Assembly (NCBI GenBank): GCA_903919125.1
Contig: CAIXGS010000074.1
Span: 1-39,001, forward strand
Length of the DNA: 39,001 nt
Direction: 5' to 3'
Origin: an uncultured Spartobacteria bacterium
GTDB taxonomy: Bacteria > Verrucomicrobiota > Verrucomicrobiia > Chthoniobacterales > Chthoniobacteraceae
Both the position numbers and the translations under genes were made by a program. This document shows, in pieces, positions 1 to 39,001 of this stretch. Position 1 is the stretch's first letter; every line of letters begins with the position of its first letter. The notes under the pieces are model-generated. The model was not told the origin of the DNA. It worked only from the letters and a program-made list of their open reading frames with translations, and did not search any database.

Positions 1-78
1 CTACGGAAAATCATGAAGCAAACCGGAGAACAGCCTCCGAGAGCCGGATGCGGGAAATCCGCCCGTCCGGTTCGATGA
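1..78 (+). CDS. Group II intron maturase (reverse transcriptase), C-terminal end only
   Basis: The first 26 codons of the window stay open to a TGA at 76-78 and read through the domain V hairpin of a group II intron. The peptide ends in RAGCGKSARPVR, a tail I recall from class C group II intron reverse transcriptase/maturases, whose frame continues into the ribozyme 3' domains. Only the tail is present, so no catalytic motif can be checked; the rest lies upstream of the window. The full protein would splice and mobilise its own intron. Confidence rests on the frame lying exactly over the ribozyme domain. Confidence 0.55.
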   Translation, partial: LRKIMKQTGEQPPRAGCGKSARPVR

Positions 79-126
79 GGGGGAGACGCGTGTGGGTGGT
101 TTACCAAACGCGTCTCCCTACTCTAT
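1..126 (+). mobile_element. 3' end of a group II intron (domains V and VI), probably class C
   Basis: Positions 41-73 form the domain V hairpin: GAGCCGGA (41-48) pairs with TCCGGTTC (66-73), and an upper helix is capped by a GAAA-containing loop. Domain VI follows: GGGAGACGCG (81-90) pairs exactly with CGCGTCTCCC (109-118). The 3' end is CTACTCTAT, with A120 as candidate branch point and the likely splice boundary after 126. Hairpin pattern, spacing and terminal sequence match class C bacterial group II introns, which typically insert beside stem-loops or terminators. The 5' part lies outside the window, so whether the intron is complete is unknown. Confidence 0.8.
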
Positions 127-140
127 TCCGCGCTCCCAGG
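127..140. repeat. Fragment of the hairpin repeat seen at the right end, used as intron 3' exon
   Basis: The 14 bases directly after the intron, TCCGCGCTCCCAGG, are the exact reverse complement of 38909-38922, the outer end of the left arm of the hairpin element at the right edge of the window. This suggests the intron inserted inside one arm of another copy of that element. The other part of the copy would lie upstream of the window. Confidence 0.55.
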
Positions 141-190
141 CTCATTCGCTGTAAAAGGCGTTTTCACACAACAACCCAATAAATGGTATT

Positions 191-665
191 AATTGCTTCG
201 TTGAGCCACCCAAAGTCGTCGTGGGGATGCTGCGATTTGTCATGCCGGAGGCATTAAAGCCAATTGCCGGTGGTTGAGGAGCGACGCGACGACACCACCG
301 GTTTCTGAGGCAGAAACCGCCCGCATCCCAAGGGGATGGCAGCGGCGTCGCATCTCAGGCACAGCAGACAATTATTTGTGGGAAACAGGGGGTGCGTCAG
401 TGCGAAATAACAATAGCCCAGCAGCCTGGGTGACTGGCATCCCGCGGGATGCTCTGTGTTTTTTACCCCAACCGGTGGTGTCGCTTCGCTCAACCACCGG
501 CAAATGGCCTCGATGCCTCCGGCATCGGAACTGTCATTCACACCCTGACTGCTTCCGCTCGGCCTGATGGGCAAACCACAGAAACAACCGAAGCACTAAA
601 GCCCACTGGAAATTTACGACCGAACAAGCCCAGATAAAGCTCAAGCGTCATTACCCAACAAATTA
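191..665. repeat. Long structured repeat, left copy, with nested inverted repeats
   Basis: This noncoding stretch is repeated in the same orientation at 38446-38865 with high identity. It is built of nested inverted repeats: ATGCCGGAGGCAT (242-254) against ATGCCTCCGGCAT (513-525), and the arm at 266-302 against the arm at 470-501 (GCCGGTGG..ACCACCGGT against ACCGGTGG..CCACCGGC). Small hairpins lie inside, such as GGTTTCT/AGAAACC near 300-318 and the perfect 16-base palindrome at 437-452. About 60 bases near the apex (roughly 371-425) are absent from the right copy. Both strands contain open frames here, but they translate palindromes and look spurious. It resembles large REP/BIME-like elements; its function is unknown. 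Confidence 0.75.
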
Positions 666-676
666 GACATCACTGC

Positions 677-1828
677 CTAGTAGCCTTTCCACAGCCACTC
701 CAGAGCACTTGGCAGGATCTGGGATCTTGCGTTGCCCACGCCGTGGCCCGAGTTGAGACAGTACGCGTACTGGTAGTGATACCCCTTGGCTTTTAAGGCG
801 GTGGCCATGCGGTTGTTCGCCTCCACCCAGTCGTGCATGCCATCGCGCATGACGTTGGGGTTGTAGTTGTCACGGTCGCCGACGGCCATATAGAGGCGGA
901 TCGGTTTGGGGGCGCTCTCGGGAATGAGCTTGTTGTGAAAGCCCCAGGCGCCGTCGGGTGTCTCTGGATTAAAAGGCCATTGCTGGTTGACGAAGGTGCC
1001 AGAAAGAGTGAGCACGCGATGATAAAGTTCTGGATGATACCATGCCATAATCAACGCCGCTGATCCCCCAGAGCTCGTGCCCATTGTGGCGCGACCTTCG
1101 GGGTCTTTTGTCAGCTGCACTCCGTAGTTTTTTTCGACCAAGGGCAGCACTTCATTTTCAATAAACTCGGCGTAGAGTCCCGACATCGTGTCGTATTCCT
1201 TGCCGCGCTCGTGACCTTGGGCATCGCCGCCGCCGTTGGCGACCATGACGACGATCATGGCCGGGACGCGTTTCTGGGCGATTAAGTTGTCGAGAATGCG
1301 TGGAAGGTTCATGTCCGGCTTGCCGAGGCCGGGCCCGTCGTGAGTGACAAGCAGGGGCGCCGCAGTGCCGGGCGAATACTGTGCCGGGATGTAGACGGTG
1401 ATGGTGCGCTTGTAGTCGATGGGGTGGGTTTCCACGATCAGCGTCTTGGGATTCGTCGGGTCGACCGTGCCGAAGACGTCCCTTGCAATGCCGGGGTTGA
1501 AGCGTTTGCAGTCTTTTGAATCGATGCTGAACTGCTGCACTTTTCCCTGTGGTACGCCTTCGATGGCTTTGGTTTCCAGCGCCGCCACGTAATCCGGACC
1601 GATCACGAAATCGCCATCCGCATCGACGGGTGGATTCGCGCCGGGTGTTCCGTCGAGGCGCGTGAATTTCGGTGCATCGGGGGAGTCAAAGGGGCGCGTT
1701 GGCGGTTGGGGCTTGGGCGCTTGCTTGGGTGGAGGAGGCGTGGGCGCGGGGGCGTCGGCAGCCGATGAATGCCCGAGGAGGGCGAGAATGGCGGTGAGGC
1801 TGAGAAGGGGAGAACGGAGAAGTGACAT
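677..1828 (-). CDS. Secreted esterase, enterochelin esterase-like alpha/beta hydrolase
   Basis: This 383-residue protein has an N-terminal signal peptide (about 1-24), a proline-rich linker (25-47) and a C-terminal esterase D/Fes-type alpha/beta hydrolase domain (about 125-383). The nucleophile elbow is GTSSG (Ser252), the acid is probably Asp318 or Asp320 in GDRDNYN, and the histidine is His362 in NSGHG. Family members hydrolyse ester bonds such as feruloyl, acetyl or siderophore esters; the substrate here cannot be read from sequence. It lies 48 bases downstream of the PVC cytochrome/HEAT gene in the same direction, so the two are probably co-transcribed and act outside the cytoplasmic membrane. 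A role in polysaccharide de-esterification is an inference from that pairing. Confidence 0.85.
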   Translation of the reverse strand: MSLLRSPLLSLTAILALLGHSSAADAPAPTPPPPKQAPKPQPPTRPFDSPDAPKFTRLDGTPGANPPVDADGDFVIGPDYVAALETKAIEGVPQGKVQQFSIDSKDCKRFNPGIARDVFGTVDPTNPKTLIVETHPIDYKRTITVYIPAQYSPGTAAPLLVTHDGPGLGKPDMNLPRILDNLIAQKRVPAMIVVMVANGGGDAQGHERGKEYDTMSGLYAEFIENEVLPLVEKNYGVQLTKDPEGRATMGTSSGGSAALIMAWYHPELYHRVLTLSGTFVNQQWPFNPETPDGAWGFHNKLIPESAPKPIRLYMAVGDRDNYNPNVMRDGMHDWVEANNRMATALKAKGYHYQYAYCLNSGHGVGNARSQILPSALEWLWKGY

Positions 1829-1876
1829 GGATTGATTTCGAAGGAACGTGGCGGTCGCAGAGGAAGGATGAGAGTC

Positions 1877-4800
1877 TTATTTTCCGTTAGAGGCTTGTGG
1901 CTGTTTCTTTTCAACCCACTTCAAGTTGGCGAGGTAGGCCACTACGTTGCGGATCTCGCGTGGCTTTAAGATTCCTAGCATGGGCGGCATGATGGAAACT
2001 GGGGGCGTTTGAGCGGTGATCTCTGATTTTGGCACGCTCTTTTGGGTGCCGTCGGGGAGTTGGATGGTGGCGGCGTCGGGTGTGTCACTCACCGGCGCTC
2101 CGCTGAGTGAAGTGCCGTCGCGCAGCGTGAGCATGGTGATGCCGTATCCGGGCGCGATTTTGGCCGAAGGCGCAACGAGGGATTCCAGCAAGTAGGGACG
2201 GTCTTTCTGGAGGCCAATGGACCGCAGATTAGGGCCGACGGCGCTGCCGGTTTCGCCCAACGCGTGGCACGCCAGACAGTTTGCGCCCAGATGGTTTTGC
2301 ACCAGTTCGAGCCCGGAAGGAACATCGCCGCCAGTGAGCAGTTCGCGGTGTTCGGTTCCCGCAGGGCTCGTCGAATATTTCTCGGCCAGCGCGGCGAGAG
2401 CAGGGTTGGAGGGCGCCCTTTCACCCAAGGCATCGAGGACATCAAACTGGAGCGCGGCTTCCAGCTTGTTGTCGAGCAGGGCGTCGCCAAGTTTCGTCAG
2501 AACGGCGTCTGCATTGGGATGGGCCGCTCGGGCAAGCTGGGCGACTGCGTGTTGTTTTTGCGCTGGGGCGCTTTTTTTGAGAACACGTTCACAAATTTCG
2601 ACTACTCGTTCTGGAAATTCTGGGAGCAAAAGTTCAAGCGCAGTTTGCTGTAAAATCGCTGGACTGGTTTCAGCAAGAGCTGCATCCAACGCTTTGCTCC
2701 ATTCCTTCGCACTGCGTTGTTCGCCTCCCATGAGTCGAAGCGCTTGCGCCCTAATTTTATCGGGGGCTGTGGAATCCGCGATGATTGTCGCTATCTGTTC
2801 AGGCTTCGCCTTGAGGGAATAAGCGATGAGGATTTCCACGGCTGTCTGGCGGAGCGCCTCTTCCTTGAGCCCGAGTAGCGTTTCGATTTTCGGAGAAAGA
2901 ATGTCCTCAATGGAGGCAGGATTCAGTTTGCGGGCATAGCCATCAACTCGGTCGAGGCGCGGGGCGTCTTTCCATGCGAGTAAAGAGGAGAGGGCTTCAG
3001 CACGGAAGTTGAGCGGGACGGCTTCATTCAGGGCGAGCGCTAGGATTTTCTGAGCGTTTTTAACCGTACCGAGCCGCATGCCGGCGTTTATGACGCGGAA
3101 CATTGCCGGTTCGCTGAGGTTGCGGGCGTTAAGAAGGGAGGCCAATTGAGGCAACGCTTTTGGGATGCTTTCGTCGTCGTGGATGGCACGCGCGGCTTCC
3201 GTTACAACGGCTGGATCCGAGTCGTGGAGAAATTCTGCGACCAGAGGAGAAGCCTGTCTCCGCAGAGCAAGTACGCTGACCAAGCGCGCCGCCCTTTCGC
3301 TGTTCGCTTTTTTCGCTGCGAGTTGCGCGGGTTTGGCGCAACCGGTGAGCCCCGCGACGGCAGCATGCCGAAGGACGGGTTGTTCCCAATCGCCAATTGC
3401 CATTGCGAAAAGCGGTTCAACCGCGGAGGAAACTTGCAGGCGTCCCAGCGCAATGGCGGTGAGGTTGCGCACGCGAGGGGCGGCATCGGCAAGCAGGGGA
3501 ATGAGCGCCTGGGTCTGGACTGGGGTCAGTCTGGCCTCGGAAAGGACGCGAGCAGTTTGGGCGCGAATCTCAGAGTTGGCGTCGCTCAGGAGCGGGATGA
3601 TCTCGTCGGATTGTGCCTTTTGTTGGCGAAGGAGCTGGCCATAGCCCCAAATCGCATGGATCCGGCTCATCTCGCTGGCAGTCCCAGAGCGGGCCGCCGC
3701 AAGAAGCGACGCGCCTTCCTGTCGCTTGACGAGCTCGAACTGGGCACCCAGCCGGACGCGTTGGTCCGCGTGGGCTAGCAGAACGAGAAGCTCCTGAGTG
3801 GCGCTTTTTTCAAAACCGTTGGTCAGGAGTTTCTGAGTTTCTTTGCGAAGCGTCGACCCAGCACCCGAAATGGAATCTGCGCGGTAGACATTGCCAAGGC
3901 CGTTGAGCGGATACCCTTTCGCCCAATCCGTCATGAACAGCGAGCCGTCGGGATGCCAGCTCATACCGATTCCCATCAGCGATTTGTGCAGCACTTCCAC
4001 TGGGCTACGCTTAAACGACGCGCCGTCATGTTCGACTCGGAATCCTCGCATGATCCCTGTGGGAAATTCGTTGAGGAAAAACATTCCACGCTGAGCTTCA
4101 CCGAGCGCCGTTCCCGGATCGTGTTTGAAGCCAGCGGGTCCGTCGGTGGAATTCTCGATGGGCGGCAGAATGTAGGCTGCCTGCCCGTCCCATTTTGGCT
4201 CCCAGAGGCGCTCTTTCATCCAAGTCGTCCGGTTGCCCATGTGCTGGTAATTGATTCGCCAACCCGCGTCGCTGGCCTCAGGGATGTAAACGAAGCGTTC
4301 TTTTTCCCCCTTAAAATCAGCGTCATTGTCTACTCCGAGTAGATCGCCGAAGTCGTCAAAAGCCGGTTCCTGCACATTACGGAGCCCGTGCGCATACACC
4401 TCGAAGTTTGAACCATCAGGCTCGATGCGAAGGATGCACCCCTCATTTGGGTAAAAGAAATGACGCCCTTCGCGAGAAGTCACGTTCACGCCTTTGTCGC
4501 CGATGCTCCAGTAAATGCGCCCATCCGGCCCGACCGAAAGCCCGTGCATGTCGTGGCCCCCGTAGGCGATGTGCAGCCCGAAGCCGTGTACGAGAATCTC
4601 GCGCACGTCGGCCACGCCGTCGTCGTCGGTATCCTTGAAGCGCCAGAGATCCGGGGCGATAGTCGCATAAACCCAGCCGTCGTGGTAAAGGACACCCGCC
4701 GCAATCCCCGTGACTTCTGTATTAAAGCCTTCCGCGAACACCGTGATTTTATCCGGAGTGCCGTCGCCATCGGTGTCGCGCAATTGATAAATGCGATCGG

Positions 4801-5224
4801 AGATGAACGTTAGATCTTTCCAGTCGATGGATCCGTCCCCGTTATGATCTTTCAACCCACCGCGGGGGCTGCGTAGTTTTCCAGGGGCGAGCGCCGAGCG
4901 CAGGAAGGCAGCCTTTTCTTCGATGCTTCGGATTCCCACGTCGTCTGGAATCCACTTGGGATGCTCTCGGATTTCGAGGTCCGATGTTTTGCGGCGGGCT
5001 GTGGAGGCCACATAGACTCGTCCTTTTGGATCCACAGAGCAGGCCACGGGATCCGGCACATTGAGGGATGCATTCCATTTTTCAAAAACGAGATCAGTGC
5101 CGGCAACCGACACAGGCTCTTTGACGGAAGCGGCGCGCTGGGTTTCGTCGGCTGCGCGGGAAGGGGGCGCGAAAAGGACGGTTGCCCAAAGGAGGGGGAG
5201 GAGGGTCAGTCGGAAATGGGTCAT
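1877..5224 (-). CDS. PVC-type membrane-bound dehydrogenase-like protein with HEAT repeats and c-type heme domain
   Basis: This 1115-residue protein has a signal peptide (about 1-24), an N-terminal propeller-like domain (about 40-450, with NHNGD- and DTDGDGTPD-type acidic turns), a long alpha-helical HEAT-like middle (about 470-930) and a C-terminal cytochrome c domain. The heme site is CLACH (983-987), followed by VGPNL, and a Met in IMPPML (around 1079-1082) is the likely axial ligand. This architecture is a hallmark of Planctomycetota and Verrucomicrobiota, which carry many paralogues. Proposed roles are periplasmic oxidation of sugars or alcohols with electron transfer through heme; the substrate is unknown. 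The gene starts at an ATG, has no clear ribosome-binding site, and precedes the esterase gene. Confidence 0.9.
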   Translation of the reverse strand: MTHFRLTLLPLLWATVLFAPPSRAADETQRAASVKEPVSVAGTDLVFEKWNASLNVPDPVACSVDPKGRVYVASTARRKTSDLEIREHPKWIPDDVGIRSIEEKAAFLRSALAPGKLRSPRGGLKDHNGDGSIDWKDLTFISDRIYQLRDTDGDGTPDKITVFAEGFNTEVTGIAAGVLYHDGWVYATIAPDLWRFKDTDDDGVADVREILVHGFGLHIAYGGHDMHGLSVGPDGRIYWSIGDKGVNVTSREGRHFFYPNEGCILRIEPDGSNFEVYAHGLRNVQEPAFDDFGDLLGVDNDADFKGEKERFVYIPEASDAGWRINYQHMGNRTTWMKERLWEPKWDGQAAYILPPIENSTDGPAGFKHDPGTALGEAQRGMFFLNEFPTGIMRGFRVEHDGASFKRSPVEVLHKSLMGIGMSWHPDGSLFMTDWAKGYPLNGLGNVYRADSISGAGSTLRKETQKLLTNGFEKSATQELLVLLAHADQRVRLGAQFELVKRQEGASLLAAARSGTASEMSRIHAIWGYGQLLRQQKAQSDEIIPLLSDANSEIRAQTARVLSEARLTPVQTQALIPLLADAAPRVRNLTAIALGRLQVSSAVEPLFAMAIGDWEQPVLRHAAVAGLTGCAKPAQLAAKKANSERAARLVSVLALRRQASPLVAEFLHDSDPAVVTEAARAIHDDESIPKALPQLASLLNARNLSEPAMFRVINAGMRLGTVKNAQKILALALNEAVPLNFRAEALSSLLAWKDAPRLDRVDGYARKLNPASIEDILSPKIETLLGLKEEALRQTAVEILIAYSLKAKPEQIATIIADSTAPDKIRAQALRLMGGEQRSAKEWSKALDAALAETSPAILQQTALELLLPEFPERVVEICERVLKKSAPAQKQHAVAQLARAAHPNADAVLTKLGDALLDNKLEAALQFDVLDALGERAPSNPALAALAEKYSTSPAGTEHRELLTGGDVPSGLELVQNHLGANCLACHALGETGSAVGPNLRSIGLQKDRPYLLESLVAPSAKIAPGYGITMLTLRDGTSLSGAPVSDTPDAATIQLPDGTQKSVPKSEITAQTPPVSIMPPMLGILKPREIRNVVAYLANLKWVEKKQPQASNGK

Positions 5225-5343
5225 GGGGTGCTTGAAGAATGAAGCGGCTTTTCCAGAGAGAAAAGCACTCAGTGGTTTCCTTCTTAGAAAGCACAGTTGC
5301 GCGGGGCGCCGCTCAACCCCGTGCGGTCCTCATCGCGCCAAGT

Positions 5344-5730
5344 CTAATGACGGAAGATGTCGTGCAGCGCCGCGCCCACAAATAAAAGCAGCAGAAGTAA
5401 GAATGTCAGCAGGAAGACGTTCCGCGAGATGCGAGAGAGGCGTTCGCGGCTCTTTTCATTGGCCTGACAATCCCAAACATCGGGAAAGCGCGAGGTTGTA
5501 AAGGGAAGTTCGGCGATCGCGTCGGTGGCATCGGCCACGCATTCTTTAGGAACTTGGATCGTCCACCACGTACCGGGAATCATGGAGGGCAAAACCGGCA
5601 TTGCGAGGCGCAGCCCGGCCGAGGTCTCCTGCCTCAAAAAGTGTGGGATGCCCCTTTCCTGAAGAGCAAGATCCGCCATATCGGCCTGATACAATTGTCC
5701 AGTGCGAAGCACTTCAACGAGATCGCTCAT
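5344..5730 (-). CDS. DUF2007-like small membrane-anchored protein
   Basis: This 128-residue protein has an N-terminal domain (about 1-78) of the DUF2007 'putative signal transducing protein' type: it begins with a strand of the form VEVLRTGQLYQADMA and continues with a helix and a second strand (WWTIQVPKE). The C-terminus carries one hydrophobic membrane segment (about 104-122) with a short tail. Nothing catalytic is visible. DUF2007 is often fused to small membrane or zinc-ribbon modules and its role is poorly known. The gene lies 43 bases downstream of the altronate dehydratase gene in the same direction, so it may be its operon partner. Confidence 0.7.
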   Translation of the reverse strand: MSDLVEVLRTGQLYQADMADLALQERGIPHFLRQETSAGLRLAMPVLPSMIPGTWWTIQVPKECVADATDAIAELPFTTSRFPDVWDCQANEKSRERLSRISRNVFLLTFLLLLLLFVGAALHDIFRH

Positions 5731-5773
5731 GACTCACAGGGGTTCGCGCAGCATGCACGTTCCACTTTCCAAA

Positions 5774-7426
5774 TCAAAGCGAAACGCCCCGCTTCCACGG
5801 GATGAAGTCGTCCTGTCCGAGGGAGACTGCCTTCGGTACGAACTGGCCGCTGGCAGTGAGTAAGCTTAACTCGAGGAGATCCTCGGCTAGGTCGTTCAAA
5901 GAGCGTTCCCCGCGGATCATCGGTCCGGCGTCGAAGTCGATGAGATCCGGCATGCGCCCAGCCAACTCGGAGTTTGTGGCAATCTTGAGAGTGGGGGAGA
6001 TTGGATTGCCTGTCGGAGTGCCAAGGCCGGTAGTGAAAAGGATGAGATTGCACCCTGAAGCGGCCATCGCCGTGGTGCATTCCACATCGTTCCCTGGAGC
6101 GTACAGCAGCGAAACGCCGCCACGTCGCACGACAGGCGCACCGTAGTCGAGAACGTCGATGATGGGCGCAGTGCCCGCTTTGGTTGCGGCTCCGGCAGAT
6201 TTAATGGCGTCTGTGATGAGCCCGTCACGGATGTTGCCCGGACTCGGGTTCATGTCGAAGCCGCTGCCGCAGGCGTGCGCTTGGGCGTCGTATTCGGCCA
6301 TGAGTTGCGCGAAGCGTTGGGCAAGTTCGGGCGTTACGCAGCGGCGGCAGAGGTCCTGTTCCGCGCCGCAAAGCTCTGGAAATTCGCTCAGAACGCTCGC
6401 GCCTCCGGAAGCGCACAACAAGTCAGAGAGACGGCCGACCACCGGATTGGCGCTGATGCCTGAAAAGCCGTCGCTACCGCCGCATTTTACTCCGATGGTG
6501 AGATCCGAAATGGGGCAGGGTTCGCGCTCAAACCCGTTTGCCTCAGCGACACCGGCGAAGGTAGCGCGCATCGCCTTTTGGAGCATGTCGCTTTCCGAGT
6601 GCGCTTTTTGTTGTTCGAAAATGGCAAGAGGCTTGTCGAAGCGCGGATTTTGCAGCGCTATTTCACGTTCCAGAACGTTGATCTGGGCGTGCTGGCATCC
6701 GAGGCTCAGAATCGTCGCTCCGGCAACATTGGGATTGTTCAAATAACCCGCGATGAGGGCGCATAGGGCGTCGGAATCCTGCCGGGTGCCGCCGCAGCCG
6801 AAGGTATGCTGCAGGAATTTAATTCCGCCGACATTTGGGAAAAGCGGGCGGTTAGGGGAGAGGGTTCCGTCCAGGAGGTTGATTTCTTCGAGGGCATCCG
6901 CGTGGGGATGTCGGCCCCATTGCGTCACTAGGTCCCTAGCGAAGGCCTCGTAGGGAGAGCTTTTATGGTAGCCCAGTGCACGATTGAGAGCGCTTTGCAT
7001 CACGGCGATGTTCCGGTTTTCGCAAAACACGAGGGGCACCACGAGCCACAGGTTGGCCGTGCCCGAGGAGCCATCCGAGCGCCTGTAACCCGCAAACGTG
7101 CGATCACTCCAGCGTGTCACATCTGGGGGCGTCCAGGTTTGTGCCCCGCTTTCGGCGATGAAGGGATCGGCCGCGTGCACGAGGTTTTCTGTTGTGAACA
7201 GGGCGCCGCTTGGCACGAGGCCTTTGGTGCGTCCGACTGTCACCCCGTACATGGTGACTTTCTCGCCGTCGGCAAAATTTCGGGCGGCAAATTTGTGTTT
7301 GGCTGGGATGGTCTCTCGCACCGTCCACTCACTGGAGGCTATGGCGACTTTCTGGCCGTTGGCGAGTGGTTGAAGGGCGACGATTGCGTCGTCCTTTTCA
7401 TGGATGCGCTGGATCTGAAAACTCAT
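5774..7426 (-). CDS. uxaA: Altronate dehydratase (UxaA family)
   Basis: The 550-residue protein carries both parts of UxaA: an N-terminal SAF-like domain (about 1-95) and the C-terminal dehydratase domain (about 110-550). Conserved blocks match the Escherichia coli enzyme, including HTFGC, LGCQ, KCGGSDGFSGISANP, NPSPGN, LYAPGNDVE and KIATNSELA. UxaA removes water from D-altronate to give 2-keto-3-deoxygluconate in galacturonate breakdown; it is metal dependent and cytoplasmic. Galactarate dehydratases share the fold, so the sugar acid is not certain. It is slightly longer than the E. coli enzyme. It starts at an ATG just downstream of the terminator at 7451-7486, so it probably has its own promoter. 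No other uronate gene is in the window. Confidence 0.87.
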   Translation of the reverse strand: MSFQIQRIHEKDDAIVALQPLANGQKVAIASSEWTVRETIPAKHKFAARNFADGEKVTMYGVTVGRTKGLVPSGALFTTENLVHAADPFIAESGAQTWTPPDVTRWSDRTFAGYRRSDGSSGTANLWLVVPLVFCENRNIAVMQSALNRALGYHKSSPYEAFARDLVTQWGRHPHADALEEINLLDGTLSPNRPLFPNVGGIKFLQHTFGCGGTRQDSDALCALIAGYLNNPNVAGATILSLGCQHAQINVLEREIALQNPRFDKPLAIFEQQKAHSESDMLQKAMRATFAGVAEANGFEREPCPISDLTIGVKCGGSDGFSGISANPVVGRLSDLLCASGGASVLSEFPELCGAEQDLCRRCVTPELAQRFAQLMAEYDAQAHACGSGFDMNPSPGNIRDGLITDAIKSAGAATKAGTAPIIDVLDYGAPVVRRGGVSLLYAPGNDVECTTAMAASGCNLILFTTGLGTPTGNPISPTLKIATNSELAGRMPDLIDFDAGPMIRGERSLNDLAEDLLELSLLTASGQFVPKAVSLGQDDFIPWKRGVSL

Positions 7427-7450
7427 GGGTGGAAGAGTGCTTAAAAAGTG

Positions 7451-7486
7451 GCTAAAAAGCGTGTCCTTTTTTGGGGAACACGCTTT
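7451..7486 (-). terminator. Rho-independent terminator of the minus-strand series ending with the SprT-like gene
   Basis: On the minus strand AAAGCGTGT pairs with ACACGCTTT (7478-7486 with 7456-7464), and the stem is followed by TTTTTAGCCACTTTTTAA, a U-rich tail in the transcript. It lies downstream of the SprT-like gene and upstream of the altronate dehydratase gene. A second hairpin without a T tract (7517-7548, TTCGTGGAT/ATCCACGAA) lies between it and the gene end. Confidence 0.65.
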
Positions 7487-7575
7487 GAGCTTTGAGGGCG
7501 AGTGGGGGGACTAAGCTGATTTCGTGGATGCATTCAATCCACGAATCAAAGTGGTGGCTTAATCCCATTGAGATA

Positions 7576-8166
7576 TTATGCGTGGGTGCTGGGGAGCTTT
7601 ACCAGTTTGAAGCGCTCGTCGTAGCGTCCAGCGTTCTGGCGGCGACAGCAGCTCATGCATGCGGCAGGCCGACGGAAAGCGCGAACTCGGGCGAGTTGCG
7701 TTTTGCAATGGGGGCATTGATAGACGCAGGTGCGCGCCATTTTACGGCGGGGCAGGGGAAGATTGTGGCACCGCGCCTCGTCGTTGAGGCCGAGTTCGGT
7801 ACACGCTAGGCGCCATTCCATGCCGTGGGGCGCGATCCTGCGACGGCCTCCGCGATGATGTGCAATCAGGTGAGCCAGTTCGTGTAATAAAGTGCGCTCG
7901 ACTTCCTCCGTGCCGAAATCCTGTAGCCTTGGATTGAGTACGATTTGAGTGGTGGTGGGATATGCCAGCCCAGCGGTGCTTCGCATCCGAGAATTCCAAA
8001 TAACCACAAGCTTTGTGGCCAAATGGTTTAGTCCAAGGGCTTGCAGCTTCAACACCGCCAAGGTGTGGAGTTCCGGTGCCGGCATCTGAGTGCGGGCGGT
8101 GTGCAATGGCTGAATCATTAAGGTTGATCCAGTTGGATTTGGCTTTCGAAATGCAGTTGAGTTCAT
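7576..8166 (-). CDS. SprT-like zinc metalloprotease-family protein
   Basis: The 196-residue protein has a SprT-like domain with the zinc motif HELAH (95-99) followed by IAHHRGG. Near the C-terminus is a zinc-ribbon-like module with CPHC (151-154) and C170 with C173/C174. In the family the HExxH motif binds zinc; SprT-like proteins include DNA-protein crosslink proteases, but the bacterial members are largely uncharacterised. The frame stays open much further upstream (to 8802), but there it is antiparallel to no gene and simply overlaps the desulfurase in another frame. I chose the ATG at 8166 because it overlaps the desulfurase stop as ATGA. A downstream ATG at 8118 is possible. It is the last gene before the terminator. 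Confidence 0.75.
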   Translation of the reverse strand: MNSTAFRKPNPTGSTLMIQPLHTARTQMPAPELHTLAVLKLQALGLNHLATKLVVIWNSRMRSTAGLAYPTTTQIVLNPRLQDFGTEEVERTLLHELAHLIAHHRGGRRRIAPHGMEWRLACTELGLNDEARCHNLPLPRRKMARTCVYQCPHCKTQLARVRAFRRPAACMSCCRRQNAGRYDERFKLVKLPSTHA

Positions 8167-9293
8167 GCGCAGAGTCTGTCCCAGACGCGCCCCACCTTTT
8201 GAACAGCCAAATCGATGGCGTCCATTGTGATGCTGCGTCCCAAAGAGAATCGCAGTGAACTGCTCGCGCGGAGGGAAGATAGCCCCATGGCCTCTAAAAC
8301 GTGAGAGGGTTGCATCGAGCCGACCATGCAAGCCGATCCGCTCGAAGCGCAGACACCCTCCAGATCCAACGCCATCAGGAGACTTTCCGCGTCCGAACTT
8401 GGAAAAGTGATGCTGCTGGTGTTCCACAACCGTGGCGCGCCAGCCCCGTTGGCCCACACGCCTGCGCACCGGTTCAGGAGACCGTGTTCCAAGCGGTCGC
8501 GCAAAGGGCCAAGCGTTGCGGCGTCGTGCGAAAGGCGCTCCATTGCTAATTGGGCGGCGGCGGCCATTCCCACGATGGCTGCGGGGTTCTCGGTCCCGGG
8601 GCGGCGCTGTCCCTCTTGGGTGCCTCCCAACTGTAGCGCATCGATTGCGACGCCGCTTTTTAAGAACAGTAGTCCCGCTCCTTTTGGGCCGTAAAACTTG
8701 TGAGCGGCCAGCGTTAGGGCATCGAAAAGGGATAAATCCAACGGCTCTTTGCCGAAGGATTGCACCGCGTCGGAGTGAAAAAGGACGCCGCTTGCCCGGC
8801 AAATAGCGCTGAGCGCGGAAATCGGATGGCGAACGCCGGTTTCGTTGTTGGCCGTCATGAGCGAAACGAGCGTTGTTTCGGGACGTATCGCTGCCTGAAG
8901 AGCGGCGGGGTCAACCGTGCCGTCAGGGTTGACGGGAAGGCGGGTGACGGAGAATCCCTCGCGTTTTTCAAGGAAGTCGAATGCGTGGAGGACCGCGTGG
9001 TGCTCCGAGGCGCATGTGATTAAATGACGACCTTTGGCGGCGTGGGCGCGGGCCAGACCGAGGATGGCCAGATTGTCAGACTCCGTCCCCCCTGCGGTGA
9101 AGATAAGTTCGTGGGATTTGCACCCCAAGAGGCCTGCAAGGGTATCGCGCGAAGAGTCAATGAGCGCTCGGGATTGACGTCCCGCGTAATGAGTGGAGGA
9201 CGGGTTGCCGAAGTGCTGGGAAAGGCAGGGGAGCATGGCCTCCAGCACCAGCGGATCAACCGGCGTAGTGGCGTTGGCGTCTAAGTAAATCAT
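8163..9293 (-). CDS. Cysteine desulfurase (NifS/IscS family, class V aminotransferase fold)
   Basis: With the ATG at 9293 the product is 376 residues and begins MIYLDANATTPVDP, the usual N-terminus of NifS/IscS proteins. A TTG six codons upstream (9311) would only add MAAAFP. The pyridoxal phosphate lysine is in AAHKFYGPKG (about Lys199) and the catalytic cysteine is in ASSGSACMVGS (about Cys322). The enzyme takes sulfur from L-cysteine for iron-sulfur clusters or thiolated cofactors. No scaffold gene (IscU/SufU) is nearby. Its neighbour upstream is larC, and lar-cofactor synthesis needs sulfur atoms, so a link is conceivable, although in known systems LarE supplies them. The 3' end overlaps the SprT-like gene by four bases. 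Confidence 0.88.
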   Translation of the reverse strand: MIYLDANATTPVDPLVLEAMLPCLSQHFGNPSSTHYAGRQSRALIDSSRDTLAGLLGCKSHELIFTAGGTESDNLAILGLARAHAAKGRHLITCASEHHAVLHAFDFLEKREGFSVTRLPVNPDGTVDPAALQAAIRPETTLVSLMTANNETGVRHPISALSAICRASGVLFHSDAVQSFGKEPLDLSLFDALTLAAHKFYGPKGAGLLFLKSGVAIDALQLGGTQEGQRRPGTENPAAIVGMAAAAQLAMERLSHDAATLGPLRDRLEHGLLNRCAGVWANGAGAPRLWNTSSITFPSSDAESLLMALDLEGVCASSGSACMVGSMQPSHVLEAMGLSSLRASSSLRFSLGRSITMDAIDLAVQKVGRVWDRLCA

Positions 9294-9361
9294 GGGAAAA
9301 GCGGCAGCCAAAAGGAGAGGAGCGCAGTTTACTGTAACCCAAACTTATCGCGCATTCGATC

Positions 9362-9853
9362 TCAAAACGGCTTGATCGCACTGTTGCTGAGCGCCGCACG
9401 GGCCGCCACGTAAACCGTTTGTAAGTTACAATTGTGGATTTGGGCAGCAGCACGACAGGATTCATACTCCGGGGCGATTTGGAGTAACTTCTCGCCTCTG
9501 AAGCCGCGTTTGACCGTGATCTCGCCATAAGGCGTGGCAACCTCCACGAAGTCGCGCCGTAACTTCCAGCGGGTCGCCTCGCTCATTCTCAAGCCGAAGG
9601 CGCTGGTGTGTGTGAATATCAAATCCGCAAACTTTTCGGCGTCCTCCGTCTGACACAGCACGGAGAGCAACATTCCAGGGCGCTGTTTTTTCATCTGAAC
9701 GGCAGTGGTCCACACGTCCAGCGCCCCGGCCGAGAGCAAGAGTCCGGTGACATGGCCGACGAGCTCAGGGGAGATGTCGTCCAAATTCGTTTCGATCTGG
9801 AGCACTCGATCCGTCTCGTAGCCCGAGGAATTCATCGCTTTGTTTGAAATCAA
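9362..9853 (-). CDS. larC2: LarC C-terminal part (LarC2), nickel-pincer cofactor biosynthesis
   Basis: The 163-residue product matches the C-terminal domain of LarC: ETNLDDISPELVGHV, LSAGALDVW and QMKKQRPGMLLSVLC are family blocks. LarC uses CTP to insert nickel into the pincer cofactor of lactate racemase-type enzymes. Here the domain is in a separate frame, -1 relative to larC1. Its TTG (9851-9853) overlaps the larC1 TGA as TTGA; an ATG six codons later (9835) is an alternative start. In Lactobacillus plantarum the two parts are joined by ribosomal frameshifting. Here the -1 frame has a TGA only two codons before the TTG, and no slippery heptamer is visible, so coupled reinitiation seems more likely. 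See larC1 for the N-terminal part. Confidence 0.8.
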   Translation of the reverse strand: MISNKAMNSSGYETDRVLQIETNLDDISPELVGHVTGLLLSAGALDVWTTAVQMKKQRPGMLLSVLCQTEDAEKFADLIFTHTSAFGLRMSEATRWKLRRDFVEVATPYGEITVKRGFRGEKLLQIAPEYESCRAAAQIHNCNLQTVYVAARAALSNSAIKPF

Positions 9854-10920
9854 CCTTCAGCCAACTCGCCGAGCACCGCCCGCAAAACGTTTGGCCGCGA
9901 GGCTAAGTGGCGCGTGCCGATTCCGTAACCAATGCGCTCGGTTCGCAGTGCCGGCATCTTGCCGAACTGTTTGCCGAACTCAGCCACAATCGCAGCTCCC
10001 GTGGGCGTGATGAGTTCGTGCGTCTCCTCGCCTTGGCGTAGCGGAATGCCGCTCAAAATCTCGAGCGTCGCAGGGGCTGGAATCGGAAAACGTCCATGCT
10101 GGCATTCGATCCAACCGCGCCCTTCCTCTAGTTCGGAAACGTAGACCGCTTCAATGCCTAGGCTCTCCAGTCCGACGCACACGCAAACGATGTCGGCGAT
10201 GGAATCCAAAGCGCCGACTTCATGAAAGTGTACGGCTTCGGGCGTGGTCCCATGGATTTTAGCCTCCGCGACGGCGATGCGTTGGAAAATCGACAGGGAA
10301 TGTTTCTTCACGAAGGGCGAAAGCTCGCTGCTTTGGAGCAAGGCTTTGATGTCCGAGTGACTGCGCGCTGGCTCCGCGTGGCTGTGGGAATGTCCGTCGT
10401 GGTCGTGGTTGCAGTCGGGGCCATGATGGTGCGCATGAGCGTGATCATGGGAGTGATCATGGGCGTGATCATGGGCGTGATCATGGGCGTGATCATGGGC
10501 GTGATCATGGGCGTGATCATGGGCGTGATCATGGGAGTGATCATGGGAGTGATCGTGGGAGTGATCATGGGCGTGATCATGGGAGTGATCGTGGGAGTGA
10601 TCGTGGTTGCACTCCGGACCGTGCTCGTGGGAATGACTATGCTCGTGACTGTGTTCGTGCTCAGCCGAGTGTTCGTGTGCGTGGCTATGTTGATGCACAG
10701 GTTCGCTGGGCTCTACGTGTGTGGCCCCCGCGTGAATTCCAAACTTGATTCCCTCAATTTCGGCGCGCTTCTCGCGTTCAAAATGCATGTGGAAATCGCC
10801 CAAATCCAACTTAGAGAGCTCCCACTCCAGCGTAGAGGGTTTTACTCCCAAATCACACAGCGCTCCGACTGCCATGTCGCCGCTAATTCCCGAAAAACAA
10901 TCCAGATACAGTGCTTTCAT
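9850..10920 (-). CDS. larC1: LarC N-terminal part (LarC1) with very long histidine-rich tract
   Basis: The 356-residue protein begins MKALYLDCFSGISGDM, the signature LarC start, and continues with LarC blocks such as KIHGTTPEAVHFHEVGALDSI and ITPTGAAIVAEF. It ends at the TGA that overlaps larC2. Between residues 76 and 188 lies a tract with about 50 histidines, mostly alternating with Asp, Ser or Ala. LarC proteins often have a histidine-rich stretch that probably stores or hands over nickel, but this one is unusually long. It is encoded by a 12-bp tandem repeat (10441-10608). LarB and LarE, the other cofactor enzymes, and a LarA-type racemase are not in the window. The upstream neighbour is hisA, 20 bases away. 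Confidence 0.87.
   Translation of the reverse strand: MKALYLDCFSGISGDMAVGALCDLGVKPSTLEWELSKLDLGDFHMHFEREKRAEIEGIKFGIHAGATHVEPSEPVHQHSHAHEHSAEHEHSHEHSHSHEHGPECNHDHSHDHSHDHAHDHSHDHSHDHSHDHAHDHAHDHAHDHAHDHAHDHAHDHSHDHAHAHHHGPDCNHDHDGHSHSHAEPARSHSDIKALLQSSELSPFVKKHSLSIFQRIAVAEAKIHGTTPEAVHFHEVGALDSIADIVCVCVGLESLGIEAVYVSELEEGRGWIECQHGRFPIPAPATLEILSGIPLRQGEETHELITPTGAAIVAEFGKQFGKMPALRTERIGYGIGTRHLASRPNVLRAVLGELAEG
10441..10608. repeat. 12-bp tandem repeat (14 units) encoding the LarC histidine tract
   Basis: Fourteen consecutive units follow the pattern GTGATCATGGGC on the plus strand, varying only at the seventh base (a or g) and in the last two bases. On the minus strand each unit encodes the repeat HDHA or HDHS. 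A multiple-of-three period keeps the LarC frame whatever the copy number. The tract is likely to change length by slippage, and the plus strand carries a spurious open frame here. Confidence 0.95.
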
Positions 10921-10940
10921 GATAAGTTTTTATTGAAGGC

Positions 10941-11669
10941 TTACAGCAGACGATCCCGATTCTGAACCGCGTCATGCAAACGAATCGCATTGTCGTACAG
11001 TGCTTTTCCAATGATGGCCCCGTGGATGCGCGGGTTCTGTTCCAAGCGCTGAATGTCGGCCAAACTCGACACCCCGCCGCTAGCAATTAACTGGCAGCGA
11101 ATAGCTCCCAGCATCCGCTCCAAGCCTCGGAAATTTGGACCAGACATCATCCCGTCCGTTGCAATATCCGTGTAAATGATCGTCCCAACTCCGCAGTCTT
11201 CCACTCGGCGAGCCAAATCCAAGGCGTCCATTTGGCTCACTTCGGTCCAGCCTTTAACCGAGACGAAGCCATCTTTTGCATCAATACCCACGGCGATTTT
11301 TTCCGCCCCAAACTCCTCAACCATATCACTGACAAATGAGAGCGATTCAGCCGCTTTGGTCCCGATCACGACACGGGCCACGCCCGCTTCTATTGCGGAG
11401 CGAATGGCCGCTGGGGAGCGCATGCCTCCGCCAAGTTGCACTGGAACCATGAGCGCCTTGGTGATGCTGCGTACTATTTCCAAGTTCTCTTGGACCCCTG
11501 TAAATGCGGCGTCCAAATCGACGATGTGCAGCCAATCACCGCCTTCCTCCCTCCAGCGCCTCGCGTAGGCAAGCGGCGGAGCTGGGTAAACTGTTTTTTC
11601 TTCGGCTTTGCCTTGGCGCAGGCGGACGACTTGTCCCCCCATAAGGTCGATGGCTGGAAATAAGAGCAT
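10941..11669 (-). CDS. hisA: Phosphoribosylformimino-AICAR ribotide isomerase HisA
   Basis: With the ATG at 11669 the product is 242 residues, close to the usual 245. The catalytic aspartates are Asp8 in AIDL and Asp130 in VGID; phosphate-binding loops GGGMR (about 80-84) and YTDIATDG are present. HisA is a TIM barrel that carries out the fourth histidine-pathway step, the Amadori isomerisation of ProFAR to PRFAR. The frame extends 18 codons upstream to an alternative start at 11723 that overruns into the hisH spacer, and the family N-terminus argues against it. It follows hisH by 72 bases. HisF, the partner of HisH, is not in the window. Confidence 0.94.
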   Translation of the reverse strand: MLLFPAIDLMGGQVVRLRQGKAEEKTVYPAPPLAYARRWREEGGDWLHIVDLDAAFTGVQENLEIVRSITKALMVPVQLGGGMRSPAAIRSAIEAGVARVVIGTKAAESLSFVSDMVEEFGAEKIAVGIDAKDGFVSVKGWTEVSQMDALDLARRVEDCGVGTIIYTDIATDGMMSGPNFRGLERMLGAIRCQLIASGGVSSLADIQRLEQNPRIHGAIIGKALYDNAIRLHDAVQNRDRLL

Positions 11670-11741
11670 AGTGGTGGATTTATAGTGAAAGAGAACTGGC
11701 CCTAAACTCCGGCCAAGGCCCATTTTGCCTCAGCGGGTTAC

Positions 11742-12362
11742 TCATTGGGTTTTAGCTTCCAGTTGAAGGAAATTGCGGAGAATCCGTAGACCCACTGACT
11801 GGCTTTTTTCTGGGTGAAATTGCACCCCGCTCACTCGCCCCCTTGAGGCGGCAGCGGCAAACGTTTCGCCGTAAGTGCTTCGCGCAATCACGGGTGTTTC
11901 TTCGGTGACCTCGGGATAATAGGAATGCACGAAGTAAACGTAAGGGTCGGTGGGGAGTCCCTTCCATAGCGGGTGCTCTTTTTGCGTTAAATCCAACGCG
12001 TTCCATCCGATTTGCGGAACCTTAAGGCCCGGGGTGGCAAACTTGCGAACTTGCCCCTTGAAGACTCCCATGCCCAGTTCCCCGGGAGACTCCTCGCTGC
12101 CCTCAAATAGCACCTGATAACCCACGCATATTCCCAAAAACGGCCGGTCAGCAGCGATCCATTCTTGAAGAGGCTCCCAGAAACCGCGCTGTCGGATCTG
12201 TTGTACGCAATCTCCAAAGGCCCCGACTCCGGGGAGCACGACGCCCTCGGCGAGACTCAAACGCTCCGGGGTCGCGATGATTTCAACGTCCGCATCCTGA
12301 GCGATTAGGGCGTTAAAGACGCTGCGCAAGTTGCCCGAACCGTAGTCAATGAGAGCGATCAT
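11742..12362 (-). CDS. hisH: Imidazole glycerol phosphate synthase glutaminase subunit HisH
   Basis: This is a 206-residue class I glutamine amidotransferase. The nucleophile is Cys79 in LGICVGYQ, the oxyanion region includes PGVGAFGD, and the His183/Glu185 pair is in VQFHPEKSQ. HisH hydrolyses glutamine and passes ammonia to HisF, forming imidazole glycerol phosphate and AICAR, which feeds back to purine synthesis (purF and purM are elsewhere in this window). The length and ATG start fit the family. The gene follows hisB by 39 bases and precedes hisA, so the three form one his subcluster. Confidence 0.94.
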   Translation of the reverse strand: MIALIDYGSGNLRSVFNALIAQDADVEIIATPERLSLAEGVVLPGVGAFGDCVQQIRQRGFWEPLQEWIAADRPFLGICVGYQVLFEGSEESPGELGMGVFKGQVRKFATPGLKVPQIGWNALDLTQKEHPLWKGLPTDPYVYFVHSYYPEVTEETPVIARSTYGETFAAAASRGRVSGVQFHPEKSQSVGLRILRNFLQLEAKTQ

Positions 12363-12401
12363 TTAAGAGTTCAAAGAAATGAATTATCGCGGTGACGGAG
12401 T

Positions 12402-12992
12402 CTATAGCAGCCCCTTGGTGCTGGGAACCCCTTGCACACGGGGATCCATGCGGCAGGCAAGGTCCACCGCTTTGGCGAGACTCTTGAACGCCGCTTCCGC
12501 CAAGTGATGACCATCGCGCCCATAAAGCAAATGGAGATGAAGATTACACTGGGCGTGATTGCTGAAAGCTCGCAGAAACTCCTCGACCAACGTGAAGGAG
12601 AATTCGCCCATCGAGGCCACGCTTTCCGGTCCCGTGTAATGCAAGAAAGGTCGTCCACTAAAGTCCACCACGGCGCGAGCGAGGGTCTCGTCCATGGGGA
12701 CGTAGGCATGGCCATAGCGGCTAATTCCTCGTTTATCGCCAAGGGCTTGAGAGAAGGCCTGTCCCAGAGCAATGCCGGTATCCTCCACTGTGTGATGAAA
12801 ATCCACTTCGATATCGCCGTCAGTTTCGAGTTCAAGGTCCACCAAACTGTGGCGGGCGAAGAGAGTCAGCATGTGGTCAAAGAACGGGATCTTTGTGCGA
12901 ATGGAACTGTCTCCGTGGCCGTCTATTTTGAGTTGGAGGCGGATCCGCGTTTCGGCTGTGTTGCGTTGGATCAGGGCGGTGCGTTGGCTCAT
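12402..12992 (-). CDS. hisB: Imidazoleglycerol-phosphate dehydratase HisB
   Basis: The 196-residue monofunctional enzyme has the manganese-binding motifs of the family: FFDHML (about 37-42), HHTVEDTGIALG and a second, C-terminal HHLAEAAFKSLAKA. It dehydrates imidazole glycerol phosphate to imidazole acetol phosphate, the sixth step of histidine synthesis, in a 24-mer. No histidinol-phosphatase domain is fused, unlike E. coli HisB. It starts at an ATG; the next gene upstream in the transcript is the UbiA-like gene, 111 bases away. That spacer shows no clear terminator. Confidence 0.94.
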   Translation of the reverse strand: MSQRTALIQRNTAETRIRLQLKIDGHGDSSIRTKIPFFDHMLTLFARHSLVDLELETDGDIEVDFHHTVEDTGIALGQAFSQALGDKRGISRYGHAYVPMDETLARAVVDFSGRPFLHYTGPESVASMGEFSFTLVEEFLRAFSNHAQCNLHLHLLYGRDGHHLAEAAFKSLAKAVDLACRMDPRVQGVPSTKGLL

Positions 12993-13103
12993 CGAAGTGG
13001 GGTGGGTGGGGCTCAGTGAAACAGACAGCGGCAGCTCTGAGAAGCGGAGATAATGTCAGAAGAAAGAAACCCCGCCGCTAAGGGCCCGTGGTTGGGAATG
13101 GCG

Positions 13104-14024
13104 TTAACTGGCGTAGAAACGCTTTGAAACAAGGCGGCTCACCGGCCAAAGCGTCAGGAGGACCACTGCACAATCCGGCCCGATGCTTTGAGACGCCCCA
13201 AACCAACACGCTGCCGCTTGGAATGGCAGTAATAAGCGGATGTGGGCCCCGATGAGAGGCGGCAGCGGAGAAGGATTCCGGAGCAGCTTTTGTAAGATAA
13301 AAAGCCCGCCCGCCACGGTGAGAATGAACAGCCAAACGGCTGGAGTTTTGTCTGGTGAGTATCGGGCATTTTGCAGTCCGATCCACACCCCAGGCAGTAG
13401 CGCCAATACAGGGAAAAAGCGAGGCAGCCAAGGGAGCGTGGTTTTGGTTTCAAACCGAGCTAAATGGGTCACCGCAGCGATAAAAAGCCCCGAAGAAACA
13501 GCGATGAGTGTGGCGATGAGAAACGCCGAGGGACTGGGCCCCGCCAGAGCACCCGTCAGCATGCTGAGAGTTCTACAGGTCCCCATATTCAGCGCGCCAA
13601 GCAGCGGCGTTTTCTTTGTCAGGACGTTGTAAGACCACACCGCCACGACGGTCGCCACGCCCGCCAGCAGCGCGTAGGAGCTACCCGTCGCAGTGAGAAG
13701 CAGGAGGCCAGCCGCGTTCAACATCCAAAGGACACGGCGCACGGTTTCAGGAAGAACCTTTCCAGCGGGTAGGGGACGATTGGGGCGGTCGGCGCGATCT
13801 TCCTCAGTGTCAACGAGGTCGTTGAGGAGAAGTCCGGCCGCGTAGAAGGCGAGGCTCGCCAAGGCCACCAGCACGAGCGAGGCGTCGATGAATCCGGCGT
13901 TTGAGACGAGGTAACCTGCGATGGGGTCGCCCGGAACGGTGAAAAGATTCGGCGCACGCAGCAGTTGCAACCAGGTGTGCAGACGGCTTTGGGGCGTAGA
14001 ATTCGAGGGAATGGCGTGGGTCAT
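13104..14024 (-). CDS. UbiA-family membrane prenyltransferase, EboC-like
   Basis: The 306-residue product has eight or nine hydrophobic helices. The first aspartate-rich motif, NDLVDTEEDRADRPNRPLP (about residues 70-90), is the prenyl diphosphate-Mg site of UbiA enzymes. The second motif, normally DxxxD, is replaced by HLARFETKT. This resembles the EboC branch of the family better than ubiquinone or menaquinone enzymes, though the assignment is tentative. The acceptor is unknown. The frame runs further upstream to a TTG at 14108 inside the superoxide dismutase gene; I took the ATG at 14024, 49 bases after that gene's stop at 14074. It lies between the sod and his genes in the same direction. 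Confidence 0.75.
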   Translation of the reverse strand: MTHAIPSNSTPQSRLHTWLQLLRAPNLFTVPGDPIAGYLVSNAGFIDASLVLVALASLAFYAAGLLLNDLVDTEEDRADRPNRPLPAGKVLPETVRRVLWMLNAAGLLLLTATGSSYALLAGVATVVAVWSYNVLTKKTPLLGALNMGTCRTLSMLTGALAGPSPSAFLIATLIAVSSGLFIAAVTHLARFETKTTLPWLPRFFPVLALLPGVWIGLQNARYSPDKTPAVWLFILTVAGGLFILQKLLRNPSPLPPLIGAHIRLLLPFQAAACWFGASQSIGPDCAVVLLTLWPVSRLVSKRFYAS

Positions 14025-14073
14025 GGCCAGAGACTGGCGGGAACTGGCGGGAACTGGCTTTTTCGATCTTTTA

Positions 14074-14796
14074 TCAGGCTTTTGCTTGTCGGAACCGTTC
14101 GGCGACAAAATCCCAGTTCAACACTTGCAACATCGCCTTTAAGTATTCAGCGCGTCGGTTTTGGTATTTGAGATAGTAAGCATGTTCCCAGACGTCTAAT
14201 CCAAGCAGAGGGAAACCGCCTGAACTCAGCGGCGAGTCTTGATTGGCAGTGCTCTCTACAACCAGCTTCCCTTCACGCAGGACTAGCCATGCCCAACCGC
14301 TGCCAAATTGTTTCATTGCAGCAGCCTGTAGCTGTTCTTCCAAGGTCACTTGCGTCCCAAATGCCGACGCAATGGCTTTGGCTAGATCTCCTTCGGGAGT
14401 GGAGTTTTCTTTTTTCCGCAGCGATTGCCACAAAAGCGTGTGGTTGTAGTGGCCCCCGCCTTGATTGCGGATTTCCGTGCGCACTGTTTCGGGTAGTGCA
14501 TCGAGGTTTTTTAGTAACTCCTCCAGAGGGCGAGCCGCAAGAGACGGCTCCTTTTCGAGCGCCTGATTGAGCTTCGCAACGTAAGCTGCGTGATGTTTAT
14601 CGTGGTGCAGTTTCATCGTCTCTGCATCAATAAATGGTTCCAGCGCATCATAGTCACAGCCCAGCGGAGGGAGTTTGTGAACCTCTCCCGGGAGTTGTTG
14701 CGCTTCTGCGGAGGGCGTGATGATCGAAAGCACTCCAGAAGTGAGCGCAAGAGTTTTTAGAGCGTCACGACGGCTAATCAACGAGTGGATTTTCAC
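14074..14796 (-). CDS. Superoxide dismutase, Mn/Fe family, with twin-arginine export signal
   Basis: The 240-residue protein starts with a twin-arginine signal (SRRDALK, then a hydrophobic stretch ending near residue 32). The mature domain is a normal Fe/Mn superoxide dismutase: ligands His64 (in KLHHDKHH), His119 (GGHYNHT), Asp201 and His205 (DVWEHAYY). GGHxNH together with NQDSP (about 185-189) resembles the manganese-type pattern, but metal use cannot be settled by sequence. It converts superoxide to oxygen and peroxide outside the cytoplasm. Folding before export suits a metal cofactor loaded in the cytoplasm. The gene lies eight bases downstream of the MauE/DoxX-like gene. Confidence 0.9.
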   Translation of the reverse strand: MKIHSLISRRDALKTLALTSGVLSIITPSAEAQQLPGEVHKLPPLGCDYDALEPFIDAETMKLHHDKHHAAYVAKLNQALEKEPSLAARPLEELLKNLDALPETVRTEIRNQGGGHYNHTLLWQSLRKKENSTPEGDLAKAIASAFGTQVTLEEQLQAAAMKQFGSGWAWLVLREGKLVVESTANQDSPLSSGGFPLLGLDVWEHAYYLKYQNRRAEYLKAMLQVLNWDFVAERFRQAKA

Positions 14797-14804
14797 CCCT
14801 CCAA

Positions 14805-15242
14805 TTACGCAGTCTCAGCTTCAAATTGCAACTGCGCTCGGATGCGATGTATTTCTGATCGCCATAAGCCCCCGCATAAAACCAGAAGCACCATATCCTC
14901 CCCTAAGCGCTTCATTGCGGTTACGTGCATATCCGAGGTGCCGAAGCACCCGCAGCTTACGTCAAGGCCCCGAACCACAGCGGAGCCCAATGCCGCGATG
15001 AAAAGCACGGTGAGCCCAAGGCAAAGCGTGGCACCGCCGAGTCGTAGTTTGGGAAGCCAGATTCCTACACCACCCGCAATCTCAATCCACGGCAGGGTCG
15101 CGGCGAGCACTCCGGCGCTTTCCCAAGACATCAACTGGTACTGGTAAACTGAGATGATAGTAAGCTCGGCGTCTCTCAACTTGAGTAGACCGGCGACTAT
15201 AAAAAGCCCTGAAACAAGCGTTCTTATCAGTAGCCAGATCAT
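14805..15242 (-). CDS. MauE/DoxX-like integral membrane protein
   Basis: The 145-residue product has four hydrophobic segments (about 5-22, 43-62, 70-92 and 114-128). It carries the motif CGCFG (97-101) in the loop before the last segment, a feature shared with MauE of methylamine utilisation and related DoxX-like redox proteins. A role in electron or thiol transfer at the membrane is an inference. The frame runs upstream to 15302, but the ATG at 15242 overlaps the upstream rhodanese-like gene stop as ATGA and begins with a membrane helix. Gene order rhodanese-like, MauE-like, superoxide dismutase suggests a shared redox role. Confidence 0.75.
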   Translation of the reverse strand: MIWLLIRTLVSGLFIVAGLLKLRDAELTIISVYQYQLMSWESAGVLAATLPWIEIAGGVGIWLPKLRLGGATLCLGLTVLFIAALGSAVVRGLDVSCGCFGTSDMHVTAMKRLGEDMVLLVLCGGLWRSEIHRIRAQLQFEAETA

Positions 15243-15700
15243 TGCGGCGATATGGTTTGTGGCATGCTTTCGACGCTGCGATCTCGGGGCCAAGCCGCCC
15301 AACCGCCCTTTAAAAGGAACACATTTTGGGTGTGAAATTCACGTTTGAGCAACCTTCCCGCTCGTATTGCCCGCTCGCTGCCGGAGCCTTCTCCGTAAAC
15401 GATAATCCTTCTCCCCGGCATCCATCTTTCCCGCAGGTGATCCAAAGCGGGCCCCGGCGTTTCCTCTTGGAAGGCAATGGCACCTCTGACATGCGCTTGC
15501 TCAAAGCGGTCTGGATCCCGAACGTCCACCCATAATAATCCCTCCATCTGACCTTCGCTCTGAGCCGCACTCAACTCCACAAATTCCGCTGGCGTCTTCC
15601 ATTCCCAGTCAAAAACCACGGTCAAAAGTGCTGGAATGCCTGCTAAACCGAGCAAAATGATCACCTGCTGAGCCGTTACTTTTATCAGCCTTCGAATCAT
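15239..15700 (-). CDS. Membrane-anchored rhodanese-like protein lacking the usual catalytic cysteine
   Basis: The 153-residue protein has an N-terminal membrane anchor (about 9-30) and a rhodanese domain (about 40-140): VDVRDPDRFEQAHVRGA, then IIVYGEGSGSERA and VFLLKGGWAAW. In active rhodaneses the loop starts with Cys (VYC), where a persulfide forms; here it is glycine, so classic sulfurtransferase activity is unlikely. Non-catalytic rhodanese domains serve as binding or regulatory modules. It starts at an ATG 26 bases after the Gfo/Idh gene and overlaps the MauE-like gene by four bases. Confidence 0.8.
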   Translation of the reverse strand: MIRRLIKVTAQQVIILLGLAGIPALLTVVFDWEWKTPAEFVELSAAQSEGQMEGLLWVDVRDPDRFEQAHVRGAIAFQEETPGPALDHLRERWMPGRRIIVYGEGSGSERAIRAGRLLKREFHTQNVFLLKGGWAAWPRDRSVESMPQTISPQ

Positions 15701-15726
15701 GCCTTTTCCCAGTCACACTGGGTTTA

Positions 15727-16773
15727 TTACAAAACGTCCACAAAAGTCCCGGTGCGCGCACTCTCGTAACACGCCAAGATGAGGGTAATAGCCCTCCGTG
15801 CTTCTGCTCCGGGAATCATGGGAGCGCGTTTGTCTCGAATGGCCAGCGCGAGGTCTTCAATCAGGCGGCGGTGCCCTTCCACACTGATCGCCTTTGGGTC
15901 TGCGGTGCCGCCGCCTATCTTTCCCCCTTCTCCATTTAGTAAAACGGCTTCGTCTCCGGGGTGCGCCTCCGCAAAATCCCAGCGCACAATTTTGTCGTTT
16001 ACCAGCGCCGCACTGCCCTTGTCTCCGGTGATTTCAATGCGCAGATCTGACCCCGGAAAACTAGAGGTCGCGGCCTCGATTACCCCCAAAGATCCGTCTG
16101 GAAACTGCAGGGTCGCGGAGAGGGTATCCTCCGTTTCGATCATTCCATGGGCGCGCGTAGCGGCAAATGCACCCACGCGTTTCGGTAAACCCACCAGCCA
16201 TTGAAGCAAATCAACAGCGTGAATGCCTTGGTTCATGAGTGCGCCTCCGCCATCAAGCCTCCAAGTGCCCTTCCAGTTCGATGAGGTGTAGTACGCATCC
16301 GAACGCCACCATTTAATATACGCACTGCTTAGACTCAGTCTTCCAAACCGTCCCGCTTCGATCGCTGCTTTAAGCAATTGCGCCCCGCGCCCAAGCCTGT
16401 TTTGGAAAACGCCCGCCAGGATCCCGCCGCCTTGTTGGGCCGCGTGTAGAATCCGATCCACCGCTGCGAGGGAAACCTCCAAAGGCTTTTCGCATAACAC
16501 GGCCTTTCCAGCTTCCAACATAGGTACCGCTCCTTCCGCATGCGCACCACTAGGGGTTGTGATACAAACGGCTTGAATCAACGGGTCCTGAGCTAAGTCG
16601 GCCAAGCTTTCAGCAGCTTTGACCCCAACTTTTTGAGCGAAATCCGCGCATTTTTTGCTATCCCGACTGAACACCGCAATCAGCTTTGCCTCTGGGATCT
16701 GGGCAATGGCTTGGGCGTGAAATTCGGCGATCATTCCAGTGCCGATAATGGCGAATCCGATAGGTTGGCTCAT
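15727..16773 (-). CDS. Gfo/Idh/MocA-family NAD(P)-dependent oxidoreductase
   Basis: The 348-residue protein has an N-terminal Rossmann domain with IIGTGMIAEFHAQ (about 8-20) and the family motif CEKPLEVS (about 94-101), followed by the C-terminal alpha/beta domain (about 130-345). Family members oxidise or reduce sugars, inositols and related polyols; the substrate is not deducible here. Relatives are abundant in Verrucomicrobiota. It starts at an ATG and is the first gene of the minus-strand series, divergent from the polysaccharide export permease across a 298-base spacer. It may belong functionally to either side. Confidence 0.87.
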   Translation of the reverse strand: MSQPIGFAIIGTGMIAEFHAQAIAQIPEAKLIAVFSRDSKKCADFAQKVGVKAAESLADLAQDPLIQAVCITTPSGAHAEGAVPMLEAGKAVLCEKPLEVSLAAVDRILHAAQQGGGILAGVFQNRLGRGAQLLKAAIEAGRFGRLSLSSAYIKWWRSDAYYTSSNWKGTWRLDGGGALMNQGIHAVDLLQWLVGLPKRVGAFAATRAHGMIETEDTLSATLQFPDGSLGVIEAATSSFPGSDLRIEITGDKGSAALVNDKIVRWDFAEAHPGDEAVLLNGEGGKIGGGTADPKAISVEGHRRLIEDLALAIRDKRAPMIPGAEARRAITLILACYESARTGTFVDVL

Positions 16774-17071
16774 AAAGGAAATAATGGGCAGTAAACCAGT
16801 GGGGAGGCAAACATTCTGGGAGGCACTCTGAAGTTGGACGCTGGAACCTGTTTAAATTGGGGTATTTTGTTAAGGCCATTCGGAGGCCTGTTTCCGTAGT
16901 AGTTCAGTAGTGGGAGATCGTGGTGCCGAAAGGGACTTGTCGACTCCTGTTTGAGGTTCTCTACGTGTGGTTTTTTGTCAGGCATTGTTATGCTGTGACA
17001 AACGTACGTCACAAACCGCAGTGATTAACCGTAGGGGACAGTAAAGCGAGGCTAAAAGGGGGAGGGTACAG
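16774..17071. other. Divergent intergenic region
   Basis: This spacer of 298 bases separates the Gfo/Idh gene (minus) from the export permease (plus), and promoters for both should lie here. I see an inverted repeat at 16994-17013 and a ribosome-binding site directly before 17072, but no convincing -35/-10 pair. A minus-strand frame of up to 80 codons (16770-17012) starts with GTG and resembles nothing I know, so I do not call it. Confidence 0.6.
16994..17013. promoter_or_regulatory. Candidate operator: TGTGAC-N8-GTCACA inverted repeat
   Basis: TGTGAC (16994-16999) and GTCACA (17008-17013) are exact inverted repeats with an eight-base spacer that itself contains the start of ACGTACGT. The half-sites look like those of the CRP/FNR class, but the spacing between TGTGA and TCACA is ten rather than six, so a CRP site is not supported. 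It is placed between two divergent genes, as expected for a regulator site. Confidence 0.35.
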
Positions 17072-18100
17072 ATGGGGGAATTCAATGAGGAACCAACTCA
17101 GTCGCCCAGTAAAAATGGCGCCACTTTCGGAGAAAATTTCGATCTCCAAAGGGGGGGCAACACAGCTCATTTAAGCTTTGCAGTCGAGCGTTTTACCATG
17201 TTGAAGGGTGCGCAATACTTTGCCTCGAGACTGTGGAAGCGCTTTGGCCTCTCGGAGACTCCTCAAAAGGCGTCCTGGCAAGCTATTCTGAAAATCCGCC
17301 CGCAAGCGCATTGGTCCCTCGTGAATTTTCGGGAAATGTGGGAGTACCGCGATCTCCTCTGGACCTTGGCTGTGCGCGACTTGAAGTTGCGGTATCGACA
17401 GACTTCGCTTGGTATATTGTGGGTTGTTTTTCAGCCGGTGGCGGGGGCGGGAGTGTTCGCGCTTGTCTTTGGTTGGGTTGCCGGAATGGCGGCGGGTAAA
17501 CAATCTTACTTCGTATTTTCTCTGGCTGGGTTGCTTATTTGGACCGCCTTTCAATCCACTCTTTTGAAGTGTAGCATGGCCCTTCTCGGAAATGGGGCTT
17601 TGGTGTCTAAGGTTTATTTTCCAAGGCTCCTGCTGCCCCTTTCCACGCTTCTCTCTACTTTGGTGGACTTTGCCATCGGATTGGTTGTCTTTGTGGTTGC
17701 GGGTCTTCTCACTGGTTGGCGTCCTGATTGGCTCGGCTTGCTCACCCTGCCCGTTTGGCTCGCTGCGGCGTTGCTGACCTCCTCAGGCGTTGGACTTCTC
17801 GCTGCGGCGCTTATGACGAGGTTTCGAGACGTACAGCATGCGCTTCCAACCCTGCTGACTTTCTTAATGTACGCCAGCCCAGTTGCCTACGCCCTGAGCG
17901 CTGTCCCCGAAAAATGGAAGCCCATTTTCTATTGGAACCCTGTCACCTGGATGCTTGAGGGGGCAAGGGCAGCCCTTCTTGGAACCACCCCAGTTAGCGG
18001 AATGTGGATGGCTTACGCCCTGGGCTGTTCCCTGACCTTGTTTGGCTTGGGCGTTTTGTGTTTCCGCAAAATGGAGAGGAGTTTCGCCGATGTCTTCTAA
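17072..18100 (+). CDS. ABC-2 type polysaccharide export permease (Wzm-like)
   Basis: The 342-residue protein has a cytoplasmic N-terminal extension (about 1-95) and then an ABC-2 permease domain with six hydrophobic segments. The sequence YRDLLWTLAVRDLKLRYRQ followed by GILWVVFQP is typical of Wzm/TagG/RfbA-type exporters of O-antigen, teichoic acid or capsule. It pairs with the ATPase gene that overlaps its 3' end by 11 bases, so both should form one transporter that moves lipid-linked polysaccharide across the inner membrane. The ATG has a good ribosome-binding site (GGGGGAGGG, about 7 bases upstream). The long N-terminal tail is unusual; an internal ATG (residue 43) would shorten it. Confidence 0.9.
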   Translation: MGEFNEEPTQSPSKNGATFGENFDLQRGGNTAHLSFAVERFTMLKGAQYFASRLWKRFGLSETPQKASWQAILKIRPQAHWSLVNFREMWEYRDLLWTLAVRDLKLRYRQTSLGILWVVFQPVAGAGVFALVFGWVAGMAAGKQSYFVFSLAGLLIWTAFQSTLLKCSMALLGNGALVSKVYFPRLLLPLSTLLSTLVDFAIGLVVFVVAGLLTGWRPDWLGLLTLPVWLAAALLTSSGVGLLAAALMTRFRDVQHALPTLLTFLMYASPVAYALSAVPEKWKPIFYWNPVTWMLEGARAALLGTTPVSGMWMAYALGCSLTLFGLGVLCFRKMERSFADVF

Positions 18101-19313
18101 TATCGCTCACGCAATTGATGTGCGCCAACTGTCCAAGGATTACTCGATCCAGAAGAGTGCACCGAAGTGGTGGGGTGCTGGAGGGAGTTTCACTCAGTTT
18201 GAAGCGCTCAAGGATATTTCCTTTCGGGTTGTTCCGGGTGAAGTGGTCGGGATCGTGGGGCGCAACGGAGCAGGCAAAAGTACGCTTTTGAAAATTCTCA
18301 CCCGCATTACTCCGCCTACGCGCGGAGAGGCCGACCTCCGAGGGAGAGTGGGGAGCTTGCTGGAGGTGGGAACCGGGTTTCATCCGGAGCTTACGGGACG
18401 CGAAAATATATTTCTAAACGGGTGTATTCTCGGAATGCGCCGCTCTGAAATTCGTTCTGAGTTCGACGCGATTGTAGCGTTTGCTGGCGTGGAGTCGTTT
18501 TTAGATACACCTGTAAAGCGTTACTCCAGCGGCATGTACGTGCGGCTCGCCTTTGCGGTGGCAGCGCACCTGAAGTCCGAGATTTTGTTAGTAGACGAGG
18601 TTCTAGCCGTTGGGGACGTGGAATTCCAAAAGCGGTGCTTAGGAAAAATGCGGGACGTGGCCGGCAGTGGGCGGACCGTTCTTTTTGTGAGCCATCACAT
18701 GCAGTCAGTTGCGACGTTGTGTAGCCGCCTTCTTGTTTTAGAGGGAGGAAAGCTTTTTCACGATGGCGCCGTTCAAGTGGGGATTGAGCGCTACATGGCA
18801 GGCCTAAAGGCGGCTGTTAATCGCTCTCTGTCGGACGAACAGCGTTCGGGAACGGGCGAACTGCGGGTAGTCAGTGCCAACTTCTCAAAAGAGTTCTTTC
18901 AATGCGCGGAAGAAAAGGTGCTGCATTTCACTCTTGAGAAGTTGAAACCGATTTTCGGGCGGTTTTTTGTCTCCTTACAGCTTGTCGATTCAATGGGTAC
19001 GGTGGTGCTGCAATGTGATTCCAGATTTCTAGACGGGTGGTTTGATCCGGAGCGCGATTTAGAAATGGAGTTCCGCTTCAGCTCTCCTTGGCTGAAGCCG
19101 GGTTCCTACCATGTGGACATCTTTCTTTGCTCTTCAGGAATTTTAGACCAGTGCGAACACGCGGCTGGTTTTGAGGTTTTGCCCATTTTCCCGTATCCCG
19201 CAGCTACCAACGCTGAGGCGGTTGCCCACGGGGTTGTATTCGCAGATTTCCAAATCCGCTCCACCTCGAGCTGTGCGGACTCACTGCAGATGGGATGCGC
19301 CACGCAACAGTGA
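18090..19313 (+). CDS. Polysaccharide ABC exporter ATPase (Wzt-like) with C-terminal carbohydrate-binding-like domain
   Basis: The ATG at 18090, with ribosome-binding site GGAGAGGA nine bases upstream, gives 407 residues. Walker A is GRNGAGKST (57-65), the signature is YSSGM (145-149), Walker B is ILLVDE (165-170) and the H-loop histidine is His202 in SHHM. The extended linker WWGAGGSFTQFEALKD before the core is typical of Wzt/TagH. Residues about 240-400 form a Wzt-C-like beta domain, which in E. coli O9a binds the modified end of the O-polysaccharide and sets chain length. The frame is open upstream to 18042 but the site fixes the start. It supplies energy to the permease encoded just before. 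Confidence 0.91.
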   Translation: MSSNIAHAIDVRQLSKDYSIQKSAPKWWGAGGSFTQFEALKDISFRVVPGEVVGIVGRNGAGKSTLLKILTRITPPTRGEADLRGRVGSLLEVGTGFHPELTGRENIFLNGCILGMRRSEIRSEFDAIVAFAGVESFLDTPVKRYSSGMYVRLAFAVAAHLKSEILLVDEVLAVGDVEFQKRCLGKMRDVAGSGRTVLFVSHHMQSVATLCSRLLVLEGGKLFHDGAVQVGIERYMAGLKAAVNRSLSDEQRSGTGELRVVSANFSKEFFQCAEEKVLHFTLEKLKPIFGRFFVSLQLVDSMGTVVLQCDSRFLDGWFDPERDLEMEFRFSSPWLKPGSYHVDIFLCSSGILDQCEHAAGFEVLPIFPYPAATNAEAVAHGVVFADFQIRSTSSCADSLQMGCATQQ

Positions 19314-19522
19314 TTTAATTGTTACAATCTTAAAGGCGTTCGTATTATAAAGGTTTAATAGAATGTTAGATTTTAATGATCGATGGGCTCCTCATTCAAA
19401 GTAATGTTTAGTATTAAATTTATGCAAAATTATTTTAATTTAAATATCAGTTTATTTCCAAATAATTGTATCAGCTGGACTGTTTTATCCTCCCCTATTC
19501 TAAAACTAAAAAGGAGGATCTC
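19314..19522. other. AT-rich intergenic leader before the first glycosyltransferase
   Basis: This 209-base spacer is markedly richer in A and T than both neighbours and has no recognisable gene. Its 3' end holds the paired ATCCTCC and GGAGGAT motifs described separately. A promoter is plausible but I see no pair of boxes I would defend. Confidence 0.5.
19487..19519 (+). promoter_or_regulatory. Hairpin that would bury the ribosome-binding site of the glycosyltransferase gene
   Basis: ATCCTCC (19487-19493) is the exact reverse complement of GGAGGAT (19513-19519), which contains most of the ribosome-binding site AAGGAGG (19511-19517). The loop is 19 bases and A-rich. The start codon TTG at 19523 lies just after. 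If formed, the stem would block ribosome binding, so this could be a translational control element. The stem is only seven pairs, so its effect is uncertain. Confidence 0.45.
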
Positions 19523-20443
19523 TTGAAACGGATTAAAGCGTATGTTCTAGCTGCGGATCCGACCTGGATTGAATTTTCTGTTTCAGCTTATTACCCGTAT
19601 GTTCAGGAGATTATAGTATCTTATGATCGGCGAGGACTAGGTTGGACCGGTGCGCCGGTGGCTCTAGATGAAAGCTTGGAGCGGTTGCGGGCGGTTGATT
19701 CTGATAGGAAAATGAGATTTGTGGCTGGTGATTTTTCGGGAGCTGTCCGAGATCCCATGGAGAATGATACTCTACAAAGAAATGTTGCATTGCAGTTGGC
19801 TAGTGAGGATGCCGACTGGGTGTTGCAGCTAGACACTGATGAATATTTGCCATCTCCTCCAGCCCTGCTGAGCGCGATTCAGAGGGCTGATTTACAGGGT
19901 TTCGGAGCGCTGGAGTGGCCCATGCGTGTTCTATATCGGAACTTACCAGGCGGAAAAGCTTTGGAGATTTGCGCCCGAGACGGAGGAGATCACTTCGAGT
20001 ATATTGCTCCAGTTGCGGTACGCTCTGGGAAGCGCTTGGTGCATTCTCGCCAAACAAACGGGGCGGTCTTGAGGGCTCTGGTGCGTGGCGATAGTTCCAG
20101 TGTCCAGTTAAGCCGTCCTCTGGCTGTGGGTGAGGTCCGTGAGGAGTTATTAAATTCGAACGAGGCTATAATTCACAATTCTTGGGCGCGCTCTCCTGTG
20201 GATTTGAGGCGAAAACTTGCGTCTTGGAGCCACGCTAGTGCTCGTGCTTGGATTTATTATTGGGGCCGTTGGCTTCCCTCAGTTTGGACATGGCGTTGGA
20301 TGCGAAACCTGCATCCTTTTTTTGGGGGTGTTTGGCCGGCGTTAAGGGTGTGCCCGATTCTTTTGCCCGACGGTTTTCAAACGGGCTCCGAGGCAAGCAG
20401 GCCTTGCGTAAAAGCTCGGTCGCTGAACCTCCCTGCTCACTAA
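19523..20443 (+). CDS. Glycosyltransferase, family 2-like
   Basis: I placed the start at the TTG of 19523 because a perfect AAGGAGG lies six bases upstream; this gives 306 residues. A longer frame begins at a weak TTG at 19466 with no such site. The protein has the acid motif LDTDEYLP (about 103-110) expected for metal-bound nucleotide sugar, preceded by strands of a GT-A fold (KAYVLAADPTW, EIIVSYD). It is distantly GT2-like and I cannot name the sugar. It should add a sugar to the polysaccharide exported by the neighbouring ABC system. The AT content is higher than in flanking genes, suggesting different origin. Confidence 0.7.
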   Translation: MKRIKAYVLAADPTWIEFSVSAYYPYVQEIIVSYDRRGLGWTGAPVALDESLERLRAVDSDRKMRFVAGDFSGAVRDPMENDTLQRNVALQLASEDADWVLQLDTDEYLPSPPALLSAIQRADLQGFGALEWPMRVLYRNLPGGKALEICARDGGDHFEYIAPVAVRSGKRLVHSRQTNGAVLRALVRGDSSSVQLSRPLAVGEVREELLNSNEAIIHNSWARSPVDLRRKLASWSHASARAWIYYWGRWLPSVWTWRWMRNLHPFFGGVWPALRVCPILLPDGFQTGSEASRPCVKARSLNLPAH

Positions 20444-20467
20444 TTTAAGACGGTTAAGCCTCTCATC

Positions 20468-21412
20468 ATGAAACCGAAAATTGCAGTTTTGATCGTGGTC
20501 TGGAATGGGGTGAAAGATACATTGGAGTGCTTGGAGTCACTCCGGGATGATCTGTATGAAAATAAAGAAATTATAATCGTTGATAACGGCTCGACGGATG
20601 ATTCTTGTGAGATAATCAAATCGGGTGGTTTTAATGTTAAAATTATTCGCAGTGAATTAAATTTGGGATTTACCGGTGGAAATAATTTGGGATTGAGAGA
20701 GGCCAAAAGGTGCGGTGCCCAGTATGTTTTCTTGTTGAATAACGACACCACCGTTGAGCCAGAGGCGCTTAGTGCTTTAGTTCAAGCGGCTTTATTGCAG
20801 CCGACAGCGGGTATTTTGTCTCCCGTAATTCATTACTATGATACTCCAGCGGAAATTTGGTTCGCTGGGGCAACCTTACGCTTCAACTTAGGTGAGGCTT
20901 TGCACGACCTTTCGCTGCAACCTGGAAGGCTTTCAAAACCTTACTTTTCACCTTGGGTGAGCGGCTGTGCAATGCTTGTAAGCATGGTTGCGGTGGATGA
21001 GGTTGGAAGCTTTGATGACCGTTTCTATCTTAACTGGGAGGACGTTGATTGGTGTGTGCGAATGAGGAACGAGGGTTGGGAAGTTGGAGTGGTTCCTAGT
21101 GCGCGTATTTACCATAAAGTGGGGCGTTCCCAGTGGAAGCTGCACGGCAGAAGCTGTTATTACAGTGTGCGCAATAGCCTTTTGTTCTCAGCAAAGCATG
21201 CTGGTTTAGGTTATCTGAGCACCGTCGTGCTGGTGATGTGGCGGCATTTTCGCGAAGTTTTGCGCCGCTCAGGAGCTGGGCGCCGAGAAATTTTGGATGG
21301 CGCCATTAATGGTTTTTCCGATCACCTTGCTGGTCGTTATGGTTGTCGAAGCCTTAAGAGAGGCTGCGCCAAGGCACCTGCAGAGGTAAGTGAACCTTAC
21401 GTTCGCGTGTGA
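20468..21412 (+). CDS. Glycosyltransferase family 2 (rhamnosyltransferase-like)
   Basis: The 314-residue GT-A enzyme begins with AVLIVVWNG and has the nucleotide-binding motifs IIIVDNGSTDDS (35-46) and LLNNDTTVEP (89-98, containing the DxD-like aspartate). It also has the acceptor-side block GSFDDRFYLNWEDVDWCVRM (about 178-197). This set is typical of the WcaA/rhamnosyltransferase group, but the sugar donor cannot be told. The ATG at 20468 follows the preceding gene by 24 bases; I see no ribosome-binding site, so translation may be coupled. The likely role is chain assembly of the exported polysaccharide at the cytoplasmic face. Confidence 0.88.
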   Translation: MKPKIAVLIVVWNGVKDTLECLESLRDDLYENKEIIIVDNGSTDDSCEIIKSGGFNVKIIRSELNLGFTGGNNLGLREAKRCGAQYVFLLNNDTTVEPEALSALVQAALLQPTAGILSPVIHYYDTPAEIWFAGATLRFNLGEALHDLSLQPGRLSKPYFSPWVSGCAMLVSMVAVDEVGSFDDRFYLNWEDVDWCVRMRNEGWEVGVVPSARIYHKVGRSQWKLHGRSCYYSVRNSLLFSAKHAGLGYLSTVVLVMWRHFREVLRRSGAGRREILDGAINGFSDHLAGRYGCRSLKRGCAKAPAEVSEPYVRV

Positions 21413-21822
21413 GTTCACTTCCCAAAGGGAATCAACCTCGGCTGGCTCTGGGTCTTGTCGCAACTTTTGGTGTTCATGCGTGCGCCGATACTTAATTAAA
21501 CGTTGGGAGGAAATTTCGTATCAAAAATTTTTTCTCAGCACCTTTGGTGGGTACGCGCTCAATGTTAAAAGTTCTGGGGAGGAGGAGGAAAATTCAGCGA
21601 TTATCCTCGCTACGAATTAACTTAGTGGAGAGTCGGTAAAGGGAGTTTTTCGGGTGGCGGTCGCTCAATTTTGAATGCTGCCACCTGTCGGGCTCATAAG
21701 TGGAGGGGGGGAAGGGCGATGGGAAATGTTGTGAAAAGTAAAATGGCTCTGGGGGAGTCGCCTCATTGCGGCCGGGCGATGGGTGCGGAAGTGCCTGGCG
21801 AGTTCTTTGAAAAGGAGGTTGT
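21413..21822. other. 410-base spacer between glycosyltransferase genes
   Basis: No recognisable gene fills this gap. It is rich in G-runs (for example GGGGAGGAGGAGG near 21578) and in short AT-rich stretches, and could be the remains of a lost gene or hold a promoter. The only candidate coding frame is a 35-codon one at 21719-21826 described separately. Confidence 0.5.
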
Positions 21823-21826
21823 ATGA
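21719..21826 (+). CDS. Possible small protein of 35 residues
   Basis: An ATG at 21719 preceded by the purine-rich GGAGGGGGGGAAGGGCG opens a 35-codon frame whose TGA (21824-21826) overlaps the ATG of the next gene as ATGA. The product (MGNVVKSKMALGESP at its start) has no motif I recognise. The layout fits a leader peptide that couples translation to the next gene, but the next gene has its own strong ribosome-binding site and the frame could be chance. Confidence 0.25.
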   Translation: MGNVVKSKMALGESPHCGRAMGAEVPGEFFEKEVV

Positions 21827-22878
21827 AGATTGCGATGACTTCGCTGTATCTTCCTGGTGGAAGCAAGATTGGGGTGGGATATCAGGTTCACAACATGGCC
21901 AATCAAATGGTACTCCGTGGCCATGAGGTGACGGTTTTTTCGCAGTGCGCTGCAGGCGAATCTCCATTGTACGAGTTGCAGAGAGTGCTCCCCCGGAAAC
22001 GTTTGAAGACTTTGGGTTTTGCCTGGGATCTGAGGTCCGTGGACTTTTCAAAGTTTGATGTGCTTCATGCGCATGGAGATGACTGGTTTTTATGGGGAAA
22101 GCACCTTCCAAGGCATATCCACACTTACCACGGTTCATGTTTGGCCGAGTTTGAGCATCAAACAATTTTGCGTGAACAGATTAGAATGCTTGGGCTTGCG
22201 GTGTGTGAAACGGCTTCAACGGCACTTTGTAATGTCGCCGTAGCGGTTTCGGAAAATACCCGTGCGTACGTCCCTCTTGTGCGTGCGGTTATTCCTAACG
22301 GTGTTGATCTCACGAGATTTCATCCAGGCGAGCAGAAATCCGATCAGCCCTCTATTTTGTTTGTGGGAACTATGCACGGGAGAAAACGAGGGGAATTTCT
22401 GGTTCAAACTTTTAGGGAACGTGTACTTGCCGTGCTCCCTAAAGCCGTTCTTTGGGCTGTTTGCGAGGAGCCTGTAAAAGGGGAAGGGGTGCATTGGTTT
22501 GGGAAGGTTCCGACTGAAGTGCTCAGTGAATTATACCGAAGTGCTTGGGTGTTTTGTTTGCCCAGCTCGTATGAAGGGTTTGGCGTGCCGTACATTGAGG
22601 CGATGGCCTCGGGAACGGCTGTGGTTGCGACGCCCAACCGAGGCGCTGTGGAGGTGTTGCGTCGAGGAACGTGTGGTTTGGTGGTTGCGGATCACCGCTT
22701 GGGTTCCGCTCTGGTGCAGGTGCTGCGCAATCCCGCTTTGCGACGCTATTTAGAAGCGGCCGGGATTCGGCACTCTAGAAAGTACGGTTGGGATCAGATT
22801 TGCGCTGGGTACGAAATGCTTTATGCCGGAGGCGAGGTGCTATCGTTAAATTCGGTTTTAGAAAGTGAGGCGGTATGA
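21823..22878 (+). CDS. Glycosyltransferase family 4 (GT-B)
   Basis: The 351-residue protein has the GT4 plan: an N-terminal Rossmann domain with a glycine-rich loop (GGSKIGVGYQVHNMA, 12-26), IPNGVDLTRF (157-166) at the domain junction, and the C-terminal donor site. The latter has the EX7E motif EGFGVPYIE (251-259) and EAMASGTAVVAT. Such retaining enzymes use UDP- or GDP-sugars. The ATG follows AAAAGGAGG by four bases, a strong ribosome-binding site. The 3' end overlaps the next GT4 gene by four bases (ATGA), so the two are translationally coupled and probably add successive sugars. Confidence 0.9.
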   Translation: MKIAMTSLYLPGGSKIGVGYQVHNMANQMVLRGHEVTVFSQCAAGESPLYELQRVLPRKRLKTLGFAWDLRSVDFSKFDVLHAHGDDWFLWGKHLPRHIHTYHGSCLAEFEHQTILREQIRMLGLAVCETASTALCNVAVAVSENTRAYVPLVRAVIPNGVDLTRFHPGEQKSDQPSILFVGTMHGRKRGEFLVQTFRERVLAVLPKAVLWAVCEEPVKGEGVHWFGKVPTEVLSELYRSAWVFCLPSSYEGFGVPYIEAMASGTAVVATPNRGAVEVLRRGTCGLVVADHRLGSALVQVLRNPALRRYLEAAGIRHSRKYGWDQICAGYEMLYAGGEVLSLNSVLESEAV

Positions 22879-24065
22879 AGCGGGTTGCCCTATTTCCAAG
22901 TGCTTTTCATCCCAGTTTGGGTGGGGTGGAAGAGTTGACGGGGCAACTCGCGTTGCAGATGGTCAAAAAAGGTGGTGGCGTTCTGATTTGTACAAACCGT
23001 TGGCCGCGCGCGCTGCCGGCAAAGGAATGGTGGAAGGGCGTTCTGGTGCATCGGTTTCCATTTCGTTTGCCCGAAGACAACCTGAAAGCGCGGATTAGTT
23101 TTCGGCTTACCGGAATGCGCATCTTGGGAGAAGTGGTTCGCGCATTGGTAAGGTTCCGCGCTGAGGTAGTTCATGTTCACTGTGTTAGTGCGAATGCCTG
23201 GTACGCTGCGCGCGCTGCGGAGGCGTTGGGGCTGCCATTAGTGGTGAGCGCGCACGGGGAGCGCACCATGGACGCCAACGGACTTTATGAAAAATCGCCT
23301 TTGTACAATCGTATTTTGCGGGACGTTTTGGGTAGAGCGCGCTGGGTTACTGCTTGCTCGGAGGCGACCCTTTGCGACTTGCAAACCTATTGGGGACGGG
23401 ATTTTCCAAACGGAAAAAGCGTCGTGTACGGTGGAGTGGGAGAGGACGCCTTTTGCGCAGCATCTGCGTGGCAGCATCCGGTTCCTTACATTTTTGCCTT
23501 GGGACGTTTGGTAAAACAGAAGGGGTTTTCAGAACTGTTGAAGGCTTTTGCATTGGCGGACGTACCAGGAGTGAACCTGTTGCTGGCGGGTGAGGGGCCA
23601 GAAAGAGAGACGCTCACGGAATTGCGCGACAGTCTCGGGCTTTGTGGGAAAGTTCATTTTGTGGGGCGAGCGGATCGGGCGCAGGTGCGATCGTTGTTTG
23701 CTGGCTGTATCGGGCTGGTCGTACCGTCGCTTCGTGAGCCGATGGGGATTGTCGCTTTGGAAGGCATGGCTGCGGGTAAACCGCTTGTGGTTAGTGCAGT
23801 GGACGGGTTGAGAGAGATTGTGCCTGAGGGGGCAGGAGCGCGGCATGTAGCGCCAGGCGATGTGGGGCAACTTGCTGAGGGTATCGTATGGCTTGCGAAT
23901 CGGCGCGAGACGGGAGGTGCTACGGGTTTGGGAGAGCGGGTGGCTGGTTTCCTCTGGGCGAATATCGCTCAAGAATACGATGCGATTTACGAAAAAATTG
24001 CGCGCCGACAATTTGAAGGTGATTCCGGCAGGATTGCTTGGGGTCGGGCTTTGACTTTTGGTTAA
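22875..24065 (+). CDS. Glycosyltransferase family 4 (GT-B), second
   Basis: The 396-residue protein begins MKRVALFPSAFHPSLGGVEE, the usual GT4 glycine-rich start, with VVHVHCVSANAW and VVSAHGE in the acceptor domain. The donor domain has ALGRLVKQKGFSELL (about 209-223), LAGEGPE and the EX7E motif EPMGIVALE followed by GMAAGKPLVVS. It is a retaining glycosyltransferase of unknown donor. It overlaps the preceding GT4 gene by four bases and is the last gene of the polysaccharide cluster before the terminator at 24139-24169. Confidence 0.9.
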   Translation: MKRVALFPSAFHPSLGGVEELTGQLALQMVKKGGGVLICTNRWPRALPAKEWWKGVLVHRFPFRLPEDNLKARISFRLTGMRILGEVVRALVRFRAEVVHVHCVSANAWYAARAAEALGLPLVVSAHGERTMDANGLYEKSPLYNRILRDVLGRARWVTACSEATLCDLQTYWGRDFPNGKSVVYGGVGEDAFCAASAWQHPVPYIFALGRLVKQKGFSELLKAFALADVPGVNLLLAGEGPERETLTELRDSLGLCGKVHFVGRADRAQVRSLFAGCIGLVVPSLREPMGIVALEGMAAGKPLVVSAVDGLREIVPEGAGARHVAPGDVGQLAEGIVWLANRRETGGATGLGERVAGFLWANIAQEYDAIYEKIARRQFEGDSGRIAWGRALTFG

Positions 24066-24138
24066 TGGATGCCCTATGATAAAGGCTCGGCGGCTTGTTG
24101 AGGGTTCGTCGAACAGTCACTATTTTGTGTTGCTCTTT

Positions 24139-24169
24139 GGACTCTCGAGTGTTTCTCGAGAGTCCTTTT
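24139..24169 (+). terminator. Rho-independent terminator after the polysaccharide cluster
   Basis: GGACTCTCGAG (24139-24149) pairs perfectly with CTCGAGAGTCC (24155-24165) across a five-base loop and is followed by TTTT. The 11-pair stem is the clearest terminator in the window. It sits just before the first ATG (24171) of the GspE-type frame, which speaks against that ATG being the true start and for a promoter after it. Confidence 0.85.
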
Positions 24170-24230
24170 GATGGCGCGCGTGGTTCTGTTAAGTAAGTTG
24201 TTGAATCCTACCAGTATCCATTTCTCCCCA

Positions 24231-25898
24231 GTGAGTATTAACCAAGAGTTTATTCTCGAAATCTTGTTAGAAAGTGGACTTGTGTCCAAGGCGCAGTTGG
24301 ATGTAGCGCGTGGTGGCGGTCACGGTTCCGGGTTGATTGAACATCTCGTTCAAGCTGGGATTTTGACGGAAGAAGATTATATGCGGGCGCTAGCGGCGCA
24401 CGCCTCTATGGAATTTGTCGATGTCCTTGCTTTGGACGTCAAAGCGGACGTTTTGGATGAGTTGCCCAAAGAGCTTGCTGAGCGCTTTAAGGTGGTGCCT
24501 GTCGCAAGAACTGAGGGCGGGTTGGTGGTTGCGGTCTCCAACCCGTTGGATTTTGACACCTTCGACAGCCTGTCTCACTTATTGGGAGTTACCCCTGAAT
24601 TTGTTTGTGGCGCACCCGGCGCCGTACGTGAGGCTCTCTTTAAGTGGTACGGGATCGGCACGGACCCCTCCAAGCCGCCGAGCTCCAATGTGTATGAGGA
24701 AAAGGCCAGCGAAACGGATGCGGGCGACGCTCCGATCATTCGGATGGTGACGTCTCTGCTGATGGAAGCTTACACCATGCGGGCCAGTGACATTCATCTG
24801 GAGCCGATGGAGAAGGTGTTTCGCGTGAGGTTTCGCGTGGATGGAGTTTTGCAGGAAATGCAAAGCCCGCCGAAGCGGTTGCAGGCGGCGATCATTTCGC
24901 GTCTGAAAATCATGTCTGGGACTATGTCGATTGCCGAAAAGCGACTCCCCCAAGACGGTCGCATTCAGGTCACCGTTGGGAATCGGCAGGTCGACTTGCG
25001 CGTTTCCACGGTACCCACGACACATGGCGAGAGTGTCGTGATGCGTATTTTGGATAAGTCCGCACTCCAGCTTGGCTTGCCCCAGTTGGGCTTTCTCTCT
25101 GATGACCAAGCGATTTTTGAAAAGCTCATTGGGTTCCCTGATGGCATCTTGCTTGTCACCGGCCCGACTGGCTCCGGCAAAACGACTACTCTTTACGCCT
25201 GCCTGAACTACATCAACAGGCCCGACAAAAAGCTCATCACGGTGGAGGATCCCGTTGAGTACCAGATGGCTGGGATTAATCAGGTCCAAGTGAATACGGA
25301 AATCGGCATGACGTTTCCCGCTGCGCTGCGTTCTATGCTCCGACAGGCGCCGAACATTATCATGGTGGGAGAAATTCGCGACGCGGACACTGCCAACATT
25401 GCCATCAACGCCTCGCTCACCGGACATCTCGTGTTTTCAACCTTGCACACGAACGACGCGCCGGGTGCGGTTGCCCGTTTGGTGGACATCGGGGTTCAAC
25501 CCTTCTTGGTTTCCTCGGCGGTGCGCGCCGTGGTGGCGCAGCGGTTGGTCCGACGTATTTGTGTAAAGTGCAAAGCTCCCGCGGAACTGCTGCCTTCGGA
25601 CATGCGCGCTTTAGGAATCGATGCGCTCCAGATTTCCAGCGCCTCTGTTTCCCGAGGAGCGGGTTGCGAGAATTGCCGTAATGGCGGCTACAAAGGGCGC
25701 GCCGGCATCTTCGAGTTTTTTGTCGTTGATGATGAGGTTCGCCGCATGATCAACGAGCGTTACACCACGACTCAACTGCGCAAACGAGCCAGGGAAATGG
25801 GGATGCGCACCTTGCGGGAAGACGGAATACGCAAGGTGCTTTCAGGGATGACGACAGCCGATGAAGTCATCAGCGCCACAATGGGAGACAAAGAGTAG
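24231..25898 (+). CDS. GspE/PilB-type secretion ATPase (first copy)
   Basis: I used the GTG at 24231 because the protein then begins VSINQEFILEILLESGL, aligned with MNHSFILESLAEQGL of the next gene; an upstream ATG (24171) abuts the terminator. The product is 555 residues: an N-terminal GspE-N domain (about 1-140), then the ATPase domain with Walker A GPTGSGKTT (about 311-319), Asp box, Walker B IIMVGEIRD and HLVFSTLHTND. A four-cysteine zinc site is formed by CVKC and CENC near the C-terminus. It should power pilus or pseudopilus assembly at the inner membrane. The next gene encodes a paralogue, and GspF and GspG follow. Confidence 0.9.
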   Translation: MSINQEFILEILLESGLVSKAQLDVARGGGHGSGLIEHLVQAGILTEEDYMRALAAHASMEFVDVLALDVKADVLDELPKELAERFKVVPVARTEGGLVVAVSNPLDFDTFDSLSHLLGVTPEFVCGAPGAVREALFKWYGIGTDPSKPPSSNVYEEKASETDAGDAPIIRMVTSLLMEAYTMRASDIHLEPMEKVFRVRFRVDGVLQEMQSPPKRLQAAIISRLKIMSGTMSIAEKRLPQDGRIQVTVGNRQVDLRVSTVPTTHGESVVMRILDKSALQLGLPQLGFLSDDQAIFEKLIGFPDGILLVTGPTGSGKTTTLYACLNYINRPDKKLITVEDPVEYQMAGINQVQVNTEIGMTFPAALRSMLRQAPNIIMVGEIRDADTANIAINASLTGHLVFSTLHTNDAPGAVARLVDIGVQPFLVSSAVRAVVAQRLVRRICVKCKAPAELLPSDMRALGIDALQISSASVSRGAGCENCRNGGYKGRAGIFEFFVVDDEVRRMINERYTTTQLRKRAREMGMRTLREDGIRKVLSGMTTADEVISATMGDKE

Positions 25899-25960
25899 CC
25901 AAACGTACGGATGTTCGTGAAGCCTCAGACACCCCTCCAAACGAACCCTTTTTAGCCCCC

Positions 25961-27616
25961 ATGAACCACTCTTTCATACTCGAATCACTGGCCGAACAGG
26001 GGCTCATCTCCGAGGACGCCGTTGGAGAAGTCGCCTTTGAAATCTCTCAAACGGGCCTCTCTTTGGCCAAAGTGCTCCAGAAACAGAACCTCATGACTGA
26101 GGACCAGTTTCACCTCACCATCGCTCAGATGATTGGGACCGAAGCTGTGAGTCTCAATGGATTCGTGCCGCCGCAAGAACTGCTGGATATGCTGCCTGTG
26201 GGTTTGGCTCAGTTACATAGGGCGGTTCCGGTGGGTTGGGACGGTAATTCGTTACAAGTGGCGCTGGACGATCCATTTCACCATCAATCGGTGGAAGATC
26301 TGCGCTTTGCCTTGGGGTTTGATGTGCATCTGGTGATTGCGCCTGTGGATGAAGTCGCTGAATTGCTGCGAAATCATTACAGCCGTGGCGCCGACGAACT
26401 TAAGGCGGTCCTGTCCCAAATGGACGGCGGTGACATGGGCAGTGAAACTGAGGTCCTCAACGATGCGCCCATCATCAAGTACGTCGACTTGGTGATGCAA
26501 CAGGCCATCGTCGACCGTGCTTCGGACATTCATTTCGAACCCTTCGAACACGACTTTAAGATTCGCTACCGTGTGGACGGCGCCTTGTATGAAATGGCAC
26601 CGCCTCCCCGCCACCTGGCTTCTACCATTATTTCTCGAGTGAAAGTGATGGCGAATTTGAATATCGCGGAACGTCGTCTTCCCCAAGACGGCCGCATTCA
26701 GCGTGAGGTAAACGGGCGTTCGGTGGATATGCGTGTTTCGACGCTTCCCACGCAGTTCGGTGAGAGTGTGGTGCTGCGTGTGTTGGATCGTTCTAGCGTG
26801 AATTTAAGTCTGGAAGCGCTTGGACTGCCGCAGCCTATTTACAATTACCTCATGCGGACGGTCGAATTGCCTAACGGCATCTTTATCGTGACTGGTCCGA
26901 CTGGATCCGGTAAAACGACTACGCTTTATGCCTGTTTGGAGAAAATTAATACCATCGACGCCAAGGTATTAACCGCGGAGGATCCTGTGGAGTTTGATAT
27001 CGATGGCATCATTCAGGTCCCAATTAATGAGGGCATGGGCTTGACGTTTGCGAGAGTGCTCCGTGCGTTCTTGCGACAGGATCCCGATCGTATCATGGTT
27101 GGGGAAACCCGCGATGTGGAGACGGCTCAGATTGCGATTCAGGCCTCGCTCACCGGTCACTTGGTGCTCACCACACTGCACACCAATGATGCTCCCGGGG
27201 CGGTGACTCGCCTTATCGATATGGGCGTGGAACCTTTCATGATCTCAGCCGCTCTGGAAGGGGTGCTGGGACAACGCCTGATTCGAAAAGTTTGCACTCA
27301 CTGCCGGACGGCGTATGAGCCAACCGAGGCGGTACTATCCCAACTGGGACTTTCTCCCCATGAGATAGGCGACAAACAATTTTACTACGGCGCGGGCTGC
27401 GTGCATTGTAACAGCACTGGTTATCGGGGGCGGAAAGGTATTTACGAATTGCTCGATGTGACCGAACCGATCAGGGAGTTGATCAATCAGCGGGCTCCTA
27501 GCTTGGTGTTGAAGCAAAAAGCCATCGAGCTTGGAATGACCACACTTCGCGATGACGGTCTGCGCCTCATTTATGATGGAGAGACTTCCATTGAAGAGAT
27601 TTTAAAGTACACTTAG
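25961..27616 (+). CDS. GspE/PilB-type secretion ATPase (second copy)
   Basis: This 551-residue paralogue of the preceding protein has the same layout: GspE-N domain (1-145), DIHFEP Asp-box region, Walker A GPTGSGKTT (about 312-320), Walker B RIMVGETRD, HLVLTTLHTND and zinc site CTHC with CVHC. The Walker B block has GETRD where the first copy and most GspE proteins have GEIRD. It starts at an ATG 62 bases after the first copy with no clear ribosome-binding site. Two adjacent extension-type ATPases may act together as a mixed or specialised motor, or serve two machines; the sequence cannot tell. Confidence 0.92.
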   Translation: MNHSFILESLAEQGLISEDAVGEVAFEISQTGLSLAKVLQKQNLMTEDQFHLTIAQMIGTEAVSLNGFVPPQELLDMLPVGLAQLHRAVPVGWDGNSLQVALDDPFHHQSVEDLRFALGFDVHLVIAPVDEVAELLRNHYSRGADELKAVLSQMDGGDMGSETEVLNDAPIIKYVDLVMQQAIVDRASDIHFEPFEHDFKIRYRVDGALYEMAPPPRHLASTIISRVKVMANLNIAERRLPQDGRIQREVNGRSVDMRVSTLPTQFGESVVLRVLDRSSVNLSLEALGLPQPIYNYLMRTVELPNGIFIVTGPTGSGKTTTLYACLEKINTIDAKVLTAEDPVEFDIDGIIQVPINEGMGLTFARVLRAFLRQDPDRIMVGETRDVETAQIAIQASLTGHLVLTTLHTNDAPGAVTRLIDMGVEPFMISAALEGVLGQRLIRKVCTHCRTAYEPTEAVLSQLGLSPHEIGDKQFYYGAGCVHCNSTGYRGRKGIYELLDVTEPIRELINQRAPSLVLKQKAIELGMTTLRDDGLRLIYDGETSIEEILKYT

Positions 27617-27649
27617 GTTCGCTTAGCCAAAACTACCTCCCCGGAATAT

Positions 27650-28981
27650 ATGCCAAAGTTTGATTATGTAGCGTTGGACGCGCGCGGTCAGGAGTCTCGC
27701 GGCACGGTGGAGGCCTCTTCCACCAATGATGCGGTCGCTGGGTTGCGTAAGTCGGGTCTTTTTCCCACGAGCGTCACCGATGCAGGCAAGGGCGGGGGAG
27801 TCGCGGTGGCCGTTGCTGTGGCGAAGAAAGCGGGCCCTAGCTCGGGTGGCGTTGCGGTTGCAGTTGCCCAGAAAGGGAAGGCAAAATCTAAAGGGAGCAG
27901 CAAGTTCTTTGAAAAGACGACGGTGGAGTCTGCAATTTTGATGATTTTCACGCGTCAATTGGCGACACTCATCGATGCTGGCCTCCCGCTTTTGAGGGGC
28001 CTAGATGTGCTCGGAAAGCAGGAGAAAGATCCCGTTCTTAAAAAGATTATTACTTCCATTTCTGAAGCGGTTCAGAGCGGAAGTACTTTCTCGGAGTCGC
28101 TTACTTCGCATCCAAAAGTCTTTAACCGTTTGTATGTTAACATGGTTAAAGCGGGGGAACTGGGTGGGGTTCTGGATGTCGTTCTCAATCGACTGGCTGA
28201 GTTTCAAGAAAAGGCTCAGAAGCTGCGCAATAAAGTGAAGTCTGCCATGACGTATCCGGTGATCGTGTTGGCGATTGCCATGATCATCCTGGTTTTCTTG
28301 CTGGCGTTCATTGTACCAAAATTCGAACAGATTTTTAAAGATCTGCTTGGGAATAAACCCTTACCCGATCTAACCCGCATCATCATGGGGCTCAGTGGAA
28401 ACATTGTGGCGAACTGGTACATCGTTCTTGCTGCCGTGATCGCTTTGGTCGTGGGATGGAAGATGTTCAGTAGTTCCTCCAAGGGACAGATCACTCTGGA
28501 TAAGCTGGCGTTGTCATTGCCGCTCTTTGGTGATTTGACTCGCAAAAGCTCTATCTCCCGCTTTAGCAGAACTTTGGGAACGTTGGTGACCAGTGGGGTA
28601 CCCATCCTGCAGGCGCTTATTATTACTCGCGAGACCGCCGGCAACTCTGTAATCGCGGACGCCGTCACCAAAGTTCACGACGCGGTGAAGGAGGGGGAAT
28701 CCATTGTGACGCCCTTGGAGGCTAGCGGCGTGTTTCCTCCGATCGTTATTTCCATGGTGGATGTCGGTGAGGAGACCGGTCAATTGCCGGACATGTTGCT
28801 CAAAGTCGCTGATGTTTATGATGATGAAGTCGACACGACCGTTGATGCGCTTACTTCCCTTCTGGAGCCCTTGATGATTGTTTTTCTCGCCGTGATCGTC
28901 GGTACCATCGTGATTGCGCTGTTCCTACCTATGGTGGATCTGCTCAAAAACATGAGTGCTCCCGGCGGCGCCGGCGGTTAG
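27650..28981 (+). CDS. GspF/PilC-type inner-membrane assembly protein
   Basis: The 443-residue protein begins with the MPKFDYVALDARGQ strand typical of the GspF N-terminus. It then has a low-complexity linker with two GGVAVAVA blocks (about 49-75) and two T2SSF domains (about 105-230 and 305-430). Membrane segments lie near 205-225, 255-275 and 410-430. GspF/PilC is the platform protein that links the cytoplasmic ATPase to pseudopilin polymerisation. It starts at an ATG 33 bases after the second ATPase. The valine-alanine linker is unusual for the family. Confidence 0.92.
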   Translation: MPKFDYVALDARGQESRGTVEASSTNDAVAGLRKSGLFPTSVTDAGKGGGVAVAVAVAKKAGPSSGGVAVAVAQKGKAKSKGSSKFFEKTTVESAILMIFTRQLATLIDAGLPLLRGLDVLGKQEKDPVLKKIITSISEAVQSGSTFSESLTSHPKVFNRLYVNMVKAGELGGVLDVVLNRLAEFQEKAQKLRNKVKSAMTYPVIVLAIAMIILVFLLAFIVPKFEQIFKDLLGNKPLPDLTRIIMGLSGNIVANWYIVLAAVIALVVGWKMFSSSSKGQITLDKLALSLPLFGDLTRKSSISRFSRTLGTLVTSGVPILQALIITRETAGNSVIADAVTKVHDAVKEGESIVTPLEASGVFPPIVISMVDVGEETGQLPDMLLKVADVYDDEVDTTVDALTSLLEPLMIVFLAVIVGTIVIALFLPMVDLLKNMSAPGGAGG

Positions 28982-29036
28982 TCCCGTTCTCCCTGCCGAA
29001 TCACGCCGGTCGATTTTTCTAAAACCGAACACCCCC

Positions 29037-29651
29037 ATGCGCACTCTCTCACTCGAGCGTAGAACCGCTTTCACTCTCATTGAGTTGATGGTGGTAATTA
29101 GTATTTTGGGCATTCTAATGTCGATGATCTTGGGCATTCAGCGTTATGCTCAAACGAAGTCCAACCGCAGTCGTGCTGAGGCTGAAATAGCCGCTTTCAG
29201 TGCTGCGGCTGAGGCGTATAAAGCGGATAATGGCAGCTTTCCGCGCTCGACGGAAACCGACGCTCTGAGTGGCATCAACGACTCCGCCCCGTCGGATCCC
29301 GGTCAGGACTACAAAGACTCGAATCTCGCTTTATATAAAATGCTTACGGGGGATGCTGATTTGAATGGTCGCCCCGATTCGACGGAAGGGATAAAGGGTG
29401 CTACGCCGCTTTACCTGACTTTCAAGGCGGCTCAATTATCTTGGTCGGGTGGTGCCAGTGGGAGTGGGACCGTGCTTTTCGCGAGGGATCCTTGGGGCAA
29501 GGCGTATCCCTATGGTTATTCGACAAAACGGAACGCTGCCTTGGAAAAAAACGGTGCTGACGATCCCACAGCAGGACACAATATCACTTTCGACGTCTGG
29601 TGTATTGCGGATACGCCGAGCCGCCCCGCCGCTTGGATAACCAACTGGTAA
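29037..29651 (+). CDS. GspG-like pseudopilin (type II secretion/type IV pilin-like)
   Basis: The ATG at 29037 gives 204 residues with a class III signal: a short leader ending RRTA and the mature start FTLIELMVVISILGILMSMI with Glu at +5. The residue before cleavage is alanine instead of the usual glycine. The body resembles the major pseudopilin, with ADNGSFPRS and DPWGKAYPYGYS (the family's DPWG block). The frame continues upstream into gspF (to 28956) but the leader fixes the start. Together with the two ATPases and GspF it forms a minimal assembly set; GspD, C, L and M-type genes and a prepilin peptidase are not in the window. Confidence 0.9.
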   Translation: MRTLSLERRTAFTLIELMVVISILGILMSMILGIQRYAQTKSNRSRAEAEIAAFSAAAEAYKADNGSFPRSTETDALSGINDSAPSDPGQDYKDSNLALYKMLTGDADLNGRPDSTEGIKGATPLYLTFKAAQLSWSGGASGSGTVLFARDPWGKAYPYGYSTKRNAALEKNGADDPTAGHNITFDVWCIADTPSRPAAWITNW

Positions 29652-29708
29652 CACTGTGTTAATCGCTGGCGCTTCCGGGGTTCTGTACAAATCAAACGCC
29701 TCGTTAAA

Positions 29709-30104
29709 ATGAGTCCAACAACGCCCGATCCATTGGATGGTGTAAACGCCACGAGACCAAAAGTACGCATCGCTCAACTCGATGAACTGGCGCCCGTGGC
29801 CTGCCCCTGTGGTCAATCTAGAAGGGCGTTTGCTGATCCGGACAATACGTTGGCGACAGTGCATCTCACTGACATCTCGAAAGACAGTCGTGCGCATTAT
29901 CACAAGCGCATGACCGAGATATATATTGTGCTCGAAGGCGAGGGCGTTCTCGAGGCGGATGGCCAGGTCTTTGCGCTCAAACCGCTGACCACGGTGATGA
30001 TCCCGCCGGGTTGCATCCATCGCGCGGTGGGCAATCTTCGGATTATCAATGTGCCGATGCCCCCGTTTGATCCGGCGGATGAGTTTGAGGTCAGCGTGAA
30101 TTGA
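29709..30104 (+). CDS. Small cupin-domain protein
   Basis: The 131-residue protein is a single cupin_2 barrel. The metal-binding residues are His63, His65 and Glu70 in AHYHKRMTE and His104 in PPGCIHRA, and IYIVLEGEGVLEADG is the characteristic core strand pair. Its substrate is unknown; such proteins act as dioxygenases, isomerases or sugar-binding proteins. It is preceded by a 57-base spacer and followed in the same direction by the PolX-type gene, with no clear functional link. Confidence 0.8.
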   Translation: MSPTTPDPLDGVNATRPKVRIAQLDELAPVACPCGQSRRAFADPDNTLATVHLTDISKDSRAHYHKRMTEIYIVLEGEGVLEADGQVFALKPLTTVMIPPGCIHRAVGNLRIINVPMPPFDPADEFEVSVN

Positions 30105-30185
30105 CGGGTTCACTTTGGCGGTTAGGGCGTGGGTCGGGATTGCGTTTCCCTGCGGCAAAGGGGATGCTTAATTTCACGCCATAGT

Positions 30186-31949
30186 ATGTTGAAAAAATCC
30201 AAGGACGACGTCGTTGAACTGCTGGAATCCATAGCTCGCCTACTGGAGCTTAAAGGAGAAAATGTCTTTAAGATAAGGGCTTATACAAACACGGCACGCT
30301 CTCTTGAAACTTTCAGCGGAGACTTCGCTGCTTTGGTTCTCGAAAAGCGTCTTGGTGAAATCGGTGGGATTGGCACGGCGCTGGAAGACAAAATTACGGA
30401 GTTCGCGACCACTGGAGACCTGCCGTATTTCAACAAGCTGAAGGCAGAGTTTCCTGAGACGCTTTTTGATCTTTTCGAACTTCAGGGACTCGGCCCAAAG
30501 AAAATTAAGGTGCTTTGGGAAACTCTTAATATCACAACTGTGGAGGCGTTGGAGGCGGCGTGTAACTATGGCCGCGTTGCCGACTTGAAGGGGTTTGGTG
30601 CAAAAACTGCCGCGAACATTCTCACCTCAATTCACGCGCGCAATCAGTATGCTGGGGCGTTTCGTTTTGGGGATATTGCCGCGGGTGCGGAAGTCATGTT
30701 GGAGCAGATTAAGGAGTTGGAGCCGGTGCTGCAGGCGTCGCTGGCCGGCTCTTATCGCCGACGTAAAGAGATCGTACGTGATCTCGATTTTCTGGTCTCG
30801 ACGCGAGAGCCCGCCGTGGTGTCGGATTTTTTTGTAAGCCATTCGCTTGTGGAAACAGTTCTGGCTCATGGAGCTACGAAATCGAGTGTGCGCCTCAAAA
30901 ATGGGATTCAGGCGGATTTGCGTGTCGTTACCCCGGAGCAGTATCCCAGTGCATTGAATTATTTTACGGGCTCCAAAGAACACAATATCGCGCTGCGCAG
31001 TAGAGCGTTGAGTCGGGGTTGGACTCTGAATGAGTACAGGCTCGGTCCGGACGAAAAGGCCAAGAACACACCGGATCCCATTCCTCCAATTCATTGCGAG
31101 GCAGATCTCTATCGTGCCCTTGGGTTGGACTACATTGAGCCAGAGTTGCGTGAGGATCGTGGCGAAATTGCGGCGGCAGCGGAGCATCGTCTTCCCAATC
31201 TATTGAAGCTGGAGAACTTACGGGGAACTTTCCATAATCATACGACTTCAAGTGACGGTAAGAACACACTCGAAGAGATGGCGGCGGCTGCGCAGGAACT
31301 TGGTTTGCAGTATCTTGGAATATCGGATCACTCTGTTTCGTCTTTCCAAGCGCACGGCTTAGATGCGGCCCGATTGCTCGCTCAAGGGGCCCGGATCAAG
31401 GAGTTGAATGAGGAATATGCACCGGATTTTCGTCTCTTCGCAGGCGTGGAATGCGACATCCACAAAGACGGTACTTTGGACTATCCCGACGAGATTCTTT
31501 CCCAACTGGACTACGTTGTGGCGTCGGTGCACTCGTCTTTTAACCAGTCGCAAGCCGAGATGACCGCCCGCATCATTCGTGCGATCTCCAATCCGTATGT
31601 GACGATGCTCGGGCATCTTACGGGGCGGCTCTTGTTAGGACGGGATTCTTACGCGCTGGACATTCCCGCCGTGATTGATGCTGCCGCCTCCACAAATACT
31701 GTTATCGAGCTTAATTCCAACCCACGCCGTATGGAACTGGATTGGCGCTGGTGGCCGTTGGCAAAAGAAAAGGGTGTAAAATGTTCGATCAACCCGGACG
31801 CCCACGGAATCGCCCAGTTACAATATTTGTGGTGCGGCGTAGGCATCGCCCGCAAAGGTTGGCTGACTGCGGATGATGTGATTAACACACTGCCATTAGG
31901 GAAAATAGAAAAGGCTCTTGCCAAAAAGCTTCCTCCATCCCCGCACTGA
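30186..31949 (+). CDS. PolX-type DNA polymerase with PHP domain
   Basis: The ATG at 30186 gives 587 residues. An N-terminal helix-hairpin-helix region (about 1-150, with GIGTALEDKI, LQGLGPKKI and LKGFGAKTA) precedes the nucleotidyltransferase core AGSYRRRKEIVRDLDFLV with metal aspartates 199 and 201 and the third near 244 (IQADLRVV). A C-terminal PHP domain (about 345-587) starts with FHNHTTSSDG (His350, His352) and GISDHS. In bacterial PolX the PHP domain gives 3'-5' exonuclease and AP-endonuclease activity and the polymerase fills short gaps in base-excision repair. An upstream start at 30129 lies in the cupin spacer and lacks support. Confidence 0.93.
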   Translation: MLKKSKDDVVELLESIARLLELKGENVFKIRAYTNTARSLETFSGDFAALVLEKRLGEIGGIGTALEDKITEFATTGDLPYFNKLKAEFPETLFDLFELQGLGPKKIKVLWETLNITTVEALEAACNYGRVADLKGFGAKTAANILTSIHARNQYAGAFRFGDIAAGAEVMLEQIKELEPVLQASLAGSYRRRKEIVRDLDFLVSTREPAVVSDFFVSHSLVETVLAHGATKSSVRLKNGIQADLRVVTPEQYPSALNYFTGSKEHNIALRSRALSRGWTLNEYRLGPDEKAKNTPDPIPPIHCEADLYRALGLDYIEPELREDRGEIAAAAEHRLPNLLKLENLRGTFHNHTTSSDGKNTLEEMAAAAQELGLQYLGISDHSVSSFQAHGLDAARLLAQGARIKELNEEYAPDFRLFAGVECDIHKDGTLDYPDEILSQLDYVVASVHSSFNQSQAEMTARIIRAISNPYVTMLGHLTGRLLLGRDSYALDIPAVIDAAASTNTVIELNSNPRRMELDWRWWPLAKEKGVKCSINPDAHGIAQLQYLWCGVGIARKGWLTADDVINTLPLGKIEKALAKKLPPSPH

Positions 31950-32041
31950 GCATGAGGCGTACGAGACGCCTCGTTGGCGGGGGGCTTTTCTGGATCGCGA
32001 AGTGCGATTTGGCCGCTTGCGATTCAGCGGCGCTCCAGCTC
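31950..32041. other. Convergent intergenic region with two hairpins
   Basis: The PolX (plus) and PurM (minus) genes converge here. GAGGCGT (31954-31960) pairs with ACGCCTC (31966-31972), and GCCGCT (32012-32017) with AGCGGC (32026-32031). Neither stem is followed by a clean T tract, so a bidirectional terminator is plausible but not proven. Confidence 0.4.
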
Positions 32042-33118
32042 CTACAGCCCTGCCAAGCGGGTCACGCCCGTTCCCGCTTCGATTTTTCCAATTATCTTGC
32101 CCTTGAGCGCGGCTCCGACCTGAGGCGCGTCCTTCGCCCGCACAACGACTGCCATTCCGACGCCCATATTGAAAACTTGGTACATCTCGGTGGCATCGAC
32201 ATTCCCTCCTTGTTGAATCAGGCGGAATACGGGCGGCACCTTCCAGGCTGTGGTGTCGATGTGCGCGTCACAGTTCGAGGGTAAAATGCGAGGTAAATTG
32301 TCGATCAGCCCGCCCCCAGTGATGTGGGCAAGCCCCTTGAGCAGGCCTTTAGGCAAGGCGGCCAGCGACGGTTGGTAGTTCTTGTGAACTCGCAGCAATT
32401 CTTCGCCCAAAGTTTTCGTGAAACCAGCCGGTTTCGCGTCCAACCCCAGCTTCAACTTCTCGAGCAAAACCTTCCTCGCGAGCGAATAACCGTTGGTGTG
32501 CAGCCCGTTGGAGGGAAGCCCGATAACGACATCGCCCACTTTGATTTGAGAGCCATCCAACATTAACTTGCGATCCACCACTCCCACGATGGTTCCGGCA
32601 AGGTCGTACTCTCCGCGTTGATACATACCGGGCATCTGGGCCGTCTCTCCACCGATCAGAGCGCAACCGCCTTCTTTACAGGCCTTCGCAAAGCCTTTGA
32701 GAATCTGCTCGAATACAGCAGGTTCCAATCGCTCCGCGCCGATGTAATCGAGGAAAAACAGAGGCTTGGCGCCGATCACTGCAATGTCGTTGATGCAGTG
32801 ATTCACCAAGTCTTGCCCGACGGTTTCGTGCCGATCTGTGGCGAACGCAATTTTGAGTTTTGTGCCGACCCCGTCCACGCTGGAAACGAGCACGGGCTCT
32901 TTCATTCCATGGAAGTTGGGTTTGAAAAGGCCACCAAAGCCCCCGATTTTCCCCAAAACTTCCGGGCCATGCGTGCCTTTCACCATGCCGTGAATTCTGC
33001 TTTTGACCTTATTACCAAGGTCAACATCGACGCCAGCGGCGGCGTACGCTTTTTTGGGTTCGGCGGTTTTTGAGGACTTTTTGGAAGAGGAATTGCGTGA
33101 ATTGGCGGACCTGGACAT
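32042..33118 (-). CDS. purM: Phosphoribosylformylglycinamidine cyclo-ligase PurM
   Basis: The ATG at 33118 gives 358 residues. After a Ser/Lys-rich N-terminal extension of about 28 residues, the AIR synthetase core follows, with SSVDGVGTKLK, NDIAVIGAKPLFFLDY, GGETAQMPGMY and GLPSNGLHTNGYSLAR. PurM closes the imidazole ring of FGAM with ATP to form AIR, the fifth purine-pathway step. The frame extends upstream into purF (to 33313); the extension there is out of place and does not resemble PurM. It lies seven bases after the purF stop, so the pair forms an operon. Confidence 0.95.
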   Translation of the reverse strand: MSRSANSRNSSSKKSSKTAEPKKAYAAAGVDVDLGNKVKSRIHGMVKGTHGPEVLGKIGGFGGLFKPNFHGMKEPVLVSSVDGVGTKLKIAFATDRHETVGQDLVNHCINDIAVIGAKPLFFLDYIGAERLEPAVFEQILKGFAKACKEGGCALIGGETAQMPGMYQRGEYDLAGTIVGVVDRKLMLDGSQIKVGDVVIGLPSNGLHTNGYSLARKVLLEKLKLGLDAKPAGFTKTLGEELLRVHKNYQPSLAALPKGLLKGLAHITGGGLIDNLPRILPSNCDAHIDTTAWKVPPVFRLIQQGGNVDATEMYQVFNMGVGMAVVVRAKDAPQVGAALKGKIIGKIEAGTGVTRLAGL

Positions 33119-33125
33119 GGTGAAA

Positions 33126-34631
33126 TCAGGGTTTACGGGGGAAAAGAGAGGGACTGGAATCGCTGGATGCGAGCAGATTGGAACGCGTGCTGCGACGCTC
33201 CATGATATGTTTGTCGAGGTTTGGATCGACGGGAACGGGGTATTCACCCGTGAAGCAGGCGAGGCAAAACTGGTTTTGCGGCTGGCCGGTGGCCCGCACC
33301 ATCGCAGGGACATCGAGGTACCCGATGGAGTCAGCTCCTAGATACTCGCGGATCTGATCCAAGGAACATTGGTTGGCGAGCAACTTTTCTGGATCTGGAA
33401 AATCGATTCCGTAAAAACACGAGTGCTTGTGCGGGGGGCAAGAAATGCGCATATGCACCTCAGCAGCACCAGCTTCACGCAGGTTGACCACGCGGGCGCG
33501 TGCGGTGGTGCCGCGAACGATGGAGTCGTCCACCACCACGACGCGTTTTCCCGCTACGGCCTCCTTGATCAAGTTGAGCTTCACTCGCACGTTAAAGTCG
33601 CGAATGAGCTGGCTAGGTTGCAGGAACGTTCTCCCAATGTAGTGGTTGCGCACGAAAGCGTGGCTGTAGGGAATGCCAAGTTCTTCTGCGAATCCCATCG
33701 CGGCGTAGTTCCCAGAATCCGGGACGGGAATGACAACGTCCGCGTCGGCGGGATGAATTCGGGCGAGTTCGCGCCCCATTTCAGTGCGAACCCGAGCGAC
33801 GTTGATGTTGGAAATCATCGAGTCTGGACGGGCAAAATAGACGTATTCAAAAATACAGAAGGCGCGCTGTTTCTGTTGGAAAGGCCACTCGGAACGAATC
33901 CCGTTTTCGTCGATAATGACAACTTCGCCGGGCTCAACGTCGCGAACAAATTCGGCGTGAATGAGGTCAAAAGCGCAGGTTTCGCTAGAAAGAACCCATG
34001 CGCCGTCGAGCTTGCCGATGGAAAGTGGGCGGAATCCAAAGGGATCGCGAACGCCGATGATTTCCCGCTCGCTCATCATTACCAAGGAAAAGGCACCGTG
34101 AATCTTGCGCAGTGCGGCTAAAACGCCGTCCGGTTCTGAGGGTTGGGCGAGAAGATGGAGGATGATCTCGCTGTCGACGGTGGTTTGGAAAATGGAGCCG
34201 CGCTCCTCCAGTTCCTCACGTAACAAGGCGGCGTTGACCAAGTTGCCGTTGTGCGCGACGGCGATTTGGCCACGGGCTGTGTTGACGACAAAAGGCTGCG
34301 CGTTGACTAGGTTGCTTGAGCCGCTGGTGGAGTAGCGCACGTGGCCCACGGCCCGGTTGCCTACGAGTCTGTCGAGGTCGTTTGAGTTGAAAACCTGGGA
34401 TACAAGCCCCATCGCCACATGCCGCTTAAAGGGAGAGTTTGGTCCGTTGGCTGTCACGATGCCTGCGCTCTCTTGGCCGCGATGCTGCAAAGCGTAGAGC
34501 CCGTAATAGGTGAGAGTCGCGGCGTTGGGGTGTCCGAACACAGCGAAGACGCCGCATTCATGGGTGGGTCGGTGGTTTTTCACTAAAAAGGGATGCTCTG
34601 CTGAAGTTAGACCGCGGGATGGGGGCGTCAA
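33126..34631 (-). CDS. purF: Amidophosphoribosyltransferase PurF
   Basis: The 501-residue protein has a short propeptide and then the catalytic Cys26 in THECGVF, which would become the N-terminal nucleophile after removal of the leader. The glutaminase domain has LQHRGQESAG, and the PRPP-binding loop is VVVVDDSIVRGTT. Cysteines in CIFEYVYFARP, HSCFYG and FCLACFTG suggest the iron-sulfur type known from Bacillus subtilis. PurF transfers ammonia from glutamine to PRPP, the committed purine step. The start is a TTG at 34631; a GTG at 34583 is the alternative and no ATG exists before the conserved cysteine. It is followed by purM. Confidence 0.95.
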   Translation of the reverse strand: MTPPSRGLTSAEHPFLVKNHRPTHECGVFAVFGHPNAATLTYYGLYALQHRGQESAGIVTANGPNSPFKRHVAMGLVSQVFNSNDLDRLVGNRAVGHVRYSTSGSSNLVNAQPFVVNTARGQIAVAHNGNLVNAALLREELEERGSIFQTTVDSEIILHLLAQPSEPDGVLAALRKIHGAFSLVMMSEREIIGVRDPFGFRPLSIGKLDGAWVLSSETCAFDLIHAEFVRDVEPGEVVIIDENGIRSEWPFQQKQRAFCIFEYVYFARPDSMISNINVARVRTEMGRELARIHPADADVVIPVPDSGNYAAMGFAEELGIPYSHAFVRNHYIGRTFLQPSQLIRDFNVRVKLNLIKEAVAGKRVVVVDDSIVRGTTARARVVNLREAGAAEVHMRISCPPHKHSCFYGIDFPDPEKLLANQCSLDQIREYLGADSIGYLDVPAMVRATGQPQNQFCLACFTGEYPVPVDPNLDKHIMERRSTRSNLLASSDSSPSLFPRKP

Positions 34632-34712
34632 GAAAACGGGGTCTTAGTCCAAACGATAGCTCGTGGTGGCCTGCTTTGTTTTAGGGCGTTTTTCCCCGTA
34701 CGGTAACATAAC

Positions 34713-35960
34713 TTAGCGTGGTAAAGCGGGTTCTCTTGAATCCCCAGAGGATCGAGACGAGCCCTCGCTGGCGTCGGCTCTTTTCCAGCCCTCTCTGCGG
34801 GCGACGGCTTCGCCGAGACGCACGGGCCAGTCCGGTTTATCAAAGAAATCAGGTCGGGCCCGCTCAAGATCCTTGTAGTATTCAAGATAGGCTTGATTCT
34901 CAGGTGAGCCTTCAGTGCCGATTGCAGGGTAACGTCGGCGAATCTCGATCATTGAACGATTCACTGCCTGAGTTTCCGGGTTTTCCGAGGCGGGCGATTG
35001 TGGGCCATCCAAGGTGATCTCAGATCCGGGCATCAGGGAGAACTTGCCTCCTTTTTGGGGATCGCCATCTGCGGAACCCGCTGTGTTGAAGCTTGGAGAA
35101 GCGGCGCGTTGCCAGCCTTCGCGGGCTGCAACGGTTTCCGCAAGGGTCAAGGGCCACCTTGGGTCCTTAAAAAATTCGTATTTCCTCAACCGCGCCAGAT
35201 CGTTATAGGCCTCGATGTACTTGGTGTGCTCTGGGGTTCCAGGCGTTTGCAGGGAAGGGTACAAGCGCACCGCCTCTTCTTTCGCGAGGCGAGTGGTTCG
35301 TTGCACGGGGTCTTCGCCGGGCCGGAGTGGCTCTGGCTCGATTGCTGGGGCCGAGTTTTGAAGTTTACTTTGTTCGGCTTCTTGAAACTTGGAAGCCATT
35401 GGTTGCGGGCTCATTGCGCCACCCATTGCAGCCCCGTTTGCTTGGGTCCCCACTCCGAGTGTCCCCGCTGGGCCCGCTGAGGCAGAGGTTTCGTCCGTCT
35501 GTGGAGCTGTACCTGCTGCAGGCTTCTGCGGGTTCTGCTGGAATAGACCTCCGAGCTGGGCGCGTGCTCTGGGCACGTCGACAAACATTTGCATCCAATC
35601 TGAACCCGCCGCCACCATACGCGCCGCCAGTGGCACCACCAAGGTGACGGCGAAGGCGATAGACAAAATCAAGAACGTGCCATTGCGTTGCAGCAACACT
35701 CTAAATTGCATCGCCAAGAAAATCAGTAAGCCCACCAAGACTGCGGTGCTGACGGCCACAAACGTCTCCCGTGGCGCCCACCAGAAGGCCGCGCCCCCCA
35801 ACGGGATAGTTAGCAGCACAATGAGCACTCCAAGGATTAGATTGCGATTTGCGTCGTTAGTTCCACCCCCCAAGACAACACGTCGCTGCTGATTGGAAAG
35901 CGACAGCGGAGGCGGCTCTTTGATGCGCGGAGGGAGGGAATGGAAAGGTTCTGCTGACAC
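34713..35960 (-). CDS. Uncharacterised membrane protein with duplicated C-terminal unit
   Basis: I do not recognise a family. The 415-residue protein has an N-terminal cytoplasmic stretch, three membrane segments (about 39-60, 66-86 and 95-116), a disordered linker rich in Ala, Pro, Gly and Gln (about 140-215) and two related units (about 221-286 and 331-395). Both units follow the pattern RLYP...GTPE...Y..YNDL.R.R..FF..P.WP..L.E.VA.REGW.RA. Between them is a Ser/Gly-rich link with another low-complexity tail. The start is a GTG at 35960 with weak support. It lies between the Aas-like gene and purF in the same direction. Topology suggests the repeat domains are on one face of the inner membrane, which cannot be fixed. 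Confidence 0.7.
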   Translation of the reverse strand: MSAEPFHSLPPRIKEPPPLSLSNQQRRVVLGGGTNDANRNLILGVLIVLLTIPLGGAAFWWAPRETFVAVSTAVLVGLLIFLAMQFRVLLQRNGTFLILSIAFAVTLVVPLAARMVAAGSDWMQMFVDVPRARAQLGGLFQQNPQKPAAGTAPQTDETSASAGPAGTLGVGTQANGAAMGGAMSPQPMASKFQEAEQSKLQNSAPAIEPEPLRPGEDPVQRTTRLAKEEAVRLYPSLQTPGTPEHTKYIEAYNDLARLRKYEFFKDPRWPLTLAETVAAREGWQRAASPSFNTAGSADGDPQKGGKFSLMPGSEITLDGPQSPASENPETQAVNRSMIEIRRRYPAIGTEGSPENQAYLEYYKDLERARPDFFDKPDWPVRLGEAVARREGWKRADASEGSSRSSGDSREPALPR

Positions 35961-36062
35961 CCCTTAAAAAAAGCCTCTTGTAGGAGAAAACCCAATCGTT
36001 TTTTCCTAATAAAAGCCTCAGATGCGCACTTTTTTCAGTTGGTTGTACCGCTAAGTCGTGCA

Positions 36063-38261
36063 CTAGGGATTGACTTCTGCGCTCTGCGCAAGGTCTTGGA
36101 GCCTTCTAAGGTCCAATTTGCCGCTGGCTAAATGTGGTATCTCATTTGTCAAAATGACTTTGCGCGGTATCCATAGATTGGGGATTCCAGCTTCCGAAAG
36201 GGAGTGTCTAAGTGCCGGTAAATCGATCTCCTTCGTGGAAATAATCACCAATGTCTCGCCCTTGGCTTTGTCGGGAATCCCGGCTACGGCCAGGCTGAGC
36301 GTCTCCTCCCCGAGCTCCAATGCTCTTCGCACTGCGTCTTCTACGGTTTCGTGGGGAACCATCTCGCCGCCAATTTTCGAAAAACGGCTTAAGCGGCCTT
36401 CAATGTATAAAAAACCGTCCTCATCGAAGCGTCCAAGGTCTCCCGTGCGAAACCAGCCGTCTTGTATCACTTCCGCAGTTCGGTCCGGTGCATTGAGATA
36501 GCCGGTGAAAATGTTCACGCCCTTAAGCCAGAGCATTCCAGTATCCGTTAACTTTAAGGGTGTGCCGGATTCTGGATCGCGGATTTCGGCGGCCATGCCG
36601 GGCATGAGTTTGCCGACGGAGCCGAGGCGGGCTGAGGGTTGCGGCGCGGCGTCGGGTTTGTAGGGAAGCTCTGGGATATTCACGCTTGCGACTGGGGAGG
36701 TTTCAGTCAGGCCGTAGCCTTGTAGAACCTGTTTTCCAAAGCGCTCCTGAAAGGCAAGTGCGAGATCGTTTGGCAGTTTTTCTGCACCCGTAACGATGAG
36801 TTGCAAACTACTGAGCTGGGCGGGGGCAACTTTACGCAGGTACGCTCTTAAAAAAGTGGGGGTTGAACAGAGCAGTTTGATTCCGTGTTTATGAATAAGC
36901 TCCGCGTTCTTTACGGGATCCAACGGGCTTGGATACGTGATCATCCGTAAGCCGCTTACCAATGGATACCATAGGTTTACGGTCGATCCAAACGAGTGAA
37001 AGACGGGCAGGCACGAAAGCATCGCGTCGTGCTGTTTGAGGCCAAGGACCGCTGAAAATTGATTGATGTTCCCCAATAAGTTGCGGTGCGTGAGCACTAC
37101 GCCTTTGGGATCACCCACACTGCCGCTGGTGAAGAGAACGACGGCCTCGGCTTCATCCCCCTGTTTGGGCAAGCCAGCCAGCCACGTTAAGCATCCGCTC
37201 GGCAGAATCCCCACCAGAAGCCTCCACCAGGCAATTCGCGCTCCAAGCGAAGGGAGTAACGTGTCGATGAACCAAACCGTATCTGGCCACGGAAACTCCG
37301 GAAGCCTCTCGTGGAACGGCTTTGCTGTGAGCACTGTACGCACCTCCGCGATCCGGATCGCCGCCGCAATCGAGGCTGCGCTGGCTGTGAAATTCAAATT
37401 CACCGGAACCTTCCCCGCCAAAACCACAGCCAGATTCGCGATCGTCGCGCCCCGCCCCGGCGGCAGCACCAAGCCGATGCGTGGTTCCTCCCTTTGCTTC
37501 CGCAACGCCCCTGCTAAGGTGAATGCCGCAGCCAGCAACATCCCTCGGCTCAGAATGCTTTCGTCTCGGCCATCCACCAACGCCACCGCGCTTGGATTTC
37601 GCGAGAGCCCCGCTATGGCGGCGCGTCCCAGATGCCCTTTTAAAAAGTCGCGCCTTTGAAAACAAAGCTCTCCAAGTGTCAGCATCCTTTCCCTCACTAG
37701 GTTCACCTGAGCGGCCTTTGCCTCAATGGGCTCTCCAAATGCAACGGTCACTGGATAAGGAAGTTTCTTTGGAAACTTGAAGAAATATCGGCCCTCGGAA
37801 TAGGAGAAAATCGACCCCCAAAGGGCGTCCAGCCAGACGGGAAGGACTGGAGTTTGGGCCCGCTTTGCAATCAGTTCGAAGCCTCGCTGTAGCCGGAGCA
37901 GGCTTCCTGTCCGCGAGATTTCGCCCTCGGGAAACATACACACGATTTCTCCTTTGCGCAGCGCCTCGACCGCCGCGCGCACAGCGTCTTTGGCGTGCTT
38001 GGGGGATACGGGCAGCGCGCCGAATAAATGCAAAAATGGAGTGAGAGCCCGAGAGTTGTAGTATTCCTCGAAAACTAGGAAACGGATTCGCCGCGGAAAA
38101 CTTGCCTGCAAAATGATAGCATCCACCCAGCTCAGATGGTTGGGCAGAAGCAGGCAACCGCCCTCTGGCACGCGTTCCTGATGGAGCACGCGCACACGGT
38201 AAATCATTCGGATTAACACACCGCCAACCCAGCGTATTGCGGTTTCCAAAACTGCTTGCAT
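36063..38261 (-). CDS. Bifunctional acyltransferase/acyl-ACP (or acyl-CoA) synthetase, Aas-like
   Basis: The 732-residue protein joins two domains. Residues about 1-215 form a PlsC-type acyltransferase with the HX4D motif NHLSWVD (His42, Asp47) and FPEGEISRTG (110-119). From about 220 to the end lies an AMP-forming ligase domain with LFTSGSVGDPKGVVLTH, GYGLTET and GDLGRFDEDGFLYIEGR, ending KIGGEMV and SGKLDLRR. E. coli Aas (719 residues) has the same domain order and reacylates lysophosphatidylethanolamine using acyl-ACP. The middle sugar-transport-like domain of some relatives is absent. It starts at an ATG at 38261. Its 3' end lies 102 bases before the duplicated-domain membrane protein gene. 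Confidence 0.92.
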   Translation of the reverse strand: MQAVLETAIRWVGGVLIRMIYRVRVLHQERVPEGGCLLLPNHLSWVDAIILQASFPRRIRFLVFEEYYNSRALTPFLHLFGALPVSPKHAKDAVRAAVEALRKGEIVCMFPEGEISRTGSLLRLQRGFELIAKRAQTPVLPVWLDALWGSIFSYSEGRYFFKFPKKLPYPVTVAFGEPIEAKAAQVNLVRERMLTLGELCFQRRDFLKGHLGRAAIAGLSRNPSAVALVDGRDESILSRGMLLAAAFTLAGALRKQREEPRIGLVLPPGRGATIANLAVVLAGKVPVNLNFTASAASIAAAIRIAEVRTVLTAKPFHERLPEFPWPDTVWFIDTLLPSLGARIAWWRLLVGILPSGCLTWLAGLPKQGDEAEAVVLFTSGSVGDPKGVVLTHRNLLGNINQFSAVLGLKQHDAMLSCLPVFHSFGSTVNLWYPLVSGLRMITYPSPLDPVKNAELIHKHGIKLLCSTPTFLRAYLRKVAPAQLSSLQLIVTGAEKLPNDLALAFQERFGKQVLQGYGLTETSPVASVNIPELPYKPDAAPQPSARLGSVGKLMPGMAAEIRDPESGTPLKLTDTGMLWLKGVNIFTGYLNAPDRTAEVIQDGWFRTGDLGRFDEDGFLYIEGRLSRFSKIGGEMVPHETVEDAVRRALELGEETLSLAVAGIPDKAKGETLVIISTKEIDLPALRHSLSEAGIPNLWIPRKVILTNEIPHLASGKLDLRRLQDLAQSAEVNP

Positions 38262-38445
38262 GGCGTTTTCTTCGCAGGGAGGAGAGGGAAAGGCCAGCGT
38301 CAGAGTGAGAAAAATTTGTGCGACTTCACTCCTTGTGATGCGAGCTGTTGAACGTTTTGCCGAGGAGCTCTAGTCGGCAGTGAGGGCTAATTTGGCGGTT
38401 CTGGCGACGCCGCGTTGAACGAGGGCGATTGGTGTTTTGCCGATG

Positions 38446-38865
38446 AATTGCTTCGGCGAGCTACCCAAAGTCGTCGTGGGGATGCTGCGGTTGGTCATGC
38501 CGGAGGCATGAAAGCCAATTGCCGGTGGTTGAGGAGCGACGCGACGACACCACCGGTTTGTCAGACCGAAACCGCCCGCATCCCAAGGGGATGGCAGCTG
38601 CGTCGCATCTCAGGCACATCAGCATGGGTGACTGGTATCCCGACGGGATGCTCTATGTTTTTTAGCCTATCCGGTGGTGTCGCTTCGCTCAACCACCGGC
38701 AAATGGCCTCGATGCCTCCGGCATCGGAACTGTCATTCGCAGCCTCACTGCTTCTGCTTGGCCTCATGGGCAGACGACAGAAGCGATGGAAGCACTAAAA
38801 TCCATTGGCAATTTACGACCGGACAAGCTCGGATAAAGCTCAAGTACTTCTACCCAATAAATTAT
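38446..38865. repeat. Long structured repeat, right copy
   Basis: This is the second copy of the element at 191-665, in the same orientation, highly similar from AATTGCTTCG to TACCCAATAAATTA. The nested arms (GCCGGTGG..ACCACCGG and CCGGTGG..CCACCGGC, plus ATGCCGGAGGCAT and ATGCCTCCGGCAT) are kept, while the roughly 60 bases near the apex of the left copy are absent. Conserved pairing arms with a variable apex point to selection or a mechanism acting on the folded form. Confidence 0.75.
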
Positions 38866-38908
38866 ACCACCTATTTAAGTTTTCTGGATGATTCAAGAGA
38901 CCTCAGCA

Positions 38909-38992
38909 CCTGGGAGCGCGGAGCCCCAGCTCCGCAATGCCTGTCCGAGCTTTTGGGGCGTCAAAGCGGAGCTAGGGCTCCGCGTTCCCGGG
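38909..38992. repeat. Large hairpin element (REP-like)
   Basis: CCTGGGAGCGCGGAGCC and the following bases (38909-38935) pair with 38966-38992: 24 of 27 positions are complementary and the others are wobble-type changes. The loop is about 30 bases. Part of the same sequence occurs at the left end of the window (127-140), where a group II intron is inserted. It has no gene and resembles dispersed palindromic repeats of other bacteria. Confidence 0.7.
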
Positions 38993-39001
38993 AGAGAAGA
39001 A

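Follow-up and report, generated by a model that had tools for sequence, protein, structure and literature searches.

The 39,001-nucleotide stretch analyzed here (the window; contig CAIXGS010000074.1 of the uncultured Spartobacteria bacterium assembly GCA_903919125.1) carries a large nested palindrome near each of its ends. What kind of element is this, and what could have placed it there? We addressed these questions by following the repeat through the genome of the window organism and those of its relatives.

Copies and extent of the element

A first-pass annotation of the window had described two copies of the repeat with the same order and orientation, and sequence comparison bore this out. 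The copies themselves stood, although the boundaries that it gave (191-665 and 38446-38865) did not: copy 2 starts at about 38373, and copy 1 reaches right to about 680 (i.e., the end of an outer terminal inverted repeat). Likewise, the difference of about 60 bases at the apex is real (~57 bases) but was read in the wrong direction, the bases not being extra in the left copy but deleted in copy 2 and kept in nearly all other genomic copies. The statement that the repeat is present twice holds within the window only. A search of the 4.3-Mb window genome (a draft, 95% complete), extended to relatives as the annotation had advised, revealed a dispersed family of many copies (~24 near-full copies plus fragments in the window genome, and at least 16 tnpA-less copies in one relative, G012). 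No match was obtained when a plasmid collection was searched with the repeat.

The two window copies lie at both ends of one contig (C74, i.e., the whole window), and further family copies were located at the ends of contigs C3, C21 (twice), C29, C31, C69, and C79. Because several copies sit at contig ends, the true copy number is probably under-counted, and assembly breaks at repeats are part of the reason why the window has two. The features of the window are as follows, with the evidence in parentheses.

188-680, + strand: copy 1 of the element, without the left outer end and with the right outer inverted-repeat end (alignment of genomic copies)
242-254, + strand: hairpin H1, ATGCCGGAGGCAT (sequence pairing, copy alignment)
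266-301, + strand: main hairpin H2, GCCGGTGGT..ACCACCGG, 8-bp stem (arm pairing, hairpin pattern scan)
324-338, + strand: hairpin H3, CATCCC..GGGATG (sequence pairing, copy alignment)
365-421, + strand: spacer at the center of the core, lost by deletion from copy 2 and free of TnpA remnants (alignment, HMM search)
437-452, + strand: hairpin H4, GCATCCCGCGGGATGC, mirror of H3 (sequence pairing, copy alignment)
472-501, - strand: main hairpin H5, mirror of H2 (arm pairing, hairpin pattern scan)
512-526, + strand: hairpin H6, GATGCCTCCGGCATC, mirror of H1 (sequence pairing, copy alignment)
666-680, - strand: right-hand outer terminal inverted repeat of copy 1 (CTAGGCAGTGATGTC when read on the minus strand; its TAG is the esterase stop)
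677-1828, - strand: esterase gene (PF00756), 3' end cut and re-terminated by copy 1 (Pfam, comparison with relatives)
38373-38865, + strand: copy 2 of the element (genomic copy search, alignment, outer-repeat comparison)
38373-38400, + strand: left-hand outer terminal inverted repeat of copy 2, TAGTCGGCAGTGAGGGCTAATTTGGCGG (outer-repeat comparison)
38521-38556, + strand: H2 of copy 2 (hairpin pattern scan)
38671-38700, - strand: H5 of copy 2 (hairpin pattern scan)

Anatomy and folding of the core

The element core (~202-531) comprises six hairpins in the mirror order H1-H2-H3-spacer-H4-H5-H6, in which H2 can also be written CCGGTGGT..ACCACCGG. The pairing arms had been correctly located by the first-pass annotation: in copy 1, 242-278 and 489-525 are 89% complementary, and 290-303 and 470-483 are 100% complementary. 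The equivalent arms in copy 2 are 38497-38533/38688-38724 and 38545-38556/38671-38682. The predicted folding into a branched structure was upheld by stabilities far beyond those of shuffled sequences, with z-scores of -6.8 for 202-531 folded as DNA and -6.0 for 38457-38730 folded as RNA (no shuffle was as stable in either case). The hairpin loops are long, and the feet of H2 and H5 in the window copies read ATTG and TTTG (TTAG in the type-b copies described below).

An exact pattern for H2-type hairpins matched 18 times in the window genome and 158 times in G012 (in the latter mostly as inverted pairs), while a reversed control pattern had 0 matches in either genome. In named genomes, the exact-pattern scan identified five contigs, four of them labeled Verrucomicrobia or Opitutus and the fifth a Planctomycetaceae metagenome-assembled genome (MAG).

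Insertion sites

The insertion of copy 1 is at the 3' end of the esterase gene, whose stop codon in the window is the terminal TAG of the element. Eight relatives from the same genus encode an esterase that is conserved up to residue 383 and runs on for several more codons, and the repeat is absent from the 1.5 kb downstream of the gene in all eight. Given that these esterases run past the insertion point, the element's own TAG supplies the stop there; the same comparison weakens the notion of native TAG stops as targets of the element. The element's TAG closes a long open frame in 10 of the 32 ends considered, versus 2 of 64 in the other frames (Fisher p = 0.0002, with the 170-codon limit for long open frames chosen after inspection of the data). 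Among these frames are recognizable genes (e.g., one at C44 that, from a reading of its sequence, is a putative MFS-like transporter). Several copies face the 3' ends of genes. The G009 locus that matches the insertion at C76 is without the element, its intergenic region being too diverged for a base-precise empty site; no empty site could be read to base precision on both sides.

The same arms flank Y1 transposase genes in relatives

The window genome and those of relatives were searched for Y1_Tnp domains, and the surroundings of the matches were then compared with the element core. In three genomes from other genera of the same family (G012:C67, G015:C26, and G013:C37), an IS200-like Y1 tnpA gene is flanked on both sides by CCGGTGGT-type triple-hairpin arms, with the hairpin order and mirror orientation of the window element. 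G012 contains one tnpA-bearing locus of this arm type, together with the tnpA-less copies counted above, which consist of a left arm, ~14 to 20 bp, and a right arm. The same genome carries one tnpA of each stem type, each with its own arms (loci L111 and L126). At the G013 locus (L113, 1900-2150), the right arm is followed by a second, near-identical arm copy in tandem.

The Y1_Tnp search did not detect a cognate TnpA (i.e., one of the CCGG-stem clade) in the 95% complete window draft; the Y---Q--HH TnpA that this genome encodes at C49 belongs to the other clade of the TnpA tree. An HMM search inside 14 genomic copies detected no decayed tnpA (positive control, 3.6e-80).

Transposase class and generality of the arms

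The TnpA proteins of the relatives matched PF01797, the NCBI IS200/IS605 transposase model, and solved transposase structures. They have a Y1_Tnp domain with the HuH motif and the Y---Q--HH motif that defines TnpA-Y1 subclass 1.2 (PMC6006769). In the description of this subclass (Quentin et al. 2018, PMC6006769), its members generally lack typical terminal secondary structures and come mostly from Cyanobacteria and Bacteroidetes. Among 288 genomes sampled from the phylum, 63 carried a Y---Q--HH tnpA gene.

Inverted arms were assessed at 41 tnpA loci by aligning the left flank to the reverse complement of the right flank. The inverted-arm score exceeded the maximum of the shuffled control at 33 of these loci; with a harder control (flanks swapped in from other loci), 27 loci were at or below 5%. 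AGCC-footed perfect stems, nearly always of 8 bp, were found in 42 of 79 flanks of 40 loci, compared with 0.2% in shuffles and six in the opposite orientation, perfect pairing being the selection rule so that the evidence lies in the excess over shuffles. At least one flank carried such a hairpin at 31 of the 40 loci. The feet were TTAG (12), CCAG (12), ATAG (7), and GTAG (6 of 43). Across the loci there were 15 different stem sequences, which differ between subfamilies yet stay paired. Mapped on the TnpA tree, stem type (CCGG or other) changes once; shuffles needed 9.8 changes on average, and none of 500 came as low.

Covariation was examined, as the first-pass annotation had proposed, on the G012 copies by a test without selection for pairing: 98.5% of cells were paired, and both partners had changed in seven pairs (a level that none of 500 shuffles reached), these compensatory changes falling mostly in the small hairpins while the main stem was nearly invariant. 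The annotation had named few copies and a lack of covariation as grounds for rejecting an element of this kind; what we found was a family of about two dozen copies, compensatory changes in G012, and stems that remain paired across tnpA subfamilies.

A probable REPIN-like element of an IS200-like transposon

We consider the repeat to be, more likely than not, a nonautonomous REPIN-like mobile element formed by the inverted three-hairpin arms of an IS200-like TnpA-Y1 transposon. The tnpA gene would have been replaced by a spacer of 50 to 130 bp between the arms. A Y1 HuH TnpA acting in trans would bind the hairpins when the DNA is single-stranded and nick beside the hairpin foot; the element would then be excised with rejoining of the ends and be inserted elsewhere. 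Most insertions that persist would be at the ends of genes, which can use the terminal TAG of the element as their stop codon. We infer trans-mobilization, and the steps of this mechanism, from what is known of the transposase family (IS200/IS605 and RAYT enzymes).

Some observations count against this explanation. The feet in the window are ATTG and TTTG where most tnpA-flanking hairpins have NNAG. In addition, no TnpA of the matching clade was detected in the window genome and the outer repeat is absent from L111, from which it follows that either the nonautonomous elements acquired their own ends or another transposase moves them. The suggestion of the first-pass annotation that the repeat is REP/BIME-like and moved by a transposase encoded elsewhere found support in kind (the arms flank a Y1 HuH transposase gene in relatives, and stem type follows the TnpA tree). 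The feet and long loops set the repeat apart from a canonical GTAG REP, and the cognate transposase was not found in the window genome.

Outer repeats around the hairpin core

In the window genome, the hairpin core occurs in two wrappers. Type a, which includes both window copies, has the outer inverted repeat TAGTAGGCAGTGAGGTCTAATTTG. Type b has no such repeat, and its flanks carry GGGGACAGACACTT, a class of motif reported around TIRYT genes (PMC3733652). The tnpA-less copies have outer inverted repeats that differ between genomes (TAGTAGGCAGTGAGGTC in the window genome and TAGGCTGAATCGACATTCA in G012). Because such repeats are missing from the tnpA-bearing locus L111 of G012, the tnpA-less copies are not plain tnpA deletions.

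These repeats raise a second possibility, which we regard as the less likely one, that the element is a conventional MITE whose outer terminal inverted repeats are the mobile ends for another (e.g., DDE) transposase, with the hairpin core as a passenger. It would fit the absence of the outer repeat from the tnpA-bearing locus, the different but equally regular outer repeat of the G012 copies, and two G009 copies that lost exactly the H5-H6 block, with identical breakpoints and differing outer ends, but kept their TAGTAGGCAGTGAGGTC ends. The exact loss in the latter copies also fits the cutting out of a defined unit. However, no target-site duplication was readable in the copies read, the left and right flanking bases not matching, and no transposase gene lay between two such ends at the terminal-repeat hits inspected (C8, C4, C27, and C44; the one at C4:128288 looks like a chance match). 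Moreover, type-b copies in the same genome are flanked by GGGGACAG and not by the outer repeat, so that the shared mobile part is the hairpin core.

Several other features of the surroundings were recorded. The type-a outer repeat (38373-38400 and equivalents) closes all three inward reading frames with stop codons within ~20 bases; insertion in a gene therefore adds at most a few residues. Repeats of the GGGGACAGACACTT and CTTAACTAAGTGCCATT types surround many copies (L027-L045, type b; L068, L069, and L070), and GGGGACAG also occurs around other Y1 genes of the window genome (C36 and C69); a second, TIRYT-like family is nested with the hairpin family. At the contig start, a group II intron domain (Rfam RF00029) occupies 39-126, and this intron end recurs close to a repeat copy on C17 (L049, 69-108); in both places the intron seems to interrupt the stem of a further palindromic repeat (..GCGGAGC/GCTCCGCG..). 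The other contig end (38880-39001) has a palindromic repeat of a different kind, GCGGAGCTAGGGCTCCGC..CTCCCAGG, which is also inserted in the outer repeat TAGTAGGCAGTGAGGTC at C8 (L134, the contig end of G000:C8).

RNA and coding alternatives

That the repeat is a structured regulatory or noncoding RNA (a terminator or mRNA stabilizer) kept for its transcript, as the first-pass annotation had also suggested, is improbable. The very stable fold and the copies facing gene 3' ends are what such an RNA would show, but palindromic DNA folds on either strand, the flanks vary, and the same hairpins are found beside a transposase gene. Rfam searches at gathering and relaxed thresholds gave no match to the repeat and only the group II intron outside it.

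Still less credible is decayed coding sequence, the other ground for rejection named by the annotation: the left extension of type-a copies (L027, L029, L033, and L058), which may be a captured gene end, resembles a protein tail when read outward (..GKTPIALVQRGVARTVKLDLTAY and a stop) and is open in several copies, but it has stops and frameshifts in others, a weak and unconvincing third-position bias (variable columns by codon position, 23/23/30), only weak matches beyond the repeat copies, no Pfam match on ORFs crossing the repeats, and no bearing on the hairpin core, which holds no TnpA remnant.

Relation to known systems and implications

The REPIN-like reading can be placed against the systems already described. 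Like REPINs and BIMEs (REP doublets mobilized by RAYT; PMC3116915, PMC3733652), the elements are inverted palindromic pairs, nonautonomous, dispersed, and mostly beside genes, with units that also flank a Y1 HuH transposase gene (seen in G012, G015, and G013, and not found in the window draft); as in a REPIN, two inverted palindromic units form one repeated unit. They differ in having three hairpins per arm (~200 to 490 bp per element), an outer inverted repeat, loops longer than the 2 to 5 nt of short REPs, and an NNAG foot (TTAG, CCAG, or ATAG, with GTAG in the minority given above) in place of a fixed GTAG/GTGG 0 to 2 nt 5' of the hairpin. Their transposase, furthermore, is of IS200-like subclass 1.2 and not a class 2 TnpA-REP.

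The transposases resemble subclass 1.2 TnpA-Y1 (PMC6006769) in the Y---Q--HH motif, the length of ~150 amino acids, and the one to six copies per genome. Unlike the subclass as described, they have Verrucomicrobiota hosts and mirrored hairpin arms that flank the gene and also occur without it. TIRYTs/TIRtrons (Di Nocera et al. 2013, PMC3733652) are similar in that tyrosine transposase genes are flanked by inverted repeats, some of which are double palindromes, and that TIR families also reside elsewhere in the genome; however, their GGGGWSAS motif is absent from the window copies, flanking instead the type-b copies and, as GGGGACAG, the Y1 genes at C36 and C69. With MITEs of DDE insertion sequences the window element shares its short, gene-less form and terminal inverted repeats; it differs in lacking a detectable target-site duplication and in that the transposase associated with its hairpin core is an HuH rather than a DDE enzyme. 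REPINs, TIRtrons, and IS200-like transposons are thus known, whereas we found no description of a repeat family tied to a subclass 1.2 TnpA with a three-hairpin arm and, in open-licence PMC text, no paper linking this subclass to palindromic repeats.

On balance, we think it likely that the subclass 1.2 TnpA-Y1 proteins of Verrucomicrobiota are the transposases of a widespread REPIN-like system, in which each subfamily would recognize its own 8-bp stem behind an AG foot in a three-hairpin arm and spawn large tnpA-less populations such as the window repeat. Such a system would identify a DNA substrate for transposases of a subclass in which terminal hairpins were said to be generally lacking, and would offer many natural transposase/stem pairs for reading hairpin-stem recognition by HuH enzymes. 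It would also explain the contig breaks at repeats, and the short spurious ORFs called across them, in genomes of this kind.
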